A stretch of 64,000 bases of DNA from Symbiodinium natans (taxonomy: Eukaryota; Sar; Dinophyceae; Suessiales; Symbiodiniaceae): contig CAJNDS010000183.1 of assembly GCA_905221605.1 (NCBI GenBank), forward strand, positions 139,606-203,605, written 5' to 3'. A model generated the notes under the pieces. That model searched no databases, was not told where the DNA came from, and saw nothing but the letters and a program-made list of their open reading frames with translations. The position numbers and the translations under genes are program-made. Below, piece after piece: positions 1 through 64,000 of this stretch (the first letter of the stretch is position 1; every line of letters starts with the position of its first letter).

Positions 1-24
1 AGGCCCTATTGCAGAGCCCCTCCC

Positions 25-270
25 AACCCTAAACCCTAAAACCCTAAACCATCTTTAACGCCTGCTTCTTTTCGGGGTACCCTAAACCCGAAACCCTAAC
101 CCCTAAAACCCTAAACCATCTTTAAAGCCTGCTTCTTGTCGGGGTACCCGAAACCCTAAACCCTAAAACCCTAAACCCTAAACCCCTAAACCCTGATTCC
201 CTAAACCCTAAAACCCTAAAACCCTAAACCCTAAAACCCTAAACCCCTAAACCCTGATTCCCTAAATCCT
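25..270. repeat. Degenerate interstitial telomeric repeat, CCCTAAA orientation
   Basis: Imperfect CCCTAAA units are interrupted by a twice-repeated non-telomeric insert (about 45-80 and 113-145, containing CATCTTTAA and CTTCTT). The unit alternates between seven and eight bases (CCCTAAA, CCCTAAAA). It is not a terminal telomere, because it is degenerate and followed by 60 kb of other sequence. Confidence 0.85.
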
Positions 271-387
271 TCGATGCCCTGCTTCTTCGCTTTCACTCTG
301 GCGAGCCTCCCACGCCCTCCCCGGATGCAGCGACGTGGCGAAGGCCATCAGAGTCCACGACCTTGGCTTTTGCATTTAGAACTTAGC

Positions 388-650
388 AGGGTTAGGGCTA
401 GGGTTCAGGTTTAGGGTTGCGGGTTTAGGGTTTAGGCTTTAGGGCTTTAGGATCATCAATATGATGAGTATGGCATCCTCGATACGAAAAAAAAACCTGG
501 TCTTCGCGCGCTTGATGCAGCTTTGCTGCCTCCCATAAGTGTCCAACGACCTCCACGTCGCTCTCCTGACGTGTGCTGATGCAGGGTTTAGGGTTTAGGG
601 CTTAGGGTTTAGGATTTCGGGCGTTTTAGGGTTTAGGGTTTAGGAGCTAA
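388..650. repeat. Degenerate TTTAGGG blocks
   Basis: Two short TTTAGGG-orientation blocks (about 388-450 and 578-650) lie on either side of unique sequence. Variants such as TTTAGGC and TTCAGG are common, so these are old interstitial blocks. Confidence 0.7.
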
Positions 651-823
651 AGGTTTGGATATGGCAGACTCCCTAGATTGAGGTCACTTTCGGGGTACCG
701 ATTTGATGGGCCCCTTATACCGCAAAGCAAACCCCCCCTTACGCACAGAACCTCGCATAAGGCCACAACATCTCGAGGACAACATGGAACAGCCTTGAGT
801 CAGATGATGCCTCTGCCCGACAC

Positions 824-1020
824 TTAAGATGGCTCCGTCTTTCTCGTAGCCAAGCGGCGCGAGCATTGTTGATCTGGACATCGTAGCGGAAGATGAAGGA
901 CCCGTCCTTCCTGCCACCCGCATAATTAAAACCAAGAGCCCAATAGCAGGTACTCTCGGAAACCTTCAAATGCGGCTTGTTGTGGGGTGTGGCCGAAAGC
1001 TGGAGCATCAAGGAAGGGCC
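824..1020 (-). CDS. Internal exon of an unidentified protein
   Basis: The minus strand has an open frame of about 65 codons that starts directly after a pyrimidine-rich acceptor (CTCGTGTGCAG|GG) and ends at a plausible donor (CTTAA|GTGTCG). Codons favour G or C at the third position. The peptide has a balanced composition, including the stretch YDVQINNARAAWLRERRS. I do not recognise the family. It is a single exon: no start or stop codon belongs to it, and the neighbouring exons were not located. The antisense frame is also partly open, so strand assignment rests on the splice sites and composition. Confidence 0.5.
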
Positions 1021-1796
1021 CTGCACACGAGAAGTCATGAATAGCATGACCCTTCACGCCAGCAGCGAGCGTGCGCGACATTAGGGTTTCCAAGAAGGGC
1101 ATGACGGGACCCGAGCCGGCGTCAGGAGCATGAGGCCGGCCCTAACCAACAAGGGGCGTAAGGGAGCACCCCAATCGGCGAGCATCAGCAACATCAGGCC
1201 GGCCCCCAAACCAGGCTTCGCCCCAGCCCTTGCGGGGTATTACCTGAGACCTCGTAGTGACCGGCGAGTCGGGTAAGTGAGTTGAGAACTGCCTGGACCG
1301 AGCCCGAGAAAGCAAAAAGGCCGAGCCGGAAAGCAAAGCAGCATGAGCCAGAAAGCAAAAACAGCGCGAGTCAGAAAACCCGCCGGGGGAAGCAGGAATT
1401 GAGCTTTGACCCTCCAAAACCCTGAAGCCCCCAGCTTCCCCCCAAGGCCCACAGTCAAACTATTTTGGCCCTGGCCGCATCTTGAGTGGAACCCACAGGA
1501 AATGCAGAGGCTTTGCGCCCCTGGAGTTCAACAGCATACCCTGGCATGTTGGCAACTACAGGTCCTCTCAGACGTCAGCGTGTGCATATCTTCATGTGCA
1601 GTTGCACAAGACCTGCCTCGCATGTGTTTATATGCATGTATATTTCTATATGGGTTTTTGCCTATCTACCTCCCCGGGGGTGAGAAGGCCTCGAAAAGGC
1701 AAAGGAAAAGTACGTAAATGTCTATAATTTGCTGTAGTACTTAGCTTTAGTATGGCACGTGCCTTTTTCCTATTTGTTGGCGTTTCGGGGGGTTTG

Positions 1797-1888
1797 GGAT
1801 TTAGGGTTTGGGGTTTAGGGTTTAGGGTTTAGGGTTTAGGGTTTAGGGTTTAGGGTTTAGGGTTTAGGGTTTAGGGTTTAGGGTTTAG
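1797..1888 (+). repeat. TTTAGGG array
   Basis: About thirteen near-perfect TTTAGGG units. The right end reads TTTAG|GG into an open frame, so it could serve as a splice acceptor for the segment at 1889. Confidence 0.85.
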
Positions 1889-1960
1889 GGTTTCTGTACA
1901 ATTGTTGAAAGCCGGGTGCCTCCCCACCGGCTCCGCCCGAGCGCCGAGGATCACCTCCAA
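1889..1960 (+). CDS. Possible small exon following a TTTAGGG array
   Basis: An open frame of 23 codons begins immediately after the TTTAG|G end of the array and runs to a strong donor-like site (TCCAA|GTGAGG). Codon usage resembles the better exons in the window. No upstream partner exon was found, and a run this short can be open by chance. Confidence 0.3.
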
Positions 1961-2017
1961 GTGAGGGGCAGCCGAGGCTTCTTTGTTGTCGGTTTCTAGG
2001 GGGTGGGGGGGTTTTCG

Positions 2018-2077
2018 GGTTTAGGGTTTAGGGCTTAGGGTTTAGGGTTTAGGGTTTAGGGTTTAGGGTTTAGGGTC
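2018..2077. repeat. Short TTTAGGG array
   Basis: About eight TTTAGGG units with one TTTAGGGC variant, flanked by G-rich sequence. Confidence 0.8.
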
Positions 2078-2218
2078 GTTTTGGGGAGTGGGGGGGTTTC
2101 GGTTGAAAGACATCTTTTTTCGAGTAGGAATACTGGGTGCGAACTTGGTGTCCCTTGCCCTCTGTCCATGGCCGTCGTTCCCAAAGCTCCCGGACAGACA
2201 GTCAGGGTAGGACACATA

Positions 2219-3057
2219 CAGTGTGGGGCCCCTCAGTTATAAATTGATTTATAACCTCTATAAATCAATTTATCATTCTCCTAACATAATGTGTAAGTTG
2301 TTAAGTTCATGGTTTAGTTATAAAATATTTGTTCAAGATATAAGCTAGTTATAAGTTTTTACTGCCCAACTTATAAGTAACTTATACAACTTAGCTCTAA
2401 AAAACAGCGTTTTCATGAGATCCATGCTCGCGACTGTCAAATACAGGATTTTGCAAGGTTATAGGCTCGGAACGAATGTTTTTCAGGTTTTTATTGTCTC
2501 GAGGAGTTTCCACAGCTGATGTTCCGGGCCGGGCCGTGTTTTGCGAAGCGTTTGGCTACACATCCGGACACGCAGGGGACACATCGCGGACACATGCGAA
2601 GAGGGCGGACACACAGGAAAACACCGGATACACTCCAAAAACTTGGCGGACACACCGGACACATCGCGGACACATCGGGTTTTCGACACACGCGGGCACA
2701 CGGGGACACATCCCCACATCCCAAGCGCATGCGCTGAACGTTTTGTGTCTTTGCCTGCAGCCGTTTTGTTTCCTGTCTCAGCCAGACAGCTTTCGTTTCT
2801 CCGCAACACCAACTTGCTTTGAGATGGCGTTGCAGGGCCAGGAGACGCCTCTTCTTGAAGAGCGCCCAAAAACCTCTTCTTTTAAGACATGGGCTCTGCA
2901 TGATGACTTTTTACTACAAAAACAACATTTTGTAACTTATAAATCAACTTATAAGTTGGCTAACTAACTTAGCAAACTTAGTGTATGAGTTGGTTATAAG
3001 TGCTCTAAGTAACATATAATTATCTTCACTTATTTATAACTAAGGGGCCCCACACTG
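2219..3057. mobile_element. Tc1/mariner-like non-autonomous DNA transposon
   Basis: The ends are terminal inverted repeats of about 26 bp starting CAGTGTGGGGCCCCT, with one mismatch, and the element is flanked on both sides by TA. A TA target duplication and CAGT termini are hallmarks of the Tc1/mariner superfamily. The subterminal regions are AT-rich with many ATAAGTT and TTATAAG motifs. The interior (about 2560-2720) carries a short tandem repeat around GGACACATCGCGGACACA. Internal open frames of up to 163 codons cover that repeat and show no transposase motif, so the element is probably non-autonomous. Confidence 0.75.
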
Positions 3058-3162
3058 TACGTGCGGTGGCGAACTCTAACACCCTACGCCTAAACGAAAG
3101 TCGAAAGTCCCTTAAGGCTTGCCCTCCTGGCCAAGGGGCGCGCTCGACTGCCAGGACACTCG

Positions 3163-3432
3163 TCAGCGGAAGCATGCCTCTCTCTCTAGCGTCCGTGGAG
3201 GAAGGGGGGGCAACGGGGGGTTTTGATCTATAGGGCTGCTCAGAGAGAGGGAACCCCGTACCCGCCTGTCTCCTATTTGGGGTGCTTTGGGGGTTGAGGT
3301 CCGGTTTTCGGATTTGGGGAAGGTGGAGCGGGCAGACGGCGTCGACATCGTGCCTGGAACCCGAGAAAAGATGCCAAGGACCCCGAAGGAACAGGAACGC
3401 TTCAACATGCTCACTCGCAGCGCTGCAACCAT
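3163..3432 (-). CDS. Weak open frame, unidentified
   Basis: An open frame of 89 codons with mixed composition and no recognisable motif or clear splice sites. The opposite strand is also largely open. It is listed only because 3.1-3.45 kb is otherwise unexplained unique sequence; it may be non-coding. Confidence 0.15.
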   Translation of the reverse strand: MVAALRVSMLKRSCSFGVLGIFSRVPGTMSTPSARSTFPKSENRTSTPKAPQIGDRRVRGSLSLSSPIDQNPPLPPLPPRTLEREACFR

Positions 3433-3458
3433 CTTATCCCCCCCCTCCCAAAGCCTTA

Positions 3459-3566
3459 TAATGTAGGAGCCTGAATAATTAGAACAGGATTTTGAGGGGT
3501 ATTATGGTACAACTATCAAGGGGCCATAAGGGAACATTCTTGGTAAGTACTCCGACCCCTACATTA
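3459..3566. mobile_element. MITE-like element (TAATGTAGG family)
   Basis: The ends are inverted (TAATGTAGG at the left, CCCCTACATTA at the right). The interior contains the family motif with AATTAGAACAGG near one end and CTCCGACCCCTA near the other. Related copies lie near 3780-3850, 17870-17965, 24225-24330, 34150-34255 and 49565-49672, with an inverted one at 14037-14118. Confidence 0.6.
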
Positions 3567-3880
3567 ACCATCTTTACACCCCCCAAAACCCCGTTTTTTC
3601 CCCAAGACCCGCAGCAAGTCCCGGGCCTTCCTCGGCCTCCGACACGCAGGGCACGTTCTTTGGCCGGCCATCTTCCGACAAAGCGAGGCGGCCCACCTAA
3701 CACAGGGGCCTTTAATAATTAGAATGTGTGTGTGTGTTTGTTTTTTTTTTTTTTCGTTTTTTTTGGGGAGGGGGTATAGTCTATTTAAAAAAAGGGTGCC
3801 ATAAGGGAATACTGTTTAGTCATTATTCCGACCCGATACTAATAACTGAATAACGAGTAACTCGAAGGTGGGGGGTGTGT

Positions 3881-4010
3881 ACTTGGAGGTTCATGGGTAG
3901 TTATAAGTGGGGTTGCAAGTAAGGCAGCTACAGGTATACGCTATACCTGGTTATAACCTTGTTTAGGTTACTTGTAACCCTACTCCTAACAACCCATGAA
4001 GCTTGCAAGT
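3881..4010. mobile_element. Foldback element, GGTTCATGG family
   Basis: Starts ACTTGGAGGTTCATGGGTAG and ends with an inverted match around CCCATGAAGCTTGCAAGT. The interior also folds (TATAACCAGG against GCTATACCTGG-type arms). Copies with the same termini occur at about 26992-27135, 55578-55690 and 61427-61534. The last one behaves as an intron. Confidence 0.6.
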
Positions 4011-4414
4011 GAGGTTTAGGGTTCATAGGATGTATGACGTAGGATGTAGCGTCCAACGTAAGGATGCCGCGGGTTTTTGAAGGATCGATGGTAGAACAGT
4101 ACAAGCTCCTTGCCACTTCCCTTCTTCACACAACCTTTTATAAGGCTTGCGGCGTAGGGCTATGGCTTCAGGTCTTGCGGTGTTTAGGCTGTATTACAAA
4201 GAATATATTAGAGAGGTTCGATATTAAATATTATATCAAATTTTATATATATTAATATATATATAGAGTAATATAGGAGCCACCCAACGAATACACAAGC
4301 ACACCCTAAGACGTCAAACCCAAAGCCGGGCCGCGCGTGCGCTGAAGGAGCGGCTTTCCAGCCTGCGCGGCACGGCCGTGGAGAGAGAACCCTGTTCCAA
4401 AGAAATCAGAAGAA

Positions 4415-4502
4415 GAAGAATAGCAATAACAATCATCATAAGAATAATAATCACAAGCATAGTAGCAATACTACTATTATTAATAATAATGATAGTAATG
4501 CT
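4415..4502. repeat. AT-rich trinucleotide microsatellite
   Basis: Interrupted AAT/ATC/AAG triplets. Its reading frames give low-complexity isoleucine-rich peptides on both strands that are not genuine proteins. A similar tract occurs at 12348-12421. Confidence 0.75.
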
Positions 4503-4704
4503 GTCCCCTCTTAAGGGATGCGGTCCCTTGGTTTCAACAGGGTTGGGACTCAACCCTTAACAGATAGGTGAGAAGTTCTGCGGCCTCTGGCTGCTTCTCA
4601 GATCTCGAACTGGAAACCTCACCAGCACGACGGCCGAATGCCGCAGAACACAACTTTGGAGAAATGTAGGGGCATAGGGGCACTGGGGGGGGGTAACTCT
4701 GCAG

Positions 4705-5000
4705 ACTGGGCGGGATTTAACGGATGCGCGAGCACTCCCAGCGCCCCTCTTCGAGGTGTCACAAACAACAGCTGATGGGCTTGACACGGTTTAGGGTTTA
4801 GGGTTCAGGGTTCAGGGTTTAGGGTTTGGGTTTAGGGTTTGGGGTTTGGGGTTTGGGGTTAGGGTTTAGGGTTTGGGGTTTGGGGTTTGGGGTTTAGGGC
4901 TTAGGGGGCAAAACAATCCACTAGACTCCGGAAAAACCAGGCCAAGCCGCTGCCGTGCATCGTACCGTACGGAGTCTCGAGGCTGGTTCCGCTCTCGTAG
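4705..5000 (+). CDS. Two exons joined across a telomeric-repeat intron
   Basis: Exon 4705-4788 (28 codons) ends ACG|GT. Exon 4905-5000 starts after CTTAG|GG and runs 31 codons to a TAG. The intervening 116 bp is a TTTAGGG-type array. Joining the two in phase gives a continuous frame of natural composition (for example LQTGRDLTDARALPAPLFEV, then KPLPCIVPYGVSRL). Upstream, a second open frame (about 4575-4700) is offset by one base across a run of ten Gs, so exon 1 may really be longer. The family is unknown. The in-phase join could be chance (about one in three), hence moderate confidence. Confidence 0.45.
4789..4904 (+). repeat. TTTAGGG-type array acting as a candidate intron
   Basis: The array mixes TTTAGGG, TTCAGGG and TTTGGGG. 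It starts with GTTTAGGG (GT donor) and ends CTTAG|GG, and the flanking reading frames join in phase. Confidence 0.5.
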
Positions 5001-5257
5001 ATCCACTCGCCGCCCGGGGGGAGCACCGGGGTGACGCCACGGGCACCTATCACTCAAAACGGCGGCCCGGATGCGCACACATGGCTACTTCGAGGGTCAT
5101 GGTACTCATAAACCAAATAATGCCTGTGCTTATAGCCCACTTATAAGCCCCTTAAGTGCCCTAATATGGATATAAGTACAGCTGTAGGTACAGTTATCAT
5201 TGGTTCAAGTGGTGCCGAAACAAGCTACTGCTCGTCATGGGTAGCTACTGGTAGGGA

Positions 5258-5676
5258 TTATAAAGTATAGCCAACACTAAGTGAACTCTGACAATGCTGT
5301 GGCCAGGCACCCTAAACCCTAAACCCTAAACCCTAAACCCTAAACCCTAAACCCTAAACCCTAAACCCTGAACCCTGAACCCTGAACCCTAAACCCAACA
5401 CCCTAATGGAAAGGAGGGCCACTGCGGCCCAACGACCCGGGCCCTTCACCTCTGTCTCCAGTTCGCCCAAGGCGTCGACGAAAACCCAGTGCCGCGTCAG
5501 CATCTGCACGGTCTCCTGCTGGCTGGCATGGGCTTGCATCCTAAACCCTAAACCCTAAACCCTAAACCCTAGACCCTAAACCCCAAACCCCAAACCCTAA
5601 ACCCTAAACCCTAAACCCTTGTTGCTTGGTGCACAAGGTGGTAAGCACAAGCAAGCAACAACAACAGAGCCCACAT
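5258..5676 (-). CDS. Small secreted-protein gene with telomeric introns
   Basis: Three minus-strand exons. Exon 1 (5676-5617) starts with ATG and encodes a signal-peptide-like N terminus (MWALLLLLACAYHLVHQA). Exon 2 (5540-5402) encodes a 46-residue segment with strong GC3 bias (for example HWVFVDALGELETEVKGPG). Exon 3 (5311-5258) adds 17 codons and TAA. Introns 5616-5541 and 5401-5312 consist of TTTAGGG repeats in the sense orientation, with GT starts and TTTAG|G ends. Exons 2 and 3 join in phase; exons 1 and 2 are off by one base within a GGG run, which may be a homopolymer error. A product of about 83 residues would be secreted. The function is unknown. Confidence 0.5.
5312..5401 (-). repeat. 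Telomeric array, candidate intron 2 of the secreted-protein gene
   Basis: TTTAGGG on the minus strand, starting GTGTTGGGTTTAGGG and ending TTTAG|GG. Confidence 0.6.
5541..5616 (-). repeat. Telomeric array, candidate intron 1 of the secreted-protein gene
   Basis: TTTAGGG and TTTGGGG units on the minus strand, ending TTTAG|GATG before the next exon. Confidence 0.6.
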
Positions 5677-5744
5677 CTTGGAGCCGGCATATCTTAGCAT
5701 GCAGCCCACGAGAGCACAGCATCTCAGGCGACAGGGTGGCCGGG

Positions 5745-6322
5745 GTTTAGGGTTTGGGGTTTAGGGTTTAGGGTTTCGGGTTTCGGGTTTCGGGTTTAGG
5801 GTTTAGGTTTAGGGTTTAGGGTTTAGGGTTTAGGGTTTAGGGTTTAGGGTTTAGGGTTTAGGGTTTAGGGTTTAGGGTTTAAGGTTTAGGGTTTAGGGTT
5901 TAGGGTTTAGGGTTTAGGGTTTAGGGTTTAGGGTTTAGGGTTTAGGGTTTAGGGTTTAGGGTTGACTTCACATTAATGATTCCCGCCGCAATTGTAAAAT
6001 CCAGCTGCCGGAACACAATATTGTAACCCGCCACAATTGTAAAATCCGACCCGGGAAATCCGTTTTTTACGGGCGTGGTGCTACTACCTAATATTAAAAC
6101 TAATAGTACGTCCTACCAGGATTTAGGCGAATACAATTGAGGAGGCCCTGGCCGGAGAGATTGATCAATCAAGGGGGGCGGGGGGGGGGGGGTTTATTAA
6201 TGCGAAGTCAACATTAGGGTTTAGGGTTTAGGGTTTCGGGTTTCGGGTTTCGGGTTTCGGGTTTAGGGTTTAGGGTTTAGGGTTTAGGGTTTAGGGTTTA
6301 GGGTTTAGGGTTTAGGGTTTAG
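5745..6322 (+). repeat. Long TTTAGGG array split by an inserted element
   Basis: TTTAGGG units fill 5745-5961 and resume at 6212-6322. The gap is a single element with inverted ends (see 5962-6211), so this was probably one array. Confidence 0.85.
5962..6211. mobile_element. TIR element inserted into a telomeric array
   Basis: The left end is TTGACTTCACATTAAT and the right end is the inverted ATTAATGCGAAGTCAA, with one mismatch. Internally the motif CAATTGTAAAATCC is repeated. No open frame of note. A G homopolymer lies near the right end. Confidence 0.65.
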
Positions 6323-6597
6323 GGTTTGCGTGCGGCAGTTGACTCTGCTGCGGGGAGCGGAGGCAAAGCTTCCCAAGACGCGGAGCCGGACACAATGGAG
6401 ACGTTGCAACGCCTCTTGAGACGCGGGAGCTGTTGATCCGCATCGTTCGGATTGTCTTGGTGCAGTCGGCAGTCTGGCTCACGGGCAACATGCTTCGGGG
6501 CAACGCAGACATGCGCAGGTTGTTCGACGATGCCCATGTGGACCGCAGTGTGATGGACGACTTCATACACAAGGCCCAGAGCCCGAGCCGCTGTTGA
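6323..6597 (+). CDS. Exon after a telomeric array, with a one-base frame break
   Basis: The open frame starts exactly at the array end (TTTAG|GGTTTG) and reads about 30 codons. It then continues after a one-base shift near 6415 as a clearly protein-like segment (for example RELLIRIVRIVLVQSAVWL, then FDDAHVDRSVMDDFIHKAQ) to TGA at 6595. One extra G at CTTGAG would restore the frame, so this is either a homopolymer error or a pseudogene lesion. The strongly hydrophobic helix suggests a membrane-associated or helical protein. Family not recognised. Confidence 0.45.
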
Positions 6598-6715
6598 ATG
6601 GAGGGCACTTACATACGGCCTGGCCTGGGCCTCGTAATCCTAGTTGTCCAGCAACCTGGGGGAATTGAGAGTTCTCCATTTAGCGCGTTTTCGAAATTTA
6701 CAGTTCCGGATTAAG

Positions 6716-6800
6716 AATATTGATAAAGTGATGAAATAGTGAAATAAATCACTTGAAAAAGGAACAAGTGATTTCACTATTTCGTCACTTTGTCAATATT
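6716..6800. mobile_element. Short hairpin MITE
   Basis: Near-perfect inverted arms of about 37 bp (left arm starts AATATTGATAAAGTGATGAA, right arm ends TTTGTCAATATT) separated by a loop of about nine bases. Confidence 0.75.
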
Positions 6801-6970
6801 TTAAATTGAAAATGGTGAAAAACCCAATTGCAAAGCAACGAAATTCTATTCTCTTGTGTTTTTTATCGTTGCACTTGATATTTTCATTGCGTTTAATGAT
6901 CTTGAATTAGTTCCCGAAAGCATCGCGAAGGGTTCTTCCGTGCGGAGCCCCCTGACACAACAACATAGAC

Positions 6971-7089
6971 TGAAGTGCATAGAGTGAAGTGCATAGAGTG
7001 AAGTGCATAGAGTGAAGTGCATAGAGTGAAGTGCATAGAGTGAAGTGCATAGAGTGAAGTGCGAAGTGCATAGAGTGAATTGCATAGAG
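6971..7089. repeat. 14-bp tandem repeat
   Basis: About eight copies of GAAGTGCATAGAGT. Open frames across it are shadows of the repeat. Confidence 0.9.
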
Positions 7090-7189
7090 TTTAGTAATCA
7101 GTGAATACAAATTTCTAGATTTACGTAGAATTTACTAGACCTTCGTACCCAGTCCTAGATTTCTAAATTAAAATTACTCTTTCTAAGGC

Positions 7190-7620
7190 GGCGGGCTGGG
7201 TTGACATCGCCAATCGGGATTGCAACCCTCTGCGGGTTTCGGCGTGGTCGCGGTGCTAAAACCGTCGTTTTTTTTACGTTTCTTGATTTGCGCGGACAAC
7301 CCTCTGCGGGTTTCGGCGTGGTCGCGGTGCCAAAACCGTCGTTTTTTTACGTTTCTTTGTGTCCGCGGACAACCCTCTGCGGGTGATCGCCGGGTCGCGG
7401 TGCTAAAACCGTCGTTTTTGGAACTTTTTTCCGTGGCCGCAGACAACCCTCTGCGGGTTTCGGCGTTGGCGCGGTGCCAAAACCATCGTGTTTTGGCCTT
7501 TTTTGACAAACAAACGTAACCCCTCTGCGGGTTGCGGCGTTGGCACGGTGCCAAAACCCTCGTGTTTTTGCGTTTTTTGACATACGAACGTAACCCCTCT
7601 GCGGGTTTCGGCGTGGTCGC
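7190..7620. repeat. About 85-bp tandem repeat
   Basis: Five or so diverged units, each containing CCAAAACCGTCGTTTTT, then ACAACCCTCTGCGGGTTTCG and GGCGTGGTCGCGGTG. Confidence 0.85.
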
Positions 7621-8036
7621 GGTGCCAAAGTCGACTTTTGTAGTACGGACACGCGGAGCTTCCGTGGCTGGAAAGTCGAGTTTTGTAGTACAGACGTAGT
7701 ACGCCGCGGACACCCGGAGCTTCCGTGGCAGGAAAGTCGACTTTTGTAGTACAGACGTAGTACGCCGGGGACGCCCGGAGCTTCCGTGGCTGGAAAGTCG
7801 ACTTTTGTAGCACAAACGTAGTACGCAGCGGACACCCGGAGCTTCCGTGGCTGGAAAGTCGACTTTTGTAGTACAAATGTAGTACGCCACGGACACGCGG
7901 AGCTTCCGTGGCTGGAAAGTCGACTTTTGTAGCACAAACGTAGTACGCCGAGTACGCCGCGGACACGCGGAGCTTCCGTGGCTGGAAAGTCGACTGTTTG
8001 TAGTACAGACGTAGTACGCCGCGGACACCCTGGGCG
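7620..8036. repeat. About 60-bp tandem repeat
   Basis: Seven units with GAAAGTCGACTTTTGTAGTA, ACGTAGTACGCCGCGGACAC and GGAGCTTCCGTGGCTG. It abuts the 85-bp and 42-bp families, so the whole of 7.2-9.9 kb is composite satellite. Confidence 0.85.
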
Positions 8037-9898
8037 TCTGAAAACACCGCAAATAGCATGGTAACGGACATCTGGGCGCATGAAAACACCGCAATTAGCA
8101 TGGTAACGGACATCTGGGCGCTTGAAAACACCGCAAATAGCATGGTAACGGACATCTGGGCGCATGAAAACACCGCAAATAGCATGGTAACGGACATCTG
8201 GGCGCTCGAAAACACCGCAAAGAGCATGGTAACGGACGCTTGAAAGCACCGCAAATAGCATGGTAACGGACAACTGGGCGCTTGAAAACACCGCAAATAG
8301 CATGGAAGCGGAATTCCGGACATGCGAAAACCTCGCAAATAGCATGGAAGCGGAATTCCGGACATGCTTGAAAACCTCGCAAATAGCATGGAAGCGGAAT
8401 TCCGGACGTGCTAACATGGGCACGGAACTCGCAAATAACGTGGGCGCGGAACTCTGGGGCTTTGAAAACTTCGCAAATAACATGGGCGCGGAATTCTGGG
8501 GCTTTGAAAACCTAGCAAATAACGTGGGCGCGGAATTCTGGGGCTTCGAAACCCTCGCAAATAACGTGGGCGCAAATAGCATGGTAACGGACATCTGGGC
8601 GCATGAAAACACCGCAAATAGCATGGTAACGGACATCTGGGCGCTTGAAAACACCGCAAATAGCATGGTAACGGACATCTGGGCGCATGAAAACACCGCA
8701 AATAGCATGGTAACGGACATATGGGCGCTCGAAAACACCGCAAAGAGCATGGTCACCGACATGTGGCGCTTGAAAGCACCGCAAATAGCATGGTAACGGA
8801 CAACTGGGCGCTTGAAAACACCGCAAATAGCATGGAAGCGGAATTCCGGACATGCGAAAACCTCGCAAATAGCATGGAAGCGGAATTCCGGACATGCTTG
8901 AAAACCTCGCAAATAGCATGGAAGCGGAATTCCGGACACGCTTGAAAACCTCGCAAATAGCATGGAAGCGGAATTCCGGACATGCTTGAAAACACCGCAA
9001 ATAGCATGGAAGCGGAATTCCGACATGCTTGAAAACCTCGCAAATAGCATGGAAGCGGAATGCCGGACATGCTTGAAAACCTCGCAAATAGCATGGAAGC
9101 GGAATGCCGGACATGCTTGAAAACCTCGCAAATAGCAGGGAAGCGGAATTCCGGACATGCGAAAACCTCGCAAATAGCATGGAAGCGGAATTCCGGACAT
9201 GCGAAAACCTCGCAAATAGCGAGCTTCGAAATCCTCGCAAACACGGAACTGTGGGGCTTCGAAATCCTCGCAAATAACGTGGGCGCGGAATTCTGGGGCT
9301 TTGCAAACCTAGCAAATAACGTGGGCGCGGAATTCTGGGGCTTCGAAACCCTTGCAAATAACGTGGGCGCGGAACTGTGGGGCTTCGAAATCCTCGCAAA
9401 TAACGTGGGCGCGGCATTATGGAGCTTCGATATCCTCGCAAACACGGAACTGTGGGGCTTCGAAATCCTCGCAAATAACGCGGGCGCGGAATTGTGGAGC
9501 TTCGAGATCCTCGCAAACAACTGGGGACGGTGTTTTCGAAGTCGCTGTTTTCAAAAGCATCGCAAATACCATGGTCCCCGAATTCGCTGTTTCCAAAAGC
9601 ATCGCAAATACCATGGTCCCCGAATTCGCTGTTTCCAAAACCATCGCAAATACCACGGTCCCCGAATTCGCTGGTTCCAAAAGCATCGCAAATACCATGG
9701 TCCCCGAATTCGCTGTTTCCAAAACCATCGCAAATACCATGGTCCCCGACTCGCAAATAACGTGGGCGCGGAACTCTGGGGCTTTGAAAACCTCGCAAAT
9801 AACATGGGCGCGGAATTCTGGGGCTTTGAAAACCTAGCAAATAACGTGGGCGCGGAATTCTGGGGCTTCGAAATCCTCGCAAACAACTTGGGGACGGT
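8037..9898. repeat. 42-bp composite satellite with higher-order structure
   Basis: About 44 units of about 42 bp, all ending in CGCAAATA or CGCAAACA-type boxes. At least four subtypes occur in blocks (GTAACGGACATCTGGGCGC, GAAGCGGAATTCCGGACA, GGGCGCGGAATTCTGGGGC, GGTCCCCGAATTCGCTG). The block at 8050-8400 is repeated at 8575-8940, so there is a higher-order unit. Because 42 is a multiple of three, several frames on both strands stay open (up to 622 codons, 14-residue periodic peptides). That is a by-product of the period, not evidence of genes. Confidence 0.9.
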
Positions 9899-9915
9899 GT
9901 TGTGGATCTTGTCCT

Positions 9916-10298
9916 GAGTTCTTGCTTCCTGAAAGGCGCTCTGGACTATGAGCTTGGACTTCAGAGCGACTGCCGATGATGCTCATGGCTGACGGCCTCG
10001 CGTTGGATGTTTTTGTCTTGCTGTAGTGGAAGTGCATAGTACATGCGTGCATGCTGAGTTCTTGCTTCCTGAAAGGCGCTCTGGACTATGAGCTTGGACT
10101 TCAGAGCGACTGCCGATGATGCTCATGGCTGACGGCCTCGCGTTGGATGTTTTTGTCTTGCTGTAGTGGAAGTGCATAGTACATGCGTGCATGCTGAGTT
10201 CTTGCTTCCTGAAAGGCGCTCTGGACTATGAGCTTGGACTTCAGAGCGACTGCCGATGATGCTCATGGCTGACGGCCTCGCGTTGGATGTTTTTGTCT
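9916..10298. repeat. 140-bp tandem repeat, about 2.7 copies
   Basis: Copies start at 9916, 10056 and 10196 (GAGTTCTTGCTTCCTGAAAG) and are almost identical, implying recent expansion. Confidence 0.95.
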
Positions 10299-10329
10299 TT
10301 TCTTTCATGGCTTCGCGTGGATTGGACGT

Positions 10330-10660
10330 GCGCAGTCGAGTCGGGTGCATACAAGTGAAGTTCATACAGTTGCTCAAACGCAATAAGTTCAAATGAATAC
10401 AGTTGCTCAAGTGCAATACGTTCAAAAATGTCGAGTTCAAGTCCGTTAACTTCAGATGTATTGAATGCCGATGAAGTGTATAGAGTTCACCACAAGTGCA
10501 TGGCATTCAACACTTGAATGCTATGCAGTTCTATTGCATAGCACGTGCAGTATACAAGTGCAGTATACAAGTGAGTATGCAACCATATAAGTGCATACAC
10601 TTGTCCAAGTGCATACAGTTCGAATGCAAAGAGTCAAGTGCATGGAGTCAACGCACGGCA
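10330..10660. repeat. Degenerate AAGTGCATAC/GTTCAA repeats
   Basis: Many short copies of CAAGTGCATA, CAGTTC and GTTCAA in irregular order, related to the 14-bp repeat at 7.0 kb. Confidence 0.6.
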
Positions 10661-10769
10661 AATGGATGCTTTCGGGCCATCCCTCTTCTAGTTGGGTCTA
10701 TTTTTCATTGAATTTCAAGTCCTTTTCGTGAATTCGAATTATTTTGAAATAAAATTGCGGGGATGTGCC

Positions 10770-11899
10770 CCGGGGGGGGGGGGGGGGGTGGGTGGTACCC
10801 ACCCCCCCCAAAAATGAAAAGCCGCACTTCGTGGAGAAATCATCGGGGAATTAAAGGTTAACCTTTGGGATCATAAGGGGAATATACTACACCAAAAAGG
10901 TTTTAAAGGTTACCTGCTCTACTACTAGGAAATTGCACCAGCCTTCTCACATCACAACCAGACCAGCGCCTATGTGCAACACAAGTCAGGCTTCTCCTCG
11001 CCACGGTTCGTGAAGGTCACCACATACTTCCATCTATACTGGCCTCCATAGGCACCTCAGCATGTATGTGTCAATGTCAGCCTGTTGTCTCTCCCAAGCC
11101 CTTCAAAACCGCCTCAAAGCCTGAAAGGCTGCGCCACATGCCTAGGCTGCACTCTGTGCGCAGCGACATATGCATGCGGGCCGCACTTGGGTCTTGTTCA
11201 AATTCGGGTTCCCTGAACATTCGCAGATGCCCACTATTTCGAATCAAGCCGTAAACCGAAACCCTAAACCCTTCAAGGGAGGGGGGGTGGCCGAATTGAG
11301 AGCCCTGATTACTTAACAAGCTCGGGGTTGAGTCAAAAACCTGTCAACCCCCACCCTGCAGCCCCCTGTTGCACAATAGTTGCCAATCAGAAGGAGCTGC
11401 CTTGAAATATCGACCGGGCATGAAGCTCGATGTTGCCTTGATTGCTTCGGTCGGAGCTAGCTCCAGGTGGCTCTTGGGGCAGAGAACAGAATTGCATTCG
11501 ATCAACCAACAAATGGCGGCAACTTGACTATGTGGGGGTTTACGATTCTAGGGGTACCTTTTTGGGGTCCTTTTTATCAGGAGAATCCTGTGAATTCGAG
11601 ACTAGTTTAGGGGTCCCTATTGTCGTTAAACCCCTTGTAGCCATCCCTGTCTGAACAGACTACAGATATCGGACAAGTGCATGTTATAGCGTCTCAGATC
11701 TCCAAGATGTGGATGGATCTCCTAGGACTTAGAACGTAGCGGCGCAACCAAATGCCTGACAACGCCAAACACGGACATCTGACCCAGCCGCTACACGCTG
11801 TGACTTCTGTTCAAACCTCGTTCTCAATTTGCCCTGGACCTCTAGGATGAACCATCACGCTTTCCCTTCCACTTCCAAGGCTGCGGATGTTCACTGCTG
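10770..11899. other. Mostly unique sequence without a supported gene
   Basis: Contains an 18-G run (about 10779-10796), AT-rich patches and a copy of the GGGTTTACGA foldback family (11530-11640). Only short open frames with no convincing splice sites were seen. Confidence 0.5.
11530..11640. mobile_element. Foldback element, GTTTACGATNCTAGGGGTACC family
   Basis: The left end reads GGGGGTTTACGATTCTAGGG and the right end has the inverted TCGTTAAACCCC. Related copies lie at 29230-29315 and 58010-58108, sharing CTAGGGGTACC, TTGGGGTCC and TAGGGGTCCC. Confidence 0.6.
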
Positions 11900-12028
11900 C
11901 CCTAAACCCTAAACCCTAAACCCTAAACCCTAAACCCTAAACCCTAAACCCTAAACCCTAAACCCTAAACCCTAAACCCTAAACCCTAAACCCTAAACCC
12001 TAAACCCTAAACCCTAAACCCTAAACCC
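11900..12028. repeat. CCCTAAA array
   Basis: About eighteen nearly perfect CCCTAAA units. Confidence 0.95.
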
Positions 12029-12347
12029 CCCTTTGGGGTCTACAGGCTTGAGGGTTTTGGGGAGTCTGGGGGCTGAAAGGATTTGCTGGAGGTGTGCTCT
12101 GTGAGTCTATGGCATATGGCTGTGGTCCCCACTTTCTTGATAGAGACACCATGAGTGTGCACAAAGGGGACGCCAACGGCTTTTGGGCATTTTTACACGG
12201 AGGATACTCCTACCGAAGCCGACCCCATCTAATCCCTAAACTAAACCCCAAACCCTAAACCCCATAGCCGCGCTACGCGTCGCGATGCGGCTCTCCAGAG
12301 GCAGGGTCTCGCCGCATCGCATCTCCGGGCCAAGCCTCTCCCACTTT

Positions 12348-12421
12348 ATGATTATTATTCTTCTTATTCTTATTCTTATTACTATTACTATTATTCATAT
12401 TACTATTATTCTTATTACTAT
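12348..12421. repeat. ATT/CTT triplet microsatellite
   Basis: Interrupted TTATTACTATTATTC-type triplets. A hairpin (GCGATGCGG with CCGCATCGC) lies just upstream at about 12279-12322. Confidence 0.7.
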
Positions 12422-12552
12422 TTAAGTGAAGGCAAGTAGCCGTCAACAATGTGACAAGAGAACCATCTTACGAGGCATTCCGCAGAGCTGCACTGAAGCA
12501 GCTTAGGGCCCAGAGTCGCTCTACATGTCACAGCAATGTGGATGTCACAGCA

Positions 12553-12652
12553 ATGGTTTAGGGTTTAGGGTTTAAGGGTTTAAGGGTTTAAGGGTTTAAG
12601 GGTTTAGGGTTTAGGGTTTAGGGTTTAGGGTTTAGGGTTTTAGGGTTTTAGG
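12553..12652. repeat. TTTAGGG / TTTAAGGG array
   Basis: A sub-block of TTTAAGGG octamers precedes TTTAGGG heptamers and TTTTAGGG. Confidence 0.9.
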
Positions 12653-12657
12653 ATCTT

Positions 12658-12805
12658 AGGGTGGGGTTGCTGCCCAGGCCTGTCGACCACCATTCGTTGG
12701 CGAATCTCATCGGGATGCTCCATCGGAAGCGGCACGCTCTCCTCAGGCTTCCACTCAACGAACACCCCTGCCCTCTGGGTCCACTCAGATGTGTCTCGAG
12801 TTGAA
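12658..12805 (-). CDS. Exon trapped between two telomeric arrays
   Basis: The whole space between two TTTAGGG arrays is open on the minus strand for about 47 codons, with strong GC3 bias and a convincing soluble-protein composition (for example RAGVFVEWKPEESVPLPMEH, then DEIRQRMVVDRPGQQ). Relative to this exon the flanking arrays read CCCTAAA, so they cannot supply GT and AG ends directly; the splice sites were not resolved (AC or GA donor-like dinucleotides are possible). The antisense frame is also open but less natural. Family unknown. Confidence 0.5.
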
Positions 12806-12806
12806 T

Positions 12807-12890
12807 AGGGTTTAGGGTTTAGGGTTTAGGGTTTAGGGTTTAGGGTTTAGGGTTTAGGGTTTAGGGTTTAGGGTTTAGGGTTTAGGGTTG
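12807..12890. repeat. TTTAGGG array
   Basis: About twelve perfect TTTAGGG units. Confidence 0.95.
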
Positions 12891-13329
12891 AGGTAATTAC
12901 AGAACCAAGCTACGTGCCACTTCGGGCCTTAGGGCACCGGAAACACAATTCGGGCACCTCGAAGGCTCTGGAACATCCGCACTTGCGCAGAGACCCACAG
13001 CAGAGTGCTTCAGCGGATGCTTGGGGTTTGAGAAGTCCTGAAGCCAAAACGGCCTAAACCCTAGTAACTCTGACGGATGTCTAATCCTGCAGAGAGTCTC
13101 CATGCGTGGGTTATGGCCACACTATGTCACAAGTGTTGTCAAGCGCCTTCAGATTCGGCCCCTGGAAAACCGAAGCCCTTCTGCCATTACCCTCCAAAAG
13201 CTCAGCTACGGTGCCGGTTCATCGGGCTCGGCACGCCGGGTTTCCGCGTAGCGCCGGGCGCTAATGCGCTGCCTCTTTCTTGGCTTCGCGGTGCGTGGGG
13301 TGGTTTGCGTTGCTTTGAGGTTTTGGGCC

Positions 13330-13495
13330 TTGCGGGGGGGGGGTGGGTGGTTGGGGGGGTGGTTTGGGGGGGTGGTTGCGAAGGTGGTTGGAGGGGTGGG
13401 GGGGGGTGGTTGGGGTGGCTGGTTGCGGGTGGTTGGCGGGGGGATGGTTGTGGGAGGGGGGGGGGGTTTGATGGTTGGGGTGGTTAGGGGGGCGG
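13330..13495. repeat. G-rich GGTTGGGG low-complexity tract
   Basis: The plus strand is almost purely G and T with many GGGG runs. Proline-rich (minus) or glycine-rich (plus) open frames across it are compositional artefacts. Confidence 0.8.
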
Positions 13496-13537
13496 GGTGC
13501 TGCGCTGCAGTTTTCCTGGATGCAGTATCTTCAACAC

Positions 13538-13722
13538 CTATGTGCCGAATGCTAAAACTGCGCAAGCTCCGAAACCACTTGGTCCTCCCTCCAAACATCG
13601 TAACAAAATCCAATACAGTTCCGGAACGCTGTCCCCCAGATCCAGTACCATCTGGGCAAAGTGTTTTGGTACCAGAATTGTTGGAACATTCGGGACGTGG
13701 AGTTGGTCGGGTTGGTTTTGTG
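13538..13722 (-). CDS. Possible C-terminal exon
   Basis: After an acceptor-like AAACAG|CAC the minus strand is open for about 60 codons to TAG (for example ILVPKHFAQMVLDLGDSVPE, then LYWILLRCLEGGPSG). All three frames are partly open, so the frame choice rests on composition. It may belong with the minus-strand exon at 14320-14491. Confidence 0.35.
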
Positions 13723-14036
13723 CTGTTTTAAGCGGGTGCCGCTTGAGAATCCGGAGGTGTGGAGTTGATAAGAAAACTTGGAGTTAGTGGGTTTTGACTT
13801 CACGGACGAACAACTCTATGTACGTTTCATACTACACATATATGTGCATATGTGTGTGCATATGATGCACGTACATACATCTGGCCAGAAAAAAAACGCC
13901 CCAGGTATCCGGCCCCTTTCCAAAACAAAAACGCCGAAGCCCTAAAGCCCAAAATAAAGCCGCCCCTGGGATCCACGGGCAGGCTGCTGCGCGTCAATTT
14001 CTCTCTCGTTCTTGGCCATCTTCTGCTTAAGCACCT

Positions 14037-14118
14037 TATATAGGGATCGGAATCACTACTAATAGTAGTTTTCCCCTTGGGGACTATAATACCTATTCGA
14101 ATTATTAAGGCCCCTATA
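14037..14118. mobile_element. Small TIR element, inverted copy of the GACCCCTA family
   Basis: Left end TATATAGGGATCGGAAT, right end AATTATTAAGGCCCCTATAT. Confidence 0.55.
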
Positions 14119-14319
14119 TCTGTCAAGTTCTGCACCTGAGGTGCGGGATTGTGAGGCCTGCAAACTCCGGCCATCAAGCCTGACGTCACCTTACCCCAAG
14201 CGGAGGGTCACAGGGTCCCTTGGCAAGCCCACATAGGACGCTTCAGAATCACGTCGAGCCGAAGCGCATCTGCCTCCTCCAGAAGAGTCTCGCCGTCTTT
14301 CCTCAAAGCTATCACTTAC

Positions 14320-14491
14320 CTTCTCGGTGCGTGGTGCAAGGTTGCTTAAGTGGGCATCTTGATCTGTGGGGCCGTCGTGGAAAAAAGGCGCTGCATCAAA
14401 CCTCTGGTGGCCTAGGCCGGGTAAAGACTCCGAAGTTTCGGGCAGCCGTGTCTCAAACTCTCCTCCTGCTTCTGCTGCTTCAAGTCTGCAC
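14320..14491 (-). CDS. Internal exon with textbook splice sites
   Basis: The minus-strand frame is open for 57 codons between an acceptor (AAATGCAG|GTGC) and a consensus donor (GAGAAG|GTAAGTGAT). It is Glu/Asp-rich (for example AEAGGEFETRLPETSESLPG, then FDAAPFFHDGPTDQDAH), suggesting a soluble or disordered region. Unlike the AIM24 introns, this donor is canonical GTAAGT. Family not recognised. Confidence 0.6.
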
Positions 14492-14807
14492 CTGCATTTT
14501 TTGGAATTTGAGCTGGGGTTGGGGGAATTCATCGATAGTTCGTCTCACCCCCATGGCTGATGGCAGAGTGTGCAATGAATCGTGGTTCTCTTGCACGGGC
14601 TGACCGCAGTCACACAAAAAGATGGTACCGTGATTGGCACTGTTGATGATGCTCAGGTGCTTTGTATCCCTAAAACCCTAAGCCCTAAACCCCAAATCCT
14701 AAACCCTAAACCCTTGTGCAAGACTGGACAGCACCTGCCATCTTGGCAGGCATCACACTTGCATTGGCGGCGCCAGGCAGCAACAGCAGCTGCAGGTACA
14801 AGTCCTA

Positions 14808-14876
14808 GGGGTTTAGGGCTTAGGGTTCAGGGTTTAGGGTTTCGGGTTTCGGGTTTCGGGGTTTAGGGTTTAGGGT

Positions 14877-14908
<32 letters not shown>

Positions 14909-15015
14909 GTTGAGGGTTGAGGGTTGAGGGTTCAGGGCCTAGGGTTTAGGGTTTAGGGTTGAGGGTTGAGGGTTGAGAATTTAGGGTTTAGGGTTTAGGG
15001 TTTAGGGTTTAGGGT

Positions 15016-15047
<32 letters not shown>

Positions 15048-15082
15048 GGTTTAGGGTTTAGGGTTTAGGGTTTAGGGTCTAG
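14808..15082. repeat. TTTAGGG / TTGAGGG array
   Basis: Alternating blocks of TTTAGGG, TTTCGGG and TTGAGGG. The TTGAGGG variant forms runs of five or more, so variants have spread locally. CTAGG occurs at both borders. Confidence 0.9.
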
Positions 15083-15271
15083 GAGTATGTCTTTCTCCTT
15101 GCATCCGTTGTATCCATCGTCTCGGGCAGTCACTGGACACGAAAAAACCCAACTCTTGACGCTAAGTCCCAAAGAGCCCCACGTCTGCGGGGGCTCGCTT
15201 GTTCCAAAGATTTTAAGGGCTGTTGACGCTTTTTGGCTGAGAGGGTCTTCTGGCCCAGGATATAGCTTCAC
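15065..15271 (-). CDS. Coding-like segment, strand uncertain
   Basis: The minus strand is open for 68 codons of natural composition (for example SLGLSVKSWVFSCPVTARDD). It would continue an upstream minus frame (15630-15275) if one G were added to GCGGGGTG near 15277. The plus strand over the same interval is also open and protein-like. At most one strand is likely genuine and I cannot decide between them. Confidence 0.3.
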   Translation of the reverse strand: MKLYPGPEDPLSQKASTALKIFGTSEPPQTWGSLGLSVKSWVFSCPVTARDDGYNGCKEKDILLDPKP

Positions 15272-15319
15272 CCCGCAACATGGCCGGAACTTGAGCTGCC
15301 ACCGACACGATCCAAAAGA

Positions 15320-15903
15320 ATGGAAGCAACAGACTCGCGACTCGACGGGAATGAAACAGCTGCACTGAAAGGAAAGGATTCAGCAGACACTGTTCTGTGG
15401 AGATTGTGTTTGGAGTGCTCATTTTCCCGCAGCTCGGGGTCTGAGGGAAGCGAGGCGGAGGGGGGAAGAGGGGCGAGGGGGGGGGGAGTTGCCGGGGTTG
15501 TACGTTTGTCAAAAATGTCAGTTTGTCGTGCCATGCGCATGCCACTCCCCACGGGGTCACCCACCCTAAAACCCAGACCGGAACTTCTCCCTCGACACTC
15601 CTCCAGGATCCTTCCGCCGTCGGAAAGCAAGCTGGAGATGAAATTGGGGGCCTGCCGGACTACCGTGAAGGAGTGCCTATGGGTTTAGGGTTTAGGGTTT
15701 AGGGCTTAGGGTTTAGGGTTTAGGGTTTAGGGTTTAGGGTTTAGGGTTTAGGGTTTAGGGTTTAGGGTTTAGGGTTTAGGGTTTAGGGTTTACCTGTTGG
15801 CAAACAGGGCTTGGGGCTTGAGAGCTGCATTATCATCAGAGTGTACTTGAAACTTGGGCCTGGGCTTCGGATGCCCTGTGGCCCAGCAACCAAATTACAA
15901 TAA
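15320..15903 (+). CDS. Candidate two-exon gene with a TTTAGGG intron
   Basis: An ATG at 15320 opens a 121-codon frame that ends CTATGG|GT exactly at the array. After the array (TTTAG|GGTTTACC) the frame joins in phase and runs 38 codons to TAA at 15901 (for example GLGLESCIIIRVYLKLGPGL). The intron 15683-15786 is entirely TTTAGGG. The antisense strand of exon 1 is also coding-like, so this is a hypothesis. Family unknown. Confidence 0.35.
15683..15786 (+). repeat. TTTAGGG array, candidate intron
   Basis: Near-perfect array starting GTTTAGGG and ending GTTTAG|GG. Confidence 0.8.
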
Positions 15904-16185
15904 GGGCACCTTTTTTTGTGTTGGCTACTGTTCTATAGGGCCCAAAAAAAGCACATAAGCAAAAAATAGGATAGGGATGTCCCATATAAACCCCCTGATC
16001 ATGAAGCCCAATAAGGTAGGGATATCCCTATATAATGCTTATGCATATGTCCTTTTTGGGTCCCTAATTCAAAGGGAAGCCGGAACCACTACAAAAAGAT
16101 GGTAAAAGGTACCACTGGGCTGCTTGGATGGCTTGGGGTTGGGGAGTTCCTGATCTCTGACCGATTGGACCTCGAAGGTCCAGAC

Positions 16186-16313
16186 CTCAAACCCTAAACC
16201 CTAAACCGTAAACCCTACACCCTACACCCTAAACCCTAAACCCTAAACCCTAAATCCTGAACCCTGAACCCTAAGCCCTAAACCCTAAACCCTAAACCCT
16301 AAACCCTAAACCC
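16186..16313. repeat. CCCTAAA array with CCCTACA and CCCTGAA variants
   Basis: Degenerate CCCTAAA units next to a coding-like segment at 16314. Confidence 0.85.
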
Positions 16314-16314
16314 G

Positions 16315-16722
16315 AAGCGGCGCCAGCACAGCAAGCAGCATTGTTGCTGCCGCCGCCGCAAGCAGAAGCCGCATGGATGCGGCACGAGTCCCGGAGTCAC
16401 CTGTGACATAGGGTTGAGGGTTTAGGGTTCAGGGTTCAGGGTTTAGGGTTCAGAGTTCAGGGTTCGGGGTTCAGGGTTCAGGGTTCAGGGTTTAGGGTTT
16501 AGGGTTTAGGGTTTAGGGTTTAGGTTGAGGGATGGTGGTTTGAAAAGAAACGTGGCTGGAGCCATCTGGAGGACAAGCAACTGCGTTGTAGAAAAACGAG
16601 TGAAGAAGGCAAGAATGCCTCCCCTTCATACTCTTGAATCACAAGGAGAACTGAACCAACCATTTTCAAAGGATGTGCAGTGGGGGTGCGCGCTCTGCAG
16701 CAGCAAGTTGTTGGGCTTGAGG
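16315..16722 (+). CDS. Two exons flanking a telomeric array
   Basis: Exon 1 (about 16315-16402) is alanine/glutamine-rich and ends CACCT|GTGACATAG. Exon 2 (16524-16722) encodes about 66 residues of natural composition (for example NVAGAIWRTSNCVVEKRVKK) and ends TTGAGG|GTTTGAGG. Removing 16403-16523 joins them in phase. The intron is mostly TTTAGGG/TTCAGGG repeats and ends TTTAG|GTTG. Family not recognised; no start or stop codon assigned. Confidence 0.4.
16403..16523 (+). repeat. TTTAGGG / TTCAGGG array, candidate intron
   Basis: Starts GTGACATAGGGTTGAGGG and ends GGTTTAG|G. The TTCAGGG variant is clustered in the middle. Confidence 0.6.
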
Positions 16723-16999
16723 GTTTGAGGCTTTAAGGGCTCAAGAAGGTTTCTGGGTTGGAGGCTTCATGGCTTAACGGCTTTAGGTTTCAAGGGCTTA
16801 TGGCTTTTTCATATTCATAAAGAAATAATGTTGCACTCGGTTTGATTTTTACCTACTCGCTTTCATCGCAAGTTTCCCGCATGCAGAGGGGAGGGGGGGG
16901 GGAGGTGAACCCCGTGCAACATCAACCAGCCAAGCCAGATATGGTCGAAGAAGCCCATCCCCTTAAAGTACCTCAAGTAGAGGGCCTACCACTTCCCTT

Positions 17000-17425
17000 C
17001 AACACCCCAAACCCTGACACCCCTAAACCCCTAAACCCGATGAGCCCGAAGCCCTAAACCCCTAAACGCCCTAAGCCCCTAGGCCCTAAACCCTAAACCC
17101 TAAACCCCTAAACGCCCCCTGAACCACAGATCATCCCAAGCCTTGGGGGATCCCCAAGCGCCTGAACCGCCCTAAGGCCCTCCCCAAACCCTAAACCCTA
17201 AACCCTAAACCCCAAACCCTAAACCCTAAACCCTATAAACCCTAAACCCTAAACCTCCAGAGGATGGCGTGGCCGGCGCGTGCCGCTTCCGAGCGCCGCC
17301 GCAGCTGATTGCAAGCGGCACGCGCGGCGCTCCGCCGCACGAAACCCAATTTGCTGAGCTGCTTTGTGTTTTTTTGGGTTTAGGGTGTGTGGTTTTAGGG
17401 TTTTAGGGTTTAGGGTTTAGGGCTT
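17000..17425. repeat. Degenerate CCCTAAA then TTTAGGG blocks with a GC hairpin
   Basis: CCCTAAA and CCCCTAAA units fill 17000-17262. A perfect hairpin (GCGCGTGCCGCTT and AAGCGGCACGCGC) lies at about 17277-17329, followed by TTTAGGG to 17425. Confidence 0.75.
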
Positions 17426-17869
17426 AGGGCTTAGGGGTCCCAAAATAGGGCTACCCTTCTTAAGAGGGTTTGTGGGATTCTAGTATTTTGGGGGGGGCGG
17501 TATGTTACTAGGGGCACCTTGTTTTGGGAAATACCCGTGTCAGGATCCTTCCTGTCGACTCAAGTCTAATCTAATTGTCTAAGGGGGGGACTGGGTTCGT
17601 GCGCTCTTCCTAAGCCTAAATCCTAAACCCAAAACCCGAAATCCTAAACCCTAAACTCTAAACCCTGGGGCACATGGTGTACAAAGGAAAGGCAAGACGG
17701 CGCTCCGGATTTCTAGCATGCCTCGCTGCTCTGAGCTCAGAAAGCGGGGCGAAGCAACTGCAAAATAACGAACATAACCTGAAATGCCTGAACCCCAAAC
17801 CCCTTAAATAAACTCCGCTCTGCAACCGAATGTAGAATCCCCAACCCGGCAGATCATGGGAATATACGG

Positions 17870-17965
17870 GCTTACTAATTAGAACAGGGCTTGGGGGTTA
17901 TTGGAGCATATTCATCAAGGGGACCATAAGGAATACTGTTAGTAGCTATTCCGACCCCTATGGTA
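17870..17965. mobile_element. MITE-like element, AATTAGAACAGG / CCGACCCCTA family
   Basis: Same internal order as the copy at 3459-3566: AATTAGAACAGG, CCATAAGGAATACTGTTAG, then ATTCCGACCCCTA. Confidence 0.6.
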
Positions 17966-18214
17966 GGCTCTGGCACACACGGACAGCAGTACCTTGACGC
18001 TTCTCTCAACTTGTTGTTGGGGCTATGGACATCTCCCCCGAAAAATGGAGCCCCCCAAAAAAACAGAATACCATAGTCCTGTTCTGCGTACTGAACTTCT
18101 GGTGGGCTTAGGGGCTAGGGATGTCTAGGGCTAGCTTAGGGTCTGTCAGTGGTCCCAAGCATTCGTAAACCCTAGAGCCCTCAGCCCAAAGATCCGACAG
18201 CCCTCCAATCATGA

Positions 18215-18415
18215 CTACCATGACCGAACGACCAGCGACCAGGCCATCCAAAACCCATTCAGCTTCGCACCTTCGGGCGGTTCGTGAGCCGAATCCTGCT
18301 CAGCAAGGATCGGTTCTTGGGGCTCAAGGTTCAACTGCGTGACGTGCTGGCAGGATTCTTCACAACGTTCCTCGATCAAAACCTTGTGTGGGGTTCTACT
18401 CGCATCCAAGTTGTG
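18215..18415 (-). CDS. C-terminal exon, unidentified
   Basis: After a good acceptor (CTTTTTGTCAG|CAC) the minus strand is open for 66 codons to TAG. The first half is acidic and polar (for example VLIEERCEESCQHVTQLNLE) and the end is Trp-rich (FWMAWSLVVRSW). It may belong with the minus-strand exon at 18824-19088, since the orientation and composition are compatible. No family recognised. Confidence 0.5.
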   Translation of the reverse strand, partial: HNLDASRTPHKVLIEERCEESCQHVTQLNLEPQEPILAEQDSAHEPPEGAKLNGFWMAWSLVVRSW

Positions 18416-18823
18416 CTGACAAAAAGGATCTCATTCATTCTGGCTGTGGTCTGGCTGTGAGAAAGCACATGCAATGCAACAGGCAACTTTGACACAAAAG
18501 AGAAAGCTTGCAGCAACAAGTCTTAAAGTGTTGACATGCCACTCAATCTCAACATTAAGTTACGGCTACATGACCTGACCCAGCCGCTCGCAAGCGGTTC
18601 TCAACATTATGATTCTGGATATCGTGCCATTCAGCACACCAACATGCGCGACAAGGGGTCGGCGTCATCTCGTCATTCAGCACGTCGGTTGCAGCAAGCA
18701 TCTGCTGTCGTTATGGGGTCTTCATCAACACTGCCGGGATCCGCGTGTGAGAGTCAAGCCTCCATTCTACCGTCTGGTAAGTAGAAAAAGGAACACAGGA
18801 AGCGCCACTCTGGCTCTATCCAC

Positions 18824-19088
18824 CTCCCTGGCTCGCCACGCTTGCAGCGGCCTGGTGGCACTGCGCCTGCTGCATCTTTGCGCAGCGCTCCAGGCCATCG
18901 ATCTCCAACTTGCAGAGCTGGAAGGACGTCATGGGGTGGTCCTCGAGGTGATCCAGAGAGTCTCCTGCTTGCACACCATTCGACCGAACTGAACCGCTGC
19001 ACCATGTCCTCACGCTTTTTGCATCATGCATGGGCCCGTGGCCAGCAGTGCGTGCAGGGCAGGCTTCTCGGTGGCACCAGGCCGCCAT
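18824..19088 (-). CDS. Internal exon, unidentified
   Basis: A minus-strand open frame with a clearly protein-like second half (for example DSLDHLEDHPMTSFQLCKLE, then LERCAKMQQAQCHQAA), ending at GGGAG|GTGGATAG. Its 5' boundary was not located. The plus strand is also partly open. The 19.1-20.6 kb region upstream has further weak minus frames near 19416-19601. Confidence 0.4.
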
Positions 19089-20614
19089 GATTTTGCGGCA
19101 GAAGTCCGCAAGACGTCGCCGAGTCTTGCCCCAGATGCAGCGCTTTACTATTTACGATCTAGCGCATGGCTGAAGTCTCCGCCCCCAACACACGGCACCC
19201 GTGCGGTGAATATGCGTTCCCTATCGTCGGGGCACTGTCCGGCGCAACCGCTTAAATAGCAAGGGCACCCTGCAGCAGTAAATGCTATGGCGCAGTTCTT
19301 ATGTCATGTCCCACCTTCCGATCCACATGAGGTAGGAATTCTTGCTCGTGACACGCGCTTGCTGCCTCGAGCTCACTGGCAGAGGCCGCATTTCGTCGCT
19401 GTGGCAGCACGAACACTACAACGCCATAAAAGAAAAAGGGCGCTCGCCAACAAGCTTCTGGTTTCCTTCACATGTGCAACTACCGTGAGAGAAAGTTCCG
19501 GTTCCAAATACGTTCATCACACTTTGCCACCTTGCTGTCTGCTGTTCTAAGTTTTGAGGGAAGACTGAAAAGACTCTAAGACTTAGACCGGAACGGAGCA
19601 AGAGGTTTATTTGTTTTTACTCGCAACGACCGGCTCCGTCAGCCAGATCTGGCTTCTGCCTGTGAAAAAACACGCCGCAACTGGGCCCCAAAATGGCTCC
19701 TAAATCTGGGCTCCAATTTCGGGCTCCAACCGTGACCTTGTATGTTCAGAGAGGAAATCCAAAATCTGGGGCTGTTTTCGGTGCCCGGAATAAAGCTGCC
19801 TTTTGGAACCTGTTTGAATTCAAAGGAAATACTGCAATCAACTCACAGAGAAACAAGATTTTCTATCTTCTGCTGTTTGCATCAACACTCAAGAAAACAA
19901 AAACGCCGTCGATACGCGTGTTCTTTTCTTTGCTAAACTGGTTTTTGGCTGGCGTTTCAAGACAAAGCAGTCTTGCATTGTTCTCATACGATCTTTCTCG
20001 CACTTACTTCATCGTGTGCTACTAGATCATGGTCCGTGCCTTGCACAAGCCCCCACCCCCCCTATAGGGATGCCTCCTTCTGTGGACTCTCGGCCAGGGC
20101 ATCTGCAGTGCTGACTGCACCTGCGTGCAAAACTGTGCAAGGGAACAAGAAGCCCTCAAACACCAACTGCATCGTGTCACACAGGTCACCTTAAGTCCGA
20201 TGGCCGGTAGCAACTCTATGTCCTCCATAGCTACGGCTCACGCCTTCGTACAACACCCCTCGAGCCCGAAGCCCCCCGTCCCAAGTCAACCATCGACAAC
20301 GTGCCCGCACCAGGCACCCCTTGGAAGAACAGATCCGGCCACAGATGCACACTCCGAGTCACAAGTCCTGCCGGTGCTGTTCAAAGAAGCTTTTCTACCC
20401 TTGATAATTCACATGTCCGATGCTCTTTGGCACCGAGAGACAGGGGACCTGCCACAGTCGACGTCTTGCTCCGCACAAGGCATCCAGACTTCAGACTTCT
20501 CTGCGGCTGCCTTTGCTGCTGCGGCCGCTAAGCGACGCTTCCTGTGGGTCGGGCTAAAGGCCAGACTTCAAGCTTGCCCCAAAGGAGCAGAGCGCTCAAC
20601 AGCTTGGCATCCAC

Positions 20615-23280
20615 TCACTCCGCCGCAGCACCTCCTCCCCCGTTGTTGCCACCACCGCCCGGAGCGCCCAGGCTACTTCGGAGCTTCTGGAGGCCCATCG
20701 AGTGAATCCTCTACTCCCCTTCGAACCTTCATAAAAATAACATGTTTGATATCTGTTTGGGTTTTATATGAACAAAAAGGTTTAAAAAAAAAAAAAGTCC
20801 CAAGGAAGCTATAGAATCATCACGAATCCCGGCCCTGTCAAGACGGCATTGAACAGGCCCATGCCGCCGCAGCAGCACACCAAGCACCCCCCGGTCCTTG
20901 GGAACCAAAGGAACCCTAAAATTGGGACCAGACCCTATACTACTATCATCCTTATCAGGGTATAAGAACCATAAACCCTTTTAGGGTTCACCCTAAAATT
21001 GGGACCATAGACCCTATACTACTATAATCCTGATGAGGGTATATAAACCATAACCCTTTTAGTGCACTAGAATCCTGATGAGGGTATGTGAACCCTACAC
21101 CCTTTTCGGGTACTATAATCCTTATGAGGGCATCTACTACTATAATGCTTCTTAGGGTATGTGAACCATAAACCCTATACTACTATAATCCTTAGATTAG
21201 GGTATATGAACCATAAACCCTATACTACTATATTAATAATCCTTAGATTAGGGTATGTGAACCATAAACCCTTTTCGGGTACTAGAATCCTGATGAGGGT
21301 ATGTGAACCCTACACCCTTTTCGGGTACTATAATCCTTATGAGGGTATCTACTACTATAATCCTTCTTAGGGTATGTGAACCATAAACCCTATACTACTA
21401 TAATCCTTAGATTAGGGTATATGAACCATAAACCCTATACTACTATAATCCAAAGGTTAGGGTATATGAACCATAAACCCTATTACTACTATAATCCTTT
21501 GATTAGGGTATGTGAACCCTACACCCTTTTGGGGTACTATAATCACTATAATCCTTATGATGGTATATGAACCCTAAACCCTTTGTGGGCTCATTTACAA
21601 AAATCCGATCTTTATGAGGGTATGTAACCCTAAACCCTTTTAGGCTTCATTTGGTTCTCAAGGGTCTTGCGGATGTCGAGGTCCACGCTGCGCTCGAAGG
21701 CCAGCACTGCGCCCTGCTCCACCACGAGCTCCTCAAGAGAGGGGTTTAGGGTTTAGGGTTTAGGGTTTAGGGTTTAGGGTTTAGGGTTTAGGGTTTAGGG
21801 TTTAGGGTTTAGGGTTTAGGGTTTAGGGTTTAGGGTTTAGGGTTTAGGGTTTAGGGTTTAAAAGGGGCCCTTAGTCTTATTCCCCTATATAACCCTTAAA
21901 ATATTCCTTATATAGTCCCTACGCAACTAAAAAGCCCTAAATAACCCCCCAACCACGAGCTCCTCGCCATCTTCGAGCTCCTTCTTCATGACTGTCCCTC
22001 CAGCCTACACTGAACTTGGAACCCGAGTATTAAGGATTTTGGCTGTTTCTTGGGAGTAGTTACAGTACCCGAAAATTCAAAATTGTTCCCAAGATTCCCT
22101 AAGCAGCTTGCAGGAAGACCATGCCACTCCCGTGCAAGGTGTTCATGAAAAGCCCCTGGCCTCCGCAGAAGCATGTCCCGACTGAACGCACCCGCTTGAT
22201 GTCAACGGACCAATCCTTGGGGACGAAATGAACCCTAAAATGGTTTATGGCTCATAGCTATACCGACTATACCTTAATAAAGAATTATAGAAATATAGAG
22301 TATATGACCCCAATCTTAGGGCTCATTTGGTCCCCAAGGATCGGAACCCAAGGCAGCCAAGAAGGCGCCCCGGTTGAAGACCATGCCGTCGTACTTGGCG
22401 AGATCAATGGGGACGATCTTGGCAGGGAAAGTGGGCGTGAGGCCAACTTGCTGGCAATCATCCGTCTCCTCGGTTGGCCCCTATAGAAACCCTCTGAAGA
22501 ACATTCCTGAATTACGGTCCTCTTAAACCCAATGAGGGAAGATGAACCCTAGACCCTAAACCCTAAACCCTAAACCCCAAGTGCCTAGTCTCGTTCAAGA
22601 AGTGCAACCTGAAGAGGTTCTCACCAGCACAGCAGCAACGCTTGAACCCCTGCTCGCAGCCGCCGACGTCTACGTCCGGGTTCAAGCCGGGACTCATGTA
22701 GGCCATGCTGCCTATACTCCCCTTAGAACCTTCATAAAAACACAATATGTTTTAATATCCTCTTGGGTTTTACATAAACAAAAATTTGAAAAAAAAAACA
22801 ATAATAATTCCCAAGAAAGATATAGCTGCCGGGCTCGCAGGTGACGGACTCCCCAGGATGGATGTCCATCTCCAGCACCTGCGAGTACTCGTCGCCCATG
22901 ATGTGATACTGGCTGTTGGGCGCTGGAACGTTGGACCAAACTTTCCTCGTTCATTTTTGGGACAGTATTAAACATTTAGATGTTTATTCATTATTGGGTT
23001 TAAGTATCCGTGAAGATGTAACATGTTACCCAACTATGGCAAAGTTTCAGTCCACTTTGAAGCTTGACATCGCGCGCTGCTGACAGGGGCTGGCTCATGG
23101 ACTCTTGCCGTGGGCTCTGCACAAACATCGCGGCGCGCGGCGGCTAAGTCACTCACTCGGCTCAGTCCGCCAGCCGCCGGGCTCAAATTTTCGTATGAAG
23201 GCTTGAGCTGAAGAATGCAATCCCCCCCTTTGGTCCACAAAAGTACATGCGCGCTCTTGCTCAACAGCCCCGCCCGGAAT
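20615..23280 (-). CDS. AIM24-family protein, nine exons separated by introner-like insertions
   Basis: Exons (minus): 23280-23159, 22945-22830, 22711-about 22582, 22446-22343, 22215-22108, 22004-21963, 21731-21667, 20896-20819 and 20708-20615, ending TGA. The spliced product matches the AIM24 domain (DUF124/TIGR00266 type) throughout: YHIMGDEYSQVLEMDIHPGE, GLTPTFPAKIVPIDL, GGQGLFMNTLHGSGMVFL, AGGTVMKKELEDGEE, AFERSVDLDI and GGMGLFNAVLTGPG, then a Gly/Asn-rich tail. AIM24 proteins are linked to mitochondrial cristae organisation in yeast; bacterial relatives are uncharacterised. The Cys-rich FKRCCCAGENLF segment is typical of the eukaryotic algal/protist branch. Introns start GA or GC, not GT. 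The junction of exons 3 and 4 (TTTAGGG-containing, about 22447-22581) is off by one base; a missing G in TTGGCC would fix it. No ATG was assigned, so the N terminus lies in exon 1 or further upstream. Confidence 0.85.
20709..20818 (-). mobile_element. F6 introner-like element (last AIM24 intron)
   Basis: Inserted with target duplication GATTC. On the minus strand the intron runs GATTCTATAGCTTCC to GGGGAGTAGAG|GATTC, so it is GA-AG. The F6 core (CCCAAGGAAG, a poly-A/T tract, GGTTCGAAGGGGAG) matches the elements at 22712-22829 and 55128-55221. Confidence 0.8.
20897..21666 (-). mobile_element. TIR introner-like element containing a minisatellite (AIM24 intron)
   Basis: The ends are inverted (CTTGAGAACCAAATGAAGCC against GGTTCCTTTGGTTCCCAAG) and flanked by GACC on both sides. 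Intron GA-AG, 770 nt. The interior (about 20935-21650) is a minisatellite with GGGTATRTGAACCATAAACC and TACTACTATAATCCTTA boxes. Removing the intron plus one GACC joins IRK to TGGCLVCCCGG in frame. Confidence 0.8.
20935..21650. repeat. Minisatellite of about 45-60 bp units
   Basis: About fourteen diverged units with ACTATAATCCTTA, GGGTATRTGAACC and CCTTTTCGGGT boxes. It lies wholly inside one AIM24 intron. Confidence 0.85.
21732..21962 (-). mobile_element. Telomeric-array insertion with 14-bp target duplication (AIM24 intron)
   Basis: ACCACGAGCTCCTC occurs at 21721-21734 and again at 21952-21965. Between them are a TTTAGGG array (21742-21860) and an AT-rich tail with CCCTATATAACCC. On the minus strand the intron is GA-AG (GGCGAG|GAGCTC to CTTGAG|GAGCTC), 231 nt. 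Removing it gives the expected AIM24 sequence LEDGEELVVEQGAVLAFE. Confidence 0.85.
22005..22107 (-). mobile_element. Introner-like insertion (AIM24 intron, GC-AG)
   Basis: Target duplication GCTG. The intron runs GCTGCTTAGGGAATC to TTCAGTGTAG|GCTG, 103 nt. The join gives MVFLQ then AGGTVMKKE, matching AIM24. Confidence 0.75.
22216..22342 (-). mobile_element. TIR introner-like element, CTTGGGGACCAAATGA family
   Basis: Inverted ends (CTTGGGGACCAAATGAGCCC against GGGTTCATTTCGTCCCCAAG), target duplication GAT. Intron GA-AG, 127 nt. The ends closely match those of 20897-21666, so both belong to one family. The join gives FLAALGS then DWSVDIK. Confidence 0.8.
22712..22829 (-). mobile_element. F6 introner-like element (AIM24 intron, GC-AG)
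   Basis: GGCAGC is duplicated at both borders. The element has inverted ends TATATCTTTCTTGGG and CCTTAGAACC..TATA-type. Intron GC-AG, 118 nt. The join gives CEPGS then MAYMSPGL. Confidence 0.8.
22946..23158 (-). other. First resolved AIM24 intron
   Basis: Exon 1 can end at GAGCC|GAGTGAGT (GA) or GAGCCGA|GTGAGT (GT). Only the GA choice keeps the frame into AACGAG|GAAAG. No clear target duplication beyond GA. Confidence 0.5.
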
Positions 23281-23309
23281 CTGCAGAGAGAACACTTCAG
23301 GAGGGACTC

Positions 23310-23455
23310 CCAAAACCCAAAACCCAAAACCCAAAACCCTAAACCCTAAACCCTAAACCTTAAACCCTAAACCCTGAACCCCAAACCCCAAACCCCAAAC
23401 CCTAAACCCTAAACCCTAAACCCAAAACCCTAAACCCTAAACCCTAAACCCTCTT
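23310..23455. repeat. CCCTAAA / CCCAAAA array
   Basis: Starts with CCCAAAA units and continues as CCCTAAA and CCCCAAA. It lies just upstream of the AIM24 exon at 23280 and reads TTTAGGG in the sense of that gene. Confidence 0.9.
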
Positions 23456-23574
23456 CAGGGGGCGAGATTTTCCCCCCCCCCCCCCCCCCCTTCAAAGTGC
23501 TCCCCCTGGATCCGAAGAGCGGCCTCCGGCCGTGAAGTTGAGGCCCTCCTCAGAGGCCTTTGGCAACTTAGGGC

Positions 23575-23823
23575 TAAGGGTTTAGGGTTTAGGGTTTAGG
23601 GCTTGGGGTTTAGGGTTTAGGGTTTAGGGTTTAGGGTTTAGGGTTTAGGGTTTAGGGTTTAGGGTTTAGGGTTTAGGGTTTAGGGTTTAGGGTTTAGGGT
23701 TTAGGGTTTAGGGTTTAGGGTTAGGTTTAGGGTTTAGGGTTTAGGGTTTAGGGTTTAGGGTTTAGGGTTTAGGGTTTAGGGTTTAGGGTTTAGGGTTTAG
23801 GGTTTAGGGTTTAGGGTTTAGGG
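23575..23823. repeat. Long TTTAGGG array
   Basis: About 35 units with one TTAGG slip near 23722. Preceded by an 18-20 C run (about 23472-23491). Confidence 0.95.
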
Positions 23824-23960
23824 TCTTCCCTGTAACCCATGCCCTTAGCAAGACACCTACTTACAATTGTTGCTGGTACCTTTTCCCGTTTTTTTTTTCA
23901 GAGGCTATGTAGATTGGATTGCTCTGGGACTCTAGCTTGGCCTGAGGGCTCTTGATTTGG
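23824..23960. repeat. Duplicated flank, copy 1
   Basis: Directly matches 26829-26963 (shared TGTTGCTGGTACCTTTT-type, CAGAGGCTATGTAGATTGGA, TTGCTCTGGGACTCTAGCTT). Each copy abuts a telomeric block of very different length. Confidence 0.85.
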
Positions 23961-24224
23961 TCTTAGGATCTTCGGGCTTGGGAGGATGTTTTTAACCGGG
24001 TAGTGGTGAGGGGCTTGCAGGTTTTGTTGACCGGGTTTTGTGTAGGGTTTTGGAGGGTTTTGTAGGAGTTGGGCAAAAAGGAATATAAGCCTATTTGCCC
24101 CCCCCCCCCCCCAAAAAAAAAACAGCGAAACGCACCCCTAATTACTTCAACTTCAACATATTCTACTGCTTCCTTTCTTAAAGCAAAACTAACAGGGTGA
24201 AACGCACCCAGTTTTTGCTTTTAG

Positions 24225-24330
24225 GTGCATTGAAAATTAGAATGGGTTTTCGGAATTCTCATTGTACAACTAATATAGGGACCAAGAGCGGAAAACTCTT
24301 AGTACTTATTCCGATCCCTATGTTACTTCC
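24225..24330. mobile_element. MITE-like element, CCGACCCCTA family
   Basis: GAAAATTAGAATGGG at the left and TTATTCCGATCCCTATGTT at the right, matching the order seen at 3459-3566. Confidence 0.5.
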
Positions 24331-24359
24331 TTTGTTTCAGGCAAATAACGCTAATATAT

Positions 24360-24760
24360 TGGGATGTTCCCCCTTCCAACAACAGTCCTTGATAGGGATT
24401 ATAGTAAGTACCCCCGAATCCTAAACCCTAAACCCTAAACCCTAGACCCCAAACCCCCTAAATCCTAAACCTTAAACCCTAAACCCTAAACCCAAAACCT
24501 TAAACCCTAAATACCAAGCAAGGGCCGTTAGTAGAAGGGGGAACATCCCAATGAATGTAACAAACAGCTACCCTAAACCCAAAACCCTACAACCCTAAAC
24601 CCTAAACCCCCTAAACCCTACAACCCTAAACCCTAAACCTTAAACCCTAAATACCTATTAAGGGCCGTTAGTACAAGGGGGAACCCTAAACCCTAAACCC
24701 TAAACCCTAAACCCTAAACCCTAAACCCTAAACCCTAAACCCTAAACCCTAAACTCAGCA
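24360..24760. repeat. TTCCCCCTTA-family fragments mixed with CCCTAAA blocks
   Basis: The left half has GGATGTTCCCCCTT and CAGTCCTTGATAGGGATTAT. Inverted right halves (GTTAGTAGAAGGGGGAACAT) occur at about 24527-24550 and 24666-24684, separated by CCCTAAA arrays, as if arrays had invaded or duplicated part of the element. Confidence 0.6.
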
Positions 24761-24835
24761 GCAGAAAAACTCCGGCGCGCCAGGAGGCCTTCCGCCTCTG
24801 CCGCTCCAGGAGGCCTTGGGTAAGGGGGGCTTGAG

Positions 24836-24950
24836 GGTTTAGGGTTTAGGGTTTAGGGTTTAGGGTTTAAGGTTTAGGGTTTAGGGTGTGTCAGGGCGCG
24901 CGCGCTCGGGTGTGAAACACCCCGGGCCGCGCGCTCGCGTTGCCCGTCAA
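24836..24950. repeat. TTTAGGG block followed by a GC hairpin
   Basis: Array 24836-24890, then GGCGCGCGCGCTCGGGTGT pairing with ACACCCCGGGCCGCGCGC. Confidence 0.7.
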
Positions 24951-25049
24951 CCCATCCCGGCCACCCAAACTATACTCTACTAGGGTTTAGGGTTTATGGA
25001 ATTTATTTTCTTGTGCCCTGATGCTTGCCTTGATGTTTTTAAAGTTGCG

Positions 25050-25850
25050 CTGTTAGGGTTTATGCTGGGGCTGGGGGTAGCCTCGGCCCTCTTCGGGCCT
25101 GCGGCGTGTCAGGGCCCGTAGAGGCCCTCATTTATTTGAAGGTCAGGGAAGCCCTTTGTGCTTGCTCCTGGATTCCCCTTCTTTAAGGTCCTCAGGCCTT
25201 CTGGTGGCTCTGGGGGCCTTTTGGGGGCCTCCGGGGGCTTTCCTGGCCCTTCCGGGGTAAAATGAAGGGGTGCCCAAAACCATCGATTTCAGAACCTCTT
25301 AGTTTTTTTTCGCCAATGAGTATTTCAATCGCTAGGGTTTAAGCTGGGGTTCGGGGTAGCCTCGGCCCTTTTCGGGCCTTCGGCACGTTAGGGCCCGTAG
25401 AGGCCCTTTATTTGCTTGAAGGCCTTCGCAGGGTTTTGCGGTGTTAGGGTTTAAGCTGGGGTTCGGGGTAGCCTCGGCCCCTCTCGGGCCTTCGGCACGT
25501 CAGGGCCCGTAGCTTCCTGGGGTTTTCCTGGTCCTTTTCGGGTGAAATGGAGGGGTGCCCAAAACCATCGATTTCAGTACTAAAAAACAACATTTTTCAT
25601 TGCGGGCAGGGGTGCCTAAAACCCATCGTTTTCAATATTCAAAAATCGCATTTTTCATTGCGGGCACGGACAAATCTTGTGGTCCCCCTTCTTTTGGGGG
25701 GCCTTTTGAAGCTTTTGAAGCCTTTTGGTGGCTCTTGGCGCCTCTTGGAGGCTTCCTGGGCTTTCCTGGCGCTTCTGGTGTAAAATGGAGGGGTGCGCAA
25801 AACCATCAATTCCAATATAAACAAAAAACATGTTTCATTGATGGTACGGT
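25050..25850. repeat. Dispersed direct repeats (GCCTCGGCCC unit)
   Basis: Three copies of GGGTAGCCTCGGCCC...TCGGGCCTTCGGCACGT (about 25075, 25350, 25462) and three of GGAGGGGTGCCCAAAACCAT (about 25263, 25547, 25784). Open frames here are repeat shadows. Confidence 0.8.
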
Positions 25851-26300
25851 CCGGGGGCCTTTTGGCGCGGGGGCCTTCCTCTAGCCCTGAACCCGGGCCC
25901 TTCCAGGCCCTTGATATCGGCAAGCTTTTGTTTCACAAAGCAGCGGGGGTCCCGGAATGAAAGCTCGGGGGCCTTGGTTGGGGGGCCTTGGCCCGGGGTT
26001 CGGGGGGCCCTTGTGTGGGGCTGCGGGGGTCCTTTGGCCCCGGAAGACCCTTTTGTAAATCTTTGACCCAAACAAAAAAGGTGCTTGGCAAGGGCCCCTT
26101 GGCTGGGCCCGGGGGGACCTTGGCCCGGGGGGCCCTTGGTTCGGGGTGCCCTTGGTTCGGGGAACCCTTGGCCCGGGGGTACTTGGCCCAACACGTGGGA
26201 GACTGACCCAAAATCACAAAATTGACCTGGACAGCCTCCTGGTCCAGGAATCCAGCCACCAGGGACCAGGGGGCCGCCGGGGGGGGGCCCGGCAAACCCT
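25850..26300. repeat. GGGGCCTTGGCCCGGGG low-complexity region
   Basis: Short GGGGCCTTGG and CCCGGGG motifs repeat irregularly. Proline-rich open frames on the minus strand (up to 157 codons) follow from this composition. Confidence 0.65.
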
Positions 26301-26501
26301 GAACCCAAAACCCTGAACCGACAGAGGCAAAAGGGTTACGCTTTGGGGTTGCACTTTAGCTACGCTAAAGGTGGTCTGGGTGCCGGCCATCCCTTAGCCG
26401 AGTACTGACGTTGTCGTAAAAAAGGCCGATGTCCGTTGGCCTGTCCAGGACAGACGGTGAGGCTTAATTTCCGTGGGCGCTCGGGCTGTAAGGCCCTCGG
26501 C

Positions 26502-26580
26502 TAGGGTTTAGGGTTTAGGGTTTAGGGTTTGGGGTTTGGGGTTTAGGGTTTAGGGTTTAGGGTTTAGGTTTAGGGTTTAG
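26502..26580. repeat. TTTAGGG array
   Basis: About eleven units including TTTGGGG. Confidence 0.9.
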
Positions 26581-26828
26581 GGGCGTGGGGGGGGGGGGGT
26601 ACCCCGGCAGCTTTTCCGTGGAGGAACAGGCCACCCACACCGCGTAAACTCATGGACCACCCACCCCCACCCCCCTACCCCCCCCCCTACCCCGCCCAGG
26701 CAGCTTCGCCAGGCTGGCCCCACCACCAAACCCCAAACCTTAAACTTGTTCTCCTGCGGGGTCGGCTGCTTGAGCCGGAGGCTCTTAAATTTAGGGTTTA
26801 GGGTTTAGGGTGGGTTAGAGTTTAGGGC

Positions 26829-26963
26829 TTTCCCTGTAACCCTTACCCTTAGCAAGACATCTACTTAAAATTGTTGCTGGTACTTTTTTCCGTGTTTTTT
26901 TCAGAGGCTATGTAGATTGGATTGCTCTGGGACTCTAGCTTGGCCTGAGGGCGCTTGATTTGG
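26829..26963. repeat. Duplicated flank, copy 2
   Basis: Partner of 23824-23960. Here only a few TTTAGGG units precede it. Confidence 0.85.
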
Positions 26964-26991
26964 GCGGCTTCCGCATGTCTGCGTAGAAAAC

Positions 26992-27135
26992 CATGTGGGC
27001 TGTACTTGGAAATTCACGTGTAGTTATAGCTGGCGTTATAAGTGAACGAACTAATTAGAGCTATAAGAGGTTGTATAACCTTTTTTGGGTATTTCAAACC
27101 CTACTTGTAACTACCCATGGCCCATGAACCTTCAA
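26992..27135. mobile_element. Foldback element, GGTTCATGG family
   Basis: Starts TGTACTTGGAAATTCACG and ends CCCATGAACCTTCAAGCA, with internal pairing around GTTATAAG/CTTGTAAC. Confidence 0.55.
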
Positions 27136-27473
27136 GCAGAAGGTTAGGACAGCTTTTTGGGGCTTAGGGTTTCCGGCGCAGGCCTTTGGGCGATGGGGGC
27201 TTTGTGGGGGATTGTTTGATTTCAGGATTTCTCGCACGGCATGTTACAAGGATGCTATCCTGGAGTTTGTAAGATTTTGTGGGATGGTTTCAGCGCGACT
27301 GTAAGAACTGCCTATACACATGAACCACAACCATACAACCCTAAGCAAGGAGCTTTGGGTTAAGTTACCATAACAAGGAAACTCTGTGATGTACTATGGG
27401 CATTCGGGAAGCTCAGTTGAGTTCCTTCTGCAGGCACTTAACATCAGCTTCCCAGAATGAACCGGCAAGCCCC

Positions 27474-27556
27474 GTAAACCCCTAAACCCTAAACCCTAAA
27501 CCCTAAACCCTAAACCCTAAACCCTAAACCCTAAACCCTAAACCCTAAACCCTAAG
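27474..27556. repeat. CCCTAAA array
   Basis: About eleven perfect CCCTAAA units immediately upstream of the plus-strand exon at 27557. Confidence 0.95.
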
Positions 27557-29105
27557 CAACCTGGGAGTCGACTTCAGGCCCCCGCGGGCGAGCTCCCCAC
27601 GGTGGGCTCCGTTGGTGGTCGGGGCCTTGGCCCTGAAGAGGCGCCTTCGAGGGTCTAGGGTTTAGGGTTTCGGGTTTAGGGTTTAGGGTTTAAGGTTTAG
27701 GGTTTAGGGTTTAGGGTTTAGGGTTTTTAAGGTTAGGGTTTAGGGTTGAGGGTTACGGGTTTTGGGGCTAGGACCCTTGGGTGGGGCATGGCTGGGGGTG
27801 TGGGGATGCTTCGGATTCTACATGAAGAGCATCGGAAGTCTCAAAAGCTGGAGTCCCGAAGGCGTTGGGGCTTGAAAGCTGCAGCGGCTATGATCCAAGC
27901 CAGCTACTTCCATTACTTACGAAAAGTCGGCGTTGAGTTTGGAGGGTTTCGGTTATTAAGGTTTAGGGTTTAGGGTTTGGGGTTTAGGGTTTGGGGTTTA
28001 GGGTTTAGGGTTTAGGGTTCAGGGTTCAGGGTTCAGGGTTTAGGGTTTAGGGTTTAGGGTTTAGGGTTTAGGGTTTAGGGTTTAGGGTTTAGGGTTTAGG
28101 GTTTAGGGTTTAGGGTTTAGGGTTTAGGGGGTGTCAGGGCGCAGGGGATCCAGAACACCCGACGCTCCCTTTGCCCCCAATGCTTGGAGGCAGGCTCTTT
28201 CTCTTCAAAGCTTCCTGGAGGGTCTGCACCGTTTAGGGTTTAGGGTTTAGGGTTTAGGGTTTAGGGTTTAGGGTTTAGGGTTTAGGGTTTAGGGTTTAGG
28301 GTTTAGGGTTTAGGGTTTAGGGGTTTAGGGGTTTAGGGTTTAGGGTTTAGGGTTTAGGGGGGGGGGGGGGGGGAAGGGGGGGTTGACTGATCACTTCTCT
28401 TGGACCGGTCATCCCTTCCAAACCCTGAATCTTCACATTGACCTTCTGACAACGCTCACAGAGGGCCCTAACATTAAGGTTAGAGCGGGAGCTCGAGTAC
28501 CGACAACACCGTGCGTGCCATGTAGGGGTTGTAGGACGTTGTCCGTCCAGTAGGTTAGAGGGGGTGGGGGGGGGCTTGGTCCATCTCGTGAAGCCGCTTC
28601 TCTGTGCCAGCCCCCCTGGCCGCCTTCAAAAAGAGCAGGACTGCGGCCAGGAAGGAGTTCGGGCTCACAAGGCTCGGCAAGTTCTAGCCCCCCCCGAAAA
28701 AACCAGAAACCCGAAACCCCTAATTAAGGGGGTAGGGAGCAAAAGAATCCCGAAGCCATCTTGGCACCTTCGCCTGCCGGCGGCTCCGCCGGCGGCTCCG
28801 CCGGTTTGGCGTCCTCTTTTCGGCTGCCGCCGCCCTGGGGGGTTCTCAACGGGTGGGTTTAGGGTTTAGGGTTTAGGGTTTAGGGTTTAGGGTGTAGGGT
28901 TTAGGGTTTAGGGTTTAGGGTTTAGGGTTTGGGGTTTAGGGTTTAGGGCTTAGGGCCGGTTAGGGTTTAGGGTTCAGGGGGCTTGGGCTTCGGGCTGCTC
29001 ATGAAGGTTTTGCTGGTTTTGCTGGGCCAGGAAACGTCAAAGGCATTCTTGGGATGGGGGGGCCCTATGCATGTAAGATTGAGGGCCCACAGCAGCGTTC
29101 TGGAC
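27557..29105 (+). CDS. Plus-strand gene with exons separated by TTTAGGG arrays
   Basis: Six exons join in phase: 27557-27652, 27772-27960, 28128-28230, 28377-28478, 28561-28856 and 28978-29105. Four of the five introns (27653-27771, 27961-28127, 28231-28376, 28857-28977) are TTTAGGG arrays with GT starts and AG ends; the fifth (28479-28560) is ordinary GT-AG. Exon 1 has a short hydrophobic stretch (APLVVGALALKRRLRG). Exon 2 has a basic helix with an IQ-like calmodulin-binding motif (AAAAMIQASYFHYLRK), as found in the C-terminal regions of ion channels and myosins. Later exons are Pro/Gly-rich and less convincing. The chain ends at a canonical donor (GGAC|GTGAGC), so the gene continues. Exons 1-2 are the most credible part. 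Confidence 0.5.
27653..27771 (+). repeat. TTTAGGG array, candidate intron
   Basis: Starts GTCTAGGGTTTAGGG and ends GGGGCTAG|G. Confidence 0.7.
27961..28127 (+). repeat. TTTAGGG array, candidate intron
   Basis: Starts GTTTAGGG directly after TTATTAAG and ends GGTTTAG|GGGG. Internal TTCAGGG triplet of variants. Confidence 0.8.
28231..28376 (+). repeat. TTTAGGG array plus G run, candidate intron
   Basis: Array 28231-28357, then a run of about 17 Gs, AAG and seven Gs. The in-phase acceptor is GGGAAG|GGG. Confidence 0.75.
28857..28977 (+). repeat. TTTAGGG array, candidate intron
   Basis: Starts GTTTAGGG and ends GGGTTCAG|GGGG; includes a TGTAGGG variant. Confidence 0.75.
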
Positions 29106-29229
29106 GTGAGCCCTGAACTTCGGGTTTGGAAGGGGGGCACGGTGTTTCAGATCAAGCTTGGGATGAGGAATTTGGGGGAGCTTGGGCTTCAAGTCAGTGT
29201 TCTAAGCCAATCAGACTTGGGCGCTTCGG

Positions 29230-29315
29230 AAATTCGGGGTACCTTATTGGGGTCCCGAGTATAAGGGAATCCGAATTCGGGGGTATGTATTAAAGGTCCC
29301 TTGTTTGCGTAAACT
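29230..29315. mobile_element. Foldback element, GGGGTACC family
   Basis: GGGGTACCTTATTGGGGTCC at the left and GGTCCCTTGTTTGCGTAAAC at the right match the copies at 11530 and 58010. Confidence 0.5.
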
Positions 29316-29594
29316 CCCACTTAGGAACATTCAGATGCAGATTGGTAGCTGCTGGCATCGAGGGGTTGTACCTTGGACCCTTAAGGTTGTACCTTTGCGT
29401 GTTCGGGACCTGCTTGAAGATTTTTAAGGTAGTGTAAGGGCCATATTAGGAGTATATTTACTCTAAACCCTAAACCCTAAACCCCTAAACCCTAAACCCT
29501 ATATTTCAGGAACCTTTCGGGGCACCACCTTCCAGCACTACTCGCTAACGGGATGCTTGCGGCAACTCAACCCTCTCCACAAGGTGGCGAGTTA

Positions 29595-29690
29595 AACCCT
29601 ACACCCTACACCTTACACCCTACACCCTACACCCTACACCCTACACCCTACACCCCACACCCCCTGCACCCTTACACCCTAAATGCAAGC
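29595..29690. repeat. CCCTACA variant telomeric array
   Basis: At least ten CCCTACA units, a variant of CCCTAAA present here as a uniform run. Confidence 0.9.
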
Positions 29691-30240
29691 ATAGGCTAAC
29701 CCCACACCTCACATCCTATACTCCCCCCTATACTTTGACCCCAATTCTCTAACCAATGAATATACCGACCTTCCTGATGCAATCCAAACCAGAAGCACTT
29801 ACGACATCCACCACTTTACCTCAATCCCGACCCACAAAAACCGAAAGCAGGGGCTAACCCCACACCTCACATCCTATACTCCCCCCGACACTTTTACCTC
29901 AATTCTCAACCCGCCTCCCAAAATCAACCTTCCAAAACACTAAAACACAAAGCACCTCCCAACAATCAATACAATAATCCTGAAAACAAAGCAACCTACC
30001 AAACCAATACAATTATCTATAACATGACCCAAAACCCACAGCACCTAAACAACCCATAACCTTATCCATTCTATAACCAATATCCTAATATGAGGTGCAG
30101 GGTAAGACCCTAATTGAAAAAATCCCCAAAAGATTATAACCCTGAACTGGGAAACGACGGTGTGTAAGAACTCACCAAGCTTCGCCCTTCCCCTAATAGA
30201 AAACCAACCCAAAAGACCATAACCCTGAACTGGGTGATGC
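29690..30240. other. Strand-asymmetric A/C-rich tract without a gene
   Basis: The plus strand is very poor in G. It contains direct repeats (CCCACACCTCACATCCTATA at about 29702 and 29859; AACCCTGAACTGGG at about 30132 and 30220). No convincing open frame. Confidence 0.6.
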
Positions 30241-30378
30241 TCACTTGCAAGGAGCCCGGGGCGCCTTCATGAGCTGGGCATGCTCCTCCATCAGCTTATC
30301 CAGCTGAGCCTGCTCTTGCTGGCAGATCCCCTCAAAAAGGCCCCTCAGCCCGAAACCTCCCCAGGTTGGCCCTTCAAG

Positions 30379-30620
30379 GGTTTAGGGTTTGGGGTTTAGG
30401 GTTTAGGGTTTAGGGTTTAGAGTTTAGGGTTTAGGGTTTAGGGTTTAGGGCTCTCTTGAATATGGGAGCAGCTCGGCAGGCCATTTACCGCAGCCTCTCA
30501 GCTAAAGCTCAGGCGTCCGGCCATCTTTGCAGCCCGCAACCCTAAACCCTAAGCCCTAAGACCTAAGCCCGAAGCCCTAAGCCCTAAGCCCTAAGCCCTA
30601 AGCCCTAAACCCTAAACCTG
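30379..30620. repeat. TTTAGGG then CCCTAAG blocks
   Basis: TTTAGGG 30379-30450, a unique spacer, then a run of CCCTAAG variants (30538-30620). Confidence 0.85.
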
Positions 30621-30707
30621 CCTGGAGCTCCTGGCGCTTGTCCTCAGAACCTCGGGGAGCGGGGTGCTGAGGTCTCAAGGCGGCTCTTCTTGGAGTGTCT
30701 TGCAGAT

Positions 30708-30865
30708 TGGGGCGTTCCCCCTTATACTAGCAGTCCTTAATAGGGATTATAATCGGGTACGTGTAATTCCTATTATAATTAGGGGGGGTGGGTTCTGTAA
30801 TCTCTACTGTAATCCCTACTAAGGACTGTTCGCATAAAGGAGGAAGATCCTAAGTTGCAGCCCAT
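30708..30865. mobile_element. Foldback element, TTCCCCCTTATACTAG family
   Basis: The left arm GTTCCCCCTTATACTAGCAG and TCCTTAATAGGGATTATAAT is mirrored on the right by TACTAAGGACTGTTCGCATA and AAAGGAGGAAGATCC. Related arms occur at 24360, 31562 and 51990-52075. Confidence 0.65.
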
Positions 30866-30892
30866 CCGCGGGTGCTTGTGGCTGTTCAGGCA

Positions 30893-31165
30893 AGGTTTAG
30901 GGTTTAAGGTTTAAGGTTTAGGGTTTAGGGTTTAGGGTTTAGGGTTTAGGGTTTAGGGTTTAGGGTTTAGGGTTTAGGGTTTAGGGTTTAGGGTTTAGGG
31001 TTTAGGGTTTAGGGTTGAGGTTTTAGGGTTTAGGGTTTAGGGTTTAGGGTTTAGGGTTTAGGGTTTAGGGTTTAGGGTTTAGGGTTTAGGGTTTAGGGTT
31101 GTTAGGGGGTTAGGGTTAGGGTTTAGGGTTTAGGGTTTAGGGTTTAGGGTTTAGGGTTAGGGTTT
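30893..31165 (+). repeat. TTTAGGG array (left half of head-to-head pair)
   Basis: About 38 units with a few slips (TTGAGG, GTTAGGGGG). Confidence 0.95.
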
Positions 31166-31196
31166 AGTTAACTCTTCGGTTGGAGGGCGCTTCGGC

Positions 31197-31363
31197 CGAA
31201 ACCCTAAACCCTAAACCCTAAACCCTAAACCCTAAACCCTAAACCCTAAACCCTAAACCCTAAACCCCCTAAACCCTAAACCCTAAACCCTAAACCCTAA
31301 ACCCTAAACCCTAAACCCTAAACCCTAAACCCTAAACCCTAAACCCTAAACCCTAACCCTAGC
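31197..31363 (-). repeat. CCCTAAA array (right half of head-to-head pair)
   Basis: About 24 units. Together with 30893-31165 and a 31-bp spacer it forms (TTTAGGG)n-(CCCTAAA)n, the orientation expected for a telomere-telomere fusion or a large foldback. Confidence 0.95.
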
Positions 31364-31465
31364 TTCCGAAGCCAGAAGCGTGTCCTGGAACTCCGCGGCG
31401 CCAAGCCGAGGACTCTCCAGGATGTAAAAACGTACGAACCGCTAAGAACGTTCCCCCTGATACTT

Positions 31466-31565
31466 TAGGGTTTAGGGTTTAGGGTTCAGGGTTCAGGGTT
31501 TAGGGTTTAGGGTTTGGGGTTTAGGGGTTTAGGGGTTTAGGGTTTAGGGTTCAGGGTTCAGGGGT
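31466..31565. repeat. TTTAGGG / TTCAGGG array
   Basis: Mixed TTTAGGG, TTCAGGG and TTTAGGGG units. Confidence 0.85.
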
Positions 31566-32007
31566 GTTCCTCCCTGATGCCAGCAATCCTTAATAAGGAT
31601 TACCATAGGGGGTTCTATCATCCCTATTAAGGACAACATCCCAACTCACAGCACTGGGAAGTGGAAGGTGGCCTACTAAGTATCCTACGATCACGACCCT
31701 CCCAGCTGGGCGATGGGCCATCCTCGCTGTTGCTGAGCGCGTTAAGGTCGATCTTCACCCGCCTCACTCGGGAGTCGTCAGGGTAAAGTGGGGGTTCTTT
31801 GGCAGCCTTGGCTGCCAGGGTCTAGGGTTTAGGGTAGAGGTAGAGGGCATGAAAAGACAAAATAAAAAAACAAAGTCCCTAAACCCTAAGCTTTGAAATC
31901 CTAAACTGCTCCCATCAACAATCGTCAACACGTGCTGGGAAGTACCGCAGGACCAAAGATCAGGGCTTTGGGTCTACGGTTTAGCGTTCAGGGCTCCATG
32001 GCCCTGG

Positions 32008-32235
32008 GTTTAGGGTTTAGGGTTTAGGGTTTAGGGTTTAGGGTTTAGGGTTTAGGGTTTAGGGTTTAGGGTTTAGGGTTTAGGGTTTAGGGTTTAGGGT
32101 TTAGGGTTTAGGGCTTGGTTTAGGGTTAGGTTTAGGGTTTAGGGTTTAGGGTTTAGGGTTTAGGGTTTAGGGTTTAGGGTTTAGGGTTTAGGGTTTAGGG
32201 TTTAGGGTTTAGGGTTTAGGGTTTAGGGTTTAGGA
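32008..32235. repeat. TTTAGGG array present only in duplication copy 1
   Basis: About 32 units. Copy 2 has unique sequence after the same GGCTCCATGGCC. Confidence 0.9.
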
Positions 32236-32348
32236 CCCCATATATACCCTCATGAAACCGAAAGGGCCCATACAGCGGAACCCTGTAAAGAAGGCAAGGA
32301 CCATGCAGCGACCCCTTCAGGCTCGGGTTGCCATCCAGTCCCTTCTTC

Positions 32349-32500
32349 GGGTTTAGGGTTTAGGGTTTAGGCTTTTAGGGTTTAGGGTCTGGGGTTTAGG
32401 GTTTAGGCTTTTAGGGTTTAGGCTGTTAGGGTTTGGGGTTTAGGGTTTAGGGTTTAGGCTTTTAGGGTTTAGGGTTTAAGGGGATTAGGGTTTAAGAGGT
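32349..32500. repeat. TTTAGGC / TTTTAGGG variant array
   Basis: Units alternate TTTAGGG with TTTAGGCTTTTAGGG. Confidence 0.85.
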
Positions 32501-32665
32501 TTAGGGGCTCCATGGCCCTAAGTCTGCCCCTAGGCAAGCTTGGCTGCCCGGCCCGATGTCTTTCAGAAGGGAGATCCTGGGAGGGCTTAGGCCTGAGGGT
32601 TTAGGGTTTAGGGTTTAGGGTTTAGGGTTTAGGGTTTAGGGCGGAGAGACAACCGAAGTAGCATA

Positions 32666-32968
32666 TCAAAATAGGGTACCCCTTCTTGGGGTTGGCGACT
32701 CGAAAGGGAACCTTGAACCAAACACCAGTGGGCTACCAAGTGGGTGTAGGTTTGGGGCCTTAGCGGCTGAAAAGCACACACTGAGGGATGCTGAATCTCC
32801 CACATGGGACGCCTGTTTCCGCATACGAAACTCCTGGCCAGCAGGGGCCTTCCCAAGATGGACGCACGAGATCTTGCGTCTGAAGTCGAGATCCCCTGAA
32901 CCCAGTGCTTTAAACCAAGCTCGCTCGAGGTAGAGCGCCACTAGGGATCCAGGCAACTGCTGCGACAT
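32666..32968 (-). CDS. Unidentified exon with ATG, duplicated at 52.7-53.0 kb
   Basis: An ATG at 32968 opens 100 codons on the minus strand (starting MSQQLPGSLVALYLERAWFK). The same frame is open in the other duplication copy, with few amino-acid differences over the first 65 codons (through QASHVGDSASLSV). The two then diverge, because copy 2 has a small insertion and the true exon probably ends at CTCA|GTGTGTG. Conservation of the frame between diverged copies supports coding. Function unknown. Confidence 0.5.
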   Translation of the reverse strand: MSQQLPGSLVALYLERAWFKALGSGDLDFRRKISCVHLGKAPAGQEFRMRKQASHVGDSASLSVCFSAAKAPNLHPLGSPLVFGSRFPFESPTPRRGTLF

Positions 32969-33469
32969 AGCTTCCGGTGGTGGGAGGGCAAGGTTGCTTT
33001 GCCTTCACTAAGGGACTGCTCTAATTTGCTTTAAAGCCCAACAACGTCACACTTGGGGCGAGTTGGTGTGTTGATGGTGTGGGTTAGAGGAGGTCTCTGC
33101 AAGATGGGGCATACCCCAGCAGGTCCTTCTGCTTTGAAACCGGTGCTGCTCACAAAATGGCGCAACGCTGGCGACCGCGCATTGTGTCGTTCATGACATG
33201 CGGGTTCATGACGCAGTGAGCACCGACACACAAAACAGCCTCTACATGGAGCGCTTCAGTTTTCTTCTGTGCAGGATGCAGAGCCTCAGCAGAGCTGGAC
33301 TCAAATCTATAGCCGTGGCAAGAGCCACCGCAGTCGCAGGGGGCACTCGAAAGTTGCACGGGTCCAAACCTCTACGTGTCCAACACGAAGGGAGCGGATC
33401 AGGGATGAGGTCGCGATACCCGGACGTTGCAGAACTCTAGGTGTCTAGCTGTGGGCCAATCCTGAACCC

Positions 33470-33655
33470 TGAGCCCTATACTTATAAATCCTAAGCCCTA
33501 TATTCGAAACCCCAAGCCCTACATTATAAACCCTAAGCCCTATGTATTCTAACCCTAAGCCCTACATATATATATATATGTATATGAGACCTCAAGCCCT
33601 ATATTATAAACCCCAAGCCCTTTAAGTACAAACCCTAAGCCCCATATTAGAAACC
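33470..33655. repeat. AACCCTAAGCCCTATATTATA degenerate repeat
   Basis: Irregular units of about 25 bp mixing CCCTAAGCCC and TATATTATA. A counterpart follows copy 2 at 53747-53840. Confidence 0.7.
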
Positions 33656-34150
33656 AACTACGTTTTTATACCGCTAATATCTTTTACTAATGTTATATAA
33701 TCAAACAACGAATATTATTAAGTTCATTATTGTTATCGTTTTTGTCGTGATTACTTTATTACTATTGTTACTATTGTTGCAGTTACTTTTTTAGTATCAA
33801 TGTTTACTTCGGCCCCAAGTTACGGTATACTTGCTCGGTCACAGGATCCTCCCAGTACTCGGGTACAAATCATTGAGTCAGTAAGAGAATACAGGTTCGG
33901 TACTACTACACCGGGCTACGAACGGGTTGGCACTGCCCTGTAACTTCACCTGCGCTGAACTCCGTGAACGCTGACGAGCCGTTTTGGCCGACAATGAACG
34001 TCATACGGTACAGGAACCTAAAACATTTCCGATACTATCCCTAAACCCTAAACCCTAAAATATTTAAATCTATATTGCCTGGAACTAACTGGCCGACTTC
34101 ATCCTTCCTTGTCTAGTTTCCGATCTTATCGGGTTTGCCGCAAACCCTTT
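33655..34150. other. AT-rich then unique sequence, no supported gene
   Basis: TTATTACTATTGTT triplet-like tract at about 33690-33790, then unique sequence with a few CCCTAAA units near 34040. Confidence 0.5.
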
Positions 34151-34255
34151 ACTATAGGGGCCTTGATAATCAGAATAGGGTTTGGGGGCCCATGATACTA
34201 TAATTAAGATATGGAACCCCCCAAAATAGTATTGGTAATTACTTAATACCCTACA
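34150..34255. mobile_element. MITE-like element, AGGGGCCTTGATAATCAGAA family
   Basis: Left end ATAGGGGCCTTGATAATCAG resembles the families at 3459 and 49565. It directly abuts the MITE at 34257. Confidence 0.45.
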
Positions 34256-34256
34256 T

Positions 34257-34366
34257 TAATGTAGGAACCTGATTAAGAAACCCTGGGTCTTTATTAGGGT
34301 TCTGAATATGGAACCTATTTTGGGTTTTTTGAGCCAGGGTTTCTCAATCAGGTTCCTACATTACCC
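34257..34366. mobile_element. MITE with about 30-bp TIRs
   Basis: Left TAATGTAGGAACCTGATTAA and AGAAACCCTGG are mirrored by CCAGGGTTTCTCAATCAGGT and TCCTACATTA. Length about 110 bp. Confidence 0.8.
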
Positions 34367-34368
34367 TT

Positions 34369-35640
34369 TTACAAACATGCTACAAAGGGACCGAGTCTTT
34401 GGCTTCGTGCCGCTCCTCCCCCACACGAAAGCGGGCGTTGCGATGCGTCATTGCAGCTGCGTTGCGAAAGGTGCCTCGGGCAGGGGCTTTCGGATTTCGT
34501 TACGTCGTTAGCTGTTCTGGCAATGCATTTCAACTCTTGAATTAATTGTTCGTATCCTGACATTATATATGTCGTTTCAGAACTCTGCAGCGTTTAAACG
34601 ACTCCGACTCTGAAAAGTGTCAGATCTTTGCAGGGTGGAGGGCGTTTTACATTAAACTCAAAAACCCGAAGTCTACCGGTGTTAAATTATTAGGCTCCAA
34701 CCTGGGGACCTGGACCTGGAGGTACCCCAGGCGCTTCAGAAAGGATCCAAATAATGGAACCCAGGAAGCACCGTCTGGGTTTAGGGCTGCAGGGTGGGCT
34801 GCACGGCTTTAAGGTTTAGGATTTAGTTAAGTGTTTTCCAAAATCCTTCTCCCAGAAATACTCCCTGCCCGGGGTGTTTTCGCATCCCTTTCTGCGCTCT
34901 AACAAAAAGTACGTCAGCAAAATCCAACTACAACATGCGCTCTTACGTCAAGCCACCTATCTTGCCAGAGTGTGCGACAGCTTCCTCGTCCCACATCTCA
35001 CTGGCGAGATTGTGTGCCTCACTCGACAGCTTTTCTTGTCGGAGAGACCATGGGGCTTGGCGATTCTCTCGGCCCGGCCGCAGGCACGGCTGGTGAAGTG
35101 GTTTCTCGTTGAAAACGGGCACCTCTTCGATCGTCTGGGTCATGTTGTTGAAGTTGTCAGGTAAGAGCTGCAGCAGGACGTTGTTTCGGGGACTCTTTCG
35201 GAGCTGCAGCAGGACGCTTCAGACTAACACACCTAAACCTGAAAACCCTAAAGCGGAGGATCCTGCCTTTTGTTTTGGAGCTATGACCTCTGGAAGGTCG
35301 AGGAGCAGAGAGCTTAGCAGGCCTAGAGTTGCACGTGGGCTATGTGGCTATAGCCTAACCTCCTTTAAAGAGGTTATTTTGGGGATTACTGGTAGGGGAC
35401 TACTATACTAGGCGGGATACTTAGACTATAGCCCACATGTGTTTGAAGGTTTTCGTCTCCGGCAGTTGCGTCGTGTTGCCCCAGGCTTTTGAAAAACTTC
35501 ACGAGAGGGCTCAGCCCTGCAGAAGATGAAAACGCGTGCAATGCCCTTTCTAGGCAACCCAAATTCGCTAAATATTATAATGAAAATAAGGGAACACCAT
35601 GCATCACATAAAATTGTGGCCTCAATAAGCCTCGGAGCTG
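34369..35640. other. Unique sequence with weak open frames only
   Basis: Frames such as 34874-35164 (plus) and 34943-35143 (minus) have unremarkable composition, and both strands are open, so no gene is called. No telomeric array is present; this marks the edge of the 35.6-51.8 kb coding island. Confidence 0.4.
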
Positions 35641-35728
35641 AAGATCCTACACCTCAAAGCTGCAGGTCAAGCCCTGGAAGATCGCCTCCGGGAGCTCTGC
35701 CAGCTGGTTGTGCGACAAACACAGCGTC

Positions 35729-38434
35729 TCAAGGGAGGGAGGTCAAGCCCTGGAAGATCTTCTCGGTGAGCTCTGAAAGCTGGTTGTGCGACAAATACAG
35801 CAACTCAAGGGAGGTCAAGCCCTGGAAGATCTTCTCCGGGATCTCTTCCAACTTGTTGTTGCGCAAAAACAGCATGCGAAGGGAGGTCAAGCCCTGGAAG
35901 ATCACCTCCGGGAGCTCTGCCAGCTGGTTGTGCGACAAATCCAGCTTCTGAAGGGAGGTCAAGCCCTGGAAGATCGCCTCCGGGAGCTCTGCCAGGTGGT
36001 TCCTGTTCAAATCCAGCTCCTGCAGGGAGGTCAAGCCCTGGAAGATGGCCTCCGGGAGCTCTGCCAGCTTGTAGTTTTGGCCCATTTCCAGCCTCTGAAG
36101 CGAGGTCAAGTTCTGGAAGATCTTCTCCGGGATCTCTTCCAGCTTGTTGTTGCTCAAAAACAGCATGCTAAGGGAGGTCAAGCCCTGGAAGATCGCCTTC
36201 GGGAGCTCTGCCAGCTGGTTGTGCGACAAACCCAGCTTCTGAAGGGAGGTCAAGCCCTGGAAGACCGTTTGCGGCAGCTCTGCCAGGTCGTTCCAGCTCA
36301 AACCCAGCTTCTGAAGGGAGGTCAAGCCCTGGAAGATCGCCTCCGGGAGCTCTGCCAGGTGGTTCCTGTTCAAATCCAGCTCCTGCAGGGAGGTCAAGCC
36401 CTGGAAGATGGCCTCCGGGAGCTCTGCCAGCTTGTAGTTTTGGCCCATTTCCAGCCTCTGAAGCGAGGTCAAGTTCTGGAAGATCTTCTCCGGGATCTCT
36501 TCCAGCTTGTTGTTGCTCAAAAACAGCATGCTAAGGGAGGTCAAGCCCTGGAAGATCGCCTTCGGGAGCTCTGCCAGCTGGTTGTGCGACAAACCCAGCT
36601 TCTGAAGGGAGGTCAAGCCCTGGAAGACCGTTTGCGGCAGCTCTGCCAGGTCGTTCCAGCTCAAACCCAGCTTCTGAAGGGAGGTCAAGCCCTGGAAGAT
36701 CGCCTCCGGGAGCTCTGCCAGGTGGTTCCTGTTCAAATCCAGCTCCTGCAGGGAGGTCAAGCCCTGGAAGATCGCCTCCGGGAGCTCTGCCAGGTTGTTG
36801 CTGCTCAAATCCAGCGTCTCAAGGGAGGTCAAGCCCTGGAAGATCGCCTCCGGGAGCTTTGCCAGGTTGTTTACGCTCAAATCCAGCGTCTCAAGGGAGG
36901 TCAAGCCCTGGAAGACCGTTTGCGGGAGCTCTGCCATGTGGTTGTAGATCAAATCCAGCTTCTGAAGGGAGGTCAAGCCCTGGAAGATCGCCTCCGGGAG
37001 CTCTGCCAGGTCGTTCCTGTTCAAATCCAGCTCCTGCAAAGAGGTCAAGCCCTGGAAGATCGCCTCCGGGAGCTCTGCCAGCTTGTAGTTTCGGCCCATT
37101 TCCAGCTTCTGAAGCGAGGTCAAGTTCTGGAAGATCGTCTCCGGGAGCTCTGCCAGGTTGTTGTCGCTCAAATCCAGCGTCTCAAGGGAGGTCAAGCCCT
37201 GGAAGACCGTTTGCGGGAGCTCTGCCAGCTCGTTTTTGCACATTCGCAGCTCCTGAAGCAAGGTCAAGCTCTGGAAGATCGCCTCCGGGAGCTCTGTCAG
37301 CTGGTTGAGCGACAAAGACAGCGTCTCAAGGGAGGTCAAGCCCTGGAAGACCGTTTGCGGCAGCTCTGCCAGGTCGTTCCAGCTCAAATCCAGCTCCTGC
37401 AGGGAGGTCAAGCCCTGGAAGATCGTTTCCGGGAGCTCTACCAGCTTGTTTTGGCCCAGTATGCCCAGCTTCTGAAGGGAGGTCAAGCCCCGGAAGACCT
37501 TCTCCGGGAGCTCTGGCAGGTTGTTGTTGCCCAGATCCAGCGTCTCAAGGGAGGTCAAGCTCTGGAAGATCGCCTCCGGGAGCTTCGCCAGGTAGTTGTC
37601 GTGTAAATCCAGCGTCTCAAGGGAGGTTAAGTTCTGGAAGATCGCCTCCGGGAGCTTTGCCAGTTTGTTGTTTCTCAAATCCAGCTTCTGAAGCGAGGTC
37701 AAGCCCTGGAAGACCGTTTGCGGGAGCTCTGCCAGCTGGTTGTGCAACAAATACAGCGTCTCAAGGGAGGTCAAGCCTGCAAAGGCGTGGTCGGAGACGT
37801 TGAGGAGCTTGTTGTTGCCGAGGTCCAGGACTCGGAGTCTGTGGAGGTGGGCGAAGTTGGCGTCCTCCAAGGTTGTCAGCCCGTTCTCGCTGACATCCAC
37901 CACTTCCAGCCAGAGGTTCTGCGTGAAGTTCGGCAAACTCACAAGCCGGTTCCCTTCCACGGTTCGATGGCCCTTTTTGTCGGTCTTGCCACCTAGAAGG
38001 AGCTGCTCCAAGCTGAGCAGCGGTTTGAGAACCTGGGTGGGGAGGTCGGTGATACTGTTTTCGCTGAGCGACAGGAGGCGCAGCTGCGCCAGGCCGTCGA
38101 AGGCCTCATCCTCCAGGTGCTCGAGGCGTCCTCTGCCCAGGTCCAGGGCTTCCAGGCAGCTCAGGCGCCGGAATCGTTTCGACGGCAGCGAGGTCAACGT
38201 GTTGTTGGAGAGGGATAGGCGCCGCACATAGCAGCCCAAGGGGTCCAACGCTGCTTGGGCGATGCTGTGGAAGCCAGTCAGGGCCAGCTCCGGCTGTCGG
38301 AGTACAGCTGCTAACCTGCAGCTTTCCAGGCGCACGGGCGGGCTCAGGCAGATTTTGGTCCCTGCCGACGAACCCTTAGTGTCAGGCTGGTGTGTCCAAC
38401 CTCGGAGACGCACTCCGTGCCCAATGGCAGCCAA
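35729..38434 (-). CDS. Leucine-rich-repeat protein (large LRR exon)
   Basis: A 901-codon open frame with about 30 tandem 24-residue LRRs of the form LxxLPEAIFQGLTSLQELDLxxN, typical of protist extracellular or receptor LRR proteins. The first repeats (about residues 70-240) are diverged and the later ones nearly identical, implying recent tandem expansion. The first codon is TTG at 38434, so the true start lies in an upstream exon; an acceptor-like CGGCAG|GG near 38365 may mark the real exon start. The frame ends prematurely at 35729: a four-base duplication (GGGAGGGAGG at about 35733-35742) shifts it, and the repeat then resumes in the next frame to about 35655, where TTTGAG|GTGTAG could be a donor. 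An antisense 606-codon frame is a shadow of the 72-bp repeat. Confidence 0.8.
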   Translation of the reverse strand: MAAIGHGVRLRGWTHQPDTKGSSAGTKICLSPPVRLESCRLAAVLRQPELALTGFHSIAQAALDPLGCYVRRLSLSNNTLTSLPSKRFRRLSCLEALDLGRGRLEHLEDEAFDGLAQLRLLSLSENSITDLPTQVLKPLLSLEQLLLGGKTDKKGHRTVEGNRLVSLPNFTQNLWLEVVDVSENGLTTLEDANFAHLHRLRVLDLGNNKLLNVSDHAFAGLTSLETLYLLHNQLAELPQTVFQGLTSLQKLDLRNNKLAKLPEAIFQNLTSLETLDLHDNYLAKLPEAIFQSLTSLETLDLGNNNLPELPEKVFRGLTSLQKLGILGQNKLVELPETIFQGLTSLQELDLSWNDLAELPQTVFQGLTSLETLSLSLNQLTELPEAIFQSLTLLQELRMCKNELAELPQTVFQGLTSLETLDLSDNNLAELPETIFQNLTSLQKLEMGRNYKLAELPEAIFQGLTSLQELDLNRNDLAELPEAIFQGLTSLQKLDLIYNHMAELPQTVFQGLTSLETLDLSVNNLAKLPEAIFQGLTSLETLDLSSNNLAELPEAIFQGLTSLQELDLNRNHLAELPEAIFQGLTSLQKLGLSWNDLAELPQTVFQGLTSLQKLGLSHNQLAELPKAIFQGLTSLSMLFLSNNKLEEIPEKIFQNLTSLQRLEMGQNYKLAELPEAIFQGLTSLQELDLNRNHLAELPEAIFQGLTSLQKLGLSWNDLAELPQTVFQGLTSLQKLGLSHNQLAELPKAIFQGLTSLSMLFLSNNKLEEIPEKIFQNLTSLQRLEMGQNYKLAELPEAIFQGLTSLQELDLNRNHLAELPEAIFQGLTSLQKLDLSHNQLAELPEVIFQGLTSLRMLFLRNNKLEEIPEKIFQGLTSLELLYLSHNQLSELTEKIFQGLTSLP

Positions 38435-38439
38435 GCAGC

Positions 38440-40716
38440 GGTGCGCCCGTCAGCGTTGCGCCAAGCAGCGCTGTGCCACTCGATCTTCCCACTCGGCACG
38501 ACGTCAGATACACTTTTCACACCGAAGTGAACGTGTGGACCGTACGTGATGCTGTTCACGGTCAACGTGTCATATCTCATCTTCTCGACGTCCTCTGCGA
38601 ACAGCTGCATACTGATTTTACCATCGAATCGAGTTCAGGAAGCAACGAAAGATGATGATTTTGCTTTTATGAATTGCCAGGAAATCGTACAGTGTGAACC
38701 CCTTTCAAGAAGCCTAATTCTCGAAGTCCTCCAGGTAGATGACCCGGTCATTGCCCTCCGGGACCTCGATGGTGCAATAGTAGTTGTTGCTGATGCAGCC
38801 GTCATCGTGTAGGGTGCAGGACCTGAGCGGCCAACAGAACAACGAATGCACAATTTCGCCCTCTGCCCGTGTCAAGAAAACTGCGAGATAAGCTTTGTCA
38901 GGATCGGGCCCGTGGGTGATAGTCCAACGCCCAAGGTCCTCCGGCACCGTGCAGAAAATGACCGACATGTCAGAGGACAAACGGGCGAGGAGATTTTCAG
39001 CAATGACATTCCTCTTCGTCTTAGAACCCCTTGACACTTCTCACCCTGGTCCTGGCCAGAGGTTGGAGCAGACCCAGAAGATCTTACGCTCCGATGCAGC
39101 GGCGCCGGGTCCTGCGACAGAGCGATGCCGTCTGATCCAGCCTTCAAGCGTCAGTCCTGACTTCTGCTTAACCGGCTTAGCCTCGCCTCCTGAGAGCAGC
39201 GGCACGGGAAGCATCTGAAGTCGCCGGAGTGCCCGGGGTACGTATCCGGGGAGCGAAGAAACAGATAAAGTACCAGAAGCAGGATGGGGGAGTACAGTGC
39301 CTTGAGGCATCGCAGCACCAGCCGGCGATGACGGGCAGGAAAGACTGTGCTGTCAATGATCGGTTGCTTCGATTGCGCTGGCTCCACAGAGCTCCCACCC
39401 AGAGCCTTGGCACGCTCGACAGAGCGGCAGGCACAACAGGTGTGCGCAAGGCTGATGTACACCGCCAGGAATTGTAGGATGTCAGAGGGGAAGGCGAAGG
39501 TTGGGCTTATGCCTCAGTGCGCATGACGCGAGCTGCCCGAAAGTTCTGGCGACAGTTTCATTCGTGCTCAAGTCTGTTCAGGCTGCTGTTGCTGAGGTCC
39601 AGCTCCTCCGCATCCCCGAAGTTGCCACGCACGGTCGTCTCCAGCGTCAGCTCGGACATGGCGGTCACCTGAGCCGTGCTGAACTGACTCTCGGCACGGC
39701 CTTCTCTAAATCTTGCTTTTGATTTCAACAAGGAGCCACGGTGAGCAAGTAGGTGAGCATGTACCCCAGATCCATCACCACATCCATGACGGCAGCACCT
39801 CGGCTTTGTCCCCCGCAGGAAGACACGTCGTCTACACGTCCCCTCGCTGTCACTCGCTCTCGCTCACTCCGAGGGGCCATAGCGACACCACCGGGAATCT
39901 GGCCGCACAAAGAGGATACTCGGGTACAGGCTGTTGAAGGTCAGCAGCACATAGAAGATCCAGAAGTATCGTTTCAGAACCGAGGCTGCTGGGATGTTCT
40001 GATAAATTGCAAATGTGACGGTTCCTCCCAGAAGCGGTACCTGGGGGGCACCTTTACGTCCTGGATTGCACTGATTCGGACGCTTACTGCAAACATGGCG
40101 TACTTTCCCGACGATTCGGGGAGTATCTGAGGCACCCTGTCCTACAAGTATTGGTGAGAACCCACCTTCCCGAAGGCTTGCAGGAGCACGGTCATTATCT
40201 GGATCAGTGCGACCTTTCAAGGCGCTCAGGTCAGAAAAGCGCACGACATGATTCAAGGAACTCTTGCTTCGCAAGCCTTGCCTTGACAACGTAGCAGTTG
40301 CCGTGGACTCCAAAGTGCCGCTCGAAGATGATCTGGGAAGGTTTCAACCTCCATTGTCTGCTGTTGCTGTTCATGAAGAACACCACCACATAATGATAAT
40401 TGAAGGATTTGGACCGCCTGATGAGTTGGCCGCTCTTCCTCCCTAACTTTCACCTGCGATTTCCTTCTGAACAGTGCGCAACCAAAGAATGCAGCCTGAC
40501 ACGGACTCTAAGCACGCCAGATCTATTGCTGCACAAATCGGCCTGCGGGACACCCGACGCCGGCACCGCAGAAGGTCGTGACCTCAAGCTAAACAGGTTG
40601 TTTCGCAAGGAAAGTCTTTGCAAACGCCAAGTGTTGAACGAAGTGTTCCTCTCGTACTGTGCTTCGACTACTGTCGTAGCATGTCGTATCTTCGAGTTCA
40701 TCCATAGGACAAAGCT

Positions 40717-40740
<24 letters not shown>
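38440..40740 (-). pseudogene. Fragmented multi-pass membrane protein locus
   Basis: Successive minus-strand segments are strongly protein-like but change frame or hit a stop every 100-350 bp: 40560-40432 (CLESVSGCILWLRTVQKEIA), 40428-40240 (KSFNYHYVVVFFMNSNSRQW), 40200-40010 (VALIQIMTVLLQAFGK, then SGKYAMFAVSVRISAI), 40000-39885 (RYFWIFYVLLTFNSLYPSIL), 39716-39580 (MSELTLETTVRGNFGDAEEL), 39510-39150 (LKALYSPILLLVLYLF), 39190-38714 (with an internal TGA at 39041) and 38610-38350 (YGPHVHFGVKSV). At least four hydrophobic helices are visible. Some breaks could be tiny GT-AG introns, but others need a one-base indel. The order suggests one ancestral gene ending in, or next to, the LRR exon. Pseudogene decay or uncorrected indels are both possible. 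Confidence 0.55.
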
Positions 40741-40748
<8 letters not shown>

Positions 40749-40889
40749 ACTTCCCTATCGGCGGGTCATGAATCCGACACTTTGGGACTTCTGTGTCTCA
40801 ACAATCTGAAGTGCCGACATGGAAGGATCAAAAAGCACCTTTTCTGACACCGCTAGCCTCGAAGCGGTGGCACTAAGAAATACTAAAAT

Positions 40890-42850
40890 GCGATTTGTTG
40901 CCGTTGCTTTGGCCTCGAAGTGGTGCCCCAGTGCCAAGAAGTACATTTGTTGCCGTTGTTTTGGCCTCGAAGCCGTGCTCGAGTGCTAAGAAGTACGATT
41001 TCTTGCTGTTGCTTTGGCCTCGAAGCCGTGCATCAAGGACGACAGTTTGCAGCTTCGCTGCTACTGTCACAGTTCGTAGCAGCCTGTACCCTTTGTTTGC
41101 TTGTTTCCGCGAGCCGTGCCTTGACTCTCCGATGATGTCTGAGTCCAGGTTGACATGTGCAGTACAGACTGAGGAGGCTGCACATGCGGCACAGGTGTGG
41201 AGCATCGGCATTGATGCTGAAAAATGCTCATGGTGGAATCAGCATTGTTGCTGAGATCTGTATATGCGGATTCGCGTGTATCGTTGTTCGGGCTATGATT
41301 CGGCACTGGTGCTGATGGAGATCATGTAGGTCCATTTTTTGTCAGAAGTTTTGCTTTCAACACAGTCTCAAACAGCATCTTTAAAACGCGAAGCAGGGCA
41401 CACATGAAATTGGCACCACTCTCTCAACAGGAAACTTGTACCACTCTCTCAAGAAGTACGATTTGTTGCCGTCGTGGTGCCCCAGTGCGAAGAAGTACGA
41501 TCTGTAGCCGGTGCCCCAGTGCTGAGATTTACGATTTGTTGCCCATGTTTTGGCATCGAAGCCGTGCACCACTGCTAAAAAGTGTGATTTCTTTGCCGTT
41601 GTCTTGGCCTCGAAGTGGTGCCCCAATGCCATGAGGTTCGATTTGTTGCCGTTGCAGTGGCCTCGAAGTGGTACGATTTGTTGCAGTTGCTTTGGCCTCG
41701 AAATGGTGCCCCAGCAAAAAGTACGATTTGTTGCCGTTGCTTTGGCCTCGAAGTGGTGCCCCAGTGCTGAGAAGTATTTGTTGCCGTTGCTTTGGCCTCG
41801 AAGTGAGATCCTAGTGCTAAAAAGTACGATTGCTGCTGCCGTTGCTTTGGCCTCAAGCCCCAGCGCTAAGAAGTATGATTTGTTGCAGTTGTAGCCTCGA
41901 AGCGGTGCCCCAGTGCTAGCAAGTACGATTTGTTGCCGTTGATTTCGCCTCGAAGTGGTTCTCCAGTGCTAGCAAGTACGGTTTGTTGCCATTGCTTTGG
42001 CCTCGAAGTGGTGCCCCAGTGCTAAGCGTTGTTTTGGCCTCGATGTGGTGCCCCGGTGCTAAGATGTACGATTTCTTGCCGTTGCGTTGGCCTCGAAGCA
42101 ATGCCTCAGTGCTAAGAAATACAGTTTCTCATCGTTTCTTTGGCCTTGAAGCCGTGCCCCACTGCTACGAAGTACGATTTGTTCCCGCCCGAAGCGGTGC
42201 CCCAGTGCCAAGAAGTACGATTTGGTACCGTTGCTTTGGTGTCGACGTGGTGTTCCAGTGAAAAGATACGAGTTGTTTCCGTTGCTTTGGCCTAGAAGCG
42301 GCGCCTCACTACTAAGAAGTACGGTTTGTTGCTGTTGTTTTCGCCGAAGTGGAGTACGATTTGTTGCCGTTGCTTTGGCCTGGAAGTGGTGCCCCATTTC
42401 TAAGAAGTTTGTTGCCGGTTTGTTGCCGTTGCTTTGGCCTCGAAGTGGTGCCCCATTGCTAAGAAGAAATACGATTTCCGTTTTAAGAAGTACATTTTGT
42501 TGCCGTGGTTTTGGCCTCGAAGCACCTTGGCCTCGAAGGGAGGCTTTACTGCTAAAGAGTACGGGTTGTGTTCGTTGCTTTGGCATCGGCGTGGTGCCGC
42601 AGTGCCGCCGCTTTGGCCGCGAGAAGGTGCCCCATCGCTACGCAGCACGATTTGATGCCGTTGTTTCGGCTTCGACGTCTAAGATGTGCGATTTGTTGCT
42701 GTTGTTTGGCCACGAAGATCCTCGAAGCGGTGCCGCGGTGCAAGGAAGTACGATGTGTTCGTGGAAGTGGTGCCACAGAGCTAGGAAGTATGATTTGTTG
42801 CCGTTGCTTTGGCCGCGAAACGGTGCCTCAGCGCTACGAAGTACGGTGAC
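40890..42850. repeat. 53-bp minisatellite, array 1
   Basis: About 36 diverged units of TTTGTTGCCGTTGCTTTGG, CCTCGAAGTGGTGCCCCAG and TGCTAAGAAGTACGA. Since 53 is not a multiple of three, the derived peptides cycle through frames (FEAKATATN, LRGQSNGNKS) and are not proteins. Confidence 0.9.
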
Positions 42851-42857
42851 GCTTTTT

Positions 42858-42909
42858 TAATATGCGGACATAAAAATTCGATTAAACAGATACCTCATAC
42901 TACCTCTGT
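42858..42909. repeat. Short repeat bordering minisatellite array 1
   Basis: AATATGCGGACATAAAAATT and AACAGATACCTCATACTACC recur in similar form at 43843-43890, at the border of array 2. Confidence 0.6.
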
Positions 42910-43019
42910 GAATGGCGCGGTTTAAACATGCGGAAGATGTGTGTGGAGCTGGAGGGCTGACGGGAGGGCTGGCGGAGGGTTGGGTCGGTGCACCAGAGCG
43001 TGCAGGAATGGGCTGATGG

Positions 43020-43345
43020 CTGTGGATAGGCAAGACTGGAGGGCTGGAGGGCTGGAGGGCCTGGAGGCTGCAGACCATGGACCGGCTAGCGAGATGGAGT
43101 GGGCTAGGGCCTGTTTTGGCCATGCCCAAAGTCCGCGGGCTCGATTGAGCCGGGTCATTTGCACCACCCGGAGAGTTTGCGCAGGCTCAACCCAGACCTG
43201 TCATTTGCCTCATTTGGAGATATTTGGCCTCCAAGTGCGGGGGCTGGGGGCTTGAGGGCTCGAGCAGGGCTGGGCAGGAGGGTTGGGGTGGAGGAAGCCT
43301 GGAGGCTGCAGACCATGGAGTAGGCTAAAGTCTTGGTTTGGCCGG
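43020..43345. repeat. CTGGAGGG-rich repeat, direct and inverted copies
   Basis: The segment with GGAGGCTGCAGACCATGGA and GCGAGATGGAGTGGGCTAG occurs here twice (about 43057 and 43303, partial), and once inverted at 43495-43570 (CCACTCCATCTCGCTGG, GTCCATGGGCTGTAG). It lies between the two minisatellite arrays. Confidence 0.75.
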
Positions 43346-43489
43346 TGAATTTTGGCCTCAGGAGGGTGGGGGGAGGGCTGAAAAGCTGGAGGGCCTTGAA
43401 TTGTTTTTCTTTGCAAGTAGGCGCTTAGCACAAGCACCTACTTCGAGTCGGGCCACTCCCAATCCCGCCGACAGGCCTGGGAATTGGAC

Positions 43490-43690
43490 CCGCACATTTG
43501 GGCGTGGCCACGCCAACACTCCAGCCCACTCCATCTCGCTGGCGGGTCCATGGGCTGTAGTCTCCAAGTTCCAGCGAACGCCCAAAACTCGAACCCTCCA
43601 GCCCTCCAGCCCTCCTATAGCAGGTCCAGCAGCCCATTCCAGCGCTCCGCACCAACCCGCCAGCCCTCCCAGCCCTCCCTGACCCTCCAG
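43490..43690. repeat. Inverted partner of the CTGGAGGG repeat
   Basis: Contains CCCTCCAGCCCTCCAGCCC and the inverted core described for 43020-43345. The arms could form a foldback of several hundred bases. Confidence 0.75.
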
Positions 43691-43924
43691 CCCCCTGCCT
43701 TCGGAGCTGCCCTTCAACCTTGCGCATTCTGCAGCATCCACCATCCTGCCCACAGCAAAACATCCGCGGGCCTGCTAAGGGATTCGATTTGAACTGGGAA
43801 GGGTAAATGATTGTGAGTGTTTACGGAATAAAATATACGGAACTAAATATACGGAGAATATATAAAACAGATACGTCATACTACCTCCGAGCCGCTGCCG
43901 TGTGGCCCGGCCACCACATATTTA

Positions 43925-44310
43925 AAAAATCTCACCGTGCGATTTGTTGCTGTGTTTCGGCTTCGAAGTCTAAACAGTACGACTTGTTGCCGCTGCTTTG
44001 GCTTCCAAGCGGTGCCTCAGTGCTAAGAAGTCCAACTTGTTGCCGTTGCTTTGGCCTGGAAGCACTGCCCCAGTGCTAAAAAGTACGATTTGTTGTCGTT
44101 TCTTTGGCCGTGCCCCACTGCCAAGAAGTACGATGTGTTGCCGTTGTGTTGGCCTCGAAGCGGTGCCTCAGTTTTTAAGAAGTTTGATAGCTTGCCGTTG
44201 CTTTGGCCGCGAAGCGCTGCCCTAGCGCTACGAAGTACGATTTGTTTTGTTGCCGTTGTTCCGGCTTCGAAGTCTAAGAAGTACGATTTGTTGCCGCTGC
44301 TTTGGCTGAA
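43925..44310. repeat. 53-bp minisatellite, array 2
   Basis: About seven units of the same family as 40890-42850, same orientation. Confidence 0.9.
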
Positions 44311-44514
44311 CATTTCTCAGGGCCTAAAGGATCGAAAGTCCATGTTTTTCACTGTTCGCGTTCGTACTGAAAATCAAAACCTAGCAAGCTCTTCCCTTTT
44401 GGTCCACATGAGATTTCTGTTCTCATTCTCTGCCTTGGGACACCGCAACAAAGGACCTCTGCAGGGAGCTCCCTGCGAAACACATTGAGGCTCCGAAGCC
44501 CTTGCATGTCTGGG

Positions 44515-44847
44515 TCAGATTGTAGACAAGGTGCTGAAAACAAGAACAAGGACGGCATAGGGAAGGGCCAGGCTGATTGCCTGGAACCAGGATCTGTCCT
44601 CCGCGTCTGCAATCTTCAGCAAAGCACCGAGCCCTGGCAGGCTCTCGCGCAGCTCCGGCGGCCCGTAGCGCAGGAAGTACTGTAAGGCGAAATACCCGCT
44701 GCAGAGAAGAGCCGTCGCCCTCACCAGGCCCAGGATCATGGTAAGCCACAGAGAAGGTCTCGGAGACCTCTTCGCCTTCTCTTCCCGCTTGCTTTCTTGG
44801 CCTCTGCCGGGTCGTGGCTCCACCAGAAGGCCGAAATTCTGTGCCTT
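44515..44847 (-). CDS. Membrane-protein exon with two hydrophobic helices
   Basis: After an acceptor-like GGCACAG|AAT the minus strand is open for about 110 codons to TGA at 44515. It encodes a basic linker followed by two transmembrane-like helices (LWLTMILGLVRATALLCSGY, then ISLALPYAVLVLVFSTL) around a loop with RYGPPELRESLPGL. It may be the C-terminal end of the minus-strand gene whose exons lie at 45-48.7 kb. Multi-pass proteins of this look are abundant in dinoflagellates; no family is assigned. Confidence 0.6.
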   Translation of the reverse strand, partial: KAQNFGLLVEPRPGRGQESKREEKAKRSPRPSLWLTMILGLVRATALLCSGYFALQYFLRYGPPELRESLPGLGALLKIADAEDRSWFQAISLALPYAVLVLVFSTLSTI

Positions 44848-44935
44848 AGAATCTTCTGCAGTTCTGTTGCGTTCTGTTTCTCTTTACAGTCTCTTTACCT
44901 CTTGGATACAGAAAAATCACGGCGGGATGTCCGGG

Positions 44936-45435
44936 TCATGGTGAAGTCTTTGACTCCGGGTTTATGAGAACTCGCCATACGTGGGCAAACACAAGCCGAG
45001 GAGCCATGCGGCAAAGGCCTGCAAGCTTCCTTTCGGCGGAAACCAAAGATCGCTCCAAAAGCAGCACGGTAGCGAAGTAGCCTCGACCCTAACCCCTAAA
45101 CCCTAAACAGTAGCCTTGCTGCAAAGTGAGCAAAAAAGCCACGCCACATGACGGGCCACTCTCGCTGAGCACGCGGCCCTCGATGCAAAGCACGACTTCA
45201 CAGCACCTGCGCTTGCTGTCTTCTTCTGCGAAGCCGTCTCGCAAGGCCACGATGCGGATCGGCTGCTCCTCGCCCAAGAAACGCCTGTCAAAAGAAGTTT
45301 AGGGTGACGAAAGATGACATGCAGGGCGTGCACAGGCTCACAGGGGCCGTTCTCGCCTGCTCAGCTCGTTCCATGTTTGCCGCATGTGCAGGATGTCTTT
45401 GCAGTAGATCTCATATTGCAAGATGTCCACAGCTC
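44936..45435 (-). CDS. Three exons of an unidentified minus-strand gene
   Basis: Exon 45435-45342 has an acceptor (GGATTTCAG|GAG) and donor (CCCCT|GTGAGC) and encodes DILQYEIYCKDILHMRQT. A 57-nt GT-AG intron ends TTTTGACAG|GCG. Exon 45284-45115 encodes EEQPIRIVALRDGFAEED and LSESGPSCGVAFLLTLQQG. A 33-nt telomeric insertion (45114-45082) follows, flanked by GCTACT. The frame resumes at 45081 as YFATVLLLERSLVSAERK and runs to TGA at 44936, or may splice on to 44847. All joins are in phase. Composition and splice sites make this one of the better gene models, but the function is unknown. Confidence 0.65.
45082..45114 (-). mobile_element. 33-nt telomeric insertion with target duplication
   Basis: AGTAGCCT at 45076-45083 is repeated at 45109-45116. 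Between the copies is CGACCCTAACCCCTAAACCC and TAAAC. On the minus strand it reads as GC-AG (33 nt) or GT-AG (27 nt); either removal keeps the frame, while retaining it introduces TAG. Confidence 0.75.
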
Positions 45436-45469
45436 CTGAAATCCGCCGAGACTTGCAATGGCCTATATG

Positions 45470-45780
45470 TTGCCACCCAGATTCAACACATCCCGACAGT
45501 CACTTCCCCTGCGCCTTGGCACTCAGAAGCAAGGAAAGCCTCGTCTCCGCACTTCAGGCGTGCTTCCATGCCTTCTGCATCCACTGCCATCACAACCTCC
45601 TGCACTGCGCTCCTCAAGAAGATGCTCAAGCATGCTCAAGCTCCCACAGCCCTTCGAAGCCTCTCCACAACCAAGAAGCTCAAAGGTCGGAAGGTGCTGC
45701 CGCGCGGAGAGAAAGCTGGTTTTCCTCGGGCAGCCGCTGAGGAGCGGAGCACTGCACGCAGCTGCAGCCAAGATGCAAGT
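45470..45780 (-). CDS. Protein-like segment with an in-frame TGA
   Basis: One minus frame reads a basic segment (FRPLSFLVVERLRRAVGA), a TGA, then LSIFLRSAVQEVVMAVDAEG and LKCGDEAFLASECQGAGE before another TGA. An acceptor just before TTGAGC would make the second part a separate exon of the gene at 44.9-45.4 kb. Confidence 0.4.
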
Positions 45781-45863
45781 CGCTCACCGTCTCCTGCAGG
45801 TTTATGACCATTGGATCATAACTGCTTCTTAGAGTATGGTGGATGCTTGCATTCTGCTTGCTG

Positions 45864-46078
45864 GCTCTTTCTGCTACTGTACATTTTGTCTGAAAGTCGG
45901 GAATCATGCTCCTGCCGCACTTGGTCCACGCTCGGATATTTCTCCCCAGCTACACCGAAGACCAGCGAGGTGTGGGACAGGTGCCCGTCATCCTCCAGCA
46001 CCTGCTCACATGAGCGTGCGGAGATTTTGGGCATCACCACTGTGCATGACTTTGCCAGTGTCGCAGGGGCCCTGTTGT
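45864..46078 (-). CDS. Internal exon, unidentified
   Basis: Starts after CAACAACAG|GG and ends at CAAAAT|GTACAG on the minus strand. It encodes about 70 residues with soluble composition (for example SCTVVMPKISARSCEQVLED, then GVAGEKYPSVDQVRQEHDS). Probably part of the same minus-strand gene as 44.9-45.4 kb. Confidence 0.5.
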
Positions 46079-46159
46079 TGCTGGTAGGCACAGGACCACC
46101 GACGCCTTGGGGCGTCGGTGTCTGCGTAGCACAAAGAAAGGCAAACCACCTCTAAACCC

Positions 46160-46385
46160 TTTCTTGCACTTTTTCCCACCCAACCCCCCCACACCCCCCC
46201 ACCGCCCCCCGACACCCCCCCACCCCCCCTCATACACATAGTCCCGCCTCTTCAAGCCCAATGCCTCCAGAGCTTGGAGGCCTTTCACCTTGTGTCCGGG
46301 ACCTTTTCCTACCCCTCCCCACCCCACCTGCCCCTTGCCTTGTTGCAGAAGCCCAGGCCGAGGCGGGTCGCGTAGCGTTAAAATT
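46160..46385. repeat. C-rich tract and dispersed repeat shared with 53.55-53.75 kb
   Basis: ACCCCCCCACCGCCCC-type low complexity followed by AGGCCGAGGCGGGTCGCGTA and AAAATTAC, matching 53718-53750. Lies within an intron of the minus-strand gene. Confidence 0.7.
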
Positions 46386-46387
46386 AC

Positions 46388-46599
46388 ATGCATTGCGGCA
46401 GCGTGTCTGCCTTTGAGTAGAAAGCCTCCGAGGACAAAGAGAACTCTCGTGCCGCTCGTTGCATCTGGTCGAAACGGAAACTTGCGAAGGAGAAGGAGGC
46501 AACCGCCAGAGCCAGCAACAGCGTGGACAGCGAGGAGACCTCAATTTGCCGCGAGTCCGCATGCAGCAGCGTGGGGATACTCGAGAGGTTAACTCCCAC
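46388..46599 (-). CDS. Exon with one transmembrane helix
   Basis: The minus strand is open for about 70 codons and ends at GCAT|GTAATTTT. It encodes VSSLSTLLLALAVASFSFAS, a clear membrane helix, then FRFDQMQRAAREFSLSSEA. The 5' boundary is unresolved, since two other frames upstream are also open. Probably part of the same membrane-protein gene. Confidence 0.5.
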
Positions 46600-47255
46600 A
46601 GTGCCAGGACACAGAGAAGCCGCTCACGTTCGCCACGCCAAAGACAAGAACCGGATACCTGGGATGTTTTGCATGTACAATGCCACTTGGACGATGCATG
46701 TTCAAGGCCTAGTGATGGTTCGCACCTGCTGGCGAACCTGTATACATGTAATGTTCGCCAAGGTGCAGGGACAGCAGAATCAAGAGCAGCAAGCCTTTGT
46801 ACCCCAAACCGCAGCTATCACCGAAGCTGTTAACTTTCTTTCGGTGGGATGTGGGCTAGCTCGAATGTCCACCCAAAACCAGATCGGATGCTGGCCTCTG
46901 GACTCGATGTCGGCAGCTGCTTGCACCAAGAAGATCAGAGCCAACTCGGACCAACGCCGAGCCTCTACGAGTAGCAAACAAGAAGCCGTGGGATTTCTTT
47001 GCGCCTACATAAACCCTAAACTGAGCTGGTTAGCCATGGGGCCTCTTGGAAGGATTTGAAGACACTCCGCCGAAGGCTGCAGGAGAAGAAGTACTCGTCG
47101 CAATATCCATTCCTGAAAGGACCGCGCCCATTCATAGGACCCAGGTATTCACAAAGATGAAGCCAAAGCTCAGGTTCGCATGGAAGCGCGGGCAGCGCCC
47201 GTGGCTGCATGGAAACGGCAAGTCCTGCTTCAGGGGTCGCGCTTAGGGTTTAGGA

Positions 47256-47700
47256 TTAAGGGCTAAGGGTTAAGGGGTTAGGGAAGATGTGGCAATCTTT
47301 AAACTCCTGGTTGATCTCGGATTCTGTTCTCGTGCTTTGCCCTTTCTCCGAGCCAGTGCCTGACGCACCAGTGGAAACGGCACGCCTGAAAGGCACGCCT
47401 GAAAGGCAGCCGATCGTCTGAGTCCTGGGCCTTGGAAGCGAAGGCCATCCAGCGGCTTTTCGCGCTTTTGCAGCAGACCCTGGAGCTGCTGCATCCACGT
47501 CGCTGCATCCTCCCGACAAGAGGTCTGCGTTGTCTCCAGAAGCTAATCATCCCCTGGTAGAAAACCCTGTACAGTCCTCGATGCAGAGCCACATCTGCAA
47601 GTCCTTGTCACAGCTCTGGAGCTTTCGGGCGGCATTGTGCCTCGCTTCCGACTTCGCACTGCCAACCGAAATCCATACATGGCTGCGCTGCATGGGCACA
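47256..47700 (-). CDS. Protein-like segments with unresolved frame
   Basis: SEARHNAARKLQSCDKDLQM with WLCIEDCTGF (about 47665-47570), then a second frame WMQQLQGLLQKREKPLDGLR (47494-47420). These look like pieces of one helical protein broken by frame changes. A short degenerate TTTAGGG block lies at 47244-47282. Confidence 0.35.
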
Positions 47701-47831
47701 CACACACACATCGTCATGCCAAGGCACAATGCCTGCTTTGAAGCTTGGGAAACCTCTCAAGGAGCACTCAACCCTGAACCTGCACGAAATCTCAACCGTA
47801 GGAGCCGTATCGGTCCCTTCTCCCCTTTTAC

Positions 47832-48683
47832 GACGACGAAACATATTGTAGCAGATCGAGGGCCTTGGGGCAGCCTTGGACGTAGAGAGACAACTCCTCC
47901 AAGCGGAGCTTCAGCCTAAGCTACGAAGCGTCTTCAAGACTCTTCGATGCAGTTTGGGATCTTGCAGGCAAGGAGCAACGCTTCGCTGAGATTGAGCTCT
48001 TCAAGCATCGGCAAGGCTGCAAACCAAAGCTCCAAATGGAGCAAGGAAGCTTGGGCCGTGCCGAGGAGGGCTGCTATGCCACCAGCTTCTCGCAGCGATG
48101 CCCCTGAGAAGCGAAGCTGCAGTGTGCGCAGCTGGCAGTAACAGCCATCCACGGCGACGGTCTGCAGGCCTGTGTGGCCAAGGTCCAGGCGGAGGCACAG
48201 AAGAGTTCTTGGCAGATGAGCCAAGAGCGCTCGCATCTGTGCATCTCGGAAGTGTTTGCAGCCAGTCAACGAGAGCTGCACGGAAAGGCGGGCAGCGTCC
48301 GCACGGAGTGCAGCCAGGAAATTGGTCGGGTCTGCGTCTTGAGCGTAGCATGCATAGAGGCTGCTCAACGCAAAGTGGCTCCTCAATGCTCGATTCACGG
48401 TTCCATAGTTGTCGTGCTCCCCGTTTGGTGCCTCATCCAAGGCCTGCGTTCCTGCCCGTGGGAAGGCAATGCTGTTCAAGATTCGCGTCTTGTCTTCCTC
48501 CCTGGTAGCCTCGGCAATCTCAATGCGGACTCGGAGTCCGTGCTCCAGTAAGTTGGCGGGGAAAAGTTCCTCACGCCGGGATTTGGCAAGAAGCCCCAGC
48601 AGGGGCAGCAACTTGGCCTCCTTTCCCGCAAGGCCATCCTGCAGGATGAGAAGCAACAACTGCACGTAAACATGCGCTGTTTG
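47832..48683 (-). CDS. LRR-like/helical protein, two exons with a 25-nt intron
   Basis: Exon 1 (48683-47941) follows TTTCCAG|CAA and encodes about 248 residues. It opens with a helix (VQLLLLILQDGLAGKEAKL), and the rest has degenerate leucine-rich repeats (LLCLRLDLGHTGLQTV, LLHLELWFAALPMLEELNLS) of the kind common in dinoflagellates. Removing 47940-47916 (GTCTTGAAG..AGCTTAG, 25 nt) joins NCIEE to LKLRLEELSLYVQGCPKALD in phase. Exon 2 ends at GTC|GTAAAAGG. A 25-nt intron would be exceptionally short. Confidence 0.65.
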
Positions 48684-48964
48684 CTGGAAAGCAACACCTG
48701 GACCTAGGCAAGCGGGGCTGTGCGCTCCAACAATCTACAGATTTACCCACATTTACCGACGGTCCGTAAGGATGTGGGGCACATCGCCGCTTGTCGCCGC
48801 CACGTCCAGATAAAGCTTGGCGGAGTTTTCAACCTGGGGAGCCGGGGAGGCGGGGCCTTGAAACTTTTGAAGCCTTGAGAGGTCCCACCGACAGGGCCCT
48901 GAAAGGTAGCACCACGTTCAAAACTCAACTTCCAGTGAAGATCTATGAGTTCAGACTCATCTAG

Positions 48965-49190
48965 ATGACCTGAGCGATGGAGAAGCAGCGCAATCACAGC
49001 CGAGCTGCAGCAATTGCTTCCTCAAAGCAGCCTGAGCTGGAACAACCAGCTGCTTATAGCAGAGCAGACGGAACATCGGAAGCACCGTGAAGCACCACAC
49101 AGACACGCCGGGTGGCACCAGATTCTCTGAAAGGGCGTGGCTGCAGCATCCAGCACCAGCAGCACTCCACGGCAGAGCATCATCGCCAAG
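48965..49190 (-). CDS. Membrane-protein-like exon
   Basis: A minus frame open for about 70 codons with VSVWCFTVLPMFRLLCY and a following VPAQAALRKQLLQLGCDC, ending CGCTCAG|GTCATC. A neighbouring frame upstream (FYLAMMLCRGVLLVL) gives another hydrophobic helix. Probably the 5' neighbour of the LRR-like exon at 48683. Confidence 0.4.
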
Positions 49191-49564
49191 TAAAATGATG
49201 ATTTGCGCGGATCTGTCGGATACATTTGCTGGTTGGGGTCATGTCGATCAGATTTGAACGGTCGGTTGGATGGGTCTCTCGTACGATCCCCGTGCAACGG
49301 AGACTGCTACGAACCCTGTGATAAATGCATTGCAGGATTTGCCGCGTGTGGTCACCAGAGCATCACGATCACGATGAGGGTAGTTCTCTGAATTAGGGCC
49401 CATTTTCAGGTTCCCGATATAGTACGGCACCATTATAAGAAGGACCCTAAATGGGACCCCAATTTAGAAAACTACCTATGAGACGGCTAGGAGCTACCCG
49501 GCCTCTCGGGATGGCATCGCCCAGTGCCTTGGTAGAGTCGCGGGTGTTGCATTACGTCAAGAGT

Positions 49565-49675
49565 TGGTAATATAGGGGCCTTCATAACTAGAATAGGCTC
49601 ATTAGGGAAATTTATTCTATAGTGATGAGAAGGAATCCCCAAAAGTATTAAAGGCCTACGGTTTGATAATAAGAA
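49565..49675. mobile_element. MITE-like element, AGGGGCCTT family
   Basis: ATAGGGGCCTTCATAACTAG at the left; weaker inverted right end near TTAAAGGCCTACGGTTTGAT. Confidence 0.4.
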
Positions 49676-49974
49676 TCCCACAGCTCAAGGCTGCCTGGGT
49701 GCGTGCTGGTTGTTCGCATAGGCACAGACCCAGTACGCAGGGTCTCCGCGCAAATCTCGCACGGCCGCGTGGCGGAGCAAGCACCGCAGGAACAGCACCT
49801 GATTCGGCCGCTGGAGAGTTGAGAGTTTGCAGAAATCATGCTGAAAGGGGTCTAGCTTCTCTAGAAAGGACAAACAACAAGATGCATCAAGGCACGATTG
49901 GCTCTTTCCAGGCATGTGATACAAACCATGTGGGACGTTGTGCTTCTATGCTCTCTGCCACGAGCCTGAGATGC

Positions 49975-50253
49975 GGGGCAATGCACGCGCGAGCCCGCAT
50001 TCGCCCTGAGAGCGAACCATCTGCGGCATGCGGTTACTTTCAAGAAAATGCTCAACGCGGCTGGCGCGGGACTCCACATAGCTGCAGCCGCGCCCACCTG
50101 CTCCTGTAGCCACGAAAGCCACTTTCTGTCTTTAGCTTTTACTGCGTGCATTTGCCACCTCTGCAGCTCTGCAGCCCTTCCGTCATGTTCTGCTTCGCTC
50201 TCCTGCAGTCGCCGGCTGCAAGATCCAGTAGTCTGCATGATACCTGGGTTCAA
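49975..50253 (-). CDS. Coiled-coil-like exon
   Basis: The minus frame includes RRLQESEAEHDGRAAELQRW and KAKDRKWLSWLQEQVGAAA, a charged helical stretch, then LSIFLKVTACRRWFALRAN. Splice boundaries uncertain. It lies downstream of the membrane-like exon at 50299-50499 in the same orientation. Confidence 0.5.
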
Positions 50254-50298
50254 CGCATACGCATTGATGAACCGATGATGTTACGAAAGCGTTTGCTC

Positions 50299-50499
50299 TC
50301 ATGTGACGAAGGCGCAGATTGAAGCACTCAAAGGATAGAGGTCGCCCACATTCTGCACCAAAGGTGCCAAACCAGCACAGCACCATACCTTGCATGCACT
50401 AGTGTTGGGCAGGCCAGCAGTGACAGTGACGGACAACATAACAGCCATGAGGACCGGACCTTGCATGAAGGCGAGTAGGGCCTCGTCGACAGGTGCCAC
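50299..50499 (-). CDS. Exon with a hydrophobic helix
   Basis: Encodes VDEALLAFMQGPVLMAVMLS and VTVTAGLPNTSACKVW on the minus strand. The 50.5-51.0 kb interval upstream has no clear exon. Confidence 0.4.
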   Translation of the reverse strand: MAPVDEALLAFMQGPVLMAVMLSVTVTAGLPNTSACKVWCCAGLAPLVQNVGDLYPLSASICAFVT

Positions 50500-51092
50500 T
50501 CAACAGAACACTTTGCTACAGTGGACCAAAACTGGCCAAGAAAATCTCAACGGCCTGAATTTGCGGAATGGTAATGCCGCTGAGCTCTGTCGGGATTTGG
50601 AGCGGGCTGCCGGCTGAATGTAAGCGGCCATAGTTAGCCAGAGCCAACCTGAGATGCTGCAAAGTGGCCGAATGCTAAGTTTTGGAGGAGTTTCGCGCGT
50701 CTAGGGTTAGGGCTTTGGGGATATATTCGCAAGTGCTCCCCGCAAGGAACTCGTTGCCAGCCTTCGTCTGAGGCGGCATCTCGTCTGTGGCCGTGAACTT
50801 CCGTGCGCCGCGTGACAGCAAGACGTTTCCATGCCATGGGTCTCCAGGCAACTTCCTCAGATCTAAGCTTAACCGGGTTTGGGGTTTAGGGATTAGGGTT
50901 TAGGGATGTTTAGGGTTTAGATTTGCGTGACAGAATTCCTGGAAGCTGAGTTGACCGGTTGCACCCAAATTCTTTGGCCAGGCACGCCTTCACCGCTGCG
51001 ATAACATCACCTGCGAGAGGCAGCGTTCAGTGAGACACTTGACAGGTCTACGTGCTTCGCGCGTCACATCAAATCCATGCATGGTTTCTGGT

Positions 51093-51580
51093 TCACCTTA
51101 AGTGTTGCTCCGGGGCACTTGCAGTAGCAGTCCTCTCCATGGCCACGTCCACGGTGTTGGAAAATGAAAGACGCACGGCAGCAGCAAAACCCGAGGCCCG
51201 GCTCTGGGTGTCAGGCATGGCCCCGCAACGAGTTTCGGACGCTGTCGTGTGCAGCATCCCTGTACAAAACATTGGGGACTCCGGGCTCTGCGTGCGGCTA
51301 ACCTGGACCAAAACTTCGTTGCACACGATGAATGGGAGCCGTTCCAGCTGGATCAAGCACGCGCCCCACGCGCAGCCGACAGTATCCCCAATGCCGCAGC
51401 CGACATCCAACTGAGAAGCTGATGACGAACGGGCAATGATGGCACCGCCTGTAGTCCAACGCATTCTTTGAAACAATGGAAAGGAGACGTCGTTCTGCGT
51501 GCTGTCTTTCTTGAGCTGCGTATCGCTTGATTTCTGTCTCTGCTGTTTTCGCTAGTTGTTCTTCCTTCTCTCTTTTCATT
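51093..51580 (-). CDS. Helical N-terminal region and following domain, one-base frame break
   Basis: An ATG near 51579 opens MKREKEEQLAKTAETEIKRY and AAQERQHAERRLLSIVSKNA. The frame shifts by one near 51440 and continues as LDVGCGIGDTVGCAWGAC, then RLPFIVCNEVLVQVSRTQSP, to 51093. One added G at CAGGCGG would fuse the two. Upstream, a 40-bp telomeric block (51591-51622) is flanked by TTGCTG repeats. Confidence 0.5.
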
Positions 51581-51989
51581 GCTGGTAGCCTAAACCCTAA
51601 ACCCTATACCCTAAACCCTTTTGCTGATCCATTTTTGTTGGTTTTTCAACCCGTCTCGTCGAGCTATCGATCTGCCTCCAGCCTCCGCGACTCCGTGCGA
51701 GGCTCTGGCAGCACTGCTCCTGCTTGAGTACCGCGGAGAAAAACAAGCTCCGTGGCTTGAGATTGACAAGTGCGAACTTGCGAGTACCTCCAGTACCACA
51801 GACACTGGGGGTAAAATTCCTGTAGACGCTATATTAAAGAAATCCGAAACCCTAAACCCTACACCCTAAATCCCTACAATTAGATCGGGAATAGAAAGCA
51901 ACCTTCTGCTCAAAATGCCTTGGCAAGGCGCCTGTGCGAGGGCCACGAGAAGTGGCGACGCTTTTAGATTACAATACAGGTGATTATAA

Positions 51990-53515
51990 TCCCCATTAGA
52001 GATAGGGACTATAAGAGGGGGGCACTACAATCCCCATTAAGGACTCTTAGCATAAGCAGGAACATCCCAACTTACAGTACCTGGAAGTGGAAAGTGAGCC
52101 TCGAAGTATCCGACGATCACGACCCTCCTAGCTCGGCATTTGAGGTCGATCTTCACCCGCCTCACTCGAATAGCTGGCCCGAGTCGTTAAGGTAAACCCT
52201 ACACCCTATACGCCTTAATTAAACCCTAAACCCTAAACACCCTAAAGTGGGGGCACTAACCTAAACTGCTCCCATCAACAGTCGTCAAACACATGATGGG
52301 AAGCACCTCAGGACCAAGGATCTGGGGTTATGGGTTGCGGGTTTAGGGTTCAGGGCTCCATGGCCGTTAACAGTTCTCAAAACCATGGTCCCTTTTGAAG
52401 TACCCTAAATATTAGGGGTCTCAGAAGTGACCACGTTCCCCATACAGATACCCCCTTAAAACTCAAGGACCCGTACTGCAGAACCTTGTAAAGAAGGCAA
52501 GGGCACCAGGGCACCATCTATATGGGGGCCCTTCAAGAGGATTCTACTCTATTTGGGGTATAAAAGGGGAGCCCCTTATTTTGGGAAATACCTCCTTGAC
52601 CCTAAGTCTGCCCCTAGGCATGCTTGGCTGCCCGGCCCGATGTCTTTCAGCAAGGAGATCCTGGGAGGGTTTAGGGCTTAGGGTTTAGGGTAAGTCTGGG
52701 CGGACAGGCTTGCTGGGTTTAGGGCGGAGAGTGCCACCCCTTTTAGGGGTTGGCGACTTGACAGGGAACCTTGAACCAAAACAAGCACGAAAACAAGGGT
52801 ACCAGAGGGCTACCAATTGGGTGTAGGTTTGGGGCCTTAGCGGCTGAAAGCACACACTGAGGGATGCTGAATCTCCCACATGGGACGCCTGTTTCCGCAT
52901 ACGAAACTCCTGGCCAGCAAGGGCCTTCCCAAGATGGACGCACGAGATCTTGCGTCTGAAGTCGAGATCCCTTGAACCCAGTGCTTTAAACCAAGCTCGT
53001 TCGAGGTAGAGCGCCACTAGGGATCCAGGCAACTGCTGCGACATAGCTTCCGGTGTGGACTGCTCTACGCAACAACGTCACACTTGGGCGAGTTGGTGTG
53101 TTGATGGTGTGGGTTAGAGGAACTCAGAGGTCTCTGCAAGATGGGGCATACCCCAGCAGGTCCTTCTGCTTTGAAACCGGTGCTGCTCACAAAATGGCAC
53201 AACGCTGGCGACCGCGCATTGTGTTGTTCATGACATGCGGGTTCATGACGCAGTGAGCACCGACACACAAAACAGCCTCTACATGGAGCGCTTCAGTTTT
53301 CTTCTGTGCAGGATGCAGAGCCTCAGCAGAGCTGGACTCAAATCTATAGCTACGTGGCAAGAGCCGCCGCAGTCGCAGGGGGCACTGGCGTTTCGAACCC
53401 TCGAAAGTTGCACGGGTCCAAACCTCAACGTCTCCAACACGAAGGGAGCGGATCAGAGATGAGATCGCGATACCCGGACGCTGCAGAACTTAGGTTTCCA
53501 GCTGTGGGCCAATCC
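51990..53515. repeat. Segmental duplication, copy 2
   Basis: Partner of 31590-33470. It starts with the foldback arm ATTATAATCCCCATTAGAGA and contains the exon copy at 52743-53044. It is shorter because the TTTAGGG arrays are missing, and just beyond it there is a C-rich insertion at about 53545-53640. Confidence 0.9.
52743..53044 (-). CDS. Duplicated exon, copy 2 of the MSQQLPGS frame
   Basis: ATG at 53044. The first 65 codons match copy 1 (32968) with two or three substitutions. Beyond CTCAGTGTGTG the copies differ by a short insertion (ACAAGCACGAAAACAAGGGT), consistent with the coding part ending there. Confidence 0.5.
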
Positions 53516-53544
53516 TGAACAATGGGTACCTCCCCTAGCCAACA

Positions 53545-53640
53545 CGTGTGCCAACCCCCCCCAACCCCCCCCAACCCCCCCCAACCCCCCCCCAACCCCC
53601 CCCAACCCCCCCCACCCCACCCCCCACCTCACCCATCAAA
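53545..53640. repeat. C-rich low-complexity tract
   Basis: CCCCCCAA repeated many times. Proline-rich frames are artefacts. Confidence 0.9.
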
Positions 53641-53825
53641 ACGACCCGGTGCAGCTGCAGAGCTTCAAGGTGCCGTTGCGGACTCCACATGCTCAGGGCG
53701 CTGCGCTGGGCGAGGCCGAGGCGGGTTGCGTAGCGATAAGATTACCAACCCTAAGCCCCAAATTGGAAACCCCAAGCCCTATATATATCAGAAACCCCAA
53801 GCCCAAAGTTATAAACCCCAAGCCC

Positions 53826-53955
53826 TATCTTATAAAACCTAAACCCTAAACCCTAAACCCTAACCCTAAACCCTAAACCCTAAACCCTAAACCCTAAACC
53901 CTAAACCCTAAACCCTAAACCCTAAACCCTAAACCCTAAACCCTAAACCCTAAGC
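53826..53955. repeat. CCCTAAA array
   Basis: About eighteen units, nearly perfect. Confidence 0.95.
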
Positions 53956-54069
53956 CGAGGAAGGGCCGAGGCGATTCCTTGCGACTCCGGGGGCTTGCAT
54001 GTTAAGGGATGGGCGTTGGCCCCCGCCGGGTGTGGTTGCAGTCAGACTCGACCAGATGCCGGTAGAAAC

Positions 54070-54465
54070 CGAGGGTTTAGGGTTGAGGGTCTTGGGAGTA
54101 GGGTTTAGGGTTTAGGGTTTAAGGCTTAGGGTTTCAAGGTTAAGGGTTAAGGGTTAAGGGTTTAGGGCTTAGGGCTTAGGGTTTAGGCTGGGTTCAGGGT
54201 GACAGAAGAAGAACCGGTGGCAGCAGATGTCGCAGAGATGGAGAGGGACGCAGGAAGATGCTGCCACTACCTTCAACAAGTCTGCAATGCATCCACATCC
54301 CGGAGCCTGACAGACGCCGACTCAGGATACGGGGGGGGGGGGGGTTAGGGTCTAGGGTTTAGGGTTTAGGGTTTAGGGTTTGGGGTTTAGGGTTTAGGGT
54401 TTGGGGTTTGGGGTTTGGGGTTTAGGGTTTAGGGTTTAGGGTTTAGGGTTTAGGGTTTAGGGAAT
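54070..54465. repeat. TTTAGGG blocks around unique sequence
   Basis: Degenerate TTTAGGG/TTAAGGG at 54070-54200 and an array with TTTGGGG at 54345-54463, preceded by a 14-G run. Confidence 0.85.
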
Positions 54466-54639
54466 ATAGACCCCCCAAACAGTAGGAGTGCCTTATGGTA
54501 AGGACCCCGCTAAGGTACCCCCTAGTTGCAGCAGTCCCAAGCACTTAGAAGCTGGCTCTCGCTCTTTTGCTCAAACAACTTCCCGGAGTGGCTGCGCCCT
54601 ACCAGGTTTTGTGGAGATTCATGATGCACAGAATAGTGA

Positions 54640-55260
54640 TTAGCCCTCTGAATCTCGTGAGTATTCGCCCTGGCACTGCATTAATGTCAGTACTACGTTC
54701 TTATCTTCACAGAGGCAGTTCCTCCGTTTCGTCCGCATTGTCAGGCCGGTAGAGGCCCTTCTGTGGCAGGTAAGAGTGGTCCGCTTTGACCAAAGCGTCA
54801 GACTTCTGAGCGACTGCAGGTCATCAATCTTGCTGAGGCTGCTGAGGCTCTGAACTAGAAATCCAGCACTTTGCGAAAGGCCCGAGGAAGTTGGCATCAA
54901 CCCGCCAGTGAAAGCAGAACTTCGTTGGAGTGCTGACTCAGAATGCCATAAGACCCTGAGGCTCTGCTTTCCAACTTCCATTCCAAGCAGTTCCCAACGG
55001 GATGCAAGAGGAAAGATCCTTCGCGGAATGAACTCCGACAAAAGATGAGGTTTGGGGTTGGGGGTGGGGTTGGGTTGAGGTTTGAATTTGCAATGCCTGT
55101 CAATAGAGCCATAAGACGACGTGCCAGCTCCCCTTAGAACCTTAATAAACATAGTAGGTTTAATATCCTCTTGGGGTTGATATAAACAAAAACCACCAAA
55201 TCATTCCCAAGGGGGATATAGCTGGGATCTTGAATGGCAGGGCTGGTGTTTTGCAAGCGC
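54640..55260 (-). CDS. Unidentified protein interrupted by an F6 element
   Basis: Minus strand. Exon upstream of 55222 encodes EVALAKHQPCHSRSQ. Removing the F6 element (55221-55128) joins LARRLMALLTGIAN in phase. Further downstream two overlapping frames are open: FREGSFLLHPVGNCLEWKLE (55035-54900) and RRIFPLASRWELLGMEVGKQ continuing to LSSLSKIDDLQSLRSLTLWS (55030-54640). I cannot choose between them; a C-rich tract (about 55047-55085) may contain another intron. Family unknown. Confidence 0.45.
55128..55221 (-). mobile_element. F6 element, third copy, candidate intron
   Basis: Shares CTATATCCCCCTTGGGAATG and GGTTCTAAGGGGAG with the two AIM24 copies. Flanked by AGCT on both sides. Splicing would be CT-AG if the TATAG end seen in the other copies has been lost. 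Confidence 0.65.
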
Positions 55261-55577
55261 AACTTCCCAGACCCGTGGACCTTCCGGAAGCGACTCATTT
55301 GCCAGGCCTAGGGGAGGCTTGGCGGTCGCTTCTTCGGTATGATATGGGCTCGCTTGCCGATGGGGCGGACGCAAAATTCACGAATTGAAGCTCCGAAACT
55401 GAACTAACCCCCTAAACCCCTAAACCCTAAACCCCATCTCTCTTAACAAGGGAGCATTTGTGTGCCAACCATCATCGGCTGTCACACGGCCCCTGGTCCT
55501 CAAGAGACTACTGCCTTCAAGGGATTTGGGGTTTAGGGTTAAGGTTTCAAGTTCCCGCACGATCGCTCTAAACCCTA

Positions 55578-55690
55578 CTTGTACTTGAAGGTTCATGGGT
55601 AGTTCTAAGTAGGGTTCTAAGTACCCTACATAAGGTTATAACCTTTGCTATAGTTACCTCACTGATGACCTTACCTACAACAAACATCCA
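55578..55690. mobile_element. Foldback element, GGTTCATGG family
   Basis: Starts TACTTGAAGGTTCATGGGTA; weaker right end. Confidence 0.45.
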
Positions 55691-55743
55691 AAGAAGGCCC
55701 TAAACTAAGCCCGAAAAAAACCTTCAAAAGCGGGTCTCTCGAA

Positions 55744-56370
55744 GTGCCAGGGCCCTCCACAGCCGCGCGACGCGGAGCGATTTCATTGACAGCTATCGGT
55801 GTGCAGTTGCGCGCGCTCAGAGGAACCTGTCGCGACCAGGGCTCAAAGCAGCGAGTGTTCCGAAGCTCCTGGCCCCGAAGCTCCACAAAAAAAATTCACA
55901 GCCTGCAGTATCAACCTTCTGTTGAGTCTAGGGTTTAGGGCTTGGGGTCTAGGGGTTAGGGAGCTCCAGCCCCCAATTTCAACAAGAAGACATCCAACCT
56001 CAGTCATGAAACTCGCGTCGGTGATGACTGAGAATGCAGGACAAGTCATGTGGGACATACCATGGGTCTTTCCCAAGATGGGGGCACCCCCTTGTATGAC
56101 TACAATCCTCGATATACCACAAGCGGGGGAAACCCCATCTTGTACATCTGCCCAGTCTGCGGTTGGGAAATGACATCTTGCAGCAAGCTCCAAAAATGCC
56201 GTCAAACCCAGTCCGCCAACACGCGCGTGCTTCCGAAATCAGAGGATACCTTGTTGGGGGTACCCCTAAAAATCGGGGACAATACTTTGGGTCCTTTGAG
56301 GCATACCCCGATGTTGGGGGAACTACGCACACCTGTTCGGGCATAGTTCGCCGCTCTACCCTCTGAACTT
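55744..56370. other. Unique sequence, coding potential uncertain
   Basis: Frames 55799-56173 (plus) and 55843-56205 (minus) are both open with ordinary composition. A foldback related to the GGGGTACC family (TTGTTGGGGGTACCCC) lies near 56250. No gene is called. Confidence 0.35.
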
Positions 56371-56379
56371 GACATCTTC

Positions 56380-56500
56380 AGCCTAAACCCTAACCCTAAA
56401 CCCTAAACCCTGCCTACACCCCTAAACCCCTAGACCCTAGACCCAAACCCCCAAACCCGAAACCCCCGAACCCCAAACGCTAAACCCTAAAACTGAACCA
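56380..56500. repeat. Degenerate CCCTAAA / CCCCAAA block
   Basis: Mixed CCCTAAA, CCCTAGA and CCCGAAC units. Confidence 0.75.
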
Positions 56501-56913
56501 GACCTGCCGTCCGAAGATCTCGGCCTCATCGCGCTGTCGGGCTACCATCCTCCTTTTGGCCTCCTTGGAAGGGTTTAGGACCTTGAGGGCTGGGGGTTTA
56601 GGGTTTAGGGTTTAGGGATTCATGTAGAACTTCGGTACAGGGGCGCGGGAGGGGTCACCACTCGCCCACAGAATGTTGGAGTTAATGACAAGCGCTGGCT
56701 TATGCGATGGGGAACTAGGGGAGCCGGGGCCGTTCATGCTGAGTGCGTGGTTAGGAGCGCGAATCAGCACGAAGCACTCTTTTTTTACTGGCCATAGGAG
56801 TTTAGGAGTATGCGAGGCCGTATAAGCTACATGCCTAGCAAGGATAAATACGATGGGATGACAAAGTTGCATTTATTCGTTACATGTGTAAGAGGTTTTG
56901 AATATCATGGATG

Positions 56914-57405
56914 TCACTTAAATGCCGTGATATATATTGAGGTAAGTCTACGCATTCCCACCCTTCCCCCACGGCCTTCAAAGGTGGGGCTTTCTGGAGC
57001 TGCAGCCCCGCATGGAAGAGCACAACCATTGCTGCCGCAGGCCCCACAGGGCAGGGAGAGGGAGGGCCCCCCGCAACCGTCGCAACCTGGGCACCCTGCG
57101 CAGCCCGAGCAAGGCACGCAGCCCCCGCAGCCACCGCAGCCACCGCAGACGGTGCAGCCACCACAGCCCACGCAGCTGCCCTCGCAGCCGCACGGCATGC
57201 AGCCAACACATGCTCCGGGCTGGTCCCCACAACCCGGCCCGCATCCGCAGCAGCCGCCACATCCACATGGCATGCAACCACCACAACCGCCTCCACAGGC
57301 ACAGCACCCTCCACACCCGCAGCACCCGCCCTGACAGGGTCCGACAAAGGCAACGTGGTCGCCGCTGTAAGGGCCACTGATGTTGGCCGGACCTGCAAGC
57401 TCAGG
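56914..57405 (-). CDS. Cysteine/glycine-rich exon
   Basis: After a pyrimidine-rich acceptor (GAGCTTGCAG|GT) the minus strand is open for about 160 codons. An ordinary start (PANISGPYSGDHVAFVGPCQ) leads to about 85 residues with a Cys at nearly every third position (CGGC, CxPC, CGCG motifs), then a normal tail. This would suit a metal-binding, metallothionein-like or structural protein. The opposite strand reads as a Pro/His/Gln-rich frame (56810-57334). The acceptor and the ordinary flanks favour the minus strand, but low complexity makes both calls weak. Confidence 0.4.
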   Translation of the reverse strand, partial: PELAGPANISGPYSGDHVAFVGPCQGGCCGCGGCCACGGGCGGCMPCGCGGCCGCGPGCGDQPGACVGCMPCGCEGSCVGCGGCTVCGGCGGCGGCVPCSGCAGCPGCDGCGGPSLSLPCGACGSNGCALPCGAAAPESPTFEGRGGRVGMRRLTSIYITAFK

Positions 57406-57589
57406 AGCAGGATCAAGCAGAGTCGGGCAGAATCAAGAAGTGCAACCTAGACGAGGACTTCTAGGACTCCCTATACTTCCGGCAGCAAAACTTCTTCGTT
57501 CCGAAAGACGCGCCGAGCACTGTGCCGTCGCCAGCACCCGGCGCTCTAAAACAAAGCGAAAGAATGAACGAATGAAGGGGTGGACGGTT

Positions 57590-57640
57590 GCATGCATGAA
57601 TGGATGGATGGATGATTGAATGGATGGATGAGTGAATGGT
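57590..57640. repeat. GGAT/GAAT tetranucleotide microsatellite
   Basis: GAATGGATGGATGGATGATT-type repeats. Confidence 0.8.
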
Positions 57641-57676
57641 GCATGAATAAACACGTGCTGATAGACTTCCAGACAT

Positions 57677-57990
57677 TACAAGACAATACAATACAATACA
57701 TTGCCTTGCATTACAATACATTACAATACATCGCAATACATCACAATACATTACAAAGCATTCCAATACATTACATAACATTACAATACATTACAATACA
57801 TTACAATACATTACAATACATTACAATACATTACAATACATTACATTACGTTACATTATATTACATAACATTACGTTACATTACGTTAAGTTGCATTACA
57901 TCGCGCTACGTTAAATTAAACATATTCTTGCAGTACCCTAATTACATTGCATGACATTACATCGCACTACATGACATGCCATGACATGTT
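57677..57990. repeat. CATTACAATA decanucleotide minisatellite
   Basis: About 27 units, degenerating to ATTACGTTAC at the right. Tyr/Thr- and Ile-rich frames across it are artefacts. Confidence 0.95.
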
Positions 57991-58009
57991 GATACAACGC
58001 CGATTTGGG

Positions 58010-58108
58010 GTTTACGACGTTTGCGATACTAGGGGTACCTTCTTGGGGTCCTTATTTTAAGGGGATCCTACCATTTGGGGTCTATATTAGGGGTCCCCTA
58101 TGTTCGTA
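58010..58108. mobile_element. Foldback element, GTTTACGA..CTAGGGGTACC family
   Basis: Left GGGGTTTACGACGTTTGCGA, right GGTCCCCTATGTTCGTAAAC. Confidence 0.6.
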
Positions 58109-58429
58109 AACCCGCATTGCAACTGCTGCCTGGAGCACCCTCACGTCTACGTGGGCACGCCTCCGTTGCAGGGCATGGCGCCGAAATCTCCGGCCGGAAC
58201 CTGAGGTGGCTCAGGGCCGGGAGATACATAGGGCTCAGGGGCCCTTCAGGTTTCTACAGGGATGAGGGCTCAGGGAGTCGAAGGTTTTTAGGCGCAACGC
58301 GGAACAGCTCAAGAAGAGCGGCAGGTGCCCCAAACAAGGGTTTTTTGGGAGTCTAAGAGAGCCTCCCAACTGGGCACCCAAGCGGCCATTACGAGCATCT
58401 CGCCGCCCTGTGCGGCCTGGGCAGAGTTT

Positions 58430-58545
58430 CGGTTTAAGGTTTAGGGTTTAGGGTTTAGGGTTCGGGGTTTGTGGTTTGGGGTTTGAGGTTTAGGGGTTTA
58501 GGGGTTTAGGGGTTTATAGGGGTTTAGGGGTTTAGGGGCTCAGGG
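58430..58545. repeat. TTTAGGG to TTTAGGGG array
   Basis: The array switches from heptamer to octamer (GGGGTTTA) units. Confidence 0.85.
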
Positions 58546-58559
58546 CTCGGGGCGCTCGT

Positions 58560-58762
58560 GAGATCCGCGTGAAAGGCTCAATTTGGTCACTTCGGGTCGT
58601 CCTGCCCAGCACTAGCTGCTTTGCCTTCTTCATCCTACTTCTTGTTCCTTCTTCTTGGGCTTGGGCTTCTTGGATGTCTGAACAACACCGCCCACAGCGC
58701 CGCGTGCCCTTCACTCTCTTGGCCTCAAAGCCCGACATGTGCCTCGCAAACACTCGAAACAC
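58560..58762 (-). CDS. Possible basic exon
   Basis: The minus frame includes RRCGRCCSDIQEAQAQEEGT and RSRMKKAKQLVLGRTTRSDQ. Splice sites were not resolved, and the plus strand is open too. Confidence 0.3.
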
Positions 58763-58875
58763 CGAAAGAACACCGAAACTCCCCGGTTCGCCTCGCTTCC
58801 CTGCCAGAAGGCGATGCCTGTGGAGGCCAGGGTGCGCAAGTGCTGTGTGCTCTTTTTGGGTCTTCGGGTCGTGTA

Positions 58876-59008
58876 GGGTTTAGGGTGTAGGGTGTAGGGT
58901 GTAGGGTGTAGGGTGTAGGGTGTAGGGTGTAGGGTGTAGGGTGTAGGGTGTAGGGTGTAGGGTGTAGGGTGTAGGGTGTAGGGTGTAGGGTGTAGGGTAT
59001 AGGGTTCG
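58876..59008. repeat. TGTAGGG variant array
   Basis: About eighteen consecutive GTGTAGG units, almost identical. Confidence 0.95.
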
Positions 59009-59099
59009 GGGGCTTCGGGTTTGAGATGTTTGGAGGCTTCTGGCTAAGCTGCGACTCAGCCGCAAGCAACCTTGCAGAGTCTCAGAAACCCCTTTGCAG

Positions 59100-59456
59100 G
59101 CATCACGCGCCCTCTCCGTGCCCTCGGTCTTTGAGGCTGCGGCTTCCGTTTGGCAGCTGGAGCGGCGGGTGCTGCCACCTTCAACAGAGCAGCCCAGAGA
59201 CTCCAAAACCCCTTAAAGGAATATACCTTAAATCACATTAGGGTTCCTAATTTAGTTTAAGGTATATTCCTCAATTAAGGGGTGTTTGGAGTCTCTGGGA
59301 GTGGCAGCAGCCTTGCATCTGAGAGTATCGAGGCGCTAGGCCCTGCCTGCACGTCTCCCCTCTCGGACAGAAGCCATTCTGCACCCACTCCCAGCACACA
59401 TCCCACGTGTCCTGCATGCAGTACCCTACGGCTAGCATCCACTTATGCAGATGCTT
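59100..59456 (+). CDS. Two coding-like segments around a palindromic element
   Basis: After CCTTTGCAG|GCA the plus strand encodes LSVPSVFEAAASVWQLERRV and LPPSTEQPRDS. A 106-bp palindrome follows. The frame beyond it (SGSSLASESIEALGPACTSP) runs to a TTTAGGG block at 59457. The exact junction was not resolved. Confidence 0.4.
59196..59301. mobile_element. Palindromic MITE, candidate intron
   Basis: Arms CCCAGAGACTCCAAAACCCC and GGAATATACCTTAAA are mirrored by TTTAAGGTATATTCC and GGGGTGTTTGGAGTCTCTGG. Confidence 0.7.
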
Positions 59457-59530
59457 TAGGGTTTAGGCTTTAGGGTTAAGGGTTTAGGGTTTAGGTTTTA
59501 GGGTTTAGGGTTTAGGGTTTAGGGTTTAGG
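59457..59530. repeat. TTTAGGG block
   Basis: Degenerate start (TTTAGGCTTTAGGG), then regular units. Confidence 0.85.
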
Positions 59531-59731
59531 CCTGGTCTTCACAACTATAGGGAGCCAGATGCTACTATACCTCTCCGCATACTTGGCAGAAAGGGCTAGA
59601 TATGCACTGGAGGGCGTGTCAGCTCAGCTCCTCCGCCGCCGGCATGTCCTGAACTGGCATGTCCATGGACTGCATCGGCTGCATGGAAGGCCTGGCATCG
59701 CGCAGGACGTTGCACTGGACTGAGAGGGATA

Positions 59732-59985
59732 GGGTTTCGGGTTTAAAGGTTTAGGGTTTAGGGTTTAGGGTTTAGGGTTTAGGGTTTAGGGTTTAGGGTT
59801 TAGGGTTTAGGGTTTAGGGTTTAGGGTTTAGGGTTTATGTTTTAGGGTTTAGGGTTTAGGGTTTAGGGTTTAGGGTTTAGGGTTTAGGGTTTAGGGTTTA
59901 GGGTTTAGGGTTTAGGGTTTAGGGTTTAGGGTTTAGGGTTTAGGGTTTAGGGTTTAGGGTTTAGGGTTTAGGGTTTAGGGTCTCC
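59732..59985. repeat. Long TTTAGGG array
   Basis: About 36 units with a single TATGTTTTAGGG interruption. Confidence 0.95.
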
Positions 59986-60270
59986 ACCAGGGAAGCGATG
60001 CGGCCCGGGACCGAACTCCCACGTCCCAAATGCCGGGCACTGAAGCACCGAGCCCCGGAGCTCTTTCCCCTAAACTTTCTCTCCTACCCAGACCCCTGGG
60101 AGGATCCAAAAAGTAGATCTTCTTAAGAGTCCCTGAAAATGACCCACTAGTAGAAAAGGGTACTATTTGCGGGCTCTACTTGTTGGATCCTCCCTAAACC
60201 CTAAACCCCAACATCCAAGTACCAGGACCCAGGGCCGCGGCATAGGTTGGAAGGGCATGGCCTGTTTGGA

Positions 60271-60500
60271 GGGTTTAGGGGTTTAGGGGTTTAGGGGTTT
60301 AGGGGTTTAGGGGTTTAGGGGTTTAGGGGTTTAGGGGTTTAGGGGTTTAGGGGTTTAGGGGTTTAGGGGGGTTAGGGGTTTAGGGGGGTTAGGGGTTTAG
60401 GGGTTTAGGGGTTTAGGGGTTTAGGGGTTTAGGGGTTTAGGGGTTTAGGGGTTTAGGGGTTTAGGGGTTTAGGGGTTTAGGGGTTTAGGGGTTTAGGGTC
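60271..60500. repeat. TTTAGGGG octamer array
   Basis: About 28 units of GGGGTTTA, uniform except for two GGGGGGTTA slips. Confidence 0.95.
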
Positions 60501-60519
60501 CCCTTGGACCCCAAAAAGG

Positions 60520-61290
60520 CTCAACTTCCTGAACCCCTAAGGTTCCCAAACCCTCGTGTTTCATCTTAGGGCATCCGAGAGCCACCAGCTGGATTCAGCT
60601 TTTCTGAGAGCTTCGGGACTCCGCTCCCGGGGTTCGGGAGCCTTCGCAGGCGCCTTGCCCCCAAGACTAGCAAGACTCAGAGTCCCTCCCCAGGCTACAT
60701 GGTGTGGCATGCCAACGACTTCGATCTTTGGGGTCAGAGCCCACGCTTCACTCTTCTGCCACGTCTTGCATTGGCGTGTCCTGCCGTTACCCCAAGTCTA
60801 GCTGCATGTACACTCGGAAGCCGACAGAGAGAACAAAAACCGCTGCAGGCTCAACCACCCTGCAAGCTCCCTAACTCATAAACCCATAAAGACCCCAAAA
60901 TCTCAAAACCCTAAACCCTAATTCCTAAACCCTAAACCTTGCCAAGCTCTCTAAGCCAGAAGTCCAACTCAAAATCTCCGGGACTCGTCGTCTGCTTGGA
61001 TGCCCGGCGTCGCTGGCTAGTCCAGAGCTGAAGCCCTGCAATTTTTGTGTTTGCCCTAAGCAGCTACACAGCTGGGAAGCATGATGGGTTTAATTTAGGG
61101 TGCAGAGTTTAGGGTTTAGGGTTTTGGGGTTTAAGACTTAGGGTTTTGCTGATTGATGAGAAATGCTTACTCAGTTCCGTGACCTTCATGCTGTACTGCT
61201 TGCACAACCAGATGTTCACAAGGGTATACTGCGCACAAAATGCTTGTTAAACAGACTTTTCCCAACCTCCGGGGTTGAAGGCGCCCGTCT
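60520..61290. other. Unique sequence with weak frames
   Basis: Plus frame 60556-60801 (81 codons) has no clear splice sites. Small CCCTAAA and TTTAGGG blocks at about 60900-60940 and 61095-61145. No gene is called with confidence. Confidence 0.4.
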
Positions 61291-61299
61291 TCGTGGCTG

Positions 61300-61794
61300 A
61301 CTTGCGGCTCTCTATGCTAAGGCATACACATTCGGTGCGCAGCCGCTCATCATCATCGACCTCAAGACATGTCTAAGACAGGAGCAAGGCGGGTCAGGGG
61401 GTTCTGGTAGGTAGGGAAGGGGCCAGCTTGAGGCATTTGGAGGTTCATGGTACTTATTAACCAATTATAACTGTACTTATAACTGTACTTACAACCATAT
61501 AATTGGTCAATAAGTACCATGAACCTCCAAGTACGTGATGGCTTCTTCAGGAATGTTGTCGTCGATTCGACTGGGTGCGACTTTCCTGCGCTGCACGTAT
61601 CGCCAGCTCAGCTTGGCAAGCTTGTGCTGCCCACCCGCTGTCAAAGAGCCCGCACTGCGGCAACCATGCCTAGATGGAGAAAAAGCCTTAAACCCTAAAC
61701 CCTACACCCTGACACTGTGGCACAATACAGCGACGCCATGCTGGAAGGCATGCGGAGCTGCAACACTGCTCCTTGGCTCACGAACCAGGAGCCC
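61300..61794 (-). CDS. Unidentified gene with a 38-nt telomeric intron and a palindromic intron
   Basis: Exon 1 (61794-61708) encodes WFVSQGAVLQLRMPSSMASL. A 38-nt GT-AG intron (61707-61670: GTGTAGGGTTTAGGG to CCATCTAG|G) follows. Exon 2 (61669-61535) encodes AGGQHKLAKLSWRYVQRRKV and APSRIDDNIPEEAIT. A 108-nt palindromic element (61534-61427) is the next GT-AG intron. Exon 3 from 61426 is open for about 40 codons (YLPEPPDPPCSCLRHVLRSM). All joins are in phase. The basic, charged exon 2 looks convincingly coding. Function unknown. Confidence 0.6.
61427..61534 (-). mobile_element. Palindromic GGTTCATGG element acting as a candidate intron
   Basis: Arms TACTTGGAGGTTCATGGTAC and TTATTGACCAATTATA are mirrored by AATTGGTTAATAAGTACCAT and GAACCTCCAAAT. 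GT-AG boundaries keep the reading frame. Confidence 0.7.
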
Positions 61795-61934
61795 CTCAAG
61801 CACCCTTACCTAAGCCCCTGAGGCCCCTGAACTCCCCCTAGACCCTAAACCCTAAACCCCAAACCCTATAAAAGCTTGAAAAACCCAACTCCAGGGACCG
61901 GGCCCTGCTGGCTCGGTGCCTCAGGGGTTCAGGG

Positions 61935-62255
61935 TCTGGGTTTAGGGTTTAGGGTTTCGGGTTTAGGGTTTAGTGTTTAGGGTTTAGTGTTTAGGGTTTT
62001 GCGTTTAGGGTTTAGGACTGTAGGGTTTAGCGTTTGGGGCATTTTGGGGCGTTGCGTTTTCTCTCTGCCGGAGATCCTTCCCAGATTTGGACCGGGGGCA
62101 GAATTCTGAGACCCCTGCCAGGGTTCGGCCTCGCAGCAGCGCAGGCTTGCGTAGGATTTAGGGTCTGGGGCTTAGGGCTTAGGGCTTCGGGCTTAGGGCT
62201 TCGGGCTTAGGGCTTGGGGCTTAGGGTTTAGGGTTTAGGGTTTAGGGTTAGGGCT
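61935..62255. repeat. TTTAGGG and TTAGGGC variant blocks
   Basis: 61935-62030 mixes TTTAGGG, TTTAGTG and TTTCGGG. 62160-62225 is a run of CTTAGGG and CTTCGGG variants. Confidence 0.85.
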
Positions 62256-62466
62256 GAAGGATCCCCTGAGAAAGGGCACGAAGCGACTGCCAAGAGAACC
62301 CCCGGAGTTGGCCCCCTGAAATCTTCCCACCTCCAGAGCGGGGTCTCGCGCGGAGCTTTGAGCGGGGTCCTCACGGAATAGACCGATATCATACAGTTAC
62401 CAATGGCTCAGCGGAATGCAAGACACTCGGCACGGTTGCGAGGTCACCTTTTCGGGGTGTCCCCCC

Positions 62467-62565
62467 GTAAACCGTAAAACCCTAAACCCTAAACCCTAAA
62501 CCCTAAACCCTAAACCCTAAACCCTAAACCCTAAACCCTAAACCCTAAACCCTAAACCCTAAACC
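62467..62565. repeat. CCCTAAA array
   Basis: About fourteen near-perfect units. Confidence 0.95.
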
Positions 62566-62849
62566 CTTGCCTGCCCAGCGAGGCAGCAGCCGCGGAGGGC
62601 TCCTGCCACCAGTCGTTGAAGAATCTGGGGTTGGGGGGCGTGGGTGGGAAGGTCCAGACACCCTGAGACAAACGCACGTGCGCAGAGTTCTGTGCTTCAT
62701 GATCTCTCTAATTTTGGAGACCCTGGTGGTATATCGTTCTGAAGCCGCTGTCATGCGTTTAAAGGCCAATTACAAACAACATGACCAACGAAAAGTCGAA
62801 ACTCATATCCAAAAAACCGTCTTCTTGTCTCGCAAGGATGCTAATCGTT

Positions 62850-62925
62850 TCCCCCTAATATTAAACGGGGGGTCCCACCCCCGCCCCAATAGAAATTCGA
62901 AATGTATTTTTATTATTAGGGGGGT
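62850..62925. mobile_element. Small TIR element, CCCCCTAATA family
   Basis: TTTCCCCCTAATATTAAACG at the left and TTTTATTATTAGGGGGGTTT at the right. A relative lies at 63171-63253. Confidence 0.55.
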
Positions 62926-62996
62926 TTTTATCGAAATGCCATGTTCTGGACTCCAGGTTTACTCAAGTAATCAAGTACTGAAGTGTAGTGTAAACT

Positions 62997-62998
<2 letters not shown>

Positions 62999-63037
<39 letters not shown>
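62999..63037. repeat. (GA)n microsatellite
   Basis: About nineteen uninterrupted GA units. Confidence 0.95.
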
Positions 63038-63041
<4 letters not shown>

Positions 63042-63170
63042 CTCAACTCTTGCAGAACAGCAAGGCTCAGACAGAGCCACTGAATGAACCCGAAGCCCTA
63101 AACCCTAAACCCTTAACCCTAATTAGACCCTAAACCCTCGTTGGCTTCAGGGTCTTAGGAGCCCTGAACC

Positions 63171-63253
63171 CCCCCCTAATTCGGAATAGGTTTTAAAAGG
63201 CGGGCTCGGTTTCGGCAGGATTTTCCGGAAAGTATTTTTAGAATTAGGGGGGT
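63171..63253. mobile_element. Small TIR element, CCCCCTAATT family
   Basis: CCCCCCCTAATTCGGAATAG at the left and TTTTTAGAATTAGGGGGG at the right. Confidence 0.6.
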
Positions 63254-63259
63254 CTTTAA

Positions 63260-63800
63260 TAAAAGGGGGAAGTGATTACACAAACCCAATGCCAGCCCTG
63301 CCACAGTCCGTGCATGAGAGAAAGAGCCTGTACAAGGATGGGGGGAGGTAAGCTCAGGGTTTGCAGCTGAAAGTTTCTTCCCTCAACCCTCCCACCCTAA
63401 ACCCTAAACCTGAAAACCTTAGATTAGAGGGCATCCTGAATTCCGACACAGGCTACATCAACCACGAAGCCTTTAAACTCTCTCAACACCAGACATCTTC
63501 AACCCCAAGTCCTCAACCCGAAAACCCGCTGGGGTAGTTACATGCTCCCCACCTTAATTATGTGCCCCTTCTATGGTCACCTTCTTGGGTATCCGAAGTA
63601 AGAGGGGCCGCCTTATAATAAGGACCCCCAAAAGAACCTTTATGTTAGAGAAGTGACCATATAACTTCCCTTCATGCCACCAAACCCAAACCCGTCATCT
63701 CCTGATTATCCCAGGGCTCGGGGCTTCCAGTGTCCTGCCAAGACCACTTCACAGAAGAGGGTTTAGGGACTTCACACTCTCAGAGACCTAGACCCTATTC
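63260..63800. other. No supported gene
   Basis: Unique sequence with scattered CCCTAAA and TTTAGGG units and a foldback-like stretch near 63545-63665. No convincing exon seen. Confidence 0.5.
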
Positions 63801-63887
63801 CCGTTTAGGGTTCAGGGTTTCGGGCTTAGGGTCTAGGGCCTGGGGCCTCTAGGGGTTTAGAGCTTATAGGGTTTAGGGTATAAGGCG

Positions 63888-64000
<113 letters not shown>

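Follow-up and report, generated by a model that had tools for sequence, protein, structure and literature searches.

An AIM24-family gene with nine coding exons

The window analysed here is the final 64 kb of the 203,605 bp contig C183 of the Symbiodinium natans assembly (759 Mb, 2543 contigs). It carries an AIM24-family gene, for which the homologue-guided model is given in Table 1. The spliced protein matches the AIM24 profile PF01987 of Pfam from position 1 to 205 of 205, with an E value of 3.5e-53 and a score of 180.8 bits, where the cut-off is 25.7; this score was obtained with a first gene model in which the first seven residues were in the wrong frame, later corrected by homologues. The rejected exon 1 started MSSFKVD and left intron 1 with a repeat of only two bases, and it was the homologues that set the correct frame. 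The profile match bears out the proposal of the initial annotation that deleting each insert together with one copy of its border repeat restores the AIM24 reading frame. Every one of the introns, if kept singly, would lead to a premature stop.

Two sequences from elsewhere align with the spliced AIM24 protein without gaps. The first, P0001 (EukProt, lgn), is 275 aa long, agrees at 253/275 positions, and was the top scorer among 5.8 billion sequences. The second, P0006, is an ORF of 181 aa from transcriptome MMETSP0191, which is identical at 170/181 residues and covers junctions 3 to 8. P0001 is possibly a gene prediction, and P0006, from a relative, is the sole transcript evidence. The taxid recorded for the latter, 126664, is that of the foraminifer Sorites sp., and the sequence presumably comes from a dinoflagellate symbiont. 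Because both alignments are gapless, the sequences of these relatives have neither insertion nor loss at the junctions that they cover.

A protein search of the genome itself placed all eight close matches to AIM24 exons on contig C183, with the short exon 6 unmatched, and found no second near-identical copy of the gene; the sole other match was a distant family member with 34% identity. Two distant members were listed in a family search of the genome, and in both the reading frame stays open across the whole domain. Relative to the AIM24 family, only the structure of the gene is unusual.

Table 1. Coordinates of the AIM24-family gene, its exons and its introns within the window
Feature	Position	Strand	Splice sites	Length	Repeats and remarks
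AIM24-family gene, ATG to stop	20615..23128	-			9 coding exons, 275 aa; homologue-guided
Exon 1	23128-23049	-			
Intron 1	22946..23048	-	GA-AG	103 bp	GAAA at 23045-23048 and 22942-22945
Intron 1 element	22946-23044	-			begins CT, ends AG
Exon 2	22945-22830	-			
Intron 2	22712..22829	-	GC-AG	118 bp	GCAG at 22826-22829 and 22708-22711; family shared with intron 8
Exon 3	22711-22593	-			
Intron 3	22469..22592	-	GA-AG	124 bp	GAGA(C) at 22589-22592 and 22465-22468; short TTTAGGG run
Exon 4	22468-22343	-			
Intron 4	22216..22342	-	GA-AG	127 bp	host G plus 2 bp target-site duplication AT; terminal inverted repeat CCTTGGGGACC
Exon 5	22215-22108	-			
Intron 5	22005..22107	-	GC-AG	103 bp	GCTG at 22104-22107 and 22001-22004
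Exon 6	22004-21963	-			
Intron 6	21732..21962	-	GA-AG	231 bp	14 bp direct repeat at 21952-21965 and 21721-21734
Exon 7	21731-21667	-			
Intron 7	20897..21666	-	GA-AG	770 bp	terminal inverted repeat family of intron 4, enlarged
Exon 8	20896-20819	-			
Intron 8	20709..20818	-	GA-AG	110 bp	GATT at 20815-20818 and 20705-20708; family shared with intron 2
Exon 9	20708-20615	-			

Direct repeats border every intron

In all eight introns, the start of the intron repeats the first bases of the exon that follows. The six border repeats named in the initial annotation are all present, and those of introns 1 (GAAA) and 3 (GAGA(C)) bring the number to 8/8. The unequal repeat lengths given there proved to be partly a matter of chance, with agreement mostly at the first four positions, although the 14 bp repeat of intron 6 is real. 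When the intron start is compared with the start of the next exon, positions 1 to 4 match in 8, 8, 8 and 7 of the eight introns respectively and positions beyond them in at most 4/8, whilst the two positions preceding the junction match in 2/8 and 5/8. At positions 2 to 4, an intron and its own following exon agree at 23/24 bases, whereas the 56 cross pairs agree on average at 0.91 of the three positions. The observed sum of matches was reached in 14/200,000 permutations, and when 48,381 donors and acceptors were paired arbitrarily on the window's minus strand, 1.7% of the pairs matched over four bases.

Each intron has between 4 and 15 possible cuts that are equivalent at the mRNA level, of which exactly one fits a G(A/C/T) donor with an AG acceptor. 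These cuts define the GA-AG and GC-AG introns listed in Table 1. Since all cuts inside the repeat give the same mRNA, cDNA cannot place the cut within it.

The dinucleotide CT occupies intron positions 5–6 in seven of the eight introns (chance ~5e-8), the exception being intron 6, and the inserted elements of these seven would therefore have the ends CT...AG. In the same seven introns, the left (intronic) and exon copies of the repeat differ at 1/28 bases, and the single mismatch, in the left copy of intron 4, is explained by the 2 bp duplication model described below. Terminal inverted repeats are clear in introns 4 and 7 (0/500 shuffles each), and none was found beyond the level of shuffles within the own sequences of introns 1, 2, 3, 5 and 8. 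A sub-terminal motif resembling CTTGGGRACC, derived from introns 4 and 7, is shared by other introns. Over the eight ends of introns 1, 2, 3 and 5 its scores sum to 59 against a mean of 45.4 (0/100,000 draws), and the inclusion of intron 8 gives 73 over 10 ends against 56.7. The shared motif is a hint that the elements of the introns may be of common descent. When the window was scanned for additional elements of the CT...AG type that have 4 bp repeats and inverted ends, three were found, compared with 0–1 in each of ten simulated sequences, and intron 7 was the only convincing one of the three.

Two element families with different target-site duplications

The alignment of introns 2 and 8 spans 116 bases at 78% identity; a further partial relative lies at 55.13–55.19 kb in the window. 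A genome search with the intron 2 element produced 1226 candidates in a loose first pass, and the best 40 of them, the window's own included, were scored. We sampled 20 of the 39 other scored copies, chosen for near full-length matches, and 16 were usable; four were dropped as their ends were off the search pattern, which demanded CT at the start. By eye, one of the dropped copies (L073) has GAAG on both flanks. An exact 4 bp target-site duplication (TSD) surrounds 14 of the 16 usable copies, against a mean of 0.9 and a maximum of 9 in shuffled comparisons. No copy has a longer duplication, and two are without an exact one.

The ends of intron 7 are common to those of intron 4, and its enlargement consists of internal tandem repeats, with periods of 45 and 215 bp among others. 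The search with the intron 4 element gave 1267 loose first-look candidates, and again the best 40 were scored, the window's own included. All 39 other scored copies were sampled; 30 had exactly recognisable ends and the remaining nine, with ends off the pattern, were dropped. Of the 30 usable copies, 29 have a 2 bp TSD and one lacks an exact TSD; shuffling gave 4.9 on average and at most 14. Other registers or lengths match in at most 10/30 copies, save as parts of the 2 bp duplication. The base immediately inside the duplication is C on the left (28/30) and G on the right (29/30). As this terminal C and G lie inside the repeated flanks, the element reads CCTTGGGG...CCCCAAGG and the duplication is 2 bp. 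The G that follows the acceptor AG is element sequence in 29/30 copies. A uniform 4 bp TSD for all seven CT...AG introns had been considered, and these genome copies rule it out for the 4/7 family. The terminal inverted repeats of the family are near-perfect (22–25 of 25 in the 30 copies), and the median pairwise identity of the 30 usable copies is 94.5%.

With gaps ignored, the median identity between intron 4 and the 30 sampled copies is 89%, and full-length BLAST matches are at 79–84%. A median of 89% against the 94.5% of the family means that intron 4 is not among the youngest members. With this value, and with introns 2 and 8 only 78% identical, the description of the insertions as recent in the initial annotation gains no support.

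For introns 1 and 5, and for intron 3 outside its TTTAGGG run, no relatives were detected in the window. Intron 3 has a partial relative outside the run on contig C802 (54 bp, 85%), its other matches being of the TTTAGGG type. The matches listed for 200 kb of C802 include none to introns 1, 2, 4, 5 and 8, to the ends of intron 7, or to intron 6 outside its telomere-like units. From their repeats and CT...AG ends within the gene alone, we infer that introns 1, 3 and 5 are also introners.

A probable separate origin for intron 6

The insert of intron 6 contains approximately 17 CCCTAAA units, and its score for terminal inverted repeats was reached by 36/500 shuffles. The intron obeys the GA-AG|G rule, and its ends fit neither the 2/8 nor the 4/7 family. 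Intron 6 probably arose by a different event from the seven introners: a break may have been repaired with filler of telomere-like sequence, or the insertion may have resembled that of a retroelement. Its adherence to the same GA-AG|G rule as the other introns would also suit an introner of the same kind with ends altered by growth of the telomere-like repeat, but we regard this as unlikely given the 14 bp repeat, the lack of CT at positions 5–6, and a non-telomeric part that has no relative within the window.

The idea that telomere-like arrays generally insert with duplications of ~14 bp was unsupported, as such repeats were more frequent in a control at random positions, itself dominated by satellites, than at the arrays. 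Among the repeats listed for such arrays, those of 13–15 bases belong to the array of intron 6 and to arrays at 24571 and 32009-32506, and the longer ones consist of tandem-repeat letters.

A probable transposon origin for seven introns

Taken together, the features of the sequence make it very probable that all the introns but intron 6, seven in number, are introners, that is, short non-autonomous DNA transposons of the form 5'-CT...AG-3' that inserted into AIM24 exons. The related pairs 2–8 and 4–7 occupy unrelated positions in the gene, copies are numerous in the genome, and the copies carry TSDs.

Under the mechanism that we propose, the end of the element supplies the acceptor AG, as the genome copies of both families show. 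In the 2/8 family, the 4 bp TSD surrounds the element and would provide donor positions +1 and +2, with its second copy supplying the exon base after the AG. In the 4/7 family, the element ends AAGG and would bring both the AG and the following G, whilst the exon G before the site would become donor position +1 and the 2 bp TSD positions +2 and +3. For either family, a cut at G(A/C)...AG|G would restore the original coding sequence. When the exon base at +1 is G, removal through the AG leaves the mRNA unchanged, and so an insertion is scarless only beside a G. We envisage that the elements insert without need for a preceding G, and that splicing would retain only the insertions with G at +1. 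A transposase provided from elsewhere would move the elements; Pfam domain scans, which covered parts of the window, found none. Inverted-repeat ends might also offer an acceptor in either orientation.

The genome copies bear on the proposed filter. In the 4/7 family, the base preceding the 2 bp TSD, which would be intron position +1, is C in 9, A in 9, G in 8 and T in 4 of the 30 copies; in the 2/8 family, the first TSD base, which would hold the same position, is T in 9, G in 3 and A in 2 (n=14). The shares of G (8/30 and 3/14) contrast with 8/8 in the AIM24 introns, although the copies are the highest-scoring and not a random sample, and some may be introns themselves. The contrast is consistent with the prediction of a splicing filter, at small n.

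Several claims of the initial annotation can be judged at this point. The reading of the introns as insertions with target duplications gains support from the TSDs in the genome copies of the 2/8 and 4/7 families, and the copies likewise agree with the assignment of the terminal AG to the insert. The proposal that the first two intron bases are the first two of the duplication holds for the 2/8 family with its 4 bp duplication, but in the 4/7 family the duplication contributes the second donor base and not the first. The view that the oddities of the splice sites follow from insertion stands for the donor bases, which come from the target, and for the AG, which comes from the insert, but the G after the AG in the 4/7 family comes from the element.

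It is very improbable that the introns are instead ancient and that the border repeats represent a selected consensus (AG|G acceptor, G donor) plus chance. In the available portion of one report, G is frequent in Symbiodinium both at +1 and after the AG (PMC4083563), and so agreement at repeat position 1 is expected. In the ApaG gene near 5 kb, the single junction that could be recognised is GT-AG and has, by eye, a repeat of only ~3 bases. Against this reading, positions 2–4 match almost without exception and yet vary among the introns, and related elements at other genome positions have target duplications of their own. For introns 2, 4, 7 and 8 it is already contradicted. Spread of the introns through RNA reverse splicing and not DNA transposition, which the presence of related introns at different positions in one gene would allow, is still harder to credit, as a target duplication is not an expected product of reverse splicing, the copies elsewhere have 2 bp or 4 bp duplications mostly at sites without a donor-capable G, and the terminal inverted repeats of the intron 4 family are near-perfect. 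Two viral scans gave none and one match and a scan of genome contigs gave seven bacterial ones; none resembles this genome, and the matches were taken as chance.

Within the transposon reading, the balance tips slightly towards a further proposition: that two transposon families of different insertion chemistry, one with a 2 bp TSD and an element-borne G and the other with a 4 bp TSD, converged in one gene on the same scarless intron, GNNNCT...AG|G. The 5' splice site would then be a composite with little match to U1, in which +1 to +4 are mostly target and +5/+6 are the transposon end, and the G rule of the spliceosome would act as the filter. The unusual donors of the Symbiodiniaceae, GA and GC, would become derivable from insertion sites, with non-genic copies revealing how the transposon behaves and exonic copies revealing what splicing accepts. 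Comparing these two classes across every copy of both families would directly measure which 5' splice sites are tolerated, including those nearly without U1 pairing.

Relation to known introners

Comparisons with published systems refer to the available portions of the sources cited. Introners of Symbiodinium microadriaticum are described as having 4 bp TSDs and terminal inverted repeats; the element brings its own 3' splice site, and the TSD is co-opted as the 5' splice site (Gozashti et al. 2022, PMC9860276). Family 1 of that species resembles the intron 2/8 family in its 4 bp TSD and element-borne 3' splice site, whereas the intron 4/7 family, compared by description only, is unlike it in having a 2 bp TSD and an element-encoded AG plus G (PMC9860276). 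For introners of Symbiodinium, the pairing of an element-borne AG with a donor taken from the target has been published before, and the claim in the initial annotation of a rare case fails, as the same arrangement has been described in S. microadriaticum (PMC9860276).

In five dinoflagellate genomes, introner transposons drive intron gain (Roy et al. 2023, via the review PMC11453091), and Polarella glacialis has 15 introner families with at least 100 introns each (via PMC11453091). The AIM24 introners are like those of Roy et al. 2023 (via PMC11453091) in transposon-driven gain and in the multiplicity of families, and that set may already include the 2 bp variant. The introners of Amoebophrya A25 and A120 are also alike, with inverted repeats in the intron, direct repeats of 3–5 nt at the boundaries and non-canonical splice sites (Farhat et al. 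2021, PMC7789003). However, no clear dinucleotide signature is reported for Amoebophrya in the text available (PMC7789003), in contrast to G(A/C)-AG|G in all eight AIM24 introns. The combination of a 2 bp TSD with an element-borne G was not met in the available portions of PMC9860276, PMC7789003, PMC10666404, PMC11453091, PMC11782384, PMC4083563, PMC6123633, PMC8045281 and PMC10522408, and the literature was not searched for the variant by name. The 2 bp variant may be new.

Splice sites and RNA structure

The U1 consensus is CAG|GTAAGT. The AIM24 donors agree with it at 2–5 of 9 positions, and any G in the window averages 2.9. The accessible part of PMC4083563 documents for Symbiodinium weak 5' splice sites, donors of the GC and GA types and a G following the AG. 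In the donor table given in PMC10666404, as far as that source was available, GA donors amount to 17–24% in five of the seven columns and ~0 in the other two. The 6/8 GA donors of AIM24 exceed this published share (probability ~0.001 at 19%), in a gene that was picked for its oddity. The excess of GA could reflect target preference instead of a filter.

RNA hairpins joining the two splice sites were considered as a general feature and rejected, as strong folding was confined to one of the six introns folded. Introns 1, 2, 3, 5 and 8 did not fold above the level of shuffles (z −0.86 to 0.72), and it is intron 4 that folds end to end, from the first base of the element to the AG, with a z of −7.21.

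Telomere-like arrays and chromosomal context

Tandem arrays of the telomere-like heptamer occur in the window, where 52 arrays of at least four TTTAGGG/CCCTAAA units were identified (positions 1–64000), in both orientations. Exact units numbered 705 in these 64 kb, compared with 51 in 200 kb of a different contig, C802. Because the window forms the end of its contig, it may be subtelomeric.

Other introner-related sequences and repeats

The features identified alongside the AIM24-family gene are listed below. No 4-bp duplication was visible at the relative of the intron 2/8 element, an introner family. Intron 7 of the AIM24-family gene is 770 bp in length, whereas the 30 usable genome copies of the same family measure 108–121 bp, and it looks like an introner that has been enlarged via internal tandem repeats.

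Features of the window
Feature	Position	Strand
ApaG-domain (PF04379) gene, exons	4900–5560	minus
Perfect tandem repeat, 140-bp unit, 2.8 copies	9914–10299	
AIM24 intron 7	20897–21666	minus
Dispersed segments, similar to each other	32600–33440 and 52670–53460	
Open frame of ~900 codons, based on a 72-bp tandem unit	35664–38449	minus
Relative of intron 2/8 element	55128–55230	minus

The translated ORFs of the two dispersed segments are near-identical, and the likeness also occurs as a 78 bp array flank (93.6% identical). The portion of the long open frame from 37.6 kb upward, which was covered by a Pfam scan, matched leucine-rich repeats.

Read by eye, the single recognisable junction of the ApaG gene is GT-AG and lacks a 4-bp repeat. 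One exon of this gene also seems, by eye, to begin directly after the TTTAG|G of a telomere-like array.
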